Positions 1 through 64,000 of a stretch of DNA of 64,000 nt are shown here, one piece after another. The number at the start of each line of letters is the position of its first letter. Within the stretch, counting starts at the first letter, position 1. This DNA is from Rhabditophanes sp. KR3021 (lineage: Eukaryota > Nematoda > Chromadorea > Rhabditida > Alloionematidae), in NCBI GenBank assembly GCA_963281155.1, contig CAUJLY010000002.1, positions 7,316,001 through 7,380,000 of the forward strand, read 5' to 3'. Below the pieces are notes generated by a model that saw only the letters and a list, made by a program, of their open reading frames with translations, did no database searches and had not been told where the DNA came from. The position numbers and the translations under genes are program-made.

Positions 1-137
1 CGGAAGCAATGTCAACTCTACGGCGCTAAAAGGCATATCTTCATATTAAATAAAACGAACGGACAACTTACAGAAACATGCTTTTTTCTATCCTCTCCCT
101 CAGAACTTTCGTCTGATGCACCTGATGAATACGGCAT
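1..137 (-). CDS. 5' end of an unrecognised gene (partial, runs off window)
   Basis: Two exons are visible on the minus strand: 137-72 (ATG at 137) and 25-1, separated by a 46-nt GT-AG intron (71-26). The first exon encodes MPYSSGASDESSEGEDRKKH followed by two more residues, acidic and serine-rich. The second continues in phase with RRRVDIAS before the window ends. The donor (GTAAG) and acceptor (TTTTAG) match the other introns here. Only about 30 residues are visible, too few to name a family. A nuclear protein with a disordered N-terminus is possible but is a guess. Confidence 0.5.
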
Positions 138-1864
138 TGTTATTGGTTATATACTACAAAAAATAAAAAAAATTATTAAATTTTAAGGAAATGAATAAAT
201 ATTATTGTAATGTGTTGTTATTCAAAAAATCGTCCTAAACATTTAGAGACACTGTACTCCACATAAAGTCGGTAGTCAGAGCACTTCCGGATTTGCGATC
301 AATAAGTGTAGAGATGCAAATAGACAAATTTGGTTTGGTAGTTGTTTTTTAAGGGGAATTTTGTGTGGGAAGGAAGTTGTGGTAGTTAAATATGGTGAAA
401 ACGGATCAATAGAGTGTGGATAAATCTTTTAATGGGAAGGAAACTGTGAGATGGATGTGTAGATTATGTGATGGCAGGAATAGTTTTTTTGGTAGATAAT
501 GGCATTGTTTTAGTATTAAAAGGTGTAGATGTTAGGCCGGGTAGTTATTTGTAGGTGAAATCAAGAATTTGGTGAAGCAATATTAAATGACTTGGTTAGG
601 CTTGTATGCCATTTGGAAGCTATGCAAAAAGTAAATTCTTACAGAATAAATAAGTAAATGTAGTTATTATTGTCTCTGATTTATTAATGCGGTTTTTAAA
701 GCAGATTACAAGTTATTCGTCTTTGAGATTTATTTAAAGTTGCTGTAAACCTTGGTGAAATCTTTATTTAGACAGCAAATCTTAGTCATTCGCTCAAAGT
801 TGTAAGTTTAATTGACAATATAAGGAGAGTAAAAACGAGCTATGGATAAAAATGTGAATGACTAAATAATGTAGTTTTAGTAGATGGATAAACGTCTGAA
901 TGATTTAATTAATAATTCTCTTTATATATATGCAAATTCACGTCGTAATCTATTCAAAGGCATTTTCTCCCAAAACTATAGATTATCTCAGCCGAATATA
1001 GCACATACCAATCTAGCATCCTTTACCAAGATTGGAACGGAGTTACATCACTTAGAACAGTTTTCAAGTCTAACAAAGATTAGCATTTTTCTACACAGCA
1101 ATCTCATTGGTCAAGCATAATTGAAGTGACAAAGTGATTACACTCAACGATTTAATTCGAATTCTTTTTAGACTGCCTTCTAAATAACATCAACAAAGTT
1201 TACCAGAAATTAAAATATTATGTTCTGATTTATGATAAAGGACCATGTTAACAGTTACTTTAATTAATAATATCAACAACTTTTCTGTGTGAACTTGAAA
1301 TTTAAAAATAAGTATCAACCATTCATTATGCTTGTTTCATTCTTTTCAAATATTGAATGAATCCTAGCACCAGTTTCTAATACCATTTTTATACAAAATT
1401 ATACTTTGATCCATTGAATTTTATAATGCATAAATTTTGCTTTTGATATGGTGGGTATTACTTCCAAATTATTAAACTTATTCCCCTAATTTAAAAATCA
1501 GGGCATACCACAAATGAATTATTTACTTGATCTCTTTTAAAAGCTTGCCTTATTCGGTTTTGAAGTCCTAATTGTTTCCGATTTATTTATTAATGTATGA
1601 TCTGAATAAGCTTATTTGTTATTCAACATCGCCAACCACATTTGAACATCAAGTGCTAATCTTCAATAACAATCAATAAGAAAAGCTTCTATTCTACGTA
1701 TGATCTAAATTAGTACTCGTCTATTCACATAAAAAAGCGAGTTTGTTAGTAAATATGATATTTTTCACCAAAATGGTGTCACATACAATAGGTGAATTGA
1801 TTTAAATCTATCTAATTTATTCGCTATCATATAACTTAACTTGTTCATTCCATTTATTATTTCA
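138..1864. other. Intergenic, no supported gene
   Basis: About 1.7 kb of AT-rich DNA between the divergent gene at the left edge and the acetyltransferase-like gene. A 78-codon open frame on the plus strand (884-1120) has no recognisable domain and no good flanking splice signals. I see no tRNA, tandem repeat or coding exon that I can support. Confidence 0.5.
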
Positions 1865-1874
1865 GTTCTAGGTA

Positions 1875-2805
1875 ATGTTGTTCACACAAATTAGCAAAGA
1901 TGAATACATCAAGGTCTATGAAGCAACTGCCAAAAACGTGGACTTTATTCATACCAATCATTCATTGGATACGGAGATTCGTTCGATGTTCCCATCATCT
2001 CAGCATTCTTTCTACAAAGCTGATACCGGGAATGATCTAGTTTATTTAATTTACCGAGTTAATAAATACATTGGTACCCATATTTTGATGGATGCTGACA
2101 AAAACAACTCTCTCACCGAGGGCCAATTGTTTAATGTCTTTGATTCATTAGCAGCAGCTCATCCACAATTAAACACCAAAGTCGAATTTGTTGTCAAAGG
2201 CCCCGATTATTTGAACAACGTCTTTATCAAATGGAGGAAACATCGTTTTGACATCAAAGTTTCTTCGCAACTTGTTTTAAATTTGTACTACAAGAATGAA
2301 GAGCAAATTGAGGAACTCAAAAAAATGACTTTACACTTGCCAAAAGAGTATGTTTGGTGCGATCAACTAAACAAAGACGACGGAGATGAAATGAACAAAA
2401 AATGGGAACATGCTCGAAAAGGAGACAACAACCACACTATGTAAGTAAATTATATCTGCCACCATTTAAACAACCTTTTTTAGTCTAAAAATCGAACACC
2501 TTCCATTTGGGTGCATCAAACACAACCAACAACTGGCCTCCTTCGTTCTTTCCAAACCAACAGGTTCCTTATCCAACCACTACACCGAACCTTCTCACCG
2601 TGGCAACAAACTAGGCATCCTGGTCGAAAACAAAATCTGCCAGGAAATCATCAAACTCAACAGAATCCCTTACAAATTAGTCGAAAACTCCAAGACAACT
2701 TACCTCCAATACATTGACGCCAACAATGCTTGGTCCCGTTGGAATTACAATGACGGAGGAGCTGTCATTTACTTAGTGACTTATTACGATCATTTATTGG
2801 TTTAG
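1875..2805 (+). CDS. GLYAT/GNAT-like N-acyltransferase family protein
   Basis: Two exons, 1875-2440 and 2484-2805, with a 43-nt GT-AG intron in phase, give 295 residues. The ATG lies 10 nt after an acceptor-like ATTTCAG (1859-1865) with no upstream exon in sight, which fits spliced-leader addition and decides the start. The central stretch 'KKWEHARKGD', followed by 'LPFGCIK' and 'LASFVLSKPTGSLS' after the intron, resembles the linker and C-terminal acetyltransferase fold of glycine N-acyltransferase-like proteins, which many nematodes carry. The family reaction would be acyl-CoA-dependent N-acylation of small amines; the substrate here is unknown. No signal peptide or membrane segment is visible. 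It converges on ASCC2, with about 100 nt between the two stops. The gene model is solid; the family is a moderate-confidence call from general resemblance. Confidence 0.72.
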
Positions 2806-2906
2806 TGTTTGTAAAAAGAAAATTATATTTTTTGCTTTACAGTTTATTAATTAAATATGATGATTTCTAAGTTTTTACCAAACAATAACTTATTAAAAAA
2901 GACAAT

Positions 2907-5606
2907 TTATAGGTTGTTAACACTGCTGTACTTTTTGTCAGCTCCTCTTTGCTTGTGTTTGTTCTTTCTTTTTTCTTTCAATGCTTTTTCACGATCGGTT
3001 AGTTCTTTGGGGGGTTCAGCGATTGTTAGGATGCGAGAACACGTATTGGGATTGGCACTTAGAGTGGGTTGGCTGTCTTTCGTGAAACTCTGAAGAGACG
3101 GTAACGGTTTTGAGTCATTCTTATTAGGAGGTTGCCTTGAGCCAGTCTTGTTAGGCGGCAATTTTGATTCATTTTTATTTGACATTTGCTTCGAATCAAT
3201 CTTATTTGGGACTTGCTTTGAATCATTTTTATTGGGTGGTTGTTTCGATTCTCTTCTATTACCGTAATTTGCTTCAGGTTTTCTATTAGTTTCACCCTTA
3301 TTTGCTGTATTGAAATTGCTTGTAGTCCCACCAATTTTATTGTCATCCGTTGTTTGCGTCCTTTTCGCCAAATTGGCCTCAACTTGTTTCTTCATCTCAT
3401 TATTAGGAGGTCCTCTGCCTTGATAAACCGTCCTGGAAGCAATCGAAGAACTACCACCTTGAGCATTTGATGAAACGAATTGATCTCTGCCTTGATGTCC
3501 AAAACTCTTACCACCCCTACTAGAATTGCCGCCATACTGAACCTTCTCTTCGATTTCCTCGCCAGCATCTGCTGTAGCTGTATTTTGAGTAATAGCCTCA
3601 AAGCCATCATCGTACTCATCATTATAAACATTCATAAACGGATTCAATGGAGCAATCTTGAACTTCCTGATGACATTTCCTGCATCATCTACTTCTGCTT
3701 CCTCCTCATAGTCTTCCTCGATGTCACTTTCCATTTCATACTGAAGATGTTCAAACTTGATGTTGAACTCCTCTGCACTCGTTTCCATCTTCTCTTTCTT
3801 GATAGGTTTTAGGATGGTATCTTTGAAAACAACGCCATTATTTTGTTCGAATTCGATGTTAGCGGGGTCATTCAAATCAAATTTTTCAATTGCATGCACC
3901 ATTGCTTGTAATTGTAAGTTTCTTTGGATACCTTGTTCTGATGTTGAGAAAACAGCATTCTTTTCAATTAAACTATAAATCTTTTGCTTCTTCGCTTCTA
4001 AGGCTGACAATTCATTGTCGACTGGTGGAGCTACTTTAATCTCTTCCTCCTTTGAATTTCCTTCCAAATCAAAGATATCAAACAAAATATTTCTCTTCGG
4101 AACATTCTTTGGCCCATCTTCGGTGATATGCTTGTACTTTTGCTGCTCTTCGTATTGTTTCAACAAAAAGTCATGCTGTTCTTGGGGTGATCTGTAAGAA
4201 ATGGCGTGTCTTTCCAAGAAATTGATGTCATAAAAGATATTCTTTGCACTTCCAACAAAATCATCTTGATTGCATTTTCTTTTGGCTTCACTGACAATAG
4301 ATTTCAAGTTGCTTACATTGAGAAGGGAGTAAAGTTGGAGGGGTAGCATATCTTCTGGTGCACACAAAGCTGCGATCGTCTTTTCTGAGTCATAGCCGTA
4401 ATGTCTAAGACAGAGGTGAATTATTTCTGTGGCTAAATGAGGGAATATCTCTTTGATGTCAGAGATCATACAGGACAAATCAGAATAGTCACTACTTTCT
4501 CCTAAATTCTCTGTCAACCCTAATTTGAAGTATTTTTCGATGAATCTCCTCGTCTCATCCTCCTCAATTCTTCCGAAATGAATCTTCGAATACAGTGGTT
4601 TCACTGTCTGTTTAGCTTCCTCTGAAAATCGTTCATAACAAATATACAACAACTTCTTTCCATTCATTTCGATAGCTTTCAGAAATTTCTCATTTTTATT
4701 GTTCTTGATCAGGAAGTCATTGAAACAGGTAAGCATCAAATTAAAGATTTCCTCCGACTTCACATCAAATTTGATGTTTTCATTCAGCTCGTTCATGTAC
4801 AAGGTAATGAAGGGTGCAGTACTACCAGTAAAGAAAGTATAAATAGGACTAAAGTTACGCGTCAAATCAATCATGATGTCAGTAAATTGCTTTCCTTGAC
4901 TATCAAACACCTTCAATAAAACCAGCAACTGCGACAGATAATTGTGCAACTCATGAATATTCGCATACAAAGCTTTGTAATCGGCTGTATTCATGAAGTT
5001 CTTATTCTTATCCACCACACTAAGATGATGCGTGATTTGCCTGATTCCAGTAGAACTATTGGTCAACCATTCTTTCAGAAAGGCATTTAAGCCAGTAGCG
5101 TTATATTGAAACATCTGCTTTCCAATCCCCACAATCGCTTCACAATTCACTTTGTCCTTTCCATAAATGGCAAATAATCTGAAGGCTTGGTAGAAATTGA
5201 TGAAGCCTTGACGTCCAATTAAATCAAATGGGGAACATCTTGCTTTCATGGGGACATCCACACCAATAAACAATCTAATCAAAAGTGACAGCAACTTATC
5301 CTCTATCCCTTTGATGACATACTCGAAGCTTTGGCCAAATGCATTTGAAACCAACCTGATTTTGTCCCCACCATGAGAAAATAAGTCAATGACCTCACCA
5401 ATCATCTTCTTTAGATTTTTATTGGTACAAAAAGCCTCAATGAAAGCGTCGTCGTTTGCAAATAAAGCAACCTGGAGGTACCTGGAAGTCTCGTTGAAAC
5501 CACCTATCAAATCATTCTTGTTTTTAGCTGGCACATTTCCTAGCAACAAGCTTTCATAGTTAAAGCTGAGTAGTTGTTGGTTGTAATTTTCACTAAATGT
5601 ATTCAT
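2907..5606 (-). CDS. ASCC2: Activating signal cointegrator 1 complex subunit 2 (ASCC2/Cue3-like)
   Basis: Single uninterrupted frame of 899 residues starting at ATG 5606. The N-terminal ~370 residues are helical and match the general layout of ASCC2. A CUE ubiquitin-binding domain lies at about residues 380-422 ('IKEIFPHLATEIIHLCLRHY'). The acidic segment 'YNDEYDDGFE' resembles the conserved DEYDD patch C-terminal to the CUE domain in animal ASCC2. In known systems ASCC2 binds K63-linked ubiquitin on collided ribosomes and alkylation-damage sites and works with the helicase ASCC3; neither partner is in this window. The tail is disordered, polar and basic, and contains an imprecise tandem repeat of about 11 residues around 'PNKNDSKQ' (about residues 784-836; DNA 3097-3255). 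It has no introns, unlike most neighbours. The 3' end faces the acetyltransferase-like gene. Confidence 0.85.
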   Translation of the reverse strand: MNTFSENYNQQLLSFNYESLLLGNVPAKNKNDLIGGFNETSRYLQVALFANDDAFIEAFCTNKNLKKMIGEVIDLFSHGGDKIRLVSNAFGQSFEYVIKGIEDKLLSLLIRLFIGVDVPMKARCSPFDLIGRQGFINFYQAFRLFAIYGKDKVNCEAIVGIGKQMFQYNATGLNAFLKEWLTNSSTGIRQITHHLSVVDKNKNFMNTADYKALYANIHELHNYLSQLLVLLKVFDSQGKQFTDIMIDLTRNFSPIYTFFTGSTAPFITLYMNELNENIKFDVKSEEIFNLMLTCFNDFLIKNNKNEKFLKAIEMNGKKLLYICYERFSEEAKQTVKPLYSKIHFGRIEEDETRRFIEKYFKLGLTENLGESSDYSDLSCMISDIKEIFPHLATEIIHLCLRHYGYDSEKTIAALCAPEDMLPLQLYSLLNVSNLKSIVSEAKRKCNQDDFVGSAKNIFYDINFLERHAISYRSPQEQHDFLLKQYEEQQKYKHITEDGPKNVPKRNILFDIFDLEGNSKEEEIKVAPPVDNELSALEAKKQKIYSLIEKNAVFSTSEQGIQRNLQLQAMVHAIEKFDLNDPANIEFEQNNGVVFKDTILKPIKKEKMETSAEEFNIKFEHLQYEMESDIEEDYEEEAEVDDAGNVIRKFKIAPLNPFMNVYNDEYDDGFEAITQNTATADAGEEIEEKVQYGGNSSRGGKSFGHQGRDQFVSSNAQGGSSSIASRTVYQGRGPPNNEMKKQVEANLAKRTQTTDDNKIGGTTSNFNTANKGETNRKPEANYGNRRESKQPPNKNDSKQVPNKIDSKQMSNKNESKLPPNKTGSRQPPNKNDSKPLPSLQSFTKDSQPTLSANPNTCSRILTIAEPPKELTDREKALKEKRKNKHKQRGADKKYSSVNNL
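3097..3255 (-). repeat. Degenerate ~33-nt coding tandem repeat in the ASCC2 tail
   Basis: About five imperfect copies of a 33-nt unit encode variants of 'PNKNDSKQ' (for example 'SNKNESKLP', 'PNKTGSRQP') in the C-terminal disordered tail. Every unit keeps the frame, so copy-number change would lengthen or shorten the tail without breaking the protein. Confidence 0.75.
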
Positions 5607-5847
5607 TTTGAAATGACTAAATAATAATTAAATATCGAGAAAAGAGAGTATATGTATGAATGTAATGTGTAAACGTGGAATAGTACCACCTACTATATTG
5701 CGAAATATACAAATGTCAATGACGATTTTAATGAAACAAACAAATTATTACAAAATATTCATTTAACAACAAAATTAACAAAAAATTTAACAATTAAAAG
5801 AGATAAGCATAGCAGAAAGAATGCAGTTGGTTCGGCAAAATTGCCAT

Positions 5848-8800
5848 TTATTGCGGAGGCCACTCAAGAGTAACAATGTCATGAGACGACTGGGGCAACC
5901 ACAGCAAATACTCATCCAACAAAAACTCTTTCTCTCCCTTGTTCCAAATAGCAATTAAAGCGGCACGAGTATGAATTTCCCGTTCAATAAATTTATTCAA
6001 CAACGTTTCATTTCTAAGCTGCAGCTTAGACCAATCTTGCAACAAACTCGAAGGTGGTGCTAAAAGAGTGCTTTTGTATGGTGCCAACCCTTTGATGACA
6101 TTTCCCTCTAAGAAGTGGTAGGCGAAGTGCTTGTATAGCTTGATATTGATAGGCAAAGGTCTGTCCACTGCTCCGAGACTCCATTGTCTTGGTGAAAAGA
6201 AGCACTTGTTTTGTTGGACGACGGTTCCCAATTTGTCATCGAACTTGTAAATCTTTTCCTTTTCTTTGATCAGGGAAGAGGTTTGGGATTGGATAGGCTC
6301 GAAGGAGCAGCTCGAGGCGCACAGGACTGAGATGGTTTCTTTGTCGATGGCAGTCAAGCCGCGCATCAGATGTTTGTCTTGGACTTTGATGATTTCTTGG
6401 TACATGACATATTCTGGTTCCACTTTGAATAAAATTGATACCGGGTCAATGAAGACGTAGTCCTAAAGTGATTATTAACAAAGAAACACCAGTAGCTTAC
6501 CTCCAAACGTTGACACCAATAAGCTCCACGTGGAGTTTCTGTTCCATTTGTTACATCTCCATCTTCTACTTTCTTAGCGATTTGCTCTGGAAGGCAACAA
6601 GTTAGAATTTGTCTTAGTTGTTTTGCTTGAAGCTCGGTGGGTGGTTCAAGTTGATCATCGATTCCACTTAATTCATCTTCAAGTTGATTTTCTTCTTTGT
6701 TGGAGTTGATAAAGATAATCAGTTGTTTCCTCATCTTCCTAACTTCCACAAAAGCTTTGTAACGTAAGCCATTCTTCTCGCACTTTGCCTTATCCCAATT
6801 TTCATACAAAGCAGCTCCAATCAACTTCAGCAACAACGAAATATCTCCTAACAACCGTGACTGGCCATACCCACAAAGCTTCAATCTCTTAATAAGAGCA
6901 TGTCTTATCAGTTTCACCGTCTCAACCTCATCCGCCCCCTTAATAGAACTTAATGAAATCAAAGGCTCTCTAACACTCAAAACAGCAGCCATCGTCAAGG
7001 CATAATTGAACAAATCCTTTTGATTGGCCATCACAATCATCCTACCATACCCTGGACTTAATGGCAAAGCAGCTAAAGTCCTTCCTAATGACGTGACGCG
7101 AGCCATCTTTTGTTGGTCTACCAGTGACACATTCAAAGCTAACATATTTACCAATCTTTGTTCACTAGCTTCCAGTTGATCTTGCCTTGGTTTGGTAACG
7201 AATGGGAAGTTACTAACTTTGATGATGTTCATTGCCTTCAATTGCAATACGAGTTGATCAGTGGGTTTGTTCAAAATCTCTGGCAGAGTGAACTTCTCAA
7301 AGCCTTGGAAGACTGCACTTGAGTAGAGGCGGTAAGTGTGACCAGCCTGGACACGTCCAGCTCTTCCTGACCTTTGGTTTGCCGAAGCTTGTGAACACCA
7401 AGACACAACGAACCGACTCACACCCGTCACTGAATCGTACTCCTTCCGCTTTTCTTTGCCCGAGTCAATTACATACTTGACATTTGGAATGGTGATGGAA
7501 GTTTCTGCTACATTCGTTGAAATGATGCATAGCCTGGTACCTTCGGGGATGGTTTCAAAGATGCGTTGTTGTTTGGCTGTTGGGAGGAGAGAGTAGAGGG
7601 GAAGGCAGTACAAAGCTTGAGATTCCTTTGGTGGGGGAGGTAATGTTTCGGCATTTAGAAACATGTTTTCTTCTGCCCCGTCGTCTAAGTCTTCGTCAAT
7701 ACAAGCAGCATCGGCTGTCCCGAACTCATCCAAGTCCTCGAACTTCTCCTCCTGCTTCTCTTCTAAAGCAGCACTGTTTGTCTTGGAATTCCCCTTCTTC
7801 CCACCCTTCTTCTTTTGAGGGTTCTTGTTGACAGGATACCTGGCAATCAACTTCTTAATAATCTGCTGCACCTCAATCTGCCCACTAACAAAAACGAGAA
7901 TGGCTCCCTTGGGCAACTTTTCATGGACCTCTGCAACCTTTCCAACCGCACCATCAATGTAATTTTGCGGCGTATTCTTCTCAAAGTGGACTGTGACCGG
8001 AAATTGTCTCGACTCGACCTTAATAACCTTGGGCACAATAGTCGGAAACAAATGCTTCTGCAGGAAATCATCCAACCTCAGTGTAGCTGACATAATGATC
8101 AACTTGAGGGGGAAGCCCCTTTTCGACCTAACAATAACCATCCTCGACAAGATTCCAATCAACACATCCGTATACATGGACCTTTCATGTGCTTCGTCAA
8201 TGACAATGACTGAGAACTTGGACAACATGATGTCATGTTTAATCTCACGCATCAAAACTCCATCCGTCATGAAAAGCAACTTCGTTTTGGGGTTTTTGTT
8301 TCCTTCAAAGCGGATTTGGTAGCTGGAAAGGTGTGGGTCATTTAATTCTGCGCCGACACGTGCGGCCATGCTCATGGCAGCCACTCTTCTGGGTTCAGTG
8401 ATGCCAATCATGTGGCCTTGGGAAGTGTACCCGGATTCGTACAGGAATTGAGGGACTTGCGTCGTCTTTCCTGACCCTGTTTCTCCACAAAGAATGGTTA
8501 CTTTGTTTTGGTTGATGGCCTCCACGATTTCTTGCTCTTCGGCGAAGATTGGCAGGTTGGAGCGCTGGTTTTGGATGGCTTCAGTCCTTTGGACCACAAC
8601 ATTTGCTCCTTTGATGGGGGAGAGGTCTTCTTTGGCTTCTGCCACATCCATTTCATCCTCACTATCAGGCGTCTGAAGTTGCTTTTTGGCCATATTCTTT
8701 GCCTCCATCTTGATAGCACGATTCTCGGCCCTTTCATTGACCTTATCAAAAAATTTCTTCATTTCTTCTTCCGCATTTTCATCTTCACCACTACCTTCAC

Positions 8801-9494
8801 TGTCGGTCTCAAAAAAGTGTTGCTGGGTCGGCTTTTCAGACTCATTAAATCCTTTCATCTGATCTCCACTATTGGCTCTCAATTTCTTAGGAAATAGGAC
8901 GTCTTTGTGAGTTGCTTTTGGATCCATACTGCTACCCATTGAGTTCAGATTTTCCGGTTCAAGTTGATACTTTTGAAGTTCGGCATAAAGGAATTCCGCT
9001 GTCTCGGATTGTTCTTTGCGACTCGCTATTCTGGCTTTGTTCTTTAATTTTGTCTTAGACACGGCAACTTTCTTTTTCTCCTCGAATTTTTGCCTCATTT
9101 CAAGCTTCTTCTTGGAGATCTTCTTGGCGGGTATCTGAGTCACTTCTCCTACCTTGCTTTTCTTTTTCTTCTTTTTCTTCTTGGTGAGTTCGGGAGGAAT
9201 CGTTTCAGTATTAGCAGGGGCAATCGTTTTGGTATCAATATCAGCAGGACCAGAAACAGGTGGTCTTCCTTGACCTTTCTTCACATTCACTTTTTTCTTT
9301 GTCTTTGTGTTAAGGGGAATCCTGAGCTCTGTTATGCCATCAAAATTAGCCTCACCAATACTTGAATCCGCGACCAGTTTAGTTTTTTTGATTAACTTCT
9401 TCTGGACGGCCCTTTTGCCAAGGCTGTTCCCTCCAGCCACCCCATCCACGCCATTTGAATCCCCACACCCACTATTTTTTCTTTTCCTATTCAT
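5848..9494 (-). CDS. DHX37: DEAH-box RNA helicase DHX37/Dhr1 (U3 snoRNP release)
   Basis: Exons 9494-6501 and 6462-5848, joined over a 38-nt GT-AG intron, give 1202 residues. The start was placed at ATG 9494 because the in-frame stretch upstream crosses an acceptor-like ATTCAG; the frame there opens further only without an ATG. The N-terminus is a long Lys/Glu-rich region with nucleolar-type basic clusters. Helicase motifs follow: GETGSGKT near residue 338, DEAH near 433, SAT near 468, QRSGRAGR near 711, then the winged-helix, ratchet and OB regions. The splice joins 'QRLE' to 'DYVFIDPVSILF', a conserved OB-fold stretch of this family. Dhr1/DHX37 unwinds U3 snoRNA from pre-18S rRNA during small-subunit assembly in the nucleolus. 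An acidic insert of ~50 residues lies between RecA lobes. The gene is divergent from thiamin pyrophosphokinase, about 215 nt between start codons. Confidence 0.9.
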
Positions 9495-9709
9495 TTTGAC
9501 CACAGACTGAATAAAATAAATAGACAAAATTTGCTTTAATTAAAAAAGCAAACCAACTAAGTACACTACTTTCCAACCGTTTTCAAATGTCATAGACATG
9601 TTTTCGTGCCAAGAGTCTCTCCATAGAGCACACCCTTCACGACAAGCTAAGTAAATGTACTGAATGAAGATGTAAATATATCATTTCAATTTTATAATCA
9701 AACAAAAGT

Positions 9710-10509
9710 ATGGATGGACCAGTTAAGACGTTTGCTTTATTGCCTTGGGAGCATGGTATAGGTAAGTGGAGAGAGAGACCATACTAAACTTTGTTAATGT
9801 TATGAATTTAGAGAAAGCTGCCGTGGTCTGGTTGAATTCACCACCCAGTCCGAATGACCTGGACCTGTTTGCAAAGATCTGGAATTCCTCATTTGTTCGG
9901 TATTGCGCCGACGGCTCAGCAAATACTGTCCTCAAATACCAACAACAATACAACCTAAAAAGCCCCGACTTTTGTGTGGGAGATTTCGACTCACTTGCCC
10001 ACGACACCAGGAAATGTTTTGAAAAAGAAACTACCTTCATACATACTCCCTGCCAAGATCAAACAGATTTCACCAAATTATTATTAGAAGTAACAAAAAA
10101 TGAGGATCTAGACAATGTCGAGAAAATAATCGTTTTAGGTGGGTTGTCTGGCCGGTTCGATCAGACTATGTCTGTTATTAATTCGCTTTTGATGTTTGGG
10201 AATGTATGGAATGGAAAGGTGGTGCCGCACATTTTTGTTGTAGATCAAAATAATTTGGTCATGGTTTGTAACACCGGAACTACCCTTGTTCATATTCCTC
10301 AGGATCGGCAAAAATTGACAGGAATAACTAGTTTCGTTCCTATCATGCAGCAAAAAACAATCGTAACAACGAGGGGCTTCAAGTGGGATGTCGTTGATCA
10401 GGAGATTTGCTTTGGTGGTTTGGTCAGCACCTCAAATCAGATAGATGGCAATGTTTTGTCCGTCACTACAACTCAACCCATTTTGTTACACTTCGAGCTT
10501 TCGTTTTGA
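9710..10509 (+). CDS. TPK1: Thiamin pyrophosphokinase
   Basis: Exons 9710-9761 and 9812-10509 with a 50-nt GT-AG intron encode 249 residues. The short first exon (MDGPVKTFALLPWEHGI) joins in phase to 'EKAAVVWLNSP', replacing a longer in-frame start that would lie inside the intron. Family motifs are present: 'CADGSAN' near residue 50, 'GDFDSL' near 75, the 'DQTDFTK' aspartates near 106 and 'GGLSGRFDQT' near 126, followed by the C-terminal beta-sandwich ending '...QPILLHFEL'. The enzyme transfers pyrophosphate from ATP to thiamin, giving thiamin diphosphate, the cytosolic cofactor step animals need for dietary vitamin B1. Length is normal for the eukaryotic enzyme. It shares an upstream region with divergent DHX37. 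Confidence 0.92.
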
Positions 10510-10658
10510 TTAGGGGGGTTGTGTATTTTATTTTGGTGCTATTGGATATATTAAAGTTCTAAATTCATTGTAAGAGAGGTCACATTAAATTGTAGTTTAT
10601 GGAGAAATATTTGCAATAAAGAAATAAATTACCAAATTATTAGTTTTAATGTAAACTT

Positions 10659-11620
10659 TTAGATCGCTTTCTCGTATGATGCAAAGTGTTCGAACAGAGT
10701 TTTGTACTGAGGTGGGAGGATGTGTTTGAATTGGCCAACGATTAAGGAGACGAGGGCGTAGTGAATGAAGAGGTATTGCGTTTCTGTTTGGACGGCCAGG
10801 ATTCGGAAGAATCTGATATGCTTGAGTAAGGTTAGGTCGTTGTCCATTGGTTGGGAAAGGATCCTTTGTTTGATGAGACTTTGCACTGCTATTATGGTGC
10901 CACTTCTTCCTGAAGGTGTGTCAATTAATTTGGTAAATGGAATAATCATCAAATTACTTGTCTATGCCTGCAATGAACAATAACAGGATAGTGGGACTTT
11001 CTAATGCAATCCAATATATCAAACAAAGGTTCATCCTGAGCCGACTTATCAGGCCAATCAAGTCACAAATAATGAGCAACATAATGGGGAGGTTTGTGGG
11101 AAGATTGTTGTGAGTGATACAAAGAATAGATCTAGTGACAGTCAAACATTCCTCATTCAAAGGAGTCCTTTCAATACATTCAATCATAAAATCACCAACA
11201 ACCATCTGCTCTCCAGCTTTATCCGGAAAATAATTGGCACATTTAGCCTTGTTGTTCTCAACAGTATTACAAAGCATCACGATTTCCTGAACACCCTCCT
11301 GAATAACCATCCTATAGAAGGCATCTTTAGTCGTTTGCAACGGTCCTTGAGTGGCGATAAATTTGTTTGGGGAAAGAGCGGTGCTGAGGAAGTTTCCATG
11401 GATGTAGTCATCACCACATCCCAACACTACCCTTCACACATCCCCCAACACAACATCATCCTATCTATTCTTGCCTCCATCCGCTGCAGCTTTCTTAAAA
11501 TGTTGGCAAGTAAAGTTTGGTGGGAAGAAGAAACGACCTTCTGTTCTGAGTTCTTCCAAAAGACCCCAAACTCCTTTGGTAAGCCCAATCTAGGGCTGGA
11601 ATATCTGTTTTGGGTGGCAT
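10659..11620 (-). pseudogene. Decayed protein tyrosine phosphatase gene
   Basis: Fragments in all three minus-strand frames line up as one classical PTP domain: 'NR*DDVVLGD', then 'GDDYIHGNFLSTALSPNKFI' and 'ATQGPLQTTKDAFYRMV', then 'LDWPDKSAQDEPLFDIL', 'SHYPVIVHC', and 'SGRSGTIIAVQSLIKQ'. In living PTPs these are the NRY, YINAN, ATQGP, WPD and HCSAGIGRSG blocks. Here the reading is broken by at least three in-frame stops and several frame changes. The catalytic P-loop is disrupted directly after HC (about 10960-10985), where bases are missing before 'AGI' and extra sequence separates it from 'GRSGT'. It resembles the expanded, often sperm-associated cytoplasmic PTP families of nematodes. I could not find a set of GT-AG introns that repairs the frame, so it is called a pseudogene. 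Confidence 0.82.
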
Positions 11621-12290
11621 TTCAAAAACGAGTATACGTGTTAGTGTGTAACTACTATTTATAGATAACATTTGTTGATATTATTTAAATTTACGAGTTG
11701 TTTTTATAGACAAAATGTTTATATTATTTAAGTTTGTAGATAAATGTGTTCGTATATATCTTGACACCTATAAAATGAGCCAATTGGTCATTTTTGACAT
11801 AATTTTACAAAAGGTGTCATAGGTCAGCCATTTGTTGGTGGCTTTCAACAAACTTACACTCGTTGGAAAGGCGGTCTTTAGAGTATCTATTAATGATAAC
11901 AACCATTTGAATGAGTCTTTATTCAGCTGTGTATGTAGTCATAAAACAAATTAGTGCATTCTCAAGGCTGCATTTCTGCCAACAAAGTAGTATCTAAAGG
12001 CATCATGTATCAGTATATTGAACGAAGATGGCATTTCATCCTACAAATAAACCTTCATATTTGCCACCTTGTTACTTAATGTTTAAAATAGTAAATATTA
12101 ATTTAAAAGAAAAACCTTAAAAAGAACAATAATATGTTTTAAAAAACCACACAAGTAAAGCAATGTATTCGACTAGTTATTTAAACTTACAATCTAGTGA
12201 TTATTTTATTCAAATTAAAAGAAAACAAACACATACAATATTAAGTTTTATTTAGCATATAATAAAATACAAAATGGTTCCAATTAAAGT
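11621..12290. other. Intergenic, no supported gene
   Basis: Between the phosphatase pseudogene and the 3' end of TTC1. AT-rich with short A and T runs. No exon, RNA gene or repeat that I can support. Confidence 0.5.
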
Positions 12291-13010
12291 TTACTGTTGT
12301 TTCATGTTGATGGAGTATCCACCACCGTCTTGTTGTTGTAGTTCGAAGCTATCCGTGCTTAATCCAAATGGTTTTAGACAGAAGTTTCCAAAGGTTTTTA
12401 ATCCACTAAAAAGTTGCTCTTTTAGTTTTTCATTCCTTTCTTGGATGGCTTGCTCGATTAGTTTTAGTTTTTCCTCGTGTGCACGTCTAATGGCAGCGTT
12501 ATCTACCATCTCTACCAGTTTCTGATAATCCTCTGCCGCCAATTCCAAGAGATCCCCACCCTTCTTGAACCTAGCAAACGCCCGTCGTTCAACAAACTTC
12601 ATATTACCCCCATCCAACTCACAACCCTTTCCCGCACTCTTGACGGCATCTTCCCAATTTTCAAGTTTGATGTGACATGCAGCTATATTTCCATGAAAAA
12701 CTGAATGGTCTTTACAGAATTGAAGAGGGCATACTTCGATACATTCCGCATATGCTGCTATCGCGTGGATGTAGTCACCCCTTGCGAAACACTCATTTCC
12801 TTCTGCCTTTTTGGTAGCTGCTTTGGCACGGAGGGTATCAATTTCGTCTACCGAAAGGTGCTCTTCTCTCATCCTTCGAACCTCTTGCAAGTTCTTTTCT
12901 TCACAGTCGTCTGCTTCTTCTTCTAGGGAAGCTTTTGTTTCTACGTGACCGTCGCCTCTAAGTGGGGCCAAGTCATCTATGTTACTCTCCGTGATTTCTT
13001 CCACTTTCAT
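12291..13010 (-). CDS. TTC1: Tetratricopeptide repeat protein 1 (TTC1)-like co-chaperone
   Basis: Intronless, 239 residues from ATG 13010. An acidic N-terminus (~70 residues) is followed by three TPR units: 'AEGNECFARGDYIHAIAAYA', then 'HGNIAACHIKLENWEDAVK', then 'ARFKKGGDLLELAAEDYQK'. After them comes the family-specific tail 'FGNFCLKPFGLSTDSFELQQ' ending near 'GGGYSINMKQQ'. That tail (FGLSTD...F, GSYSINF) is the signature that separates TTC1 from other TPR proteins. TTC1 is reported to bind Hsp90 through TPR clamp contacts and to interact with G-alpha proteins. An acceptor-like TTTTTAG lies ~35 nt upstream of the ATG. The short sequence CGGTAAG just before the ATG looks like a donor and could mark an alternative 5' exon. 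Confidence 0.88.
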   Translation of the reverse strand: MKVEEITESNIDDLAPLRGDGHVETKASLEEEADDCEEKNLQEVRRMREEHLSVDEIDTLRAKAATKKAEGNECFARGDYIHAIAAYAECIEVCPLQFCKDHSVFHGNIAACHIKLENWEDAVKSAGKGCELDGGNMKFVERRAFARFKKGGDLLELAAEDYQKLVEMVDNAAIRRAHEEKLKLIEQAIQERNEKLKEQLFSGLKTFGNFCLKPFGLSTDSFELQQQDGGGYSINMKQQ

Positions 13011-13227
13011 TTCTTACCGATATTGGGGTTCTCAGTATAGTTCTAAAAATAAAGACAGTAATTCAAAACAAAGTAACTTTAAACAAAACGCAAACAACAC
13101 GAAATAAATGATGATGACATCGAAATGAGGACCTAGCTTCAAATGTTTTCAATAAATCCAACCAAAACCACCAATTGGAAAATAGTTTATTCAAAAAGTG
13201 TAAAATAAAATATACAAGCCAAAATAC

Positions 13228-16200
13228 TTAATAATCATCTCCAAAAGTGTCTTCTTTTCCTCGATCAAAAAACTCATCAACTCCCATGACACCCTGAAAA
13301 GTGTCTCCATTTTCACTCCATTCATTGCTTTCAAATTGATCTAAATTGCTTTTTTCGATAGTCTCGAGCCATTGCATGTTATGCCATTGGAATCGCTTGG
13401 CATCTATTTTTTTGGCCCATTCTTTGGAACTTTCCGAGATGACTTGGAGAGCTTGGTCGCACATGGCACGGATAGTTTGGTTTGTATCATACATCAGGTC
13501 AATCAGATAAGTAGCTATTTCCCCTTTCCCCCCTGGTGCCATCAAGAGTTGGCAGCAGGGTTCGTGGATTAAAAGGCAATAAAAGAGATAAACGATTTGC
13601 ACCACGATTTCATCATCTACTTGTTTGATGTTCAACAATGCAATCAAGACATCATTCAATTTCATTATCTCATTTGCCCCTTCCAATGTATTCGCAATGG
13701 TGGATGCCAGCATCACTAATTGTAAAAGTTGATCATCAGGAACCAAGATAGGTTTGACTTGGGAAAAGGTAACCTGCAACTCGTTTGTTGGCATGTTAGT
13801 CATGGTTTTAAAGTTGAGTCACTTTTAGGTAAAAATATTTTATTGGGAGAGGTTCTACATTTATAGATTTTCTGAAAGCTATTTATGATCGAATCAACCT
13901 TTTTAGTATTGTTTTAGTCCCAAAATGTGACATCATACTTGGCATTATCGACTATTATGGCTCGGCAGGCACAAAAGAAGACTAATGTTTGTGATCAACT
14001 GGCAAGACAAGCCAGTTTGGAAGAGAAATCACCTACCAAAACATCTAAGAACGAAGAAAGTCTTTCTTTTGGGAGAAGTGTTTATATTCGGTAATGCAAA
14101 GGCATGAAATAATTTCAAAAATAATAGGCAACCATTGGTAGAACTAGGTCTGGTTGGGAAAACTTTAAAACGAAAGGGATGAAAAAATAGAAAGGAAACA
14201 ACTTAATCCAATATTCTTTTCCCTCAAGACTCAAAATATAACAAAAATATTAGGTAAATTGCATTCCATTGTACTAAAAATAGTTATTGCTTCCTCAAAA
14301 AATGAAGAAGAGTCGTGGAAGTTAATGAATAATTTTTATCCGCCAAATCTCTTCGCAACATGAATTGGGAAGGTAAGGTACGAGTTGGTGAAGTCATCAC
14401 CAAAGAGTTTGTGGATGGCTCTAATTTTAGTATGTGAAATTGATAAAAATATTGCCACTAGTCGGTCTAAATAAAATATACCAACCCATTTTACATTAAT
14501 TTTAACATACCTGCATCTTCTCAATTATCCCAAACTTATCCATAACTTGGACCCAATTTTTGGAAGGAATATTCGTTGCTGTTCCAAGACAATCTAGCCC
14601 AAATGAATAGTTTCGGACTTTTTCGGTATCTGATAAATAGTCATTTAATACACCTCCTTCAGCTAGGACTTTGATTGTTGGGTCGTAACATTTGTCTATG
14701 TAAGTTCCAACAAATAGGTCCAGATACTTGTTGTGGTCGAAAAGGTTCTGAGTAGTGCCGGTGTGAGTAGCGACATTTTTGATGACTTTGATCAAAGCGG
14801 TGTCAGGAGTTGATGGAGAAGTTAGGGCTTGGTCTAATAGGTAGTTTAGTCCACTTCCATTGGCCCCACAAATCAATTGAGCATTTCGTTTTTCCATCGA
14901 AATGTTGATCAGTAATGCTTTGTCAGTTATTGTTGCGGAGCCTTCGATCACCTTTCGCATCAAAGTTTGGATGGTGTCGGTGAAAGTTATCATGGCTTTG
15001 GCGTCATCTAGGATCGAAAGTTGGTATAATAGATTTGGGGCGGTTTCCATTTCTTCGATGAATGGGGCCACGATTGCTACTATTCCTAATTTAACCATCT
15101 TGGTTCTTAAAGTATCATCAAAGGACAAATTGAACAACAGTTTGAAAGCAACTTTTCTAACTGTCTTGTTAACTTCCTTTGAATTAATTTTCTTGGACAA
15201 TCTTTCGACTACATGATGCTCAATAAAGGATTGCCTATTCTCCTGATAACAACTCAACTTCCACAAAAAGTTCAACACAATCAAGAAAAGTGGGTCCGAA
15301 GGTTGAAGAGTAAGACAAGTAGAAAGTAAAGCCACAATTCCTTTATTAACTATCTTCCATTCTACTTTTACGTCATCTGCTAACAAGATTAATAATTGAT
15401 ACACATGCAAAAGAAGTTGATCCTGTTTCTTCAAAGCTAATTCCCACTTTTTCTTGACGACTTGTGGTGGGGTCTGTGGAGGCGTAGTAGTACTTTGAAC
15501 GCCTGCATTCTTAACATCCTCCAGCCAAGCTTCGCGTCTCTTCTGTTCAAATTCAACTACCTGTATAAACATAGCTCCTACTTTGTTCTGTGAAAGGAGT
15601 GGGTGAAAATTTGAAAAGTGAGCCAATTGCAAAAAGATCAAAGCAATATTTGTTGCAATCTCAAAGTTCTTCTTCCATTCATCCCTAAAACTCTGGCCAA
15701 GGCAGAAAGCAACGTTTCATTAGCCGTCAATATACTTAGATACGAATGTGTTCTGGCCAAAGCTAATATTTGTGTACAAGCTTTGACTTGTTCGGAATTT
15801 GAATCGTACAAATTTTCAATGTACGCATCTAATTTTGAGATGTCTGCGGAGATATTTGAAACTGAACCTGCCATCAAAGGTGCTGTTATTGAGGGTGGTA
15901 GAGAGGCAGATCTTTTTACCAGGAAAAAACATAATTGTTCTATTTCGGGTAGTTTGTGGTCTGGTATAATTGGTGTTTTTGATAGAATATGTCTGGCTAA
16001 GATCGACACATCAATATTATCTTTGAGATCTTTTAAGTATATTCTGCAATTATTAATTAGATGTTAAAAGAAGATGCAACTTACACAGATTGAACAACTT
16101 TTGATGGGTTGAGGCCTTTTTCACTTGGCTCTAATTGATATCTTAACACAATAGCTGATTCTGTTGGATGTGCATCTAATTCAATATTATAAACTCGACT

Positions 16201-16274
16201 AAATAAGTAATTAATAAATAAAACATCTAAAATATTGAAACTTACCTAACCGAAGACGGTCCCATCTTGTTCAT
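13228..16274 (-). CDS. KAP3: Kinesin-associated protein 3 (KAP3), armadillo subunit of kinesin-2
   Basis: Four exons: 16274-16246, 16198-16085, 16043-14511 and 13773-13228; introns of 47, 41 and 737 nt. The product would be 740 residues if one missing base near 15685 is assumed. It starts MNKMGPSSVSRVYNIELDAH and continues with the KAP N-terminal block ('LEPSEKGLNPSKVVQSV', 'PEIEQLCFFLVKR'). Armadillo repeats follow, with recognisable blocks such as 'LLFNLSFDDTLRTKMV', 'NAQLICGANGSGLN' and 'LDCLGTATNIPSKNW'. The C-terminal exon has 'EIVVQIVYLFYCLL', 'YLIDLMYDTNQTIRAMCD' and 'EWAKKIDAKRFQWHNMQWL'. KAP3 links kinesin-2 motors to anterograde IFT cargo in cilia. Two oddities are reported under findings: the frame break inside the conserved 'ALARVL...WKKNFEIATNI' block, and the long last intron. 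Divergent from Rab33, ~200 nt between starts. Confidence 0.88.
13957..14182 (+). CDS. Small unrecognised gene nested in the last KAP3 intron (candidate)
   Basis: On the plus strand inside the 737-nt KAP3 intron, ATG 13957 opens 45 codons (MARQAQKKTNVCDQLARQAS...). A canonical 37-nt GT-AG intron (14091-14127) can join it in phase to 14128-14182, giving 62 residues ending 'ELGLVGKTLKRKG'. An acceptor-like GTTTTAG lies ~40 nt upstream of the ATG, as at other trans-spliced starts here. Composition is hydrophilic and basic, without signal peptide or membrane segment. A further open stretch on the same strand reaches about 14365 in another frame ('SSKNEEESWKLMNNFYPP'), so the real gene may be larger or this may be a decayed copy. 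No family recognised. Confidence 0.35.
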
Positions 16275-16477
16275 TTTCAAGACAAAATTTGTTTGTGTCA
16301 ACAACCAAATTATAATACTTTCCGATATATTATTAAGACAGCTGTTGTCTACTTTTGCTGAGGTAACTATTCCCCAAACATATCAAACCAAGTACGTGGT
16401 CTTGTTAACTAGCGAACTTTTTGTTGGCTGAGACCGTTTATTGTATTACTAAATTATTTATTTAAATTTGTTATCCG

Positions 16478-17351
16478 ATGGATCAAATAACCACCTTGCC
16501 CCAAGCAATCCAGCCTCCTTGTGAGGTGAACGACACCTCGAGTGAGAGCTCCTGTGCGCAAACCGAAGTAACAAAGCCCAAATTCGTCCCTTACCCCTCA
16601 AAAAGTACCAAACCATCAGCTGTCAAAGAAGTGTCCATTGCCCCAGGAACCGACATCAAAGCCCTAACCAAGACCAAACGAACCTTCAAAGTCATCATCA
16701 TCGGTGATGCATACGTAGGCAAGACGTGTCTATCGTTTCGCTTTTGCAATGGTCGTTTTCCGGAGTCTACTGAAAGTACGATTGGAGTCGATTTTCGGGA
16801 AAGACAATTTATCATTGAGAATGAGTTGATTAAGATTCAGATATGGGATAGTGCAGGCCAGGAAAGGTACAGGCAATCTATAGTTGCTCATTACTACAGG
16901 AATGTCAATGCTGTGGTTTTTGTGTATGATGTCACCAAGAAGGTATGTTTGGGATGTTGTGGGTAATAATACATTTGTTTGAAAGGAAACATTCGCCTCA
17001 CTACAATTTTGGATCGATCAATGCAAGGAAAATGCTATTTTAACGGGAAAACATGTGCCACACATCATAGTGGGAAACAAATGCGACTTGCAAAGTGATG
17101 CCAAAGTTGACATAGAAGATGCCTTAAAGTTTGCAGATCAAAATGATATGGTTTTGTTTGAGACGTCTGCTCTTATGGATTCCGAGGCAGATCATATTGA
17201 AAGTATATTCCTCACACTCGTTCACAAGTTGAGGCAATCTAAGGCTATGCATGTTCAATCGCAAGAGGAACGAAACCAAAAGGAGAGTAATAAGATTTTG
17301 ATCAAGAAAGGTGATTTGGAAGATAAGGAAGATGGTGGATATTGTTGTTAA
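16478..17351 (+). CDS. rab-33: Rab33-type small GTPase
   Basis: Exons 16478-16942 and 16986-17351 with a 43-nt GT-AG intron between codons; 276 residues. A ~65-residue polar N-terminal extension precedes the G domain. Motifs: P-loop 'GDAYVGKTC' near residue 76, effector region 'TIGVDFRER', 'WDSAGQERY' near 122, 'GNKCDL' and 'ETSAL'. 'IGVDFRERQ' and '[20 protein letters not shown]' are closest to Rab33, with '[17 protein letters not shown]' in the Rab33-specific C-terminal helix. It ends YCC, a digeranylgeranylation site. Rab33 acts at the Golgi in retrograde traffic and, through Atg16L1, in autophagy. The switch II arginine usual in Rab33 ('DTAGQERFR') is here 'DSAGQERYR', a conservative change. 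The long N-terminal extension is unusual for a Rab. Confidence 0.9.
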
Positions 17352-17580
17352 TCAGTGTGTTTGCACCCCTTTGTAATATTTAAATGTCCCTAATAAAAGT
17401 AACAACATATAAAGAAACTTTCGATCATTAATAAACAAAACCAGTAACACACTAACGTAGCTACAAATGCTTTTATTGAATCGAAAGTAACTGAAGCACC
17501 ACAAATAATAACTAAAATACAAAGTATGTGTATTCAAAACTATAAATAATGACCCAAACAACAAGACGAAGAAGGCACGT

Positions 17581-18549
17581 CTACTCTTCTCCGATTTCTT
17601 CAGTGAGTGATTTGGAGCTTCTTTCGGATTTTCCTTCAGCTGGCTGTCTGACCTCGAATTTGGTGTCTTTGAGCCATGCGCTTGTGATGATTTGATGATT
17701 GGTGATTCTGAGAGAAGGGTCTGGGTGAAGCATTTCGTAGATCAATTCTCTGGCAGCACTGGAAACAGTCGAGTTTCTGGGATAGGAGATTCTTCTCTTC
17801 ATCTGCAGGAGGACCATTTCTTTTGGCTTGCGTTCGTTGAAAGGCATGCAGCCTGTCAGCATGATGTACAAGATGACTCCGGCGGACCAGATGTCGACTG
17901 CATGGCCAGTATACATGGTTGCTCTTAAGATTTCAAGAGCTACATAAGCACGTGATCCACAGAATGTGTTGGAGGTGACTCCTTGAGGGAGGTGACGAGC
18001 AAAGCCGAAGTCTCCGATCTTCAAGTTTCCGCATTTGTCTAGGAAGATGTTTTCACATTTGAGGTCTCTGTGAACGATATTGAGTTCTTCGAGATACTTA
18101 AGCCCTTCCATCATTTGGCGGAACATAAATTTAGATTCCATGTCGGAGATGCACTTTTCTGCCTTGATCTTGTGGAGGAGATCACCGTTTTGGGCGAATT
18201 CTTCGACCAGACATACATACTCAGGGGTCTTGATGATATCATAGCACTTGATGATGGTAGGGTGATCCAGCAGACGAACAATTTTGAGTTCACGGGGAAG
18301 GAAGCGATTGACGAAGTCAGTCTTGGCCCGGTAGTCGATTTGTTTGATGGCCACGGCAGTTTGAGTCTTTTTGTAGAAGCCATACTTGACTTTGGAAAAA
18401 CACCCACACCCGAGAATCCTATTTTCGACAATCACTTGATGGCTGGCAAGGATGTTGCGCATGTCGATCGAAGCTTCAGATTCACAGGTGATCAAGTCTG
18501 TTTGGTTGTTGTTGGCGTCAATAATTGATGATTCAGGAGTAGGAGCCAT
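17581..18549 (-). CDS. Testis-specific serine/threonine kinase (TSSK)-like protein kinase
   Basis: Intronless, 322 residues from ATG 18549. Kinase landmarks: glycine loop 'LGCGCFSKVKYG' (~46-57), 'VAIKQIDY' with the VAIK lysine, 'HRDLKCENIFLD' near 158, 'IGDFGFARHL' near 180, 'DIWSAGVILYIMLTGCMPF' and 'HPDPSLRITNHQIITSAW'. 'HRDLKCEN', 'DFGFAR', 'TFCGSRAYVALEIL' and the small domain without regulatory regions are typical of the TSSK subfamily, kinases expressed after meiosis in sperm; nematodes carry many single-exon members. The activation-segment APE motif reads ALE (near 202), which removes the usual proline but keeps the structural glutamate. All catalytic residues (K, D of HRD, D of DFG) are present, so activity is expected. 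Lack of introns fits origin by retroposition, an inference. Confidence 0.82.
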   Translation of the reverse strand: MAPTPESSIIDANNNQTDLITCESEASIDMRNILASHQVIVENRILGCGCFSKVKYGFYKKTQTAVAIKQIDYRAKTDFVNRFLPRELKIVRLLDHPTIIKCYDIIKTPEYVCLVEEFAQNGDLLHKIKAEKCISDMESKFMFRQMMEGLKYLEELNIVHRDLKCENIFLDKCGNLKIGDFGFARHLPQGVTSNTFCGSRAYVALEILRATMYTGHAVDIWSAGVILYIMLTGCMPFNERKPKEMVLLQMKRRISYPRNSTVSSAARELIYEMLHPDPSLRITNHQIITSAWLKDTKFEVRQPAEGKSERSSKSLTEEIGEE

Positions 18550-18705
18550 TTGAAATATTAAAAAGTAGAAAGAGTGTTGGTTAGAAAAGGTTGGTTGGTT
18601 AGAGTTAAAGAGGTGGACATTTTAGTTCCTTTTATGTGTTATTTTGGCCGATTTTAAATGCATATTTTGGGTAATATTTAAAATTTAATTTGTTTATTGA
18701 AATTT

Positions 18706-21597
18706 TTATAAGTCGACGTTAACGTTCCAAAGAGAGGAAACGGTAAAGCCGGGCTTCAATTGTTCAATTGCCATTCCCAATTCTTCGCTAAATACGGGTG
18801 GTTTCGGTTCGATGTCTTTTGTTACTCCTTCAGGGAAATAAGCTGCATACGCATCTGTTCTGTTGACCTTCTCATCAATTTCGATATCCTCGTCAATTAA
18901 AGGTACTACTACTTCGGGAGGTGGTGTTTCTTGTCTCTCTTTGTTGTAATGAACCCCAAAAATAGGCTGCGAAATAAACGATTGATGCATCGCTTGAATC
19001 ATCTTGCTTACTTCATGAAGACGTTCATGAGGATCCATTCTAAACCCTAAAATATAATCACCTGATCGCAAATAAATTCAGGGTAATTAGATGCATTTGA
19101 GATATGTAATATATTTTTTAATAAACACTTTTTATAAATTTGTGTAAATGTTTTGATACAAAGGTCGGAAAGAAGAGTCCCTTTTGAACGTTTAATTGCA
19201 TTTGATTACATCATCGTAAGTTTGGTGTTCATTTAAAGTAAGGCGTCTTATAAGAGATTCAAACGATGGTCGTCTCAATCAAGATTGTTAATCTGGAAAA
19301 AGTCCTAGTCTGGTGGGAAAAACGTTAATTGATCAGGAAGAGAGTCAAGATATTTTTAATTAATTTCATCAATATTCAAAATGCCTAGGTAAAGATATTG
19401 TATTGAGTCAAAAGATGTCGCAACTTTCAACCGCTCAAATACGAAGGATTGTTTCTACTGAAGAAGAGTTCCATATTGTACTTCATAAATACTATGCTTT
19501 TTTAGAATCTCATAGTTGATGAGGGTACTCCATATCCAAACAGACCCGCAGTTGCTTTGCATGAATATAGATGTAAGGTTTATTATTCTGAATTAATATT
19601 GGGTGAATCAAGTAACTTAATGACGCAGTTTCGATCAACAAGAGGTATTGAGAAAGATTATAAGTATAATGAGTTTCTTTCTGCAAACACCTTCGTTTGA
19701 TCTTGAAGTATCGTGGTGAAGGAAGTATGTGATGAACCGCAACAAACAGATAAGGGTTGTTTTAGTAAGTTGTGGCGTGATGATATTGTGCGATTGTCCC
19801 TCCCGCTACTTATTGTACGTTGGTTGCAAAAAATATTGATAGTCATCGCAATAGAAGTATTCTAAATTTTTCGAGGGAGTTGTTTTAAGTCTTAAACAAG
19901 TAAGATGCAATAGAAGTTGGGAAAAGAATGAAAAGATTGGAGTAGTTTATCTTGATTACCTACACACCAATGAAGCTTTAGCAATTGAATATGCTATTAC
20001 CTTTAAGTTACAAAAATGATTGACTAATATTGATACTCCAGGCCAATCCAACACAACCATATTCCTCAAAAATGCTTCAATAGTTAATAGAATCAACAAG
20101 ATAATACTCAGAACACTATATAAATATTTTTTCAATTTATACACTTTTAATAATAAACATTTTTTAATTTATTCGATGTCCCTTAATTACCTGACTGTAT
20201 ACTGGATTCTAATACCAAAGCAAGCCCAAACTTAGAATCTCTTATTTTACAATTTTGCAATTGCAAAAAGGGAATACTAACATTATAGTCAGGATTGAGT
20301 GAAGCAAACCAAACAACTCTAACATTAGTCACAATCATCATCCCTAAATTGCCCTGGTCAGAACTTAAATTCCAAACAGCATCATATTCTTCAATACAAA
20401 TTTCAGAAGGTAGTAATTTTAAACGATTATCAGAAATAAGCGATCCTCGCATCTTGAGTTCTCTGTACATTTTGGAAGTCTCATAGGCTCGATGTATCCC
20501 AATGACAGTTGTAAAAAGTCTGGTCTGACTAGCATTAACACATGTAAAAATAAATTCAAATCTGGTGTTTTCATTCTTAGCCATCAAATACAAAGATTCA
20601 GATCTTCCCCTTACCTTCGACAAAGCTGCCCTAGTAGTTACTCCATGCACATTATTAAAACCAATTGACAAATTAATTCGAGTCATTGTTAACGCATGCC
20701 AAATTAATCTTATGTTAGTTATTCTCAACACTCCTGGAAACCCCATTTTGTAAATTAAATATTAACGTAACAAGATGTCATCTTTTTCATTTTTTAATTA
20801 AGAAAGGGATCATTGTAATAAAGAAAAGAAGTGGTACCAATCAAAACAAATGGCAGAGAATATCGGGTATATACTCATTAATGCCCTAAGACCCAAACTT
20901 ACCAACTCCGATGGATGCAAGTTCTCATTTGAAGAGATTCAAAAGACGTTTCCAAAAATGAATGACAAAGTCGCAAATCTTTTCCTAGGACAATTGGTCG
21001 AACCTCATAATAATATAAAAAAGTGAATTATTTTACATTTTCTTAAAACCCCAATTTTGAATGTTTTGTTTAACAAAATACGTACCTCTATCACCATTGT
21101 TCCCCTTCGTATCCTCGACATTATCAATTTTCTCTATCAACTTTTCCCCGGGAATAAGTTTTAATAATCTAAAATTAGTATGATAACACACGCAACAACA
21201 ATAACACTCACCTTGATTCTAAATTAATAAATTTATTAACTTCGGACACTTTTGTTTGCAAATTTTTATTTGTATGTAGATTCGCTTATTATCTTTTTTA
21301 GGGGCAGGGTATTTTATTACACCACATATTTAAAAATGATGTTTTTGATTGTTAAAGCATGCAATAAAGTTATTTTTTAAATCATAAAGTCACAGATAAG
21401 TGAAATATTTCAATTATATTGGAAAAGGTGTTAGATTGGTTTGAAGAAATGTGTTTAAATTTTATAACCTATATTTTTTTATTTTAACTTTCTGTTTTGA
21501 TTACAAATTAAGTCATGTTTAAAGTAACTCAACAAAACCAGTTTTCCTTACCAAGGTCAAAACAAATTTGACGGTCTTGCCAGATTTCAGATGCCAT
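18706..21597 (-). CDS. BBS5: Bardet-Biedl syndrome 5 protein (BBSome subunit)
   Basis: Five exons: 21597-21552, 21218-21212 (7 nt), 21168-21086, 20733-20191, 19061-18706. Total 1035 nt, 344 residues, against ~341 in vertebrates. Exon 1 gives MASEIWQDRQICFDL; exon 3 gives 'LKLIPGEKLIEKID'; exon 4 gives 'RITNIRLIWHAL', 'HRAYETSKMYRELK', 'VWNLSSDQGNLG', 'SIPFLQLQNCKIRDSKFGLA'; exon 5 gives 'GDYILGFRMDPHERL', 'QPIFGVHY', 'DAYAAYFPEG' and 'VFSEELGMAIEQLKPGFT'. These are the two PH-like (DM16) domains and the C-terminal tail of BBS5. The BBSome sorts membrane proteins in cilia; BBS5 is the phosphoinositide-binding subunit. All four introns are GT-AG: 333, 43, 352 and 1129 nt. The last two large ones carry plus-strand open frames. 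The 7-nt exon is supported by exact conservation of spacing with other BBS5 proteins. Confidence 0.92.
19415..20020 (+). pseudogene. Decayed or unresolved coding sequence nested in BBS5 intron 4
   Basis: On the plus strand, protein-like stretches occur in changing frames: MSQLSTAQIRRIVSTEEEFH from 19415, then 'VDEGTPYPNRPAVALHEYRC' continuing to 'KVYYSELILGESSNL' and 'RGIEKDYKYNEF' up to a stop at 19698, and 'VVYLDYLHTNEALAIEY' before a stop near 20020. A 28-nt GT-AG segment (19478-19505) would join the first two in phase, but it is shorter than any firm intron here. The second block faintly recalls an FKBP-type fold; I cannot name it. The pieces are too protein-like for random intron DNA. 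They could be a pseudogene or a small multi-exon gene that I could not assemble. Confidence 0.4.
20850..21026 (+). CDS. 58-codon open frame nested in BBS5 intron 3 (candidate)
   Basis: Plus-strand ATG 20850 to stop 21026 inside the 352-nt third intron of BBS5. The product (MAENIGYILINALRPKLTNS...) has mixed composition with 'FSFEEIQKTFPKMNDKV', looking like an amphipathic helical protein rather than translated AT-rich noise. There is no signal peptide or membrane segment. No family recognised. It could be a complete microprotein, one exon of a larger gene, or a relic. Confidence 0.35.
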   Translation: MAENIGYILINALRPKLTNSDGCKFSFEEIQKTFPKMNDKVANLFLGQLVEPHNNIKK

Positions 21598-21869
21598 AAT
21601 ATAACCTCCAGGAAGACAATGAATTACAAATTTAGTTATTAGTTAGCAAAGTTAAGTAAACTAGTCCTTTAAATGAAAATAAATAGCTATAACTATGTTA
21701 TTGATGAAATCTGTTTTTTAGTTCAATTAGCATCACCATAACAACCGGTGTAATATTTCCGATATTCTTTATTTTTAAAAGTTTTCCTCGATACACGTCG
21801 TCTATTTTAGAATTTATTTAATATTTATCATTGCTATTTCCTTTTCAGTTCTTCGTCATAGCAACCATC

Positions 21870-23547
21870 ATGCATATTGTCAAGCAAACACCTGCTGAAT
21901 TAGTTTTAAGCCAGCCTGAACTGTTGCGTCGTTGTGTACCACATATAGAGGATTTATTAAGTCTGGCCAAAACTAATCCGTCAAACCATGTTGCCGTCAA
22001 CAAACTACGTTTTCGCAACCTTGAAAAGCCAACCGATCCACATCAAAGAGCTGCCACTTCTCTTTACTACAACAAAGGTACTCAATTTTGTTTTAGAATT
22101 CACCACAAAAAAGTATATGCTCGTTTTATGGGACAGCAAGTGAGTGGATTCATTGAGTTGAAAGATCTACTGGATGATTTATCACCTGAATGGTGGAGTT
22201 CATTCTGTATTTTGAATTTAAGTATCTTCTTCGACTTGTCAATTTTTCGTGACTTGGATATTGCTTGTGAGACTTTTGACTATTTGGCTTTAAAGGCTAT
22301 TAATCTTCGATGTATTAACTTCGAGATACATGAAGATTTTCAAAATTTGCCTGATGACCTTGTTATTGAGATTATTTATAAGATATTGGAACCCTTTAGG
22401 AGTTTGAAAGTTAAGAATGTATGCTTTAATATGTATACACCTGGTAATGTCGAGGGTCTCCTGCATTGGGCGAATGAGTTTGAAGAAAAGTTGGACAAAG
22501 AGTATCCATATATGGAAGACTTCTGGATCGTGACTCAATGTTCGCGTACATTTTCAAAGCGAATGGATGTACAATACCTAAGGAATGTACCACCTTCTAA
22601 GTTGAAGGTACTTAAATTCAGGTACGATTTCGGAAAATGGAGATAGAGATCCACTTAACGCCATGTCGCTGTTGAGATACTTTTACAAGAATGGTGGTAT
22701 GAAGAACATCAAGATTACTCAAGGTTTCTATGATACCTTCAGATTATGCTTGAAGGATATACATTTACAACCAATTGAGAGATATAGATTAGGTCTTAAT
22801 TCTATTTTTATAACTAATTCTAACCAAGGGATGTTTGTGTTGGAGAGAATAATACGTTTTTGGAGTGCAAATGTAGGTATTGCTGTTCCGGAGAACAAGA
22901 TTACTGTAAAAGATGCGATAAGGGAGATGGAAGTGTCTTACCACTACAGAATGACCAAAGATGAAATACTAAAGGCGATTGTTCATTTGAAGGGATACAA
23001 TAATGTGACTTCATTCAAAATAAAAAACTTGTGTCACAAAAAGATTTTAAACAGTGTTATCTTAAAATTGCTGGTTTGCATGCCTAAAACTTTAACAAAA
23101 TTGTCTATTGGATGCGGGACGATGGATCTAATTGATGAAAATAAGAAATTGGCTAAAGCTTATCCTGATTTAAAACTTTTGAAGCTTAGTTACAAGACTA
23201 TGACTCGTAATTTTTACTTTTTCAAAAAGTATTTTTTACCTTTTAAAAATCTCCAAGTTCTTATTTTAAACTGCATCGAGGGTCAAGAGTTTGAATTTCC
23301 GGACACAATTAGAATGCTTGTGATTAGATGCGCAGCAGCGGCAAAAACTAATAATCGTGAAGATTACCCCGACTTTTATTTCTGCTATTGCCACAAACTT
23401 CGAAAACCATTCAAAAATGTTGTCATCTCCAGACAACATAAGTTCCCTGTTGTGAGGACTTTTCACTTTATGGATGTTACTGATTGGGGACTTTATTTCC
23501 AAAATGGAACAAAATATCAACATTATTGTCAATATGATTTATTTTGA
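21870..23547 (+). CDS. Nematode F-box-like protein with leucine-rich C-terminal region (one frameshift)
   Basis: ATG 21870 follows an acceptor-like TTTTCAG (21842-21848), so the few upstream in-frame codons are excluded. The N-terminus 'ELVLSQPELLRRCVPHIEDL' followed by 'LSLAKTNPSN' resembles the degenerate F-box of nematode FBA/FBX-type proteins, usually SCF ubiquitin-ligase adaptors. The rest is Leu-rich and repeat-like ('LPFKNLQVLILNCIEG', 'ALKAINLRCINFEIHE'), suggesting an LRR-like substrate-binding region. The frame changes by one base at about 22610-22625: up to 'KLKVLKF' it is in one frame, then 'SENGDRDPLNAMSLLRYF' continues in the next. With one base removed the gene would be 558 residues. 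The frameshift may be a sequencing error or a young null allele. Family call moderate, function inferred. Confidence 0.6.
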
Positions 23548-24804
23548 TCAAAAGCATAATATTCTCCCATATCATAAATTATAAGTATCTTAATTTATAT
23601 GATTTTTGTCTTTATTTTGCATACTTATTTTTGTCTTTGTTATTTTATAGGTAAATCTTTTTTTAAACTTGGGGAAGTTGTGACTTTGCGATAAAACACC
23701 TCCTAAAAGAATAGTACATTATAAATTCAACTAAATAAAAGGTTAATTTTAAAATACTAAATTAGATTTCCTCCAATTCCATACCATTTTAAAACGCCTT
23801 CTTTTTTAAGTATCCACAATCTTTTTTAAATTACTCATATCCTTTTCTTTTAAGTATTCTTTCATATTTCTTTTTTATCCAAATGCCCAATAACCATGTT
23901 TAATAAAACAATAAAAGTAGTTAACAAAACGATATAAATTTCAATTTGATATTACAAAAACTCCCATGTTAGGATATGATTATGACAATGATTTCTAATA
24001 GATTTAGGAGTTAAATTAATAGATGTAATATAAAAATGTATGAATTAAATGTTTCCTTAATAAAGTAAAAGAATATTTTAGCAGTTTTTCAAATACGGTA
24101 GAATCCTTAACAATACAGTGTGTTGCTTTTGATTTAACTAATTTCAACATAAGCCGTAATGAAGCGTATCCAAACTTGAGAAAATTTTGTCTTGGTTAAT
24201 TCAAGCGAGAGAAATAAGAAGCAAAGGCTTTCACAAAACTAAATAAACGTCGTTGCAATGGCGAATACGATCCATCAAACCGTGGAACATCAATCAAAGG
24301 CATTTGGTTTGATTATAATTTTAAAAGAATCTTTCGGCATTTCACTTGTTGATTAAACATAATGTTTTTGAATTTTACTGGCTAATTAAACAGATCGTTT
24401 TGATTAATTTCGCAAATGCTTTAAAAGCTTTTTTTCAATGGTGATGTTTTAGTTTATAAACTCAGGAACAAACTTATATATACTATCTTTAAATAAATTC
24501 CATATTCTAAATATTTTCAACTGTCATAATTTTTGTATATTTCCTTTTTGAACTTTTGCAAAGTCTTGTAAATAAACGCTTCTTTATCTACTTATAAATA
24601 CACTTCAATTTTTTAATACATATGATGTGCAAGATTGCATGGTCAATTGCGATCATAGATTATAAACTGCCTTGCAATATTATCTAACAATGTTACACAC
24701 TATAATTACTGATAACAATCCTTACATAACCACATTTTGCTTCTCTTAATTAAGCAATTTTCCATTTTTGTTCAAGAATACCTTTTTCTTTACTAAATTA
24801 AGAA
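23548..24804. other. Intergenic, no supported gene
   Basis: About 1.25 kb of AT-rich DNA with A/T runs between the F-box-like and Kelch genes. No open frame, RNA gene or clear repeat that I can support. Confidence 0.5.
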
Positions 24805-26598
24805 ATGATCTACCAATATTTTCCCAATTTGTTTGAAGCTAGTCTTTTTAATGACGTTGAATTCGTATTCAGTGACGGATCTATGAAAGTTTCAAGAATG
24901 ATCTTGGCTGGACATAGCAAATATTTTTATGATTTACTCACCAAGGATGTCACCAAAAGTAAGTTTATTAATATATTCTTTTGATAACCCTGGTTGTTTC
25001 AGCCAAATTTGATATTAAGAATTTGAAGATGGCTGATTTTAAAGTTTACTATGAATACGTTCATTCTGGAGATGATTTTAAAATTGATGGGGATAAGATT
25101 GTCGCTTTGTTGCAAGTTCAAATTGAGTTAAACTCACCTGATATAAGAGTGCGTTAATTTTGAGTAAACTTTTAATTATTTATTTAGATTAAATTAATCG
25201 AATGGATTAAAAAAAAGGATTTTATTATTTACCAAGGCATTTTCTTTGAAAACTCTAATAGATCTGAACTCGAAGAATATCATAATTTGATTGAACAGTT
25301 GATAACCACCAATTTTAAAGCTCTCTGTGAAATTAAGGCTTTTGATTCATTTTCAAGAGATAATTTTTTAAGACTTATGAGGAAAGATTTTATCAAGAAT
25401 AAGGATCAGGGAATTATTTTAGATATAATTGCACGCTGGGTCGAATATGACTTTAATAACAGAAAATCGGATTGGCTCGATTTAGTTTCACAAATTGATT
25501 ATACAAAAGTTGAACGTATAACATTAGGGGAATATGTTGAAAAAAATGAGAAGATTTATTTGATTCCGAATTTAATCAAATTTCTAATCCCTAAAATTAG
25601 AGTGAGAAAAGATGAAAAAATTGTCGTTAGCAACGTAGTTTCAAAAAATAGTTACTCAAAAATGATTTTGTGTAAGTCTTGAATTAATAAATAATTATAT
25701 TTTTTAAGTTGGAGGGAGTAATTCAAGACAATCAGTTGTTGAAATTGATATACAACAAAATTCAGTAAAAATACTTGGGGTTTTATCTATTGGAAAAAGT
25801 TTTCATTGTTCAGAAAAAATAGGAAATGATGTATTTGTATTAGGAAATGAAAATAGCAAAAAAATCGAAAAGTATGTTCTCAGTTTTAATTATTAACTAA
25901 GCATTTTTAGGTATAATTTGGAAAGTAACAAATCTGAAGTTCTTTCATTGAAAATGACTTGTAATAAAAGTTTTTATTCATCTGTTGTTCACTCAAATAG
26001 AATTTATGTTATTGGTGGATACTTAAATTACAAATCAATTGACACTGTTGAATAGTAAGTATGGCAATATTTAGATTTATTTTATATTTAGTTTCGAACC
26101 TGAAAAAATGAAATGGATTGATGCTCCAAAATTATTACAACAGATTAGTTATCATGACTCAGTTATTGTTGATGAAATTATTTATGCTGTAGGAGATTTG
26201 TTATCTAACAAGTTCCAAAGGTAATTAAAGACACTAATTAAATAAATAAAGCCTTTAGATTTGATCCACGTGAGGGTAAATGGAGTTTTTTGGCTGATAT
26301 TCCAAATAAAACATATTGTACTGCTCTGTCTGGGTTTGAAAATACAATAACATGTTCAGGGGGTGGAAATGTTGAATCATTGTGCCAAGTTTACGACATA
26401 ACAAATAACAAATGGGATAAACTTGCAAATTTGACTATTCTTGTTTCGGGTGCAAGATCTATAGAAAATGAAACATCTATTATTGTTGCAGGATGTGGAG
26501 ACCAAATTCAATCATACAGCAAAATCAACAAAACCTGGAGTATTATGGATATAAAATTACCAAAAGAAAATTATTTTAGTTCCAAAATTTGGTTATAA
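24805..26598 (+). CDS. BTB-BACK-Kelch protein (KLHL-like Cul3 adaptor)
   Basis: Seven exons: 24805-24958, 25003-25148, 25188-25671, 25709-25871, 25911-26054, 26092-26220, 26259-26598; six GT-AG introns of 37-44 nt. Total 519 residues. The N-terminal BTB region reads 'SLFNDVEFVFSDGSMKVSRM' with 'ILAGHSKYFYDLL'. A BACK region follows in exon 3 ('FDSFSRDNFLRLMRKDF', 'ILDIIARWVEYD'). The Kelch part includes 'LFGGSNSRQSVVEID', 'SSVVHSNRIYVIGGY', 'DTVEYFEPEKMKWIDAP' and 'CQVYDITNNKWDKLANL'. Such proteins usually recruit substrates to Cullin-3 ubiquitin ligase; the substrate is unknown. It is divergent from canonical KLHL proteins and AT-rich, typical of lineage-expanded nematode BTB genes. I cannot assign an ortholog. 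Confidence 0.85.
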
Positions 26599-27011
26599 TT
26601 TGAAATAAAACATTATTGTATGGAAAGTTCTTTTATTTTAAAATCATCTATTTTTAATTTATGGTATCAAAATAAATGCATATTTCATTTGTCAAAAAAT
26701 TCAGTTTGAACAATTCGGAAATATTTTGAGTAATAATTTATTCAAAATGTTCCAAGTTATTTTTTGCATGACCTCATATTTTGTTTTTGTCTTTTAATAA
26801 TTATTTTTAAAAGTAACAAATGAGAAGAGTTTAATTAAAATATTTTATTTGTTTTAATACAAGTATAAATAAAGTCATATGAACAATACATTCGCATAAA
26901 AATTATTGGAAAAGTTACATTTCTAAATAATCGTTGTAAGCTTTAGAAAGCTTAGTAAAGAAATTAGTTAATAAGTCGGTTGAAGGGAATGTAAATTCCT
27001 TTTCTTTCATT

Positions 27012-27296
27012 TTACCAAAGGAATCCTTCCTTAGCATTCAATGGAGCGATTGTCAGTTTGCTTTGGGTAGTCGATCTCAGCATGAAGCATCTCCCATTCA
27101 GTTGACCAGGACCATAATACTGAATTAAGACCGAATATTCTCCACTACTCCATTCAAATGACCTGTCCGTTGTAATGACATCATTCCATGTGGAAGGCTT
27201 CATCTGATTGGTCTTGACGACAAAACAGTCCTCAGAACCTTTTTGTTTGAATGAAATAGACAAAGGAGTCGCATTCATGATGACAACTGGTGCCAT
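27012..27296 (-). CDS. Uncharacterised 94-residue protein
   Basis: Intronless frame from ATG 27296, beginning MAPVVIMNATPLSISFKQKG. Alternating hydrophobic and polar residues suggest an all-beta fold. Two cysteines are present ('EDCFVVKT', 'GRCFMLRS'). There is no convincing signal peptide. It uses fewer AT-rich codons than the flanking DNA, which supports real coding. I considered a major-sperm-protein-like or other small beta-sandwich and found no diagnostic motif. Function unknown. Confidence 0.6.
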   Translation of the reverse strand: MAPVVIMNATPLSISFKQKGSEDCFVVKTNQMKPSTWNDVITTDRSFEWSSGEYSVLIQYYGPGQLNGRCFMLRSTTQSKLTIAPLNAKEGFLW

Positions 27297-27547
27297 TCAA
27301 CTTTTAAGGCTCAAAACATTCTAAAAATAAAGATAAAAATGAACATTTTTTTTTAGTAATTTTTATTTACCTCATTACACCGTCCCTCGCCGACCAAATG
27401 TTCTAAAAATTTACTAGCCTATACATCTTTGGTTGCTCTTTTAAATCACGCTAATTGTAGAAAAATCCATCAAGAAATGGCTGAGATACAAGTGTTTAAC
27501 CTCGGGAGTTTTAATTGAGACACCCTGTATAACATATATAGATTTTA

Positions 27548-27992
27548 ATGATCCATACGTAAAACAGGAAGAATGGCACTCAGAAAATAATCAGACATAA
27601 TAATTGGCACAACTTTCATTATTTTGGGATTTATATTTTCGATTGTTTATATTCAAGTAATTATTGTTCAGGTGAGAAAAGAATTTTTGATTAATCATCT
27701 TCCAATTATGTTATGTCTTTTTATAATAGATTTATTCACCTTATTTATAATTGGCTTTTGTTTCGGATTTTTACAATTAAACGGAGATGTTTTATGTACA
27801 TCATACTTCCTTGTTTATTTTAACGGAGAAGTATCTTCAATTAATTAGTATGTCTGTACGACGATGATATGTGTCATACTTTATGACACATCATTGTATT
27901 ATCCAACAATGTTATTTAGTGCAAAATTGTATACTGTCACTTATAATTTGTATGAGGGTATTTATATCTGCAGAATTATGATTAAAACATAA
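27548..27992 (+). pseudogene. Decayed Srt-type chemoreceptor copy
   Basis: The translated remnants parallel the intact receptor at 28992. 'QEEWHSENNQT' corresponds to its 'EEEWEAEKRPS'. 'IILGFIFSIVYIQVIIVQ' corresponds to TM1. 'GDVLCTSYFLVYFNGE' corresponds to 'GDILCTSYFIIYFTGF'. Then 'YVCTTMICVILYD' corresponds to 'YSCTTLCVLLAL'. The frame shifts just before TM1 (about 27595), and a stop (TAG, 27847-27849) stands where the intact gene has the Trp codon of 'ICWYSC'. Similarity fades after about 27990, so the last four membrane segments are gone. It is most simply a tandem duplicate that died. Confidence 0.75.
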
Positions 27993-28991
27993 TACATTTT
28001 ATGTTGAATTCAATAGTAAAGTATCTAATAGCATGGATTTTACAAATCCATCAACTATCTTTCTTCTTACCGTAAATTAATAAGAGTCATGCTTATTTTC
28101 AGGAAAGTAAATAAGTATTTTTCAGATATACTTAAAAGAATTTAAGAAAATTTCTGTACAATATGACAGAAATGAACAATTTCATGTCTCGATTCATAAC
28201 ACCGATGTGAAATTATAACATAAAGTGCGGAACTAATTCCTCAGTAAATCATTATTGTCATAACTTTTAAAGAAATATATTTTTAATTCGTGCTTACGAC
28301 ATTTTCATTCAATAAAAAATGGTTTAACTTAATCAAAATGGTATCTGTAATTGATTTATTGATAAACTAAACTTTTTTGCTCAATTTCATAATTGGTATC
28401 TGCTAGAAAGCTCATAAAATCTACATACTCTTTGTGGATATTTTGTCCTTCCTTAATATTATTTAATGGGTATTATTTTGTAAAGCAGTTAGTTGTTTAT
28501 GTTCTCCTGATGTTGCCCCGGGCACGTCAACAGTATCATTATAAACATTTAGTACTATATTTACTTGCACTTAAATTAAAATATGTTATGTGAGCAATTA
28601 TTTTTTCAAATTTTATTTCATTATCAAAATATTGAGTGATTATTCATCTGGCTTAGTTGAAAATACACGGAACAGCTTTAACCCACGATAAAACGTAATG
28701 TGCGATTTTGGAATTGTTTAATCTTAGTGATAAATGTTGTATGCTTATTTTCAATAAAAGCATACGTATTTTATTTTCATATTATTTAATAAATGCTCCA
28801 AGTTATCATTTCCTGTTTTAATGATAAATTGAATACAATTACTGTTTTAATACTTTTAAAGTGTACATTTTATTTTTCAGCTTAAACATACATTTGGCAT
28901 AAGGAAGTTCTTTTATAAATAAAACAGTTTGATACAAAATATACTATATGACTGTTTAAAAATTACGTATTTGAAATAAGTTTACTTAATA
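27993..28991. other. Intergenic, no supported gene
   Basis: About 1 kb between the receptor pseudogene and the intact receptor; it probably includes the receptor promoter and may hold the eroded 3' half of the pseudogene, though I cannot align it by eye. No RNA gene or repeat that I can support. Confidence 0.45.
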
Positions 28992-30035
28992 ATGATTGAA
29001 TTTATTCTAACACCAAGTTATTTAAAAGAATACTACTCGTGTGATCAGTTAACTGAAGAAGAATGGGAAGCAGAGAAAAGACCGAGCCTCATAATTGGTT
29101 TAACATACATAATCTTGGGATCTATATTCTTGATTGTTTATATTCCTATAATTATTATTTTGTCTAGAAAAGAGTTTTTGGAAAAGTCTTCCTGTTATTC
29201 AATTATGTTGATATTATCAATATTGGATTCACTTGCCTTGTGTATCAATGGTTTGTGTTATGGATGTCTAGCAATACGGGGAGATATTCTGTGTACATCA
29301 TATTTTATTATATATTTTACTGGATTCGCAGCTTTAATTTGTTGGTATTCTTGCACAACATTATGTGTCTTATTAGCTCTCAATAGATTTCTGGAATCTA
29401 CCAATCAAAATTTAGCAGCATTCTTCTTTGAGGGTAAAAAAATAGTGTTTTGGTTGAATGCGATTATATTGTATAGTTTGTTAATGGGACTATTTTTTCT
29501 TCCACTTTTGTTTAATGGAAAATATAAGACTGTCATTTTCGATCCATATTTAGATATACCTAAATACCATGTCGAGCATCCTGAACATTATAAACCTGAT
29601 CTTGTTACTTTTCATTCCATTTCCATAAGTATAATTTTGCCTTTACTATATGGGGCCATATGTACTCATTTTTTCTTAAAATACAAAACAATTACCTCAA
29701 ATGAGCAGTTAACAAAATCACAAAAATCATTATTAACTCAAAGTTTTTTGATATGTTTTGCAACTTTTGTTACATGTGTATTTTATGTAAGTTTACATTT
29801 ATATTTTATAATTTGATATTCTTAGACATACTTTTCATATTTTCCTGCAACTGAAACAACTTCAATTGTGGCACATATGATGTGGATATGCTCAAACGGC
29901 TTGGGATCATTTGTTCTTGCTTTTATCAATCCAACAATACGGAAATGTATTTGGAAAAATTTAATCAAAAATGGAATGAATATATGCAAAAGAAAATCTA
30001 AAATAGCTATAATATTACCGTCAAAGACTAAATAA
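28992..30035 (+). CDS. Srt-type nematode serpentine (7TM) chemoreceptor
   Basis: Exons 28992-29786 and 29826-30035 with a 39-nt GT-AG intron; 334 residues. The N-terminus 'YYSCDQLTEEEWEAEKRPSL' followed by 'IIGLTYIILGSIFLIVYIPI' matches the start of the Srt family, where Y-x-C-x...E-W precedes TM1. Seven hydrophobic segments can be counted. TM2 begins 'CYSIMLILSILDSLALCING', TM3 has 'CTTLCVLLALNRFLES' in the DRY position (here LNRF), and TM7 has 'FVLAFINPTIRKCIWK' like the NPxxR end of the family. The C-tail is short and basic. Nematode Srt receptors are putative chemosensory GPCRs in ciliated neurons; the ligand is unknown. A dead paralog lies 1 kb upstream. Confidence 0.88.
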
Positions 30036-30396
30036 GATTTAGTATCTGTTATGACATTTAAATAGAAATAAAAATTTATATCTTTATAAATGTAATAATT
30101 GTATCTTATGGGACCTTTAATCTCCATACAAATCTTAAATTTGTTATAAATGAATCTTGACTATTTGCAAAAAAAGAATATATTGAGTAAGTATTGATGG
30201 CAAAAGGGCATTCATTTCTATGCACTATAAATAATTTGTGTTGATCTATTCATCTTTTCATTTTCTTTGATTTCATAAGTCTGCTGAGAAAAGAATGGGA
30301 TTAAAAATTAATTTTATAGCCTAGTATGATCTACAACTATAAGTTGATAGAAAAAAAGCAGTTTTGACAATACTCGTCAAAAGACTACTAATTGAT

Positions 30397-30697
30397 AAAT
30401 TGACTGGCTATGGTCCAAGAAGTATCTAGTAAAAGAATCCTAGTTGGATGGCAATACAATCTGATGGCTCCTCCTTGTTCTAAGCCGATGCTCATTTCTG
30501 TTTCTCCAAATTGATGTCCTTTCCCACGCTGGTGAAATATGTGCTTTTTACTACATTTAAGTCAATATCTCAGAATCCACATGCGCTGGAAGTTTGCCAT
30601 AATAATCATTAGATTCCCCTTCAAAAACTAAATCTAATGAGACCAAGAAACCTTCCAGACACAAGCCCATCAGACAGGAGGAACACGCAAAACAAGA
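30397..30697 (-). pseudogene. Unidentified coding relic next to the transposon
   Basis: On the minus strand one frame reads 'LVFEGESNDYYGKLPAHVDS' before a stop at 30557, and the next frame continues 'HIFHQRGKGHQFGETEMSIG' then 'LEQGGAIRLYCHPTRILLLD' to a stop near 30397. The composition (H, C, G, R, W in AT-rich surroundings) is protein-like and unlike flanking DNA. The pieces seem to belong together but are offset by a frameshift. I cannot name the source protein. It may be a relic of a host gene or of an older mobile element. Confidence 0.4.
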
Positions 30698-31060
30698 CCT
30701 TTAAAATATTTTTTCAAATTTTTGTAAATACATGTGTTTTTTATGTTATTAAACGTCAGAATAAAATAGAATCCTTTAAATCTATTTAAAATCAGATTTT
30801 TGTGCACGAAAAAACCGTTATATTGCATCATCACAAGTAGTTATAGAGGTATTGACACAAAGTGCAACTAAAGGTAAAAATATCAAATTGTACTAAGTTG
30901 GGAAATTGTGCATGTTCAAACTTGCTCACAATGTGTTTGAATGCTTACACTGATGAAGAGCGAACACAAATTTAAGGTATACCAGGTCGTAATTGGTCAC
31001 ATATTTTTGTTCTTGGTTTACTGGGTATAGGTGCAGAATCAAGGCCCACAGCTCCTCAAA

Positions 31061-31178
31061 TAAAAAGAAATTTAAAAATCGGCTTGCTAGCAATTCTTTA
31101 GTTTTTCATGGGCTTTCTAATGCATATTATTGTAAAACAATCAGTGAGATCCCCGAGGACGAGTTCTAATTTTAAGGT
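31061..31178 (+). repeat. Left terminal inverted repeat of the transposon
   Basis: Contains 'AATCGGCTTGCTAGCAATT' and 'ATGGGCTTTCTAATGCATA' and ends near 'CGAGTTCTAATTTTAAG'. The reverse complement of 33682-33801 has the same blocks in the same order and spacing. Confidence 0.85.
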
Positions 31179-31571
31179 CAAAATTTGTTATTTTACGTGT
31201 TTTAGTGTATTTTTGTTAATTAAAGTTTGTTGGAAGTCGTATATTTCGAATATTAATGTTAAGAAGGCTGTAATATAATTATTAATGCTTATTATTTGAA
31301 TTATGCTTCATCTAAATACTAGTAATGAAGCCTATTTCTCATAACAGATCAGTTGATTTAAACTATGTTTTGCGTATTTATTGTCGTCACAATCGCTCTT
31401 ATCCTGGTCCATTCCTGACTTCCCTCTAGAATCCCCCAAGGACCTTATCATCTCCATAAACAATTAGACCTTTAGCATATTACCCAATTAATGTTCCGCT
31501 TGTCCATCATTATTCATTTCATTTATGAATTGTTTCATCCAATTTTAACTCATATTTTTTGTACTTTCAAG

Positions 31572-33332
31572 ATGTCTCCTGAAAAGAAGAGAAGTAACGC
31601 TTCAAGAAGAAACCTCAATACTGCAAACGTTCAGCAGGAGGTTACTAGACAGTCTCAAGCTGCAAGAGTTAAGGAAGAACTAAGAAAATTGCGAGCTCAG
31701 CGCATCAAAGACAAAACTCTAATTATGTCTTTATCAACAAGAGTGAAAAGTCAGAAGAAACAACTGAAGGAGTGCGAATACAAAGGCCCTTACAAAGTCT
31801 TTCATACCAACATGAGAAGATCGCCTTACAAAGAGCTTGGAGTGTCGGCAAGATTCGATCGTATCAAATTTTGGATGGGAATTCTGAAGGAAATGAACGC
31901 TGGATCAGATCTCTGCTTTGAAGCACGTGATGAGCTTGCCACAAGATTGTTGAAAGGATTTGAGGAAGAAGACAACGTTCGGCTCAGTGCCGAGAAGACG
32001 GCTGAGTTTTTCCTGAGCCTCGGAGTTAGTCAAAATAAATTTGAGTTGATTTATCAACTTCTACGGTCTTACAAGATTCCGGTTCCTTTCGCCCCTTACT
32101 CAAGTTTCCTCAAGTTTATTCAAGAAACTCCAACTGGTAACTTTGTCACAATTAGAAGAGGAGATAAAATTGGAACAGTATCTTCAGACATCAAAGCCAT
32201 GGTCCAGGAGCGGATTCAACGACTTGGTGATTCAGGAAATTTAGTTTACGAGCAAGTATCTGAAACAGAAATAAAGGTAAAACTTTGCCTAATCGGAGAC
32301 AAAGGAAAGGAGATGACAAAGTTTTGCTTTCAACCCCAAGTTAAGGACAAAAACCATTCATACCAAACTTTGAGTGTTATTGGGTTGTGGCACGGAGACG
32401 ACAGCAGGGATTCTTTGGATCACTTCTTGAATACGAAATACGACAATGAAGAATGTAGGATGCCTAATGGATTGGTAATGGAACAGCTAAAGAACATTGG
32501 GACGATTAAACTGGAAAATGGGATGAAATGTTCCTTTGAATTCATGTTAACAGGAGACTTCCTCTTTATCTACAGTTTCATGGGATTCAAAGGCCAAGCA
32601 TCGAACTTCTTTTGCTACTATTGCAACTTCTACAGTCGTACCAGAGCTGATCCAGCAACCTACCACAAAAACCAAAAGACGCGTTGGAAGGATTTTAGCT
32701 ACAACTGTGAATCAAGATCTATGGCTCATGATGTTGGCTGTGAATTGAAAGAACTTAAGAAAGTCGGTTTTAAGACAAGTCCATTGATGAATATTGAATA
32801 CGGCAACATCCTGATGCCTTTGTTACACATCTTTATGGGAATGACCATGGACACTATTAAGAGACTTGAAGTATTTTTGAGTAATGAGGAAAAAGATGCG
32901 CTGTATGATTGTTTAAAGGAGATAGGAATAAGAGTAAGAGAATATTGGGAAGCAGTTAGTGGAAATGGAGTTAACAAAATTATGAAGAATATTGAAAAGT
33001 TTTTGCAAATATTACCGGACAGAAACATCATTAAAGACATCAAGGCAATTCTCAAGCAAATCTCGCAAGTCTACTCTTTAATTTTTGAAGCTAAACTGGA
33101 AGACGAAATGAAGTTGGAGGAAGCTTTGGATGGTTTGGCTGATGCTTTTATGTGTGGTACTTTTTCGAAAGACTACAACATAACACCAAAAGCTCATACC
33201 TTAGTCTGTCATGCTATTGAGCAATTAAAATTACATGGCACACTTATGTTGTTTTCAGAGCAAGGCCAGGAAGCTCTTCACAACATCATGAACAAGGATC
33301 TCTCCGAATTCAGTCGATGCCTTCTATTGTAA
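31572..33332 (+). CDS. Transposase-like protein of the TIR element
   Basis: Intronless frame of 586 residues; ATG 31572 (MSPEKKRSNASRRN) is preferred over an upstream in-frame ATG (31491) that would add a hydrophobic stretch unlike the rest. The N-terminal ~70 residues are basic with a predicted coiled coil ('EELRKLRAQRIKDKTLIM'). The middle has 'LTGDFLFIYSFMGFKGQ' followed by a CxxC pair in 'FFCYYCNFY' and 'TRWKDFSYNCESR', and the C-terminal part has 'TPKAHTLVCHAIEQLKLHG' with 'FSEQGQEALHNIMNKDLSEF'. The G-D-x(n)-G...C-x2-C pattern and the late K-x-H...SEQ-x2-E-x2-H block recall cysteine-containing RNase H-like transposases and their domesticated relatives in invertebrates. The aspartate in 'GDF' and the glutamate in 'SEQGQE' are candidate catalytic acids. 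This is an inference; the superfamily was not recognised. Confidence 0.7.
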   Translation: MSPEKKRSNASRRNLNTANVQQEVTRQSQAARVKEELRKLRAQRIKDKTLIMSLSTRVKSQKKQLKECEYKGPYKVFHTNMRRSPYKELGVSARFDRIKFWMGILKEMNAGSDLCFEARDELATRLLKGFEEEDNVRLSAEKTAEFFLSLGVSQNKFELIYQLLRSYKIPVPFAPYSSFLKFIQETPTGNFVTIRRGDKIGTVSSDIKAMVQERIQRLGDSGNLVYEQVSETEIKVKLCLIGDKGKEMTKFCFQPQVKDKNHSYQTLSVIGLWHGDDSRDSLDHFLNTKYDNEECRMPNGLVMEQLKNIGTIKLENGMKCSFEFMLTGDFLFIYSFMGFKGQASNFFCYYCNFYSRTRADPATYHKNQKTRWKDFSYNCESRSMAHDVGCELKELKKVGFKTSPLMNIEYGNILMPLLHIFMGMTMDTIKRLEVFLSNEEKDALYDCLKEIGIRVREYWEAVSGNGVNKIMKNIEKFLQILPDRNIIKDIKAILKQISQVYSLIFEAKLEDEMKLEEALDGLADAFMCGTFSKDYNITPKAHTLVCHAIEQLKLHGTLMLFSEQGQEALHNIMNKDLSEFSRCLLL

Positions 33333-33681
33333 ACCAACTTGATTTACTTATCCGTTTCCATTCTATGCGGGTTCTTTTGTTTGATAATAAATTACGATTA
33401 TAAATATATTTTCCTTTTATTTTCTTTTAAAAACATTTAATTATGCTTTTGATGTTCTTTAATAAGCAATTATATTCAAATATTATTCGAATAAGAGATA
33501 GTTTTTTAAAAATACGACAATACTCGTGTCTAAAATATTAAATATAACCATTGCAAAGGTAAATAAATGCAATGAAACGAGAGTCCAACACTGGCTTACA
33601 TAGCTTAAAACGTTATATGTAAGAATAATTGATAAATTCACAAAAATATCAAAATACTAAAATAAAATATTCATGTTTTTT

Positions 33682-33801
33682 CTTAAAATTAGAACTCGTC
33701 CTCGGCGGCCCCATCGATTGTTTTACAATAATATGCATTAGAAAGCCCATAAAAAACTAAACAATTGCTAGCAAGCCGATTTTTAAATTTCGCTTTTTAA
33801 A
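33682..33801 (-). repeat. Right terminal inverted repeat of the transposon
   Basis: Inverted copy of 31061-31178, recognisable from 'CTTAAAATTAGAACTCG' through 'AATTGCTAGCAAGCCGATT'. Outside it, 'TCTGGTAC' blocks occur at about 33804 and 33934, suggesting an internal duplication or a longer, more eroded arm. Confidence 0.85.
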
Positions 33802-34820
33802 GTCTGGTACTGATACCAAATATCTCAAGGGTCATTCTATAATAACAATGTTTCAGAAAAGTCACATGTAGCCCAATGTGAGCATCATGAAAACCTTTTC
33901 TATTTATACCAAATTAGAGCTGAGGATAAGGGCTTCAATCTGGTACAGATATATTGAAAATTGATCCTTCTACTAAAAAGTTATAAGCCAAACAGTAACA
34001 TTATTTTTTTTGTTAAAATTATCACTATATATATTTTGTCATAGTGGGGTGGGCACTGTGCTAAAAAGGACATGTTATTAGTCAAAATGAAGCACTTAAA
34101 AAACTGAACAAGATGGTTAAAACAGATTGATTAAAGATAGATTAAAACGTTTAAAATAAATTATTTAGTACCATAGGCATAGGTGGTCTTAGGGCTGGGG
34201 AACCCCATGTGCATGTTCGTGATAGGAAATGATACGTTTATCTTATTTATCATGTTTAAAAATGGTTAGAACACTAATACAGCATATATAACACGATCCT
34301 GCTTAAATGTAGTGACTTCACCAGCGTGTTCCATACTATATCCCAGGTCTTCTACTTATTCTTTAAAAAGGAGATGGTTCATTACAATATGTGGTAGTGT
34401 TGTCTCAAGATATCGTTGAAGATTGATCTTGGTGGTGTGAGAAAGTAATTGAGGTTGGTGCAGAAGAGAGATATCTAGAAAGCAAGAGAAACAACAAATT
34501 ATGACAAAATATGAGCCATTAAGTATATTTTATTTGATCCAAACATTAAAAACTCACTTTACCAGTTGCAATAATCTATTAATAACGTACGTCCACCCAT
34601 TCAGTTATTGAAAATACACTTTTCTATTCTCTCAATCTATCAACTTCCAAAGGCAATAAAGGTAATTAAAATAGTTCGAAATACTTTATTTGTAAAAGGA
34701 AATGTAAACATTTAAAGATATATCAAGACTGTAAATGGTATAACAAATAATTAAATGAACTCCACTTTTATAGTTTATTACATACAAATTGCCTACACAA
34801 ATATAAAAAATAAGTTACAA
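33802..34820. other. Intergenic, no supported gene
   Basis: Between the transposon and the 3' end of ORAI. The first ~200 nt may still be transposon-related, because eroded 'TGGTA' and 'CTCAGCTC'-like blocks are shared with the flank of the left arm. The rest is AT-rich with no supported exon. Confidence 0.45.
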
Positions 34821-35791
34821 TCACACCACCTTGACAACATTCTTCATCTCAACCATTTCCCCCTGACTCTGCAAGTCATGGTGAATGGAAGAGTTCGGAC
34901 TGATATCAAACATCTGCCGCGACATATCTCCTCTTAGCAAAGGATTTCCCACAAACTGATCAGATTCGGCATCATGCACGTACTGTTCGATGCCATCCAT
35001 CTTCGAATGAGCTCTTTCCATCGAGTGGGACATTCTATTTTTGTGAATTAAACATGAAAAAACGATGAATATGACAAACACTGGTACCAGAATAGCTGCT
35101 GTTATATAAGCTGCTGGTAGGTAGTGAACTGCATCGAACTTCACAAATAGAATAACTTCAATTTCTACCAAAAACAGCAGTAGACCAATGCAGGTCGAAA
35201 AAAACCATGATAATTCGATGTAAAACCTGAAATTACAAAAGTATATTAAAAGTTCTTTTTTTGGAGTAATTACTTTAATCGTTTGTGGGGAGAATCTTTA
35301 GTGCAACCATTTGCTTCGATATAAGGTAAGATGCAAGTTGACATCATAAGGGCTAGCAAATGGACGGAAACGAGTAAAGTTGTCACGACTGCCAAAATGA
35401 TTAATAAAGGTCTTGGCGTTGTTTCTGTGTACTGCAGTTCGACTAATGCAACCATCGCGAAACCAGCCAGCAAGGCACTCGTCCTACTGCTAGCCTTCAA
35501 TTGCGCTCTACTGAGATCGTATAGATACTTTTCCTGAACTGATAATTCTCCATAATGCCTATAAAAAATGAATAAAATGTGATGAACCAAATCAAAAAAC
35601 AAATAGTATTAGTAAATGTCACCTAACTGTTTATAAATAGCCTTAGCATCAAAGTCAGCCCCACCAGGCAATGCATTCTTATTGTTGGTGGCAATAGCTT
35701 CTTGCTGTAACATTTGCTGTAAAATGTCACAATCATTCTGAATTATTTCTCTCTGCGATTGAGGAGACAGACGTGGGTTGGATTTAATCAT
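34821..35791 (-). CDS. orai-1: ORAI store-operated calcium channel subunit
   Basis: Exons 35791-35628, 35558-35274 and 35226-34821; introns 69 and 47 nt; 284 residues. The first intron uses the donor CA|GTTAGG, which alone keeps the frame into '[19 protein letters not shown]'. The core '[20 protein letters not shown]' is the most conserved ORAI block: TM1 with the selectivity-filter glutamate in 'VELQ' (near residue 92) and the preceding basic 'SRTSALL' region. TM2 ends '[15 protein letters not shown]', then '[20 protein letters not shown]' leads into TM3, and TM4 is '[19 protein letters not shown]'. The C-terminal helix continues '[16 protein letters not shown]', the STIM-binding position. 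ORAI forms the plasma-membrane CRAC pore opened by STIM when ER calcium falls. The TM3-TM4 loop is short, and the N-terminus is Gln-rich. Confidence 0.93.
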
Positions 35792-36300
35792 AATAGCTAT
35801 GTGCTTGTTTATTTAGAAGAAGAGGAGAGATCATGCAATGGACACATCAATTACTGATAGATATCTTTTTGAGTAGATAATAAGTACACAACCCAAAAGT
35901 ATAAATACAAATTTCACTTACTGTTTTATTAGATTTTTTGTTAGATGGCGGTGTGTTTTAATATCATATAGTGGGTGTTTATTGATATGATAGGCAACTA
36001 TAAAAAGTAAAAAATTAAGATTAATAATAATATTCAAGTTATTCGTTCAACTATAGTTGTAATGTGTCGACGCAATCAATAGACTAAATTTACTGGACCA
36101 ATGTTATTGTTTGTTAACCATAAAGGCACCATGCAACAACTTAAACACATTCAAACTAAAAGATACTTTATAGATCAGGGTTAAAAACAACCAAAAGGTA
36201 TTTGAATATTTTAAAAGGTGTGGTGATACCAAATTATCAACACACATCTTTATTTACCATTCAAATAAAGCAAATATTCGTGCAACAATAACTACTATTC

Positions 36301-36568
36301 CTAATCAAGAAAAAAGGATCCATCCATTCCTGGTAGTAATAATAATTGACAAACAAATGACAATTTAACCGGACAATTAAGTGACGACGACGTATTATTA
36401 AAAGACATTTATCTTACCCCTATCATCAAAGTTGTTTCCAACTAAACTTAACACATTGGTGGGATGAGTAGATGTTTCATGGGCAAATTGGTAATTAGAA
36501 GAATCATTAATCGTAGATGCTTTTTCGCTGCTAGAAGACTGTGAAATATCACTTTCACAATAAACCAT
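36301..36568 (-). CDS. Small Ser-rich unrecognised protein (candidate gene)
   Basis: Exon 36568-36418 from ATG 36568 (MVYCESDISQSSSSEKASTI) and exon 36329-36301, joined by an 88-nt GT-AG intron in phase, give 59 residues ending 'DDRGMDGSFFLD'. The donor GTAAG and the acceptor CTACCAG are good. The protein is hydrophilic and acidic, without signal peptide. It lies between ORAI and katanin p80 on the same strand, about 500 nt upstream of ORAI, so it could instead be an alternative 5' region of ORAI, but I see no in-phase splice to the ORAI first exon. No family recognised. Confidence 0.4.
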
Positions 36569-36824
36569 CCTTCGGGTCAATATATTTTTTAAATAGATAA
36601 TCTTATTTAATTAGACACTCAAAAACTAGCTTAGGTCTATTGTGTGTCGGTGCTATACACGTTTCCACTATAGATACTTTAGATATATGAGAATATTTCG
36701 AATTGATCAAATGATATTAACAGCTACTAAATAATATTATTTTATTTTTTATACATCATTTATTATATTTTGGATCAAATAGAAACGGTCTCTAAAAAAG
36801 AATATAAATATAAAATAAATATAC

Positions 36825-38923
36825 TTATATCAACCCGGATTTATCTACAATTTCTTGGAAATACCCTTGTTGTTCTTTGGACATCCGTTCCTTGAGGAAC
36901 GAGGCATTGAACATTAGTTGAGTAAGGCGTTGTTGGCACGTCATACACCGTTCTTTTCTTTCTTCGGCTGAGATGTCGACCCGGTAGGAGTATTCGATCG
37001 GACATGACAAGTTTTCCTTGATTATTGGCACATATTCATTTACTATTAATTCCAGCATCTCTAAACCTACGTCGACAGTTTCTCTATTTTTGGATGTCAA
37101 GAGGTTGTTGAGGTGAGGGATGGCTAATTCTACCAGATGCATCGACCACAACGCATCTATATTTAGTAATTCTTTGAATACTATTCCCATCGAATTACCT
37201 TTCGAAAATACCATTCGCTGTGACAGGACCTTTTTGATTCCGCCGTTTTTGATGGATGAGATGACTGTGTCTAGTTCATTCAAGATTACTTTATTTTCAG
37301 CATCGCATTTAGCTTGCATATTTTGAATTTTAATGTAGATTGAAGGAAATGTAGATGGGGGTTCAGGGTGAGGAGGCATTATTGGTGGTTTGTTAACGGG
37401 TATTCTTGTGCCATGAGGGGATTGTGGTTCAGGTACCCTAGTATTGGTAGTTGAAGAACTTCGATTCATGATCAAACTTTTTGGCGTAGTAGGTGTCTTA
37501 ATTCTCGGCGAGGATCGTGCCTGTATTTGAGGGGATGTGGTGGGAGAAGGTGATGAGATAGAGTCTCTCTTAAGGCAGGTATTTGAAATGGAGCGAGAAC
37601 GAATTTCTTTGGGCGATGGATTTATTTTATTTACAATTATATTCTTTGTGTTTTTTGGATAAGTTGGGGGTGCTCGTAGTTTGGACGTTGAACAAGCTGC
37701 TTTTAATTTTGTTAAGCCCTCCGGAGACGGTTGTCTTTTGTTTATTTTAATTGGAATGCCAAGTCTAGAACTTCGAGGGGAGGGAGATGTCGTTGAGGAG
37801 GTAGTTGGTGATTTAATCAAATCACTCATTGATAAGGATTCTTTTAATAATTCATTGGAGGAGGAAGATAATACAGAGGGGCTAAGTAGATCGCGTTCGA
37901 TGTCTGGGGACGATACTGTCGTGCTATGTTGTTCGTCTAGACAAGGAACTTTCTGAGCCTGAAACAAACTCGAGATAAAAAGTCGTTTAATATGTACATT
38001 TCGCCTTTCATCCCATGACAAAATTAAAATTTCGTTCGGATCTTCGGGAAGCATTTTAAAGTCAAGTGTTTGTGCCATTGTCATTTCATTAGGGAGACAG
38101 ATAAAATGTTGGTTTATTATATCACATGGTTCCATATTTAGCAAAGTAACGCTTTTATCTGTTGCAGCTATTATGTATTGGCCACTTTCATCGAATTGAA
38201 CGCCTCTTAGGGGAGTTTCAAAAGGAATGGATTGAGATACACATTCTGTTGTTTCAATGTCCCAACATCGGATTACTTTGTCGATTGACGAGGTCACTAA
38301 TACATATTCATAAGGATTGAAATGTACTGACAAAATCTGAGAAGCTATATTTGTAGGAAAGGTTAGAGAAGGATGAAAAGTAGTGGTATTTAATAAAATT
38401 AATTGATCTCCCCCACATGCCAGTAATGAGTCATCAGGTGAAAATTGGAGGGAGTTGATCGTTTTGGAAATCTTTTTTGAAAACTGGCAAGCAGGATGTT
38501 GACGGATATCCCACACTGAAACTACACCATCTTCACATGAAGCCGAACCCCAAATATATGGTGTTTTGTGGTGAGCAGCAATTGAGGTGACAGGCTTGGT
38601 ATGACCCGACAAAACTCTTCGTTCTTTTTTTGATTCGAAATCATAAATGGCGATCGCTTCAGTGGCATACGCTAAATACCTGTTATCATTCGAAAAACAA
38701 ATAGCGGAAATGTTCGAATTGGAAGGTAATGCCGTCGTGAGCGGAACTTGTTCCGCATAATTAATAATCTGCAGTGGATTGGACAAGACAATCGCTGAAT
38801 TACCAGGAGATAGAGTTCCATGTGTGACGAATGCTGACTTCAAATTAGTACAAACTATACAAAGAAAGATGAATTATTTTTATTACCCACACAAAAACAA
38901 ATAAACATACATATTTTCTCCAT
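36825..38923 (-). CDS. KATNB1: Katanin p80 WD40 subunit B1
   Basis: Exon 1 is 13 nt (38923-38911, MEKI plus one base), exon 2 is 38854-36825; a 56-nt GT-AG intron separates them. 680 residues. N-terminal WD40 repeats include 'AICFSNDNRYLAYATE', 'SGHTKPVTSIAAHHKTPYIW', 'GVVSVWDIRQH', 'SLQFSPDDSLLACGGDQLIL' and 'DKVIRCWDIETTE'. A Ser/Pro/Thr-rich linker (about 310-510) leads to the C-terminal con80 domain: 'SISSIKNGGIKKVLSQRMVF' (starting at 'VISS'), 'ELLNIDALWSMHLVELAIPH' and 'NETVDVGLEMLELIV'-like sequence. con80 binds the katanin p60 AAA ATPase, and the WD40 domain targets microtubule ends and centrosomes. The WD40 propeller is degenerate compared with vertebrates. KATNIP, a katanin partner, lies 24 kb away in this window. 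Confidence 0.87.
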
Positions 38924-41900
38924 TTTACAACATTAGTAGTCTCGAAAGTTAACAGTATAGATACTAGTTCTACTTCTTAATTTATTAGACCAAACTTGTA
39001 CAGTCATATGATCCAATTTAATTATTTTTTTGCTTATGATCAAATTAGGATAATAGACAAAAAATGGAATAAAAATATTTGTTATAATCTGAAAAGTAAA
39101 TAGAATTATATGTATTAAGCATAATAATAATTTATATTAATAGTGACGAAGTAAATCAACACAAATGTTGAAACGACAAAATGCTCGAATATATGAATAA
39201 ATGGACAATAACACTACCGAGTAGAGAATGCTCGTAATGGTCACGTAGTTCCAATCAAAGGTATTGGTACTATCGGTCCGTACTTTAAAAGAAAACAACC
39301 CAAAACAAAGTCATTAACTTTAAAATGCAGGCTCGATCAGGGATAAATGCAAATAAAACAATATTGTCTCCCACAAACTCTATTTCTTTTTCTCTCCAAC
39401 TCACATTAATTTATGTGAATTGACTTGAAAACTTTTGATCATTAATGTAATATGGCAAGTGTATTAGTTGGGTCGATTAGCGGTATCTCTAAACGGATCT
39501 TGATTCAATTTAAACAAAGGTTGATTAATGTACTTGTATAGTTAATATAATATTATAGTATTTTAATATTAGTTTATGTAGATTTGTCTACTACTTTAAC
39601 ATAGAATGGTGTTATTAGTTAATGCAGAATTTTGTTATTAGTTAATATAGTATTATAGTTGCTACAAATTTTCTTAGAACTTTGTATTATTATGAATAAT
39701 AAGTGTATAGATAGATAAATCTAATCGTACGAGTATTTTCACAACAGTTTGTTACAGCAAATAAACTTTAAAACCGTTTCGTCCTACACTTTTTGATTTT
39801 GGTTAAGAGAATGTATACATATTTGAGTGTAATAAAAAATAAATACTTTATTACAAACAATACTATTAAATTGGTAAATCTATTTTCCCGTACACGTACC
39901 ACTATAAATCTTCTTCGTGATGTATAAATCACCTAATCATCAAATAAATTCATATCACAAACTGATATTATATATTTATTCCAGGCTAAGGCATCTCATT
40001 ACATGTATTCTTACAAAAATAACATATATCCTTTTAAGAAGAGAGGAATACGTAAAAATTGGTTTAAAAAACAATAAAATTAAATCGTTATGTTATTTAA
40101 AAAATAAACTTTAAGAGCCACACTCCTAACCATTTGGATGGAACAAAAACACTAAAAGAGTTTCGGTCTTCTCTACACAAAGTTAAGGCATTTTTTCAGA
40201 AATAACTTGACTACCCACACAACTATTAAAGCTTTTTTCAAAAATGAACCTAAATACAGATGCTTTGCAATATGTTCCTTTGTTCAGTAAATGTAAAGGA
40301 ATATTTTTTGGATAAATATGTGTAATTAAGGGTCATAAACATCAAAATAAACATTCCAATAACGACAATTATTTGAAGTTTTCTGTCTGGAGCGATAAAT
40401 ATGTTATGATGTGGAAATGTTCCGAATTGACCAACAGACAAACTACTAATACTTCCTCATGTCTTGACATTTTAAATTAGTTTAACCAAAAAAATAAATT
40501 AGTTTAGTTTGTGGATAGTCACATATAATATGTTCAATTGAAATAATAAATATTAGATTGTTGATTCAAAAAATGAGAGAATGTAGCCAAATTTAACGCA
40601 TCAGATGTTTCACTTTCTACTCTCTTTTTGCCCTATCAATTGTTTCTCAATCAAGGAGAGTGAATGTATGAGAGATGATACACCATATCCTCATGTACTG
40701 TCCGAATTTGTGAACCATCAAATATACACATAAATATTATCAAATTGATAGCTTGTGGTGGTGGTTAGCCCTTATCAAATCTGTACCACTAAAAGTTTCC
40801 TCCTCTCTTTGACTTTGTCATTTGGTTAATGTGTATCTTTTTGGCAGCACCACCAAATGCAAAACCTTCTCACTCTTTTTATTGTACCACCAAATATTAA
40901 TAGTAACAAATATTGAGAAACAAATGTTCGCACTCCTCTTTCTCATACAATTCAATTCTTACAATTTCTCACCCGACAAAAAATTACACAATAATATTAA
41001 GTAAGGGACGCAAAAGTACACACACATACAATACACTACATATATTTATACTACACATTTATAATATTTTGAATAATGGTCGATATAAATTATTTCGGTA
41101 TGCATCACGATTTTCATACCATCAGACTGTCAATGATTTTGCAAAAAATAAATATAATGGTGGTGGTTTAGAAATTATAATCAACGTCACACCAAAAATG
41201 GTTTCCAAATTGCATGGGGATGTGTATATTTGCCTAATTATTCCAAAAACTAGTACAATCAAAGGTCATAATTTATCCATAAATAACTTAATTTGTTAAA
41301 ATAAAACGAATAAAATAAAAATAAAAGTTTTCAATCAAAGATAGCACCTTTTAATTTATTGTCATTAAATGTATACTTCATTTTTATCTTCTAAAAAACG
41401 ACCCTACCAACTGTCAACTCAATTTCATATCATTCAAATCAATATACAAAGCAAAAGTAACTAAGAGTACAAATGTTTCATCTCTTGAATAAATATTTAA
41501 TTATCAATAAAGTTAAGTTTAAAGACATTTTATCAAAAAAAGTCATCTTAGTAAAGGGAATCGTCGTCTTTTTGATAGACTAACCACATAATGGACCACC
41601 AAAACAAAGCGTTGCTAATGGTCAAATACGATTTTAATATTAGGACAGCGCAATTGAAGAGGATAACATTTAAAAATATACTTTTTTACATAAAATATGA
41701 CTTTAAATGGGAGGACTAAAAAGAGTTAGTTATTTGTTTTATAACAAAATATCTTCTTTTACTATTATTTCAATATGAATCTTCTTCTCAACATACCAAT
41801 ACAAGATTAAATTTCATTTTTTGTGTCATTTTATGTTTGATAGAAGAGAGTCAAAAGCTTCAGATAAAGTCTATTTATTATTTTTGATTGACTCACTAAA

Positions 41901-42956
41901 TATCAAGAGAATGTGATGTTGAGATCAGTAACATTTTTATGTTGAGGTAATATTTGAGTTGACACTTTGTTTTTGTTTGAAGCATATGTTTTAGACGAGA
42001 AGGTAAATTTAAAATTAAGTGCTTCTTGAAACCTCGTTCATTGTAGTGATATGTTGTTAGAAAAGTTTATGCAATAAAACGGTTGGACCTCTCTAAGATC
42101 GGTGATAAATAGTTGTGGCGTTCGGGCAAAAGGCATTACCCATTGACATAACTTACTACCACGGGCATAATAAAAATGGGAAATTAAATTTACAACTATA
42201 ATGGGTATACATAGCAATGAGTAGAAGACAAAAGACATTATAAAGTATTAAAATGTAGAAACAAATAGTGTCTATAAAAGAATTAATTAAAAAATAGTAG
42301 AAAGGCTATTGTTTGAGGGACTAGTGGTTGGGTGATTGACGGCAGAGTCTAAATGATCCACCAGCTAAATAAATAATAATAAAATGAAGCATATGATAAG
42401 AAAAAGCACCACAAGGTTATGTGCCAAATGGTCAGTTATTAACGACACTTTCCATTGTCTTTTTAATTGGTTAATATTAAAGTCTTTTAATGTTCAAGTG
42501 ATTATGAGGGTGTGATAATAAATTCATAAAATGCACAGATGATATATCTGAAACATGAGCTGGTGTGTGTGTGATTATTATATACAATAAATATAACTAT
42601 ATGCATTTCAAATAAACTTTTTTTACGCCTCATCAAAAGCAATTATATGATTGTTAATGTGTATGTATTTGTGTATGTGCATCAACAGCATTAAAAGATG
42701 TTGTCTTTTAAATGTTTTATTTCCAGCTCAATTATTTTTTGTTTTGGTATTTGAAATGACAAAGAAAAACAGAAACACCATCTGTTGAATCAAGTATTTT
42801 TAGAAGGATACGTGTTTGTTAGGGTAAAAAAAGGTTAATCAAGCATATGAACGAAATAAAGTAAAAAACACGATTATTCAAAATGAACTCTTTATTTGAG
42901 TTTTACATTGTCTAGTTACTAATTTTGAAGATTATTAAAAGACGGCACAAATACAA
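38924..42956. other. 4-kb gene-poor region
   Basis: The longest stretch without a firm gene. It is AT-rich, with local near-repeats such as two copies of 'GTTATTAGTTAAT' at 39611 and 39635 among short TAATATAG-type words. Open frames at 40250-40441 (-, one strong hydrophobic segment), 41070-41300 (+, ends 'IPKTSTIKGHNLSINNLIC') and 42038-42238 (-, see separate entry) look partly protein-like but lack supporting context. No tRNA recognised. It may contain cis-regulatory DNA for the divergent flank of katanin p80. Confidence 0.5.
42038..42238 (-). CDS. Candidate small secreted peptide gene
   Basis: ATG 42238 opens 66 codons beginning with a strongly hydrophobic, signal-peptide-like MSFVFYSLLCIPIIVVNLIS. 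Two readings are possible. Unspliced, it continues 'HFYYARGSKLCQWVMPFART' to a stop at 42038. Alternatively a good donor (GTAAGT, about 42150) and acceptor (CTTAG, about 42083) define a ~68-nt intron whose removal yields 'HFYYARGKRSNRFIA' and a stop. The spliced version would show Gly-Lys-Arg, the usual amidation and dibasic cleavage signal of neuropeptide precursors, but it is only 35 residues long. No family recognised; weak evidence. Confidence 0.3.
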   Translation of the reverse strand: MSFVFYSLLCIPIIVVNLISHFYYARGSKLCQWVMPFARTPQLFITDLREVQPFYCINFSNNISLQ

Positions 42957-45011
42957 TTACTTCGAGTTATCAATAACAAGATCATCGTTCTGAATGCCAG
43001 GAACAATTCCCATAGCCTTGCACAGGAAATAATACGAAGCTTCAGTACTTCGTTTGACAGTTTCGGATTTGACAAACCCATGTCCCTCTCCTTCGAACAA
43101 AATAAGTCCGGTCATAACATTGTTCTTTTTGAGGATTTGATGGCACTTGACACTCTGTTCGAAGTTGATGACGGTGTCCTGCAAACCATGCATAAAGAGA
43201 GTAGGGGTCACCAACTTTTGGATGTGATTGATGGGCGATCGTTCCTGATAAACAGCTTCCCCACTAGGCCATACTGCGATAAGTTGATCATTGTAATGAG
43301 ACTCGAATTTATGGTCTGAGCCATTTAGCGCAATCAAGTCCGCTACTCCATACACACACACACCTGCACTGAATAAAGGGCTTTCGCCTTTTCCAGAAGA
43401 CGTTTCATCTATCAAGGCTGAAAGCACTAAGAAACCACCGGCAGATGTTCCATAAATACTTACTTTCTCCGGATCTACCATCTTGGCTTTAATCAAGTAC
43501 TTTGCTGCATAGATGACGTCAATCTTATCACGCACTCCCCAATTTAATTTCAGAGAATCTCGGAAGCTTTTCCCACGCGACGTCGAGCCCCGGTAATTGA
43601 TGTCGAAGACAGCGAATCCTCTACTAGTATAAAATTGTTTTTTGAAGTCCAGGGCGTTGGTTGTGTTTCCGGTGGGTCCTCCATGTCCAAGGAATAATAC
43701 TGGGGGCAAGGTTCCAGCTGGAGCTTCATATTTGTTACTACATGGTGGGTAGAAGTAACCTTCGACCACAGTGCCATCGTCTGTTTGGAAGGCGGTTTTT
43801 GTGGGTTCCGAGATGGGCAGGCCAATTAATTCTGATGAAGACAACGTTTGTCTGATTACTTTGATTTCTAGAGTGACTGGGTCAATTGAAATAATGTCAT
43901 CTTTTCTCCCAGGCCCACTAGCAATCGTGTAAAGCAAACCATCCTTCCCAAAGTTGAAGTAGCCAAAATTTGAGTAGACTTTGTCATTCATGACAACTTT
44001 CTTTGAGAAATCCATCAGCTCTTGAAACTCTAGTTCTCCATTCTTCTTGTCATACGCAATAAGGCCAAGTTTATCAGAAACAGCAAAAGTTCTCTCACTC
44101 CCTAAAATCCACAGAGGCGATCCAACGTCAAATCCTGCCGTCAATTTCCTTTCATTAATGTGGAGTGTTTCTGGATTGATATTGACTTTGTATAGATCCC
44201 AAAAATTGTCCCTGTCGTGGATGTAGAAAAATTCAATATCCTCCCCTTCTGCCTTTGACCATTGGAAAGATTGATAATTGATGTTATTTCTCTCGAAAGT
44301 TGAAATCACTTTTCCGATTTTGCCGTTTGAAAGTTCCGCAACAACAATTGTAGTATTGTCCCAAGACATATTAGGAATCTTCCAAGTCATATAGGAAATA
44401 TATTTTCCATTCGGACTGACTCGAGGCACTGCGTAGAAGTCGTTTCCACTCCCAATGATGCTTTCTTCTTTTGTATCAATATTAATCGAAACAATCAAGT
44501 TGTCAGGCACACTTTTGCCTTGGACGAATTGTTCGCGCACAGCATACACGTACTTCGAATCGCAATCAAAGTCAGCGTGTCTGATTTTCAATTTGTCCTG
44601 GTGGAGTGAGGAGTCCACAAGTTCTTTGCCATCTTGTTGTGGAGTGGTGAGTAGGAGAATTTGGTTTTTCTGAGAGATAAAGACTTTGCCATCCTTTATT
44701 TTAGAAGCCCCTCCACCGTACTCATGAATTGACTCTGCCACATTCTGATTCCCATTAGTCCATTGCGTTACCTTGTCTAGTGCATCAATAGGTGCAGAAT
44801 ACAAAGTCCTAAAACCCTTCGGAAAGGTAGCTTCCACCCAAAACAAATGATCTAAGAATAAGAAGATTAAAAATGACAAAGATTGAAGCCTACCATTATC
44901 AATTTGCAACTCCACAATCCCCTTACAATTTCCAGCCGTCAAAATAGTAGTATCGATAGGCGACTGCCAACTCCCAAAAGGAGCAACAATCTTAGTGTCG
45001 GTAGTTGACAT
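42957..45011 (-). CDS. S9-family serine peptidase (acylaminoacyl-/dipeptidyl-peptidase-like)
   Basis: Exons 45011-44894 and 44851-42957, with a 42-nt GT-AG intron. The intron length is a multiple of three and stop-free, so unspliced RNA would read through. 670 residues from ATG 45011 (MSTTDTKIVAPFGSWQSPID). The N-terminal ~400 residues form a beta-propeller ('HEYGGGASKIKDGKVF', 'PRVSPNGKYISYMTW'). The alpha/beta hydrolase domain carries 'FLGHGGPTGNT', 'FDINYRGSTSRGKSF', the nucleophile serine in 'YGTSAGGF' (near 509), aspartate in 'MHGLQDTVI' (near 596) and histidine in 'GEGHGF' (near 629). The catalytic triad is complete. The family cleaves small peptides at N-termini. No signal peptide or membrane anchor is visible, so it is probably cytosolic. 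It resembles C. elegans dpf-5/6-type proteins; I give no firm ortholog. Confidence 0.88.
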   Translation of the reverse strand: MSTTDTKIVAPFGSWQSPIDTTILTAGNCKGIVELQIDNGRLQSLSFLIFLFLDHLFWVEATFPKGFRTLYSAPIDALDKVTQWTNGNQNVAESIHEYGGGASKIKDGKVFISQKNQILLLTTPQQDGKELVDSSLHQDKLKIRHADFDCDSKYVYAVREQFVQGKSVPDNLIVSINIDTKEESIIGSGNDFYAVPRVSPNGKYISYMTWKIPNMSWDNTTIVVAELSNGKIGKVISTFERNNINYQSFQWSKAEGEDIEFFYIHDRDNFWDLYKVNINPETLHINERKLTAGFDVGSPLWILGSERTFAVSDKLGLIAYDKKNGELEFQELMDFSKKVVMNDKVYSNFGYFNFGKDGLLYTIASGPGRKDDIISIDPVTLEIKVIRQTLSSSELIGLPISEPTKTAFQTDDGTVVEGYFYPPCSNKYEAPAGTLPPVLFLGHGGPTGNTTNALDFKKQFYTSRGFAVFDINYRGSTSRGKSFRDSLKLNWGVRDKIDVIYAAKYLIKAKMVDPEKVSIYGTSAGGFLVLSALIDETSSGKGESPLFSAGVCVYGVADLIALNGSDHKFESHYNDQLIAVWPSGEAVYQERSPINHIQKLVTPTLFMHGLQDTVINFEQSVKCHQILKKNNVMTGLILFEGEGHGFVKSETVKRSTEASYYFLCKAMGIVPGIQNDDLVIDNSK

Positions 45012-45527
45012 TTTAATTGCTTTTCCGGGTTGCCAAAGCAGTTTTATAGTTTTCGATAATAATCTATAAGTAAAGATAAGGATTAAGTGTGATATCAGTA
45101 AGTGCAGGATAATTTGACGTACTCTTTGGCAAGTAACATCGAGTGTGATAGTGGAAGAGCAAATCAATGGTGGGTGAATATGCAAATGGTCAAGGAGTTG
45201 CTTCTTTTTGGTGTGGGTAGATGATACTCCAAGACTAGAGATAACAAAAAATTGTAAGATGAAGTGTATAAGTGATGCAATAGGTAGCAGATTTAAAAGA
45301 CAAAACACAAAAAGGATCAATTTTTGTTTTAAATGATAAAGCCTACATAATTAAATACAAAAAGATTCAATTTTTGTTTTAAAATAACAAGTTCAAAAAG
45401 AGTTAAGTTACAAAAGATCTCATTTTAAAATAACAGTCCGAAAAATTTAAATTACACGAAGATTCGATTTTTATTTTAAAAAATGAATGTGAAGATTAAG
45501 GTAATTAAAAAGCAAATTATAAATTTT
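45012..45527. other. Intergenic, no supported gene
   Basis: Between the S9 peptidase start and the RPA1 stop on the same strand. Four near-copies of a short A/T-rich word around 'GATTCAATTTTTGTTTTAAA' occur at about 45317, 45364, 45413 and 45459, an imperfect tandem array with ~47-nt period. No exon visible. Confidence 0.5.
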
Positions 45528-46943
<1,416 letters not shown>

Positions 46944-47282
46944 TTAAAAAGAAAGCCATTTGACAACGTAAGAAGAATCGAAAAGAATGCCACTCTGCTG
47001 CTTTAAATAATGCAACATTTAAAAAATAACGACATCTAACCAAATAAAATTATTTAAAATGCAAATGTAATCGAAAAAATGACATTTACCCTCCGAAAAA
47101 CGATGCAAAATTATTACGTAATTCCACAACTTTCGTTGCAAGGTTCAATCCGTCCTCAGTTAGAGTTGATTTTTGTGCTGAGTCTTGGTAGACGGTGTGT
47201 GTGGCAGAAGTCATTGATTTACTATGTCCGTGGTAGACCAAAACAAGTCGCCGAAGGGATGTCTTAGACAAGTCATCGTTTA

Positions 47283-47435
47283 TGGAGTATGCTGGTAAAG
47301 CATGTTGGATAAATCACCGTTTAGTTGGTTTGAGTTGCCTTAAAGTGGGTATGACAGCTATGAAACATCATCTTTTAGAGGCCATGATGACTTTTGAGGG
47401 GAAAGTCATGGTATGGGTAACAAATCAAGGAAAAT
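47283..47435 (+). CDS. 50-codon open frame after a trans-splice-like acceptor (weak candidate)
   Basis: ATG 47283 follows GTCTTAG by 14 nt and opens MEYAGKACWINHRLVGLSCL to a stop near 47435 ('VTNQGK'). The composition is not AT-driven. On the opposite strand 47086-47300 is also open ('TEDGLNLATKVVELRNNF' ending 'FFGG') after an acceptor-like TTTACCAG, so one of the two strands is probably coding and I cannot decide which. No family recognised on either strand. Confidence 0.28.
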
Positions 47436-47584
47436 GATGTAAAATAATTAGACCAAGCAAAGTATCGACTAGACCTTTTCAAAGTACATGACTACAATTA
47501 CTTCCTCAACGTTATTAATTTCATTTACAAAACATTATCAAGTTTTATAATTTGCCTAAATCAAAGGTTCTTCAAAAAATTCTA

Positions 47585-48635
47585 ATGGTGGAACATCCAG
47601 CTTATCTGAGGCTATCATCTGGGCTCTTCTACGCATTTTCTTCAATATTAATAGTATTTGCGAACAAAATTCTATTAACCAATTTGAAGTTTCCCTCATT
47701 TGTGTTTGTTGGGTTGGGGCAGATGGTAGCAACGGTCATTATCCTAGGTGGAGGTCACATTCTTGGCTACACTACATTGCCGAAATGTGATAAGCTAACA
47801 GTTAGGAGGGTAATGCCACTTCCTTTGTTTTACCTTGTCAATCTGCTGTCTGGGCTAGGTGGAACTCAAATGATCAAGTAAGTAATTTATTTGATTGGCT
47901 AATTAATTGTTTAGTTTGCCCATGTTTACCGTCCTTCGTCGCTTTTCAATCCTCATCACAATGATTCTGGAGTTTTTTATACTCGGCGTTACGGCATCCA
48001 AAGCAGTGAAATGGTCTGTGTTTCTAATGATAATCGGTTCAATTATTGCCGGGGTCTACGATCTGTCATTTGACGCACTAGGCTATTCTCTAATCACCAT
48101 AAACAACTTCGCTACAGCTGCCTGTTCCGTCTACACAAAGCAGAAGCTAAATAGCAATGAATTGGGGCAAAATGGTATCTTGTTTTACAACGCACTCTTT
48201 ATGATTGTGCCTACGATGTTGATTACCTATGGTTTGGGAGACTTCGACCTAATCCACAAGTATATCGGAGAAGGGCATGCAACCAAACTTACGCTGACTT
48301 TATTTCTGTGGTGCTGTATATGTGGGTTTGTCCTGAATTATGCACTCCTCAAATGCAATCACTACAACTCGGCCCTAACCACTTGTTGTGTTGGAACTTT
48401 AAAGGTAACTAACTCTTTACCATACATTCATAAACTTTTTTAGAATCTGATCGTAACTTATGTAGGAATGATATCAAGTGGTGATTACATTTTTACACTT
48501 GCAAACTTGGTTGGAGTAAACATAAGTGTGGTTGGGTCTCTGCTATACACCTACATTGCATTCAGTAGGAAACAAAAGCACCAAACCAGAGTCTTTGAAA
48601 TCCCTTCTGATAAACAAAAACTTTTAAATGTATAA
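47585..48635 (+). CDS. SLC35D-type nucleotide-sugar transporter
   Basis: Exons 47585-47877, 47915-48404, 48444-48635; introns 37 and 39 nt; 324 residues. Ten hydrophobic segments in the drug/metabolite-transporter fold. Family blocks: 'FYAFSSILIVFANKILLTN', 'FPSFVFVGLGQMVATVII', 'LNLLSGLGGTQ'-like 'VNLLSGLGGTQMIN', 'LPMFTVLRRFSILITMILE', and 'GYSLITINNFATAACSVYTK' followed by 'QKLNSNELGQNGILFYNAL'. These match SLC35D1/D2 (human UDP-GlcA/UDP-GalNAc and related carriers; C. elegans sqv-7 is the classical relative). Such proteins exchange UDP-sugars into Golgi or ER for proteoglycan synthesis. The C-terminal tail is short and basic without an obvious ER retrieval motif. Substrate specificity cannot be read from the sequence. 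Confidence 0.88.
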
Positions 48636-48808
48636 ATTATATAACTCATTTTAATAGGTGACAACATTCACTTCTTTCCATATTATTATCTCCTAATAAA
48701 TTTTAATTATCCACTTTACTAGCATTTAAATGTTGTGTCTTCTTAACTTACGATGTTTAATAGTCGGGTAATTATCGTGGTTTTAATGCAAAAGAACGAG
48801 CTAAATGC

Positions 48809-49336
48809 ATGCCTGTAGTAAATCTTTATATGGCTCCCAATATTGCAGGAGTCGATTCCAGAGAAAGTAGGGCTTTCACAAATAATGCTGATGCTTCTAC
48901 TCCTCCACAACCAACTGAAACACGGAAACACATCAATCCAAGTAGTTATCTTGGTGGTCCTCAACAAAGTACTTATTTTATGGGAAATTATCAAAATAGT
49001 GCACCTCACCTCAATAAGAAGATCATTCCTGGTGTCGGAGTAGGGACGAGTGTTTACCTCGGAATGCCTCATAATTTGGCTAACCAAAGTGTTTATATTG
49101 GGGACAACCCCTAAATGCCCCATCTGCAATGAAGACTCTTTTATTAGAAGGACCGTCCGATGTTGTCGGTGAGTTTGCCTCAATCCTATTCTAATCCAAA
49201 AATTCCAGGCAATGTTGTCGAAGAAGAACCTCCTAAAAAATGCTTCATAAAGAACCCTATGTTTTCAGACACGGCTCCAATCCCTGAAAACCCACCTGCT
49301 GCCCCACCACTCACAATCGGATGGAAATCCGTCTAA
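48809..49336 (+). CDS. Unrecognised Pro/Gly/Tyr-rich small protein (frameshift in a G run)
   Basis: Exons 48809-49168 and 49209-49336, with a 40-nt GT-AG intron. The first part reads MPVVNLYMAPNIAGVDSRES and contains loosely repeated 'SSYLGG', 'STYFMGN', 'TSVYLGM' and 'QSVYIG' units. The second frame continues 'APSAMKTLLLEGPSDVVG' across the intron into 'NVVEEEPPKKCFIKNPMFSD' and ends 'PPLTIGWKSV'. The two frames meet at the G-run near 49097-49100; one additional G would make a single 162-residue protein. In-frame codons extend upstream to an acceptor-like TTAATAG at 48763 ('NYRGFNAKERAKC'), so an earlier start exon may exist. Function unknown. Confidence 0.5.
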
Positions 49337-49429
49337 CTCAATTAACACAAAAACAGTGAATTTTATTATTATTATGTCGAAAAGGTTAATTTAATTTAAA
49401 AATAAATAAACAGAGTTGCATTTATGTTT

Positions 49430-50337
49430 TTATTTGTTAAAAGGACGAGCAGCAAAGCACCATGGACATTGTCTGTCTTTTTTGCTCTTGTATTCATCGC
49501 CTAAAAGAGAGTCTTCAGATAAGGTAATAAATAACTGACCATAATTCATAAATTGTGACCTCCACCATTGATCTCTTGTTTGTGGCTGATATCTGGCTAA
49601 AGGAGCACGGTTTCCTGTTATTGCGTTTTGGAAGTAGTATGAGGTTGGGGCTCTGTATCTGCTTCCAGCTATACAAATACAATATTTAGATTGACAACAA
49701 GTTATTTAATAACCTACGCATAAATGGCGGATTTGCAATGTCTCCCTGAGGTTCCCCTACGCTAATTCCAAATAAAGAAGCTTTGATTTGGACTTTGTCG
49801 TCAGCTGCTGCCGCCCGATAACCTATGTCTACGCCTACACCATTTTTGTCCGCTTCCACTACACCTCCGAGATTATCTTTGTAATAGTTGAAAATATGTT
49901 GCCCAACTCCAAACTCTGTTCCTCTGTCCGCAACAGTCGCACCGATTCTATGACCGATTTCAGTGTTGTCTTCCGATATTCCAGGAATGCCTGCATTTTC
50001 CAAGCCTCTAATTAAATTAGTCATTGTTTACTAACTTTTTTAATTACCTCAAATCAACACCATTCCTATACCTATAAAAGAAGCCCTTCTTCTCAGTAGC
50101 CACCAACTTCCTCGGAGCAAACAAACTAACTCTAGGTCCAAGACAAATAGCTTCATTAATGCCAGCTGACAAACAAGTAATGACACTAGTCAAGGTCACT
50201 GGAACGTCAATCCCACCTCTCCTAGAAATCCACCTCGTACTCAACTCACCTTGTCTCTTAAACCTTGTTGTTTTTTCATGACCATTAGCTACAATCACAA
50301 CAAAATAAAAAATAAATAACTTTAGAAACGTTGTCAT
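49430..50337 (-). CDS. Secreted pre-pro-protein of unknown family
   Basis: Exons 50337-50048, 50007-49718 and 49668-49430; introns 40 and 49 nt; 272 residues. A clear signal peptide (MTTFLKLFIFYFVVIVANG) is followed by a furin/kex-type site 'TTRFKRQ' about residue 24-29. The mature part has 'VPVTLTSVITCLSAGINEA' and a glycine-rich middle 'GHRIGATVADRGTEFGVGQH' with 'GGVVEADKNGVGVDIGYRAA'. It ends 'DRQCPWCFAARPFNK' with a CxxC-like CPWC. The second intron uses the donor ATGC|GTAGGT, needed to keep frame. It probably is an extracellular or cuticle-associated nematode protein, but no domain is recognised. CPWC at the C-terminus resembles a thioredoxin-type active site only in spacing. Confidence 0.8.
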
Positions 50338-50704
50338 TGAAATTAAATGTCCAATTGTCTATGTTTAGTATCATGTTTATCTAATTAATATCAAACTTGT
50401 TATCAACGTATTGCCTGGGGAGAAGACCTTGAAATATAGGAACAAAAATAACGAACATAAATTGTGACTTATTTTATCTAGAAGACCACACTTTTTGGGT
50501 TTATTTGTGGGAGTTGATAACATTATAATAATAGATGATCAATTGTTGACATTTTAATTATGTGAACAATGTACTTTTATTAAATAATAGTCTAGTATGG
50601 ATGTTTAAATAAATAGATACTAATTAAAAGTAGTAATAATATAAAGACACAATGTACTAAATATTTACAATATATTTAAAATACGGGGTATTATTAGAAT
50701 TTAG

Positions 50705-52218
50705 TTAAGTCTGAGCTTCTTTTAACTTTGATTCTTGGACGGGTTCTGGTGAGGTAGAAGGGATTTTGGTCCATTCAGCAGCATCTGTTTTACTCCAGAA
50801 ACAGAAAATAAAATTGGAGATGATTAGAATTGCAGCATGGAAGTAAAAGATGTTTCTCCATTCACCCATTCTAAAAATAACCAGGTTGTAATTAAATTAG
50901 CAAATATTTGACTGCAGCATTGAAACTTACGTATTATTAGTATTAAAGAAAGTAACAACAAATGGCTCTAGAAAAAGAAATATAAATAAATTGAATGGAT
51001 TCAAAACAAACCTATAATAATAGTTGATGCCCAGACAGTAATAATCTGTCCCACAACAAATTTGCTGAATTGCCTCGAGTATAAGACAGCACATAGATTA
51101 AAGGCAGCTGAATTAGCACCGAGACAGGCAAAATTGATGATGGAATAAATTAGTCTAAAAGTATTCCATGATTCTGGGATGAAGCCCATCCCAATAAACA
51201 AAACTCCCGATACAGCCAGTGAAACTGAGTTGAAGAAGCGCACCTTGAAGAGAGCACTTTTCGATTTCCACAAATCACTCACCACACTTGAACCTATTTT
51301 CATGAAGAATTGAAATAAAATGGGAAGTCCACCCATAATGCCCGTGTGTTTGACTGAGTAATGGAGTGCTTTGTCCAGGTAAGTTGGGTATGACATGGCA
51401 GCCAATGAAACGCCCATCAAGTCTCCAAAAGCAGCAATCCAAATCACTATCACAGCTTTGTCTTTGATGATTTGCCAGTAAGGTGTAGGTGGATTTGTTT
51501 CATGATCAGATTTGTCTTTCCTTATCTTCTCCAACTCAGCATCCCCCACAAAGTTGTGGTCAGCTGGTGAATCAGTGAAGAAAATTGAAAAAGTAAGGTA
51601 AATGGCAGCTGACATGATTGCTTGTAAATAATAAACTAATGGCCATCCGTAATTTGTGTCGCATAAAGCTCCAGCAACGGGCATCAACCAAATATTACTG
51701 AGTTGAGTACATCCAGTTAATAAGGAGATGCAAATAGCTGATTCAGTCAAAACTGCCCATGAAGGTAACACAAAACCGATCATCATAAATGTAGCTGCAA
51801 ACCCACAACCTTGAAAGAATCTTGCCAACAAAAAATACACAAACCCAGCTGTATGTGCTATCGGACATAAAGCTGTCGCGATCGTTGATATTATTCCAGC
51901 ACCCAAAAAGACTCTTTTAGCTGAAAATTTTTCAAATAACACTCCAAATGGAAAGGCAGACAATAAGGATCCGATGGCAACGACACTTTGGAACATTGCC
52001 TTTTGGTTGTCAGTGTATTGAGGAATGGTTTCATTCATAACATGTCCCTTTGAATCTTTGCTTTTGCAAATTTTGGTAAAGTTGTATGTGTTCATGTTTG
52101 CGAGGATAGCTGTACAACACAAGGTACATAGTACGATGATCTAAAGTAAAAATTAGACCAACTAATGACCCTTTTAACTTACGCCAACTCTCGTCTTTCC
52201 ACCACAAGTAAAAGGCAT
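50705..52218 (-). CDS. Major facilitator transporter (SLC17/anion:cation symporter-like)
   Basis: Exons 52218-52183, 52140-51012, 50967-50931 and 50870-50705; introns 42, 44 and 60 nt; 455 residues. About 12 membrane segments. The start (MPFTCGGKTRVGIIVLCTLC) leads into TM1. A lumenal/extracellular loop with 'MNETIPQYTDNQKAMFQSVV' precedes TM2. The motif 'FGVLFEKFSAKRVFLGAGI' stands at the position of the MFS A-motif (G-x3-D-R-x-G), and 'LLARFFQGCGFAATFMMIGF' resembles the R-x2-Q-G of TM4 in SLC17 proteins. The C-terminus is short and charged. SLC17-type proteins carry organic anions, phosphate, sialic acid or glutamate; nematodes have a large expansion. The substrate is unknown. Confidence 0.85.
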
Positions 52219-53373
52219 TTTGGAGAGTCTAAAGGGGAAATGAAACAGATTTAGGATGGTAAAAGTATAATTTTTATAGAATTACAAACACCAAATGATG
52301 TGTTGATAACAATGTACGATGCTTAGCATAAATTGTTGGAAAAATAATTCAACGACGATTTTTTTATAGAGACAATGTTATGACTGTCTCGCCATGTTAA
52401 GTAATCAAAATAATGGATTAAAAGATATTTGGGTATTGACTAGTTTGTAGGCAATTTAAAGGGAAATGATGATGATTTAAACATCTAAATGTCTTTTTAA
52501 GTTTCTTTATACAGAGAATAACAAAAATTCAATTAAAATTATTGTTACTTGGCAAAAAAGAGTGAGAAACCTTTTAAAAGTAAATGCATAAGTTCCTTCT
52601 ATTCGCTTAATAAAAAGATAATGGAAATGTGGAAGAATATGATATTGATGGTGATAAAGAAATTAAAAAGATGACGAATCTAAATGACTTGGGCGAATTG
52701 CAACAACCATTTATGGTTAGTTTAGTCGGCTAAAGTTACACCAAATACTGTTAACCAACATAATTTAGGGAATAATTTGAAAGATTACCAAGTGTGATTG
52801 TTTTGATTAGAAGATTTAATTTTATACAATAATAGGTAGATAGAAAAGATTAAAATCTCTAAAAATATGAAGTCTGCCTTGAACCTCAAACAAGTACACT
52901 GGTAAGTTAAAAATAAAATTAATTACATACACAAATAGCTCCTTTGATTGTTATCTGATGATCAAATTTACACTTTATTTGTAATCAGGACAAAGGTAAC
53001 CGGAGGTTAATATCACACTAATGTATATTTATTTCCTACTATCATGGCTTTTTAAGTACTTATGGAACTGAGCAAGTAACACCAACAATCATGCTAATTT
53101 GGTTTTATTATCTCTGGTTTTGATGAGATTAAAAAGACTCTTTTTCAAAATTCATATAGTTTCGTTTTAAAGAAGAGGTTTATGGGCACGTGTTGTGGCT
53201 TTGACTACTGCTACTTTCGTTTGCATGCTTGTAATCTTTTAAATACACAACCAATAATATTTGAAGAACATTAAAAAAGTAAATAAATAAAAAAATGTTT
53301 ATATTGACTCTTTATTAAAGCCAACAAAGAATTTTATTAATTTGAAGAATGCTTTTTTATGACAAAAAAGGCA
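52219..53373. other. Intergenic, no supported gene
   Basis: Between the MFS transporter start and the galectin stop. AT-rich; no exon, RNA gene or repeat that I can support. Confidence 0.5.
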
Positions 53374-54493
53374 TTACTTTAGATGAACACCTAGGAGGAT
53401 GATGTCTCCATCGATAGAAACTTTGTCGATGTCTGCACAGTTGAGGCGATGTTCGTAACTTCCCAGCAGGCAATCGTTGACGTAGAGGATAAATTTGGAT
53501 TCTTCGCAGTATACTAGTAGGTCGAAGGTGCGTTTTCTTTTGAAGGGGAAGGTTTGTTTGGAGATGCGTTGGTCTGAGCCCCATTTGGAGTCGATTTGGG
53601 AGTTGCAGAACATTTTCTGAAATTATTTGTTTATTTAGACAAGATGGAGGAAAAATTGCCTTGTCATTGACTAGAATTCGCATCCTCAAAGCAACACCAT
53701 CACGCGCCTGCAACTCAATATCGAAAGACTTGGCCGTTTTCTTGATCAACCCCGACACAAACAACTTCTTTCCTGCCACAAAACAGCCCGGAATCTCAGC
53801 ACCATAGGGAATCGAATAAAATTTGCCCTCATAATTGACCATATAAAGAGTAATACCTCCATTCACATAAACGTGTGTCACATCTGACAAAGGTTTGTAA
53901 TGTGCAAACTTGGCTATTAACTTGTGATCAACGAAAATCTATAACGATATTTAGGGGGTGAATGGAAGGAAAGGAGCTTACTTCGTATAATTTATCATAT
54001 GCCCTAATTCGAATGTCAAATTCGTCGCCATTGACCCAGTCGTGCTTTACGATGCCTAAATTGGATGTTTATGGTGTTTGTTCGTAATTATATTTGTTAG
54101 TAACCAATTTGTAGATACGTACCTGTCTTGCCCCACTCGTCATCTATACAAGCATTGAAATAAATTTGCTTTGAGGCCATATCAACACGCATAGACAGAA
54201 GACGATTGTCAAGTTTGGTTGTGTCTTCATCTAATTCAACAGCTCCTCCATCGGTAAAATTTATTATAAAATCTTGGGGAGAGGTGATTATTCCTCTGAA
54301 TATCAGTGACTGGCCAGGCAAAAGCTTCGTTCCTTCGAGTCTTGAAAGATATGGCACCTTAAAAGAAAGGAAGAATGGCTTACGTTGGATGAAATAATTT
54401 ACTTACTTCAAAAGTGTGATTTCTCCCTGTAATTGAGTTTTTCTTAGTGACTTTCTTTTTATCTAAATGAAACAGTTTGCGTAGAAAGGACAT
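53374..54493 (-). CDS. Tandem-repeat galectin (two CRDs, degenerate sugar-binding motifs)
   Basis: Exons 54493-54407, 54357-54123, 54055-53982, 53938-53660 and 53616-53374; 305 residues. The fourth intron (53659-53617) starts GC rather than GT (AAG|GCAATT), and only this joint keeps 'RILVNDKKMFCNSQIDSKWG' in frame cleanly. CRD1: 'LLPGQSLIFRGIITSPQDFI', 'IYFNACIDDEWGKTGIVKH', 'DEFDIRIRAYDKLYEIFVDH'. CRD2: 'KSFDIELQARDGVALRMRI', 'NSQIDSKWGSDQR', 'FPFKRKRTFDLLVYC'. Galectins bind beta-galactosides through H-N-R, V-N and W-G-E-R positions. Here the His-x-Asn-x-Arg segment is 'SMRVD' in CRD1 and 'LRMRI' in CRD2. The tryptophans of WG are kept, while the following E-x-R is lost in CRD1 and partly kept in CRD2. 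There is no signal peptide, as usual for galectins. Confidence 0.88.
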
Positions 54494-56636
54494 CCTTTGA
54501 TTATCAATAAACTGAACAAAACCTAATAACTTCTAAAAAGACAATTAAATATAAATTTCACCAAACGGTCTCGTATCTTTTATTCGGCGCCGTCATAATA
54601 AATCAAGCACATTAATTCCTTGACATACTGCAACATTTATAAACGGTCAATTGTCAACGACACCACATCAACAAATGTAATAAAGTGTTGATTTTAATTT
54701 ATTCAATCATATTTAATTTGAAAATAAAAAATATCTTATTTGATTGAAACCAATAAATAATTATTTATTTAAACGAGGCCTAAATTAAAGGAAAAAAGTG
54801 CAACGACTTAATTGATGTTGCTAATTAAATTATGTTTAAAAAAGGAAGTTGAGTTAGTCGAATAAATAGTTTGGGTTAAGGTAGTTAGAGTGACGCCTTA
54901 GACTTATTCCCATGATTGCCACAACCAAGTAAAGTTGTAAATTGGCAAGGAACAAACAAAAAGAGTCGACTGAGATACATATCTATAATCATGAATTGTT
55001 GGAGCAAGTGTCAACATAGTCACATCAATAAGGATTTGAGAAGTTCTTTTTTGATCTACAATAGAACTAAATTTTTGAAAAGATGATCATTCCAAATCCT
55101 TACTAAACTTATTATTTATTATGGTTCGTGTGTCGATTTGTATATAACAATAGACACATATAATGCATACTAATAATGAAAGTTTTAATATATTCAAAAA
55201 ATATGGAAATGATCTAATCAAACAAATATATGTTTTATTATTGTATGGATATAAATTTTTATTTGGATGGTGGTTTAACCCTATCTCGAGGTCATTCAAC
55301 CCTTGGGGTGTTAAAAACGGAGTTAATTTTGTCGAAGACAATTATAAGATGACAAAAAGTGTCGGTGTAACAATATCACTAAAAAAGAAGAAGTCAATTT
55401 GACGAAAGTCTATTATATTTTTTATACCTATTAAACTAAACTATTTCTTATCAAAATTAGTTTCAAGGTTTTTGCTGATGAAAGTTATCTCATCTCGCGA
55501 CTCTCTCTTTTTAAAATAGATAAACCAACCTAAAAGGTAACTAACTCCTTTTTTCATGTATTTTAGTAGTATATTAGGGTAGTATAAACGCCTATCGTCT
55601 TTTTTAATAGTTGATATGTATGTTGTGGCTTGTTTCACTAAATGTATGATATATTTATTTTTTATATCAAAGTAATCAGTAAAATTAGTTAGTTTGTTTT
55701 TGTAGTTAAGAAGACTTGTTTTTTTGTTTCAGTGAAGGCGCGCGCATAAAGTAAATGATGCTTCCTTTGATTGTAAAAATGTTGTAATTGGGTAATTTTG
55801 GTTATGTGTGATCTTTGATTAAAAAGAGGAGAAGGTGGTGGTGGGTAGTGTTATTTTTAAGTTTTCAAACAAACACAACAGGAAAATAATTATATTTTTA
55901 TAATTAAGACAAAGCAATTATTAAGATTGTAATTAAAGGTAAAGCAAGACATCACTTTGACGACATAAAAAACTATGATGTTAAAATGAAACCTTCTAGT
56001 ACAAAGAAACATAAAAGTTTGAGGATCAACTGCTTCTTTGTGTCAGTTTAATGTATATTTATGACAATAAATCGAACACATCATTTAATAGAAGTTGTAA
56101 AATATTACATAAATATCTTGATCTCTTTTTTGTGCATACATTGAGGTAATCCTCATTTAATGAACATTTGCTAAATTGATCATTCAAAGGTATGTATCAT
56201 ATCATATACATTTCATTATTTATGTTGATGAAAAAAAAACAAAAGAAATATTTTTGACAACAGTTTATTTTTTCAAATACACACAGTGCATCAAATATTT
56301 AATACTCTAAGCTATATAGTCAACCTCGAACAAACAAAATAAAGGGCCTAATCAAAAAGAGATTAGGTTGGTAAAATATATAATATATGTGGTGATGAAA
56401 ATTATAAAAAAAGAATTTTAAAGAATAAAGGCAAATTTCATAAATACATATATTATTACGTAGTATTATTATATATTGTTCATCTTTTCTAGTTCATTCT
56501 AATAAACACGGCCGGGCATTTTGATTTAAAGTTTTGATCGCAATTACTAAGAAGTGTTGGCGGATTAAATATTCACAAAAAAAGGTTAAGTTAATACTTT
56601 TTTGTGGCAAAAGCATTGGGGTACGTATTTGGATGT
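54494..56636. other. 2.1-kb intergenic region, no firm gene
   Basis: AT-rich. Two modest open frames, 55163-55402 (+; 'LLLYGYKFLFGWWFNPISRS') and 55441-55638 (-; 'GVSYLLGWFIYFKK'), contain hydrophobic Trp/Gly stretches but no initiator context or splice signals that convince me. No tRNA or tandem repeat recognised. Confidence 0.45.
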
Positions 56637-57922
56637 TTAAACATTTGCTTGAGTTCCGACGGCACTTGAATTATCAATGGTTGGGGAATTGGCGGAGAGG
56701 TGACAGTTGTCGGAGATGATTCCTGAGAGTGGAGTCATATGTGGGAGGGAAATCAGAGTTTGGTTTTCGATGATGTTGAGAATGTATTGAGGGACGTTGA
56801 AGGTCTGATCATTGATAAGAACAATATCGTAGCTTTCACTGTATTTGGGTAGTAAAGTTTCCTCGTTAAAGTTCAAAAAACCAATTTTTAGGACAGTACC
56901 TTCGTCAACTACTCCAACATCCATATGAATATCTGCAAAAGAAAAGTCACATTTAAGAATAACCTTTGAATTGACACTTACCTCCTAAAGAATCACCGAG
57001 AAGGACAACATTATTTCTATTGCTCAATTTGTGAAAGAAATTTCTTTCTTTTCCGATGACGGTGCTGTTCTTACAAAATGTATGAATAAGTGGTTCTTCA
57101 AAGGCTGTAACTACATTCTTTTCATCAAATGTCATCATGTTAGAAATAATATGAACATTATTGGGCACTTCGTTCAATGTTTGTTTCAAGAAAATTTCAA
57201 TAATATTTCCGATTCCTGCAGAAAATATAATCAACGGGACGTTGTGAATGTTTAAACTTTCAATAAAGTCTTCTCCTCCTGTTCTGAATTCAATCTTGCA
57301 ATCCTTGACGAAAGATTCAATCAATTCGTAGGTGAAACCTTTGGCAACAATTTTCTCACTATAAGTTGATATATTAATGTCTTTTTTAGTTTAAACTTAC
57401 TGACTATAAATAAAAGAACTTCCATTAGTCTTTTTAAATATTTGTTCATCATTTTAATTATCTTATGCGGAAGTGGTTGTACTTAGTATAATATGTTACA
57501 TAGTACCCTCTTTTAACAACAAACACCTATTATACAATGAAACCGCCAAATGAAACCGGTTATCATTTGATTGCTCTATATTTGATTGACTAAACTTACC
57601 TCTCAGACCACCAACGCACCATATAAGGTGTCTTTTCAGCGTCAGTTAAAGTCGGACAAAATTCGATCTTGAGATATTTGTCTTTTAACTGAGATAACTC
57701 TGCGCAAAGCTCAGGATAGTTTTTTTTGGCACCGGTGTCGAAGATTCCATGAGTAGTCCAGCACTTGTTTCCCTCCTCGTCGTTGAATCTTGACAAGGTG
57801 TAGTCAAAATCAGAAATGACCATCAAACCGTTCTTCCCATCGTGTGACATTCTAGTCAACTTTTGGGCTACGGAAGCTTTGTCACGAATGTGAATCTTAG
57901 GATTTTTAAGTAAATATTCCAT
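56637..57922 (-). CDS. NT5C3: Cytosolic 5'-nucleotidase III (pyrimidine 5'-nucleotidase), HAD superfamily
   Basis: Exons 57922-57600, 57358-56982 and 56932-56637; introns 241 and 49 nt; 331 residues. The start at ATG 57922 (MEYLLKNPKI) follows an in-frame stretch that crosses an acceptor-like TTTCAG (about 57970), so the hydrophobic codons further up are taken as non-coding. HAD motif I is 'ISDFDYTLSRF' (D38 nucleophile, D40), motif II 'IFSAGIGNIIEIFL', and the metal-binding motif IV 'LLGDSLGD'. Split across the second intron, it continues 'IHMDVGVVDEG'. 'CWTTHGIFD' and 'YMVRWWSE' are NT5C3 blocks. The enzyme dephosphorylates CMP, UMP and, in some members, m7GMP in the cytosol. The C-terminal tail after 'LPHMTPLSG' is Ser/Asn-rich and longer than usual. 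Confidence 0.9.
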
Positions 57923-58943
57923 AGTAGAACGGAGGGCTCTGATAATTGAGGCCGAAATGATTTGTGTCTGAAAGTAACAAGTAGCAATTATATATATCAA
58001 AAATAAGATCATAAAAAGGCGTAAAGATTAGATGGAGTGTTGATTGGGGATGTAAAAATTACGAATTAGATAAAAATAAAGTACGTACAGACGATAGATA
58101 AGGAGTATGAAGGTAAAAAAGGTGGTAGTAAATTGAAAAGACCTTTTCAATTACTGTCAATTAATCAGACAACCCAAAAAAGGCCCTATTAAAAGGGCTC
58201 TTACAGTTTGCATTCAATTTATAAAAAGGTATATACACTTTCACAAAATTCAATGTAATTCATGTTAACACACTCCACTTGAAACTTGATTTGGGGTATA
58301 TAACGACACCTGACATACACTCGCTTATACACGCACACACGGTATGCAAATAAAATATTATGCTATAAGTAAAGCAAAATCATTTCTTCTTTTTACATAC
58401 ATTCTTAAACAAAAATATCAAATACATATATCAAGTTATTAGCTTTTTTTGAGAAAATGTATAATGTAGATCTTTTTTGTGTATTAAGACCAAAATAGAC
58501 CTGTATCAGTATGTTGATATCAGATAAGAGAAATGGATGGCCAAGAAGGAACGATAGAAAGAATGTTATCGAAAAATGATGCGGAAAACAGTAACCTAGT
58601 GGACATAACTTTCCTTATCAACTATGAAAGTGTAAAATGAAATTTTCTAACTTGTTTTCTCTCTTTAAAAGCAAATCAAAAAGTAGAGAGATGCCCTTTT
58701 GATTCTAAATAATTGGATCTTTTTTTAAGCAACAAACGCAACAAAAATAAATAAATGTTTAAAGAATTGGATATGTGTAAAGGAGAAAAAGATTGTTCAT
58801 CTCTTTGATTTTTGTGTCGTCTAGTTTGGTCACTCTGATGTCAAAACAATTCATCTATGTACAATACTTGTTAGCTATGAACATGACCATGTCTCGCCAT
58901 CAACGCCTGCGTGCAGTTGCTACCTAAAAGATAACAAAAATAT
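57923..58943. other. Intergenic, no supported gene
   Basis: Upstream of the nucleotidase. AT-rich, no exon that I can support. The first ~90 nt may hold the nucleotidase 5' UTR or a missed upstream exon. Confidence 0.45.
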
Positions 58944-59135
58944 TTAGTTTATTATGGTACAATACATAAATATAGTAGTTTGTGTGATAAGACTGTACCT
59001 TGGTATAGCATTAATTAACAGTAAAGCCATTAAAAAAATAAGGTGGCAATTGTAAGGAGATAGGCCATTTTTGCTGAGATACGGGTTGTATAGTTGATTA
59101 TAAACATCACAAAATTCATTTAAAAGACCATTCAT
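58944..59135 (-). CDS. Small candidate protein with one hydrophobic segment
   Basis: ATG 59135 opens MNGLLNEFCDVYNQLYNPYL, then 'LSPYNCHLIFLMALLLINAI'. Unspliced it ends at 58944. A GT-AG intron (donor in CCAAG|GTACAG, acceptor TTTTAG near 58925) would instead give a stop almost at once, although the DNA after it also reads protein-like in another frame ('SNCTQALMARHGHVHS'). The two pieces do not join in phase. Possibly a small membrane peptide or a decayed gene. No family recognised. Confidence 0.25.
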   Translation of the reverse strand: MNGLLNEFCDVYNQLYNPYLSKNGLSPYNCHLIFLMALLLINAIPRYSLITQTTIFMYCTIIN

Positions 59136-59349
59136 TATTAAATTAAAAAAAGAGAAATAATAATAAGATTAAGAGGAAATGTTGATGAGTGTTTTCAATT
59201 TCCAAATTTGCATTCCAAAGTAAATCTGTAAATTTAAATGTTGCGAATAGCGAGAATATTAGATTTTGTTAAACACACTTCAAACTCACAACAACATAAA
59301 TTGGATCAAAGTGACAGAAGGATGGACTTTTTTAAGAAGCAAATTTATT

Positions 59350-60214
59350 TTAATATCTGTTCCGGCGATCTCTGTCTCGATTGTCCCTACGATCAAATCC
59401 TCGGTCGTTGCGGCCATTGTCTCGTCTGTACTCATTTCTATTGTTGCCTCTGTTTTCGTATCCTCGGTTGCCTCCACCCCCACCACTGTTGTGAATTCCT
59501 CGACTTCTGATGGGAGATGATCTACTGCCATACAGACGTCTACTCAACTCACTCGAAATTTGCTTGAGATGCATAAAATTGCAAAAGGCACCCTTGTTAC
59601 ATCCTCCCAACTCGTATTGACGGCAACACCCTTCCCGGAAGTCGGTAACAGGAGAAAGCTCGGGGTAGATGGGCTCACCATTGAACCAGCGATCTCTCAG
59701 GGCAGTAACACACTTTTCGGCATCGTCCTCGCGAAAGAATTTGATGTAGACATTGCCGATCATATGTTCTCCAATGTTGTCGCAAATGTTCATCTCCTCA
59801 ATTTTCCCATACTTTTCTTCGCATTCTTCAAAAATTTCAGCATAAAACTCATCGAATTCTTGTTGTTCTGAGATTGTCATATTCCCCACCTACAACAAGA
59901 TAATTAAAACTAAAAGCAGGTAAGATAACACCAAAACCATACCTTAGCATAAACATCAGCCTTTCTCATATCAAGATTAGGATCATGGTACAAATTCCTA
60001 AGCAAAACAGTTTGCGAAAAAGTGGGAATATTATGAATTCTCGAGCATTTATCTCCATGTCTGCAAGCCCCGATTTTAAAATAAAATGAACAATTAACCT
60101 AAACCACACACATTATATATTTGATCCAAACGAGCAAAACAAACATACCTTATCTTTTTCTGTTCCGTAAATTGAGGCTAAATATTCGGCTCCTGAAGCA
60201 TAAGTAGAAGACAT
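59350..60214 (-). CDS. U2AF1: U2 snRNP auxiliary factor small subunit (U2AF35)
   Basis: Exons 60214-60149, 60098-59943 and 59889-59350; introns 50 and 53 nt; 253 residues. The N-terminus '[14 protein letters not shown]' then '[20 protein letters not shown]' is the first CCCH zinc finger. The UHM follows ('[20 protein letters not shown]', '[20 protein letters not shown]'), then '[20 protein letters not shown]' and the second CCCH finger '[20 protein letters not shown]'. U2AF35 recognises the AG at 3' splice sites and pairs with U2AF65. The zinc-finger residues that touch the AG are conserved. The C-terminal tail is Gly/Asn/Arg/Asp-rich ('[20 protein letters not shown]'), whereas vertebrate tails are mostly RS-dipeptide rich. 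Confidence 0.94.
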
Positions 60215-60793
60215 ACTTGTTTGTTATTTCTTTTGCTTTGTTTGAATACTTAATAAATGTTATAAATATCTGGAAGTAACGATACGTCAAAAATAAATAA
60301 CATATTGGACGGAGATGGATGATAAAAAAGTAATAAATTAGAAGCAAATATAATGAAAGTGTAGCAGGATGTGTAGCTTTTGTTTGTTAAGAAACACGAT
60401 GCTAAATATTTGGTTATTGTTAAGCTTTATATATGCAAAAACACGACTAATCTAAGTGAACAGAAATAATCGATACACAATCTATATCAAATGCACATAC
60501 GAACAAAGAAAACGACACACATTCCCAACTATTTGATCTTTAGATTGGTTTTGGGGAAGTTACTTGGAACTAAGTCTTTGATAGATCCCATCCTAGTCTA
60601 CTTACCTCCAAAGGATTGCTTTTAAAGTATCTGTGAAAGGGAATGCCATTTTAAGCTGATAGTTAAGGCAGGGGCGTGATTCCAACTTCCATCTGATCTA
60701 GCGCATTAAAAACATACTATTTCATATATTCATTTGTATGTTTATAAAAGTTAATTTACTACTTTATTTTACCTTACTGTGTGCTGTTAATCC
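60215..60793. other. Shared upstream region of U2AF1 and CSRNP
   Basis: 580 nt between two divergent start codons. It should contain both promoters. No exon or RNA gene recognised. Confidence 0.5.
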
Positions 60794-61853
60794 ATGGACC
60801 AGGCAAATAAAATGGATAGGGAAGATGTGAGGATATTACCTGGTAAGGGTAAACTAGTCAAAAATGTGTCCTTCTCTACGATTCGGGTGCATTTTTTTGA
60901 TAGAACTCATGGTGTGGGGACGGTCCCCTCCTTCGGTCAGCAGACGATAGGCATGGCTTTTACTCAGACTGGTCAGAAACTATTTCACGATATTGAGTCA
61001 TTTGACAAGGAAATGAAGAAAGATAAGGTGCGTTTTTATTTGTCCACCATTTTTATTTTTTTTATAGCTCTCCAAGAACCATGCTCGTTTGGAGAGGATG
61101 AATGCAATTCCGACCGGTAAAAACACAAGAAGGCGTAGCAAAGCATCCACTGACGAGGATGAGGAAGCACGTGAAGATACGAGAAGATACCTGTCAAATA
61201 CGAAGATATTTATTAAGATGCCATCTACTGTGAGGCGGCAAATTTTGAAGTCTCTCGACATCAGTCATACGTACCATCAAAATGAGGATGAAGATACCAG
61301 TCATGTGCAGGAATCTCGCGAACATGTCGGTTGTGATTGTCCAGAAGGAGAGTGCTTGCCTGAGACTTGCTCTTGTATTTTGAATGGGATCAAATGTTAC
61401 CTGGACTCTTACGATGGTTTATCCTGTGGGTGTGTGAAGGACTGTCCTAATCCTCATGGGACCATCTCCTATAACAATGATGCCGTCCAATGGCACTATG
61501 AGTACATCAAATTAAGGGAGCAATTATTGAATGATAAAGAAGTGAAAGGTGGAAACATTAGCGAGGTAAACCAAAAACTAGAGGATCTCGAATTGACTAA
61601 TGTTCTAAATATTGAAAAGTACAGGACAGGAACAAGCACACAAATAGTAGTAGAATCAGATGACGATATTGGATTTGGAGATGAAGTTAACGCGTGTGAT
61701 TTTTTAGATGATTCCGTCAATTTCATCGACATCTCTTGCTCGAACTTAAATTCAGGAGATATGTCTTCGAACGATGAAATTGACGATGCCAGCCAAGATG
61801 TTTTCATGACGGAGATGCCTTCCTTAATAACAACGTCAAATTCGACTTTCTAA
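60794..61853 (+). CDS. Cysteine/serine-rich nuclear protein (CSRNP/AXUD1 family)
   Basis: Exons 60794-61027 and 61068-61853 with a 40-nt GT-AG intron in phase; 339 residues. 'VSFSTIRVHFFDRTHGVGTV' then 'PSFGQQTIGMA' is the N-terminal block of CSRNP proteins (human 'VTVFYF...R.QGFTSVPSQGG'). A basic region around 'TGKNTRRRSKAST' is followed by the cysteine-rich domain: 'CDCPEGECLPETCSCILNGI', 'KCYLDSYDGLSCGCVKDCPN'. After it come 'VQWHYEYIKLREQL' and an acidic Ser/Asp-rich tail. CSRNPs are sequence-specific nuclear transcriptional activators. Nearly every cysteine of the motif is kept. Note that the CSRNP Cys domain is only loosely similar to tesmin CXC domains, which I rejected because of the conserved N-terminal block. 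Confidence 0.88.
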
Positions 61854-62462
61854 ATAACACCAACTCAGTGACCGAATGGATTTGTAATTAACAAAATCAA
61901 ATGCCCCATAACATATGAAATCTATACTTTAATTTAATTAACACCATTTTCTTTCTCACCTCATGTCACCTCTTGCTCCATTAATTAATCACATAGACTA
62001 TTAATATGTGGTGTCTATTAAGTCTATAATCGTTTCTTTGAAAAATAAGTATACCCTTTATTGTAAAACAGAAAAAGGTAATTATACCTTTCTGGTTGAA
62101 GTTATTAAATTATAATAATTGTATTTGGGAATGTTCGTCCATTCCTCTTTATTTTTTGGAACATCTTTTGCCGATAATAATAAAAAAGTTTATTTTAAAA
62201 GGTGTCCTTTTGTTTGTGCAATACTTAGATTGTCTTTAAAAGGGTGTATAATATAGGTTGTCTGTGGAAAGTTTATTAAATTTCAGCTTGTTTATCACAT
62301 CACCTTGACAACCACGGCACTACTATAAAAGCATAAATAAGCCAAACTACTACACATATCACCACCTAACCAAAAAGAGATTGTTCGATAATATTTTATG
62401 CTGTAACTAAGTAAAACCATTTATTGACCAATACCATTTTAATTGTTGTCTAAAAGGAAGGA
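61854..62462. other. Intergenic, no supported gene
   Basis: Between CSRNP and KATNIP, same strand. AT-rich, with the presumed CSRNP 3' UTR and KATNIP promoter. Spacing of ~600 nt is too long for a typical nematode operon. Confidence 0.5.
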
Positions 62463-64000
62463 ATGAATGGTAATAGTGGGACAGATGGGTGTCAAGAGCA
62501 TTTGGAGTAAGTTATAGCTGTTTTAGTTTAGTCAAGTATTGGTTTTTATTATTATTTTTTGTAGACACGAAGGAGTTATGATTCCTGAGTTACCGGTGGG
62601 AAAGACACTTACGTTAGCTTTGATTGAGACGTGGAATGGGAAGAGTGATGAGTTTGGGTTGAGAGGGATTGAGATTTTTAATGAAAAAGGTTTATTGGTT
62701 AAAGCTGATAAGGTACGTAACTCTATAACTATCTATATACATCGTGTGTGTTTTTAGATTGAAGTAATGGGAAACCTTAAACAGGGTACCATGGATAACT
62801 TTGTCAAAACATGTGGTACGATGGTTTGTGAAAAGAGTGGTAATGTTATCATAAAAAGAGATGACCAAGGAAAAGATGATGTAAAGATTAAGATTAGTTT
62901 TAGCGAAGTTGAGACCCTAGCGATGATTAGACTATGGAATTATAACAAATGCAGGTGTGATGTGATGATTGGAGTTAGGCTTCTCGAATTATGGCTAGAT
63001 AAGATAAAAATATTTAATGGGGAAATTTCTCCTTCTTATGATTATCATGGAAATTGTGGGATATTAAATGACGTAAGTGGGAAATTAAATAGTGTACAAG
63101 GAATAATTATATTTAGAATATTTGGTTTACTCTATCCGAACAAATATTCGAAGATGTACGTCGCCACGATATCTCTCTAAAATATTATGAAGCCAACGGA
63201 AGAAAGGGAAGCGGAAGCAATAAAATTGAAACAAGAAAAGTTGAATTTAATGGTAAATCTTTTTGTCTTATTAAAACAATAACATTTTGGTTTAGAGAAG
63301 GAAGAATGCTTTGAGGAAATAAATTCCCTAGCCTCATATAGGCCAACGACTAGTGAAGGCGAAAAAAACACGTCCTCATCATCGACAGCTTTGTCAAGTA
63401 CGAGCAAAAGTACGAATGAGACAATCGAGAAGGTAACAAATGTAAGTGGTGTAATGTTAGAGAACAAAGAAGTAGATTACATTAAGGCAAAAATACTTCA
63501 TATAGAATTGGCGTCAAATTGGGGATTGAGTGATTTTATAGGGTTGACAGGTAATTTTTAGGTTATCAAAGAAAGATTAATTTAATTTAAGGCATCCAAA
63601 TGATTGACATCAACAACAAAATAATAGACTCTTCCTCTGTATCAATACAAAGCTCTTCTGGTGACAACTCCACAATTGATCGTCTCTTAAATAACAACAA
63701 TTTAACAGTAAAAAGAAAGGAAATGTACTTGATTCCATTTAATGGATCCTCTGACATTCACACCACTATCACCATAACATTTAAGGAAGAAACAAAGTTG
63801 ATGGGTTTATCATTCTGGAATTATAATGAAAGTTTAGAAATGTCTTATGCTGGTGTCAAATGCATAAAACTGTTTGTGAATGGCCAAATAGTAGGAGATA
63901 ATATAGTTTTAAGGAAAGCTCCTGGATTTGTTTATTTCGACTATCTACAAGATGTATTGTTTAACAAGGAACACAAAGTAGCAACAAAGATGTTGGTTAG
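62463..64000 (+). CDS. KATNIP: Katanin-interacting protein KATNIP, 5' part (runs off window)
   Basis: Six exons visible: 62463-62506, 62565-62712, 62758-63072, 63117-63252, 63296-63550, 63592-64000; GT-AG introns of 41-58 nt. It starts MNGNSGTDGCQEHLE and continues 'VMIPELPVGKTLTLALIETW' with 'DEFGLRGIEIFNEKG', the start of the repeated DUF4457-type beta-sandwich module of KATNIP (KIAA0556). A second module copy follows: 'ELASNWGLSDFIGLTGIQMI' then 'LVIPFNGSS'-like 'YLIPFNGSSDIHTTITITF', 'GLSFWNYNESLEMSYAGVK' and 'RKAPGFVYFDYLQDVLF', where vertebrate proteins have R-K-A-P-G. KATNIP binds katanin and ciliary microtubules, and its loss causes Joubert-type ciliopathy in humans. Here it sits in the same window as katanin p80. 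Confidence 0.87.

Follow-up and report, generated by a model that had tools for sequence, protein, structure and literature searches.

A probable Chapaev-type DUF1280 transposon in the nematode Rhabditophanes diutinus, with bipartite ends offset by about one helical turn

A transposon of about 3.8 kb (3804 bp, positions 30525-34328, gene on the + strand) is present in the window, the whole stretch of 64,000 nucleotides that was analysed (C2:7316001-7380000). It is very probably a cut-and-paste element of the CACTA-Mirage-Chapaev-Transib (CMCT) group, belonging to the DUF1280 (Chapaev) lineage and moving by the mechanism proposed below. Beyond a 12-bp tip that begins with CAC, both ends of each element of this type share a second block, which lies closer to the tip at one end; the two spacings are about one helical turn apart, as in the 12/23 recombination signal sequences (RSSs). 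The host, R. diutinus KR3021, is described as a free-living, parthenogenetic nematode (PMC7738172) with a v.2 assembly of 44.8 Mb (PMC10676810); the genome searched comprised 44.8 Mb in six contigs. The insertion lies on contig C2 between two convergent genes, an Srt chemoreceptor (28980-29813, +) and Orai (34824-35608, -), which is where the initial annotation had placed it. That annotation had also described a transposon with terminal inverted repeats carrying a transposase gene, and this is borne out by the CAC...GTG ends, the target-site duplication (TSD), the further copies and the protein motifs.

The limits of the element are set by the points at which homology with a second long copy, on contig C5, stops on both sides, and by perfect 12-bp CACGCTGGTGAA inverted repeats, which terminate both copies. 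The termini are thus of the 5'-CAC...GTG-3' kind that characterises Chapaev and the CMCT group. Comparison of the flanks of copies, proposed earlier as the way to the termini and the TSD, gave 30525 and 34328 as termini and TTCC as the duplication, which flanks the element exactly at both sides (4/4 positions agree at 4 bp, 3/5 at 5 bp) and has a length within the 3-4 bp usual for Chapaev and the CMCT group. The exact 12-bp end is found at nine sites in the genome, vs one for the reversed control, and eight of the nine are the ends of four two-ended elements. The features of the element outside the gene are as follows:

30525..34328, + strand: whole element, delimited by the extent of its homology to the C5 copy and by the 12-bp inverted ends
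30521..30524, no strand: left TSD, TTCC, exact match of flanks
34329..34332, no strand: right TSD, TTCC, exact match of flanks
30525..30536, + strand: long-spacer end, terminal block CACGCTGGTGAA
30550..30561, + strand: long end, second block ACTACATTTAAG, bases 26-37 from the terminus
34302..34313, - strand: short end, second block ACTACATTTAAG, bases 16-27 from the terminus, 10 bp closer to the tip
34317..34328, - strand: short-spacer end, terminal block CACGCTGGTGAA read inward
31062..31195, + strand: left subterminal inverted arm, 116/134 identical to the right arm
33663..33796, - strand: right subterminal inverted arm, pairing with the left arm over 134 nt

Inverted arms had been annotated as near-identical over about 118 bp. 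They exist, but they are 134 nt long and less alike, and the stretch first described is 91.5% identical (8 mismatches, 1 gap). The arms were rejected as termini, since the C5 copy is homologous far beyond them; the true ends are 537 bp and 532 bp further out. Their identity had also been read as a sign of age, and this clock was rejected because left and right arms within a copy differ more than the same arm does between the window and C5 copies (left 131/134, right 126/133 identical). Two internally deleted copies, C1:1407242 and C1:41808, contain neither arm, so the arms are dispensable in deleted derivatives. In an element of a sister family (C1:2435160-2437106, L043) they are partly kept (76-77% over 74-85 bp), and judging from this partial conservation they would be an old component.

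The further copies expected in the same genome were found: the C5 copy and several deletion derivatives. The C5 copy (C5:525777-529247) aligns with the window element in two stretches, one of 3371 bp at 97.8% identity and one formed by the last 111 bp at 99.1%; about 340 bp are missing between them. Length differences near 31782 and 33082 break its frame, and it is flanked by 5-bp ATATA, without an exact 4-bp TSD. The derivatives C1:1407242 (1176 bp), C1:41808 and C6:188706 share the internal junction 421/2329; C1:41808 carries also some 1.2 kb of other DNA, and only one end of C6:188706 was seen. The flanks of the two C1 derivatives differ at both ends, so the deleted form has moved; neither has an exact 4-bp duplication. 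C1:1407242 shows 11 differences in 1188 bp to the window copy and is nearer to it than the C5 copy is. Recent mobility of the window element, claimed in the initial annotation, is therefore moderately supported (exact TSD, identity to the C5 copy, closeness of C1:1407242), whereas calling it 'young' and its gene 'intact' goes too far. Neither long copy of the family looks fully coding now, so further movement would need transposase made elsewhere.

Between the two long copies, 9/1728 coding sites differ, vs 30/1045 in the adjoining 5' noncoding part (Fisher 8e-7); on the 3' side, as far as the right arm, 12/493 differ. Divergence in the coding part (31572-33301) is roughly one fifth of that in the 5' noncoding part, and synonymous changes are not in excess. 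Purifying selection on the two copies was rejected because six of the eight changed codons are nonsynonymous; the low coding divergence suggests a gene-conversion tract, which fits better. The gene model P0003 (Rhabditophanes sp. KR3021), named for DDE_3, includes the N-terminal part of the transposase of the C5 copy and is apparently a mis-annotation across neighbouring transposons.

Concerning the transposase, the annotated intronless frame of 586 codons is open, but whether it is intact is doubtful: it runs to 33332, and from about 33302 it departs from the tail common to P0001, P0002 and the C5 copy (alternatively, this may be an assembly error). The protein had been left without a superfamily; the profile search proposed at that time makes it recognisable as DUF1280 (PF06918, residues 123-287, 50.8 bits vs a curated cut-off of 25), that is, as Chapaev. 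Between the second D and the E of the DDE triad it has the C(2)C, LH and H(4)H motifs of the CMCT group, and the late K-x-H...SEQ-x2-E-x2-H block noticed earlier holds part of H(4)H and the putative catalytic E. The positions in the gene, all on the + strand, are:

31572..33332: transposase frame, 586 codons (alternative ATG at 31491, giving 613 codons)
32298..32300: putative first catalytic D (D243, GDKG), conserved in every row of the 12-row alignment
32556..32558: putative second catalytic D (D329, TGD), invariant in the alignment
32613..32624: C(2)C motif (C348, C351), from the alignment
32826..32828: LH motif (H419)
33195..33212: H(4)H motif (H542, H547)
33258..33260: putative catalytic E (E563, FSEQG)
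33302..33332: final codons, no longer in register with the C-terminal tail that is conserved among the relatives (aligned: P0001, P0002, C5 copy)

The N-terminus (residues 1-133) is a basic coiled coil. No Chapa zinc-finger domain was seen in these residues (2 Cys, 1 His) or in the corresponding region of P0001 (1 Cys, 2 His). Among unspliced frames, only one of at least 80 aa is found on the + strand of the element; one 109-aa frame lies on the opposite strand, inside the transposase gene. The NCBIfam search with the window protein gave no match. Homolog searches, each with about 7,990 candidates scored, returned three proteins for the window protein, three for the profile and five for a distant paralog, all of them named Rhabditophanes sp. 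KR3021. P0001 and P0002, filed under this name, lie letter for letter within the frames L015 and L013 of the genome; these sister transposases have long open frames. That of P0001, in the element C6:6183694-6186889, is open by nature.

At least 29 DUF1280 matches are found in the genome and none in 14 control genomes. Among these matches, four are on C1, five on C2, six on C5 and 14 on C6, with none on C3 and C4; all six of the C5 contig (2.4 Mb) lie within 446-536 kb, and 11/14 of those on C6 within the first 1.1 Mb. A CACSSTGGTGAAAT pattern search with at most one mismatch gave 57 sites, vs 16 for the reversed control. Both ends could be placed for 19 elements of the window's terminus type, which were sorted by eye into seven families. 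Exact 4-bp TSDs flank five of the 19 (window TTCC, C1:2435160 ACCG, C6:9238083 AAGA, C6:6183694 GAGT and C2:2152399 ATTA), where mismatched flanks give an expectation of 0.22. Matches of 3 bp are at chance (1 seen, 1.0 expected), and one element matches at 5 bp (0.06 expected). Of the elements longer than 1.9 kb, 5/8 have the exact 4-bp TSD. A uniform TSD was not found across the 19: the 14 elements without an exact 4-bp match are mostly MITE-like copies of 0.36-0.55 kb, which are perhaps older or recombined, together with the C5 copy and both two-ended deletion derivatives. One 3.5-kb element, C6:320810-324316, has a long end like that of the MITE family and a short end like that of the C6:1004436 family, and is a possible recombinant.

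End symmetry was dropped as a description when comparison of the ends showed the second block at unequal depth. The second blocks and the bases at which they begin, at the long and short ends respectively, are:

Window family: ACTACATTTAAG, bases 26 and 16
MITE family: GCATTGTAG, bases 29 and 19
C6:1004436: GGAATTGTA, bases 28 and 18
C6:9238083 (open 644-codon frame): CGGAAGTGTAGCA, bases 27 and 17
C6:6183694 and C2:2152399: TGCATTGTAG, bases 28 and 18
C6:320810: ATTGTA, bases 31 and 21
C4:5168559: TTAAGCAAA, bases 32 and 23

The offset is 10 in 16 elements (six of the seven families) and 9 in three (one family). Since the families share ancestry, the repeated offset does not represent seven independent origins. 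In the window element the block is identical at both ends, and none of 500 shuffles gives one as long; it is longer than in shuffles for 13 of the 16 elements tested (0-12 of 500), and the other three have a 6-nt block that is not significant alone (137-147 of 500). When shifts from 0 to 20 are scanned, family representatives match on average at 8.86/11 positions for shift 10, and no other shift exceeds 5.57. With shuffled ends, at most 3/6 families share a shift in 300 runs, vs 5/6 observed. When long and short ends are paired by family (six families, the better of shifts 9 and 10), the score is 58 vs a permutation mean of 44.2, and as good a pairing occurs in 2/720 permutations, the observed one included. 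The long end is upstream of the gene in 6/6 gene-bearing elements above 3 kb of the window's terminus type (window, C5, C6:320810, C6:9238083, C6:6183694 and C2:2152399).

A further 15 DUF1280 loci were scanned for arms, and the counts given here cover the six with ends placed at both sides, which end in CACACTAA or CACGGTGGTACA. The offset is 11 bp in four of them (L020, L026, L032 and L028) and 0 in two (L021, long/long; L023, short/short). L020 and L021 are copies of one family, as are L026 and L032. In L020 the second block is at 25 and 14 and the TSD is TTTT; in L026 the block is a run of T only. L024 and L023 belong to one family, and between a long end of the former and a short end of the latter the difference is again 11 bp. 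Only L020 has an exact 4-bp duplication (5/6 without), so TSDs do not separate symmetric from asymmetric copies. A fixed orientation of the long end was rejected, since in L020 and L032 it lies on the downstream side of the gene, opposite to the window-type elements.

These observations lead us to propose, tentatively and at somewhat less than even confidence, that the DUF1280/Chapaev transposons of R. diutinus follow a 12/23-type rule of their own, with bipartite CAC signals at two spacings that differ by one helical turn, a RAG1-folded transposase, no RAG2 and a second block co-evolving at both ends. A rival account, which we consider quite possible though a little short of an even chance, is that these are ordinary Chapaev-type transposons with unequal ends frozen after an ancestral indel, the same binding site differing by 10-11 bp in position without any role in pairing. 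Unequal ends are common in transposons, all the families are related, so that one ancestral event could account for many of the rows above, and the symmetric copies L021 and L023 exist. Against this, the blocks have changed between families yet match within them (the permutation result above), and in three kinds of terminus the offset keeps to 9-11 bp. L021 and L023, both without an exact 4-bp TSD, may be recombinants, a weak argument since 3/4 of the asymmetric elements with those termini also have none.

The structure comparison with RNase H-like transposases, suggested in the initial annotation, gave a predicted fold of RAG1/Transib type with an RNase H-like catalytic core, as in the CMCT group. 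Model confidence is middling (pLDDT 63.9 and 67.3), and the best Foldseek matches, RAG1 and HzTransib, superpose loosely (TM 0.31-0.43, rmsd 12-18). PDB sequence searches with the protein and with the 12-row profile gave nothing significant, whereas the fold comparison matched. To our knowledge, the PDB holds no Chapaev transposase structure, so this ranking cannot separate Chapaev from Transib or RAG-like (RAGL) elements. That the element is a Transib or RAGL rather than a Chapaev is improbable: the structural matches and the CAC ends would fit, and some Transibs are described as having asymmetric ends (PMC8355894), but DUF1280 is assigned to Chapaev, the duplications are of 4 bp and not the 5 bp of Transib (five exact at 4 bp, one at 5 bp among 19), and the element has no second unspliced frame of the RAG2L kind that would pair with RAG1L. 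That this is a host gene, domesticated and with repeats beside it by chance, can practically be dismissed: the open frame and the low coding divergence would suit it, but the mostly nonsynonymous changes do not indicate purifying selection, and a full-length copy elsewhere, a TSD and deletion derivatives are present.

Taking the element as a cut-and-paste Chapaev-lineage transposon, with ends, duplications, copies, protein motifs, predicted fold and block geometry as observed, we infer the steps of its movement from RAG1 and Transib. The catalytic core of a transposase dimer would contact the CAC tip, and the basic coiled-coil N-terminus would read the second block; in RAG1 the nonamer-binding domain occupies the corresponding N-terminal place. 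The dimer would pair one long and one short end. Nicking beside CAC would be followed by excision via hairpins on the flanking DNA, as in RAG1 and Transib, and the ends would be joined 4 bp apart in target DNA.

Compared with known systems, the element shares with Chapaev the CAC...GTG ends, the 4-bp TSD, the DDE with C(2)C, LH and H(4)H and the DUF1280 domain. It differs in having no visible Chapa zinc finger, a domain reported for Chapaev and Chapaev3 (PMC4411706) and not among the Chapaev hallmarks in the available text of PMC4079192; we therefore file it as a variant in the DUF1280 lineage, not a typical Chapaev. It differs also in its bipartite ends: no one-turn asymmetry is described for Chapaev in the available text of PMC4079192, PMC4411706, PMC12730594 and PMC3985635. 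We found no literature report of it in DUF1280/Chapaev, or of such elements in Rhabditophanes, in the texts available, although Repbase Reports and older papers may note it. According to a review, some Transibs are the only known case of 12/23-type asymmetry outside V(D)J recombination (PMC8355894). With the 12RSS/23RSS and RAG1 of V(D)J recombination, the nematode element has in common the CAC tip, a second block, spacers about one helical turn apart and the RAG1-type predicted core fold; unlike there, its second block is not a nonamer and changes by family, the offset differs between groups (10 for the window's, 11 for others), no unspliced RAG2-like frame is present and the duplication is of 4 bp. 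Transib (HzTransib) has the same predicted fold, CAC ends and single gene, and a few Transib families have 12/23-like ends; however, Transib duplicates 5 bp (PMC7204232, PMC4411706) and most Transib ends are given as symmetric (PMC8289069). ProtoRAG of amphioxus also has bipartite asymmetric ends, and the asymmetry is reported to matter (PMC8289069), but its spacers are 27/31, RAG2L is present and the TSD is of 5 bp. Invertebrate RAG-like enzymes have also been argued to be rather insensitive to asymmetry (PMC7204232). In the nematode element the asymmetric ends may be important, as in ProtoRAG, or the enzyme may be insensitive to them.

If the proposed rule holds, the one-turn asymmetry on which ordered V(D)J recombination rests would not be peculiar to vertebrate RAG and a few Transibs; it would be a trait of RAG1-fold transposases that either is old or has arisen repeatedly. 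With signals that have diverged, some symmetric copies as exceptions and two sister transposases, this set of related elements would allow the purpose of the one-turn offset, and its need for RAG2, to be addressed. DUF1280, listed in Pfam as a domain of unknown function, gains a predicted fold, signals and a target-site duplication.
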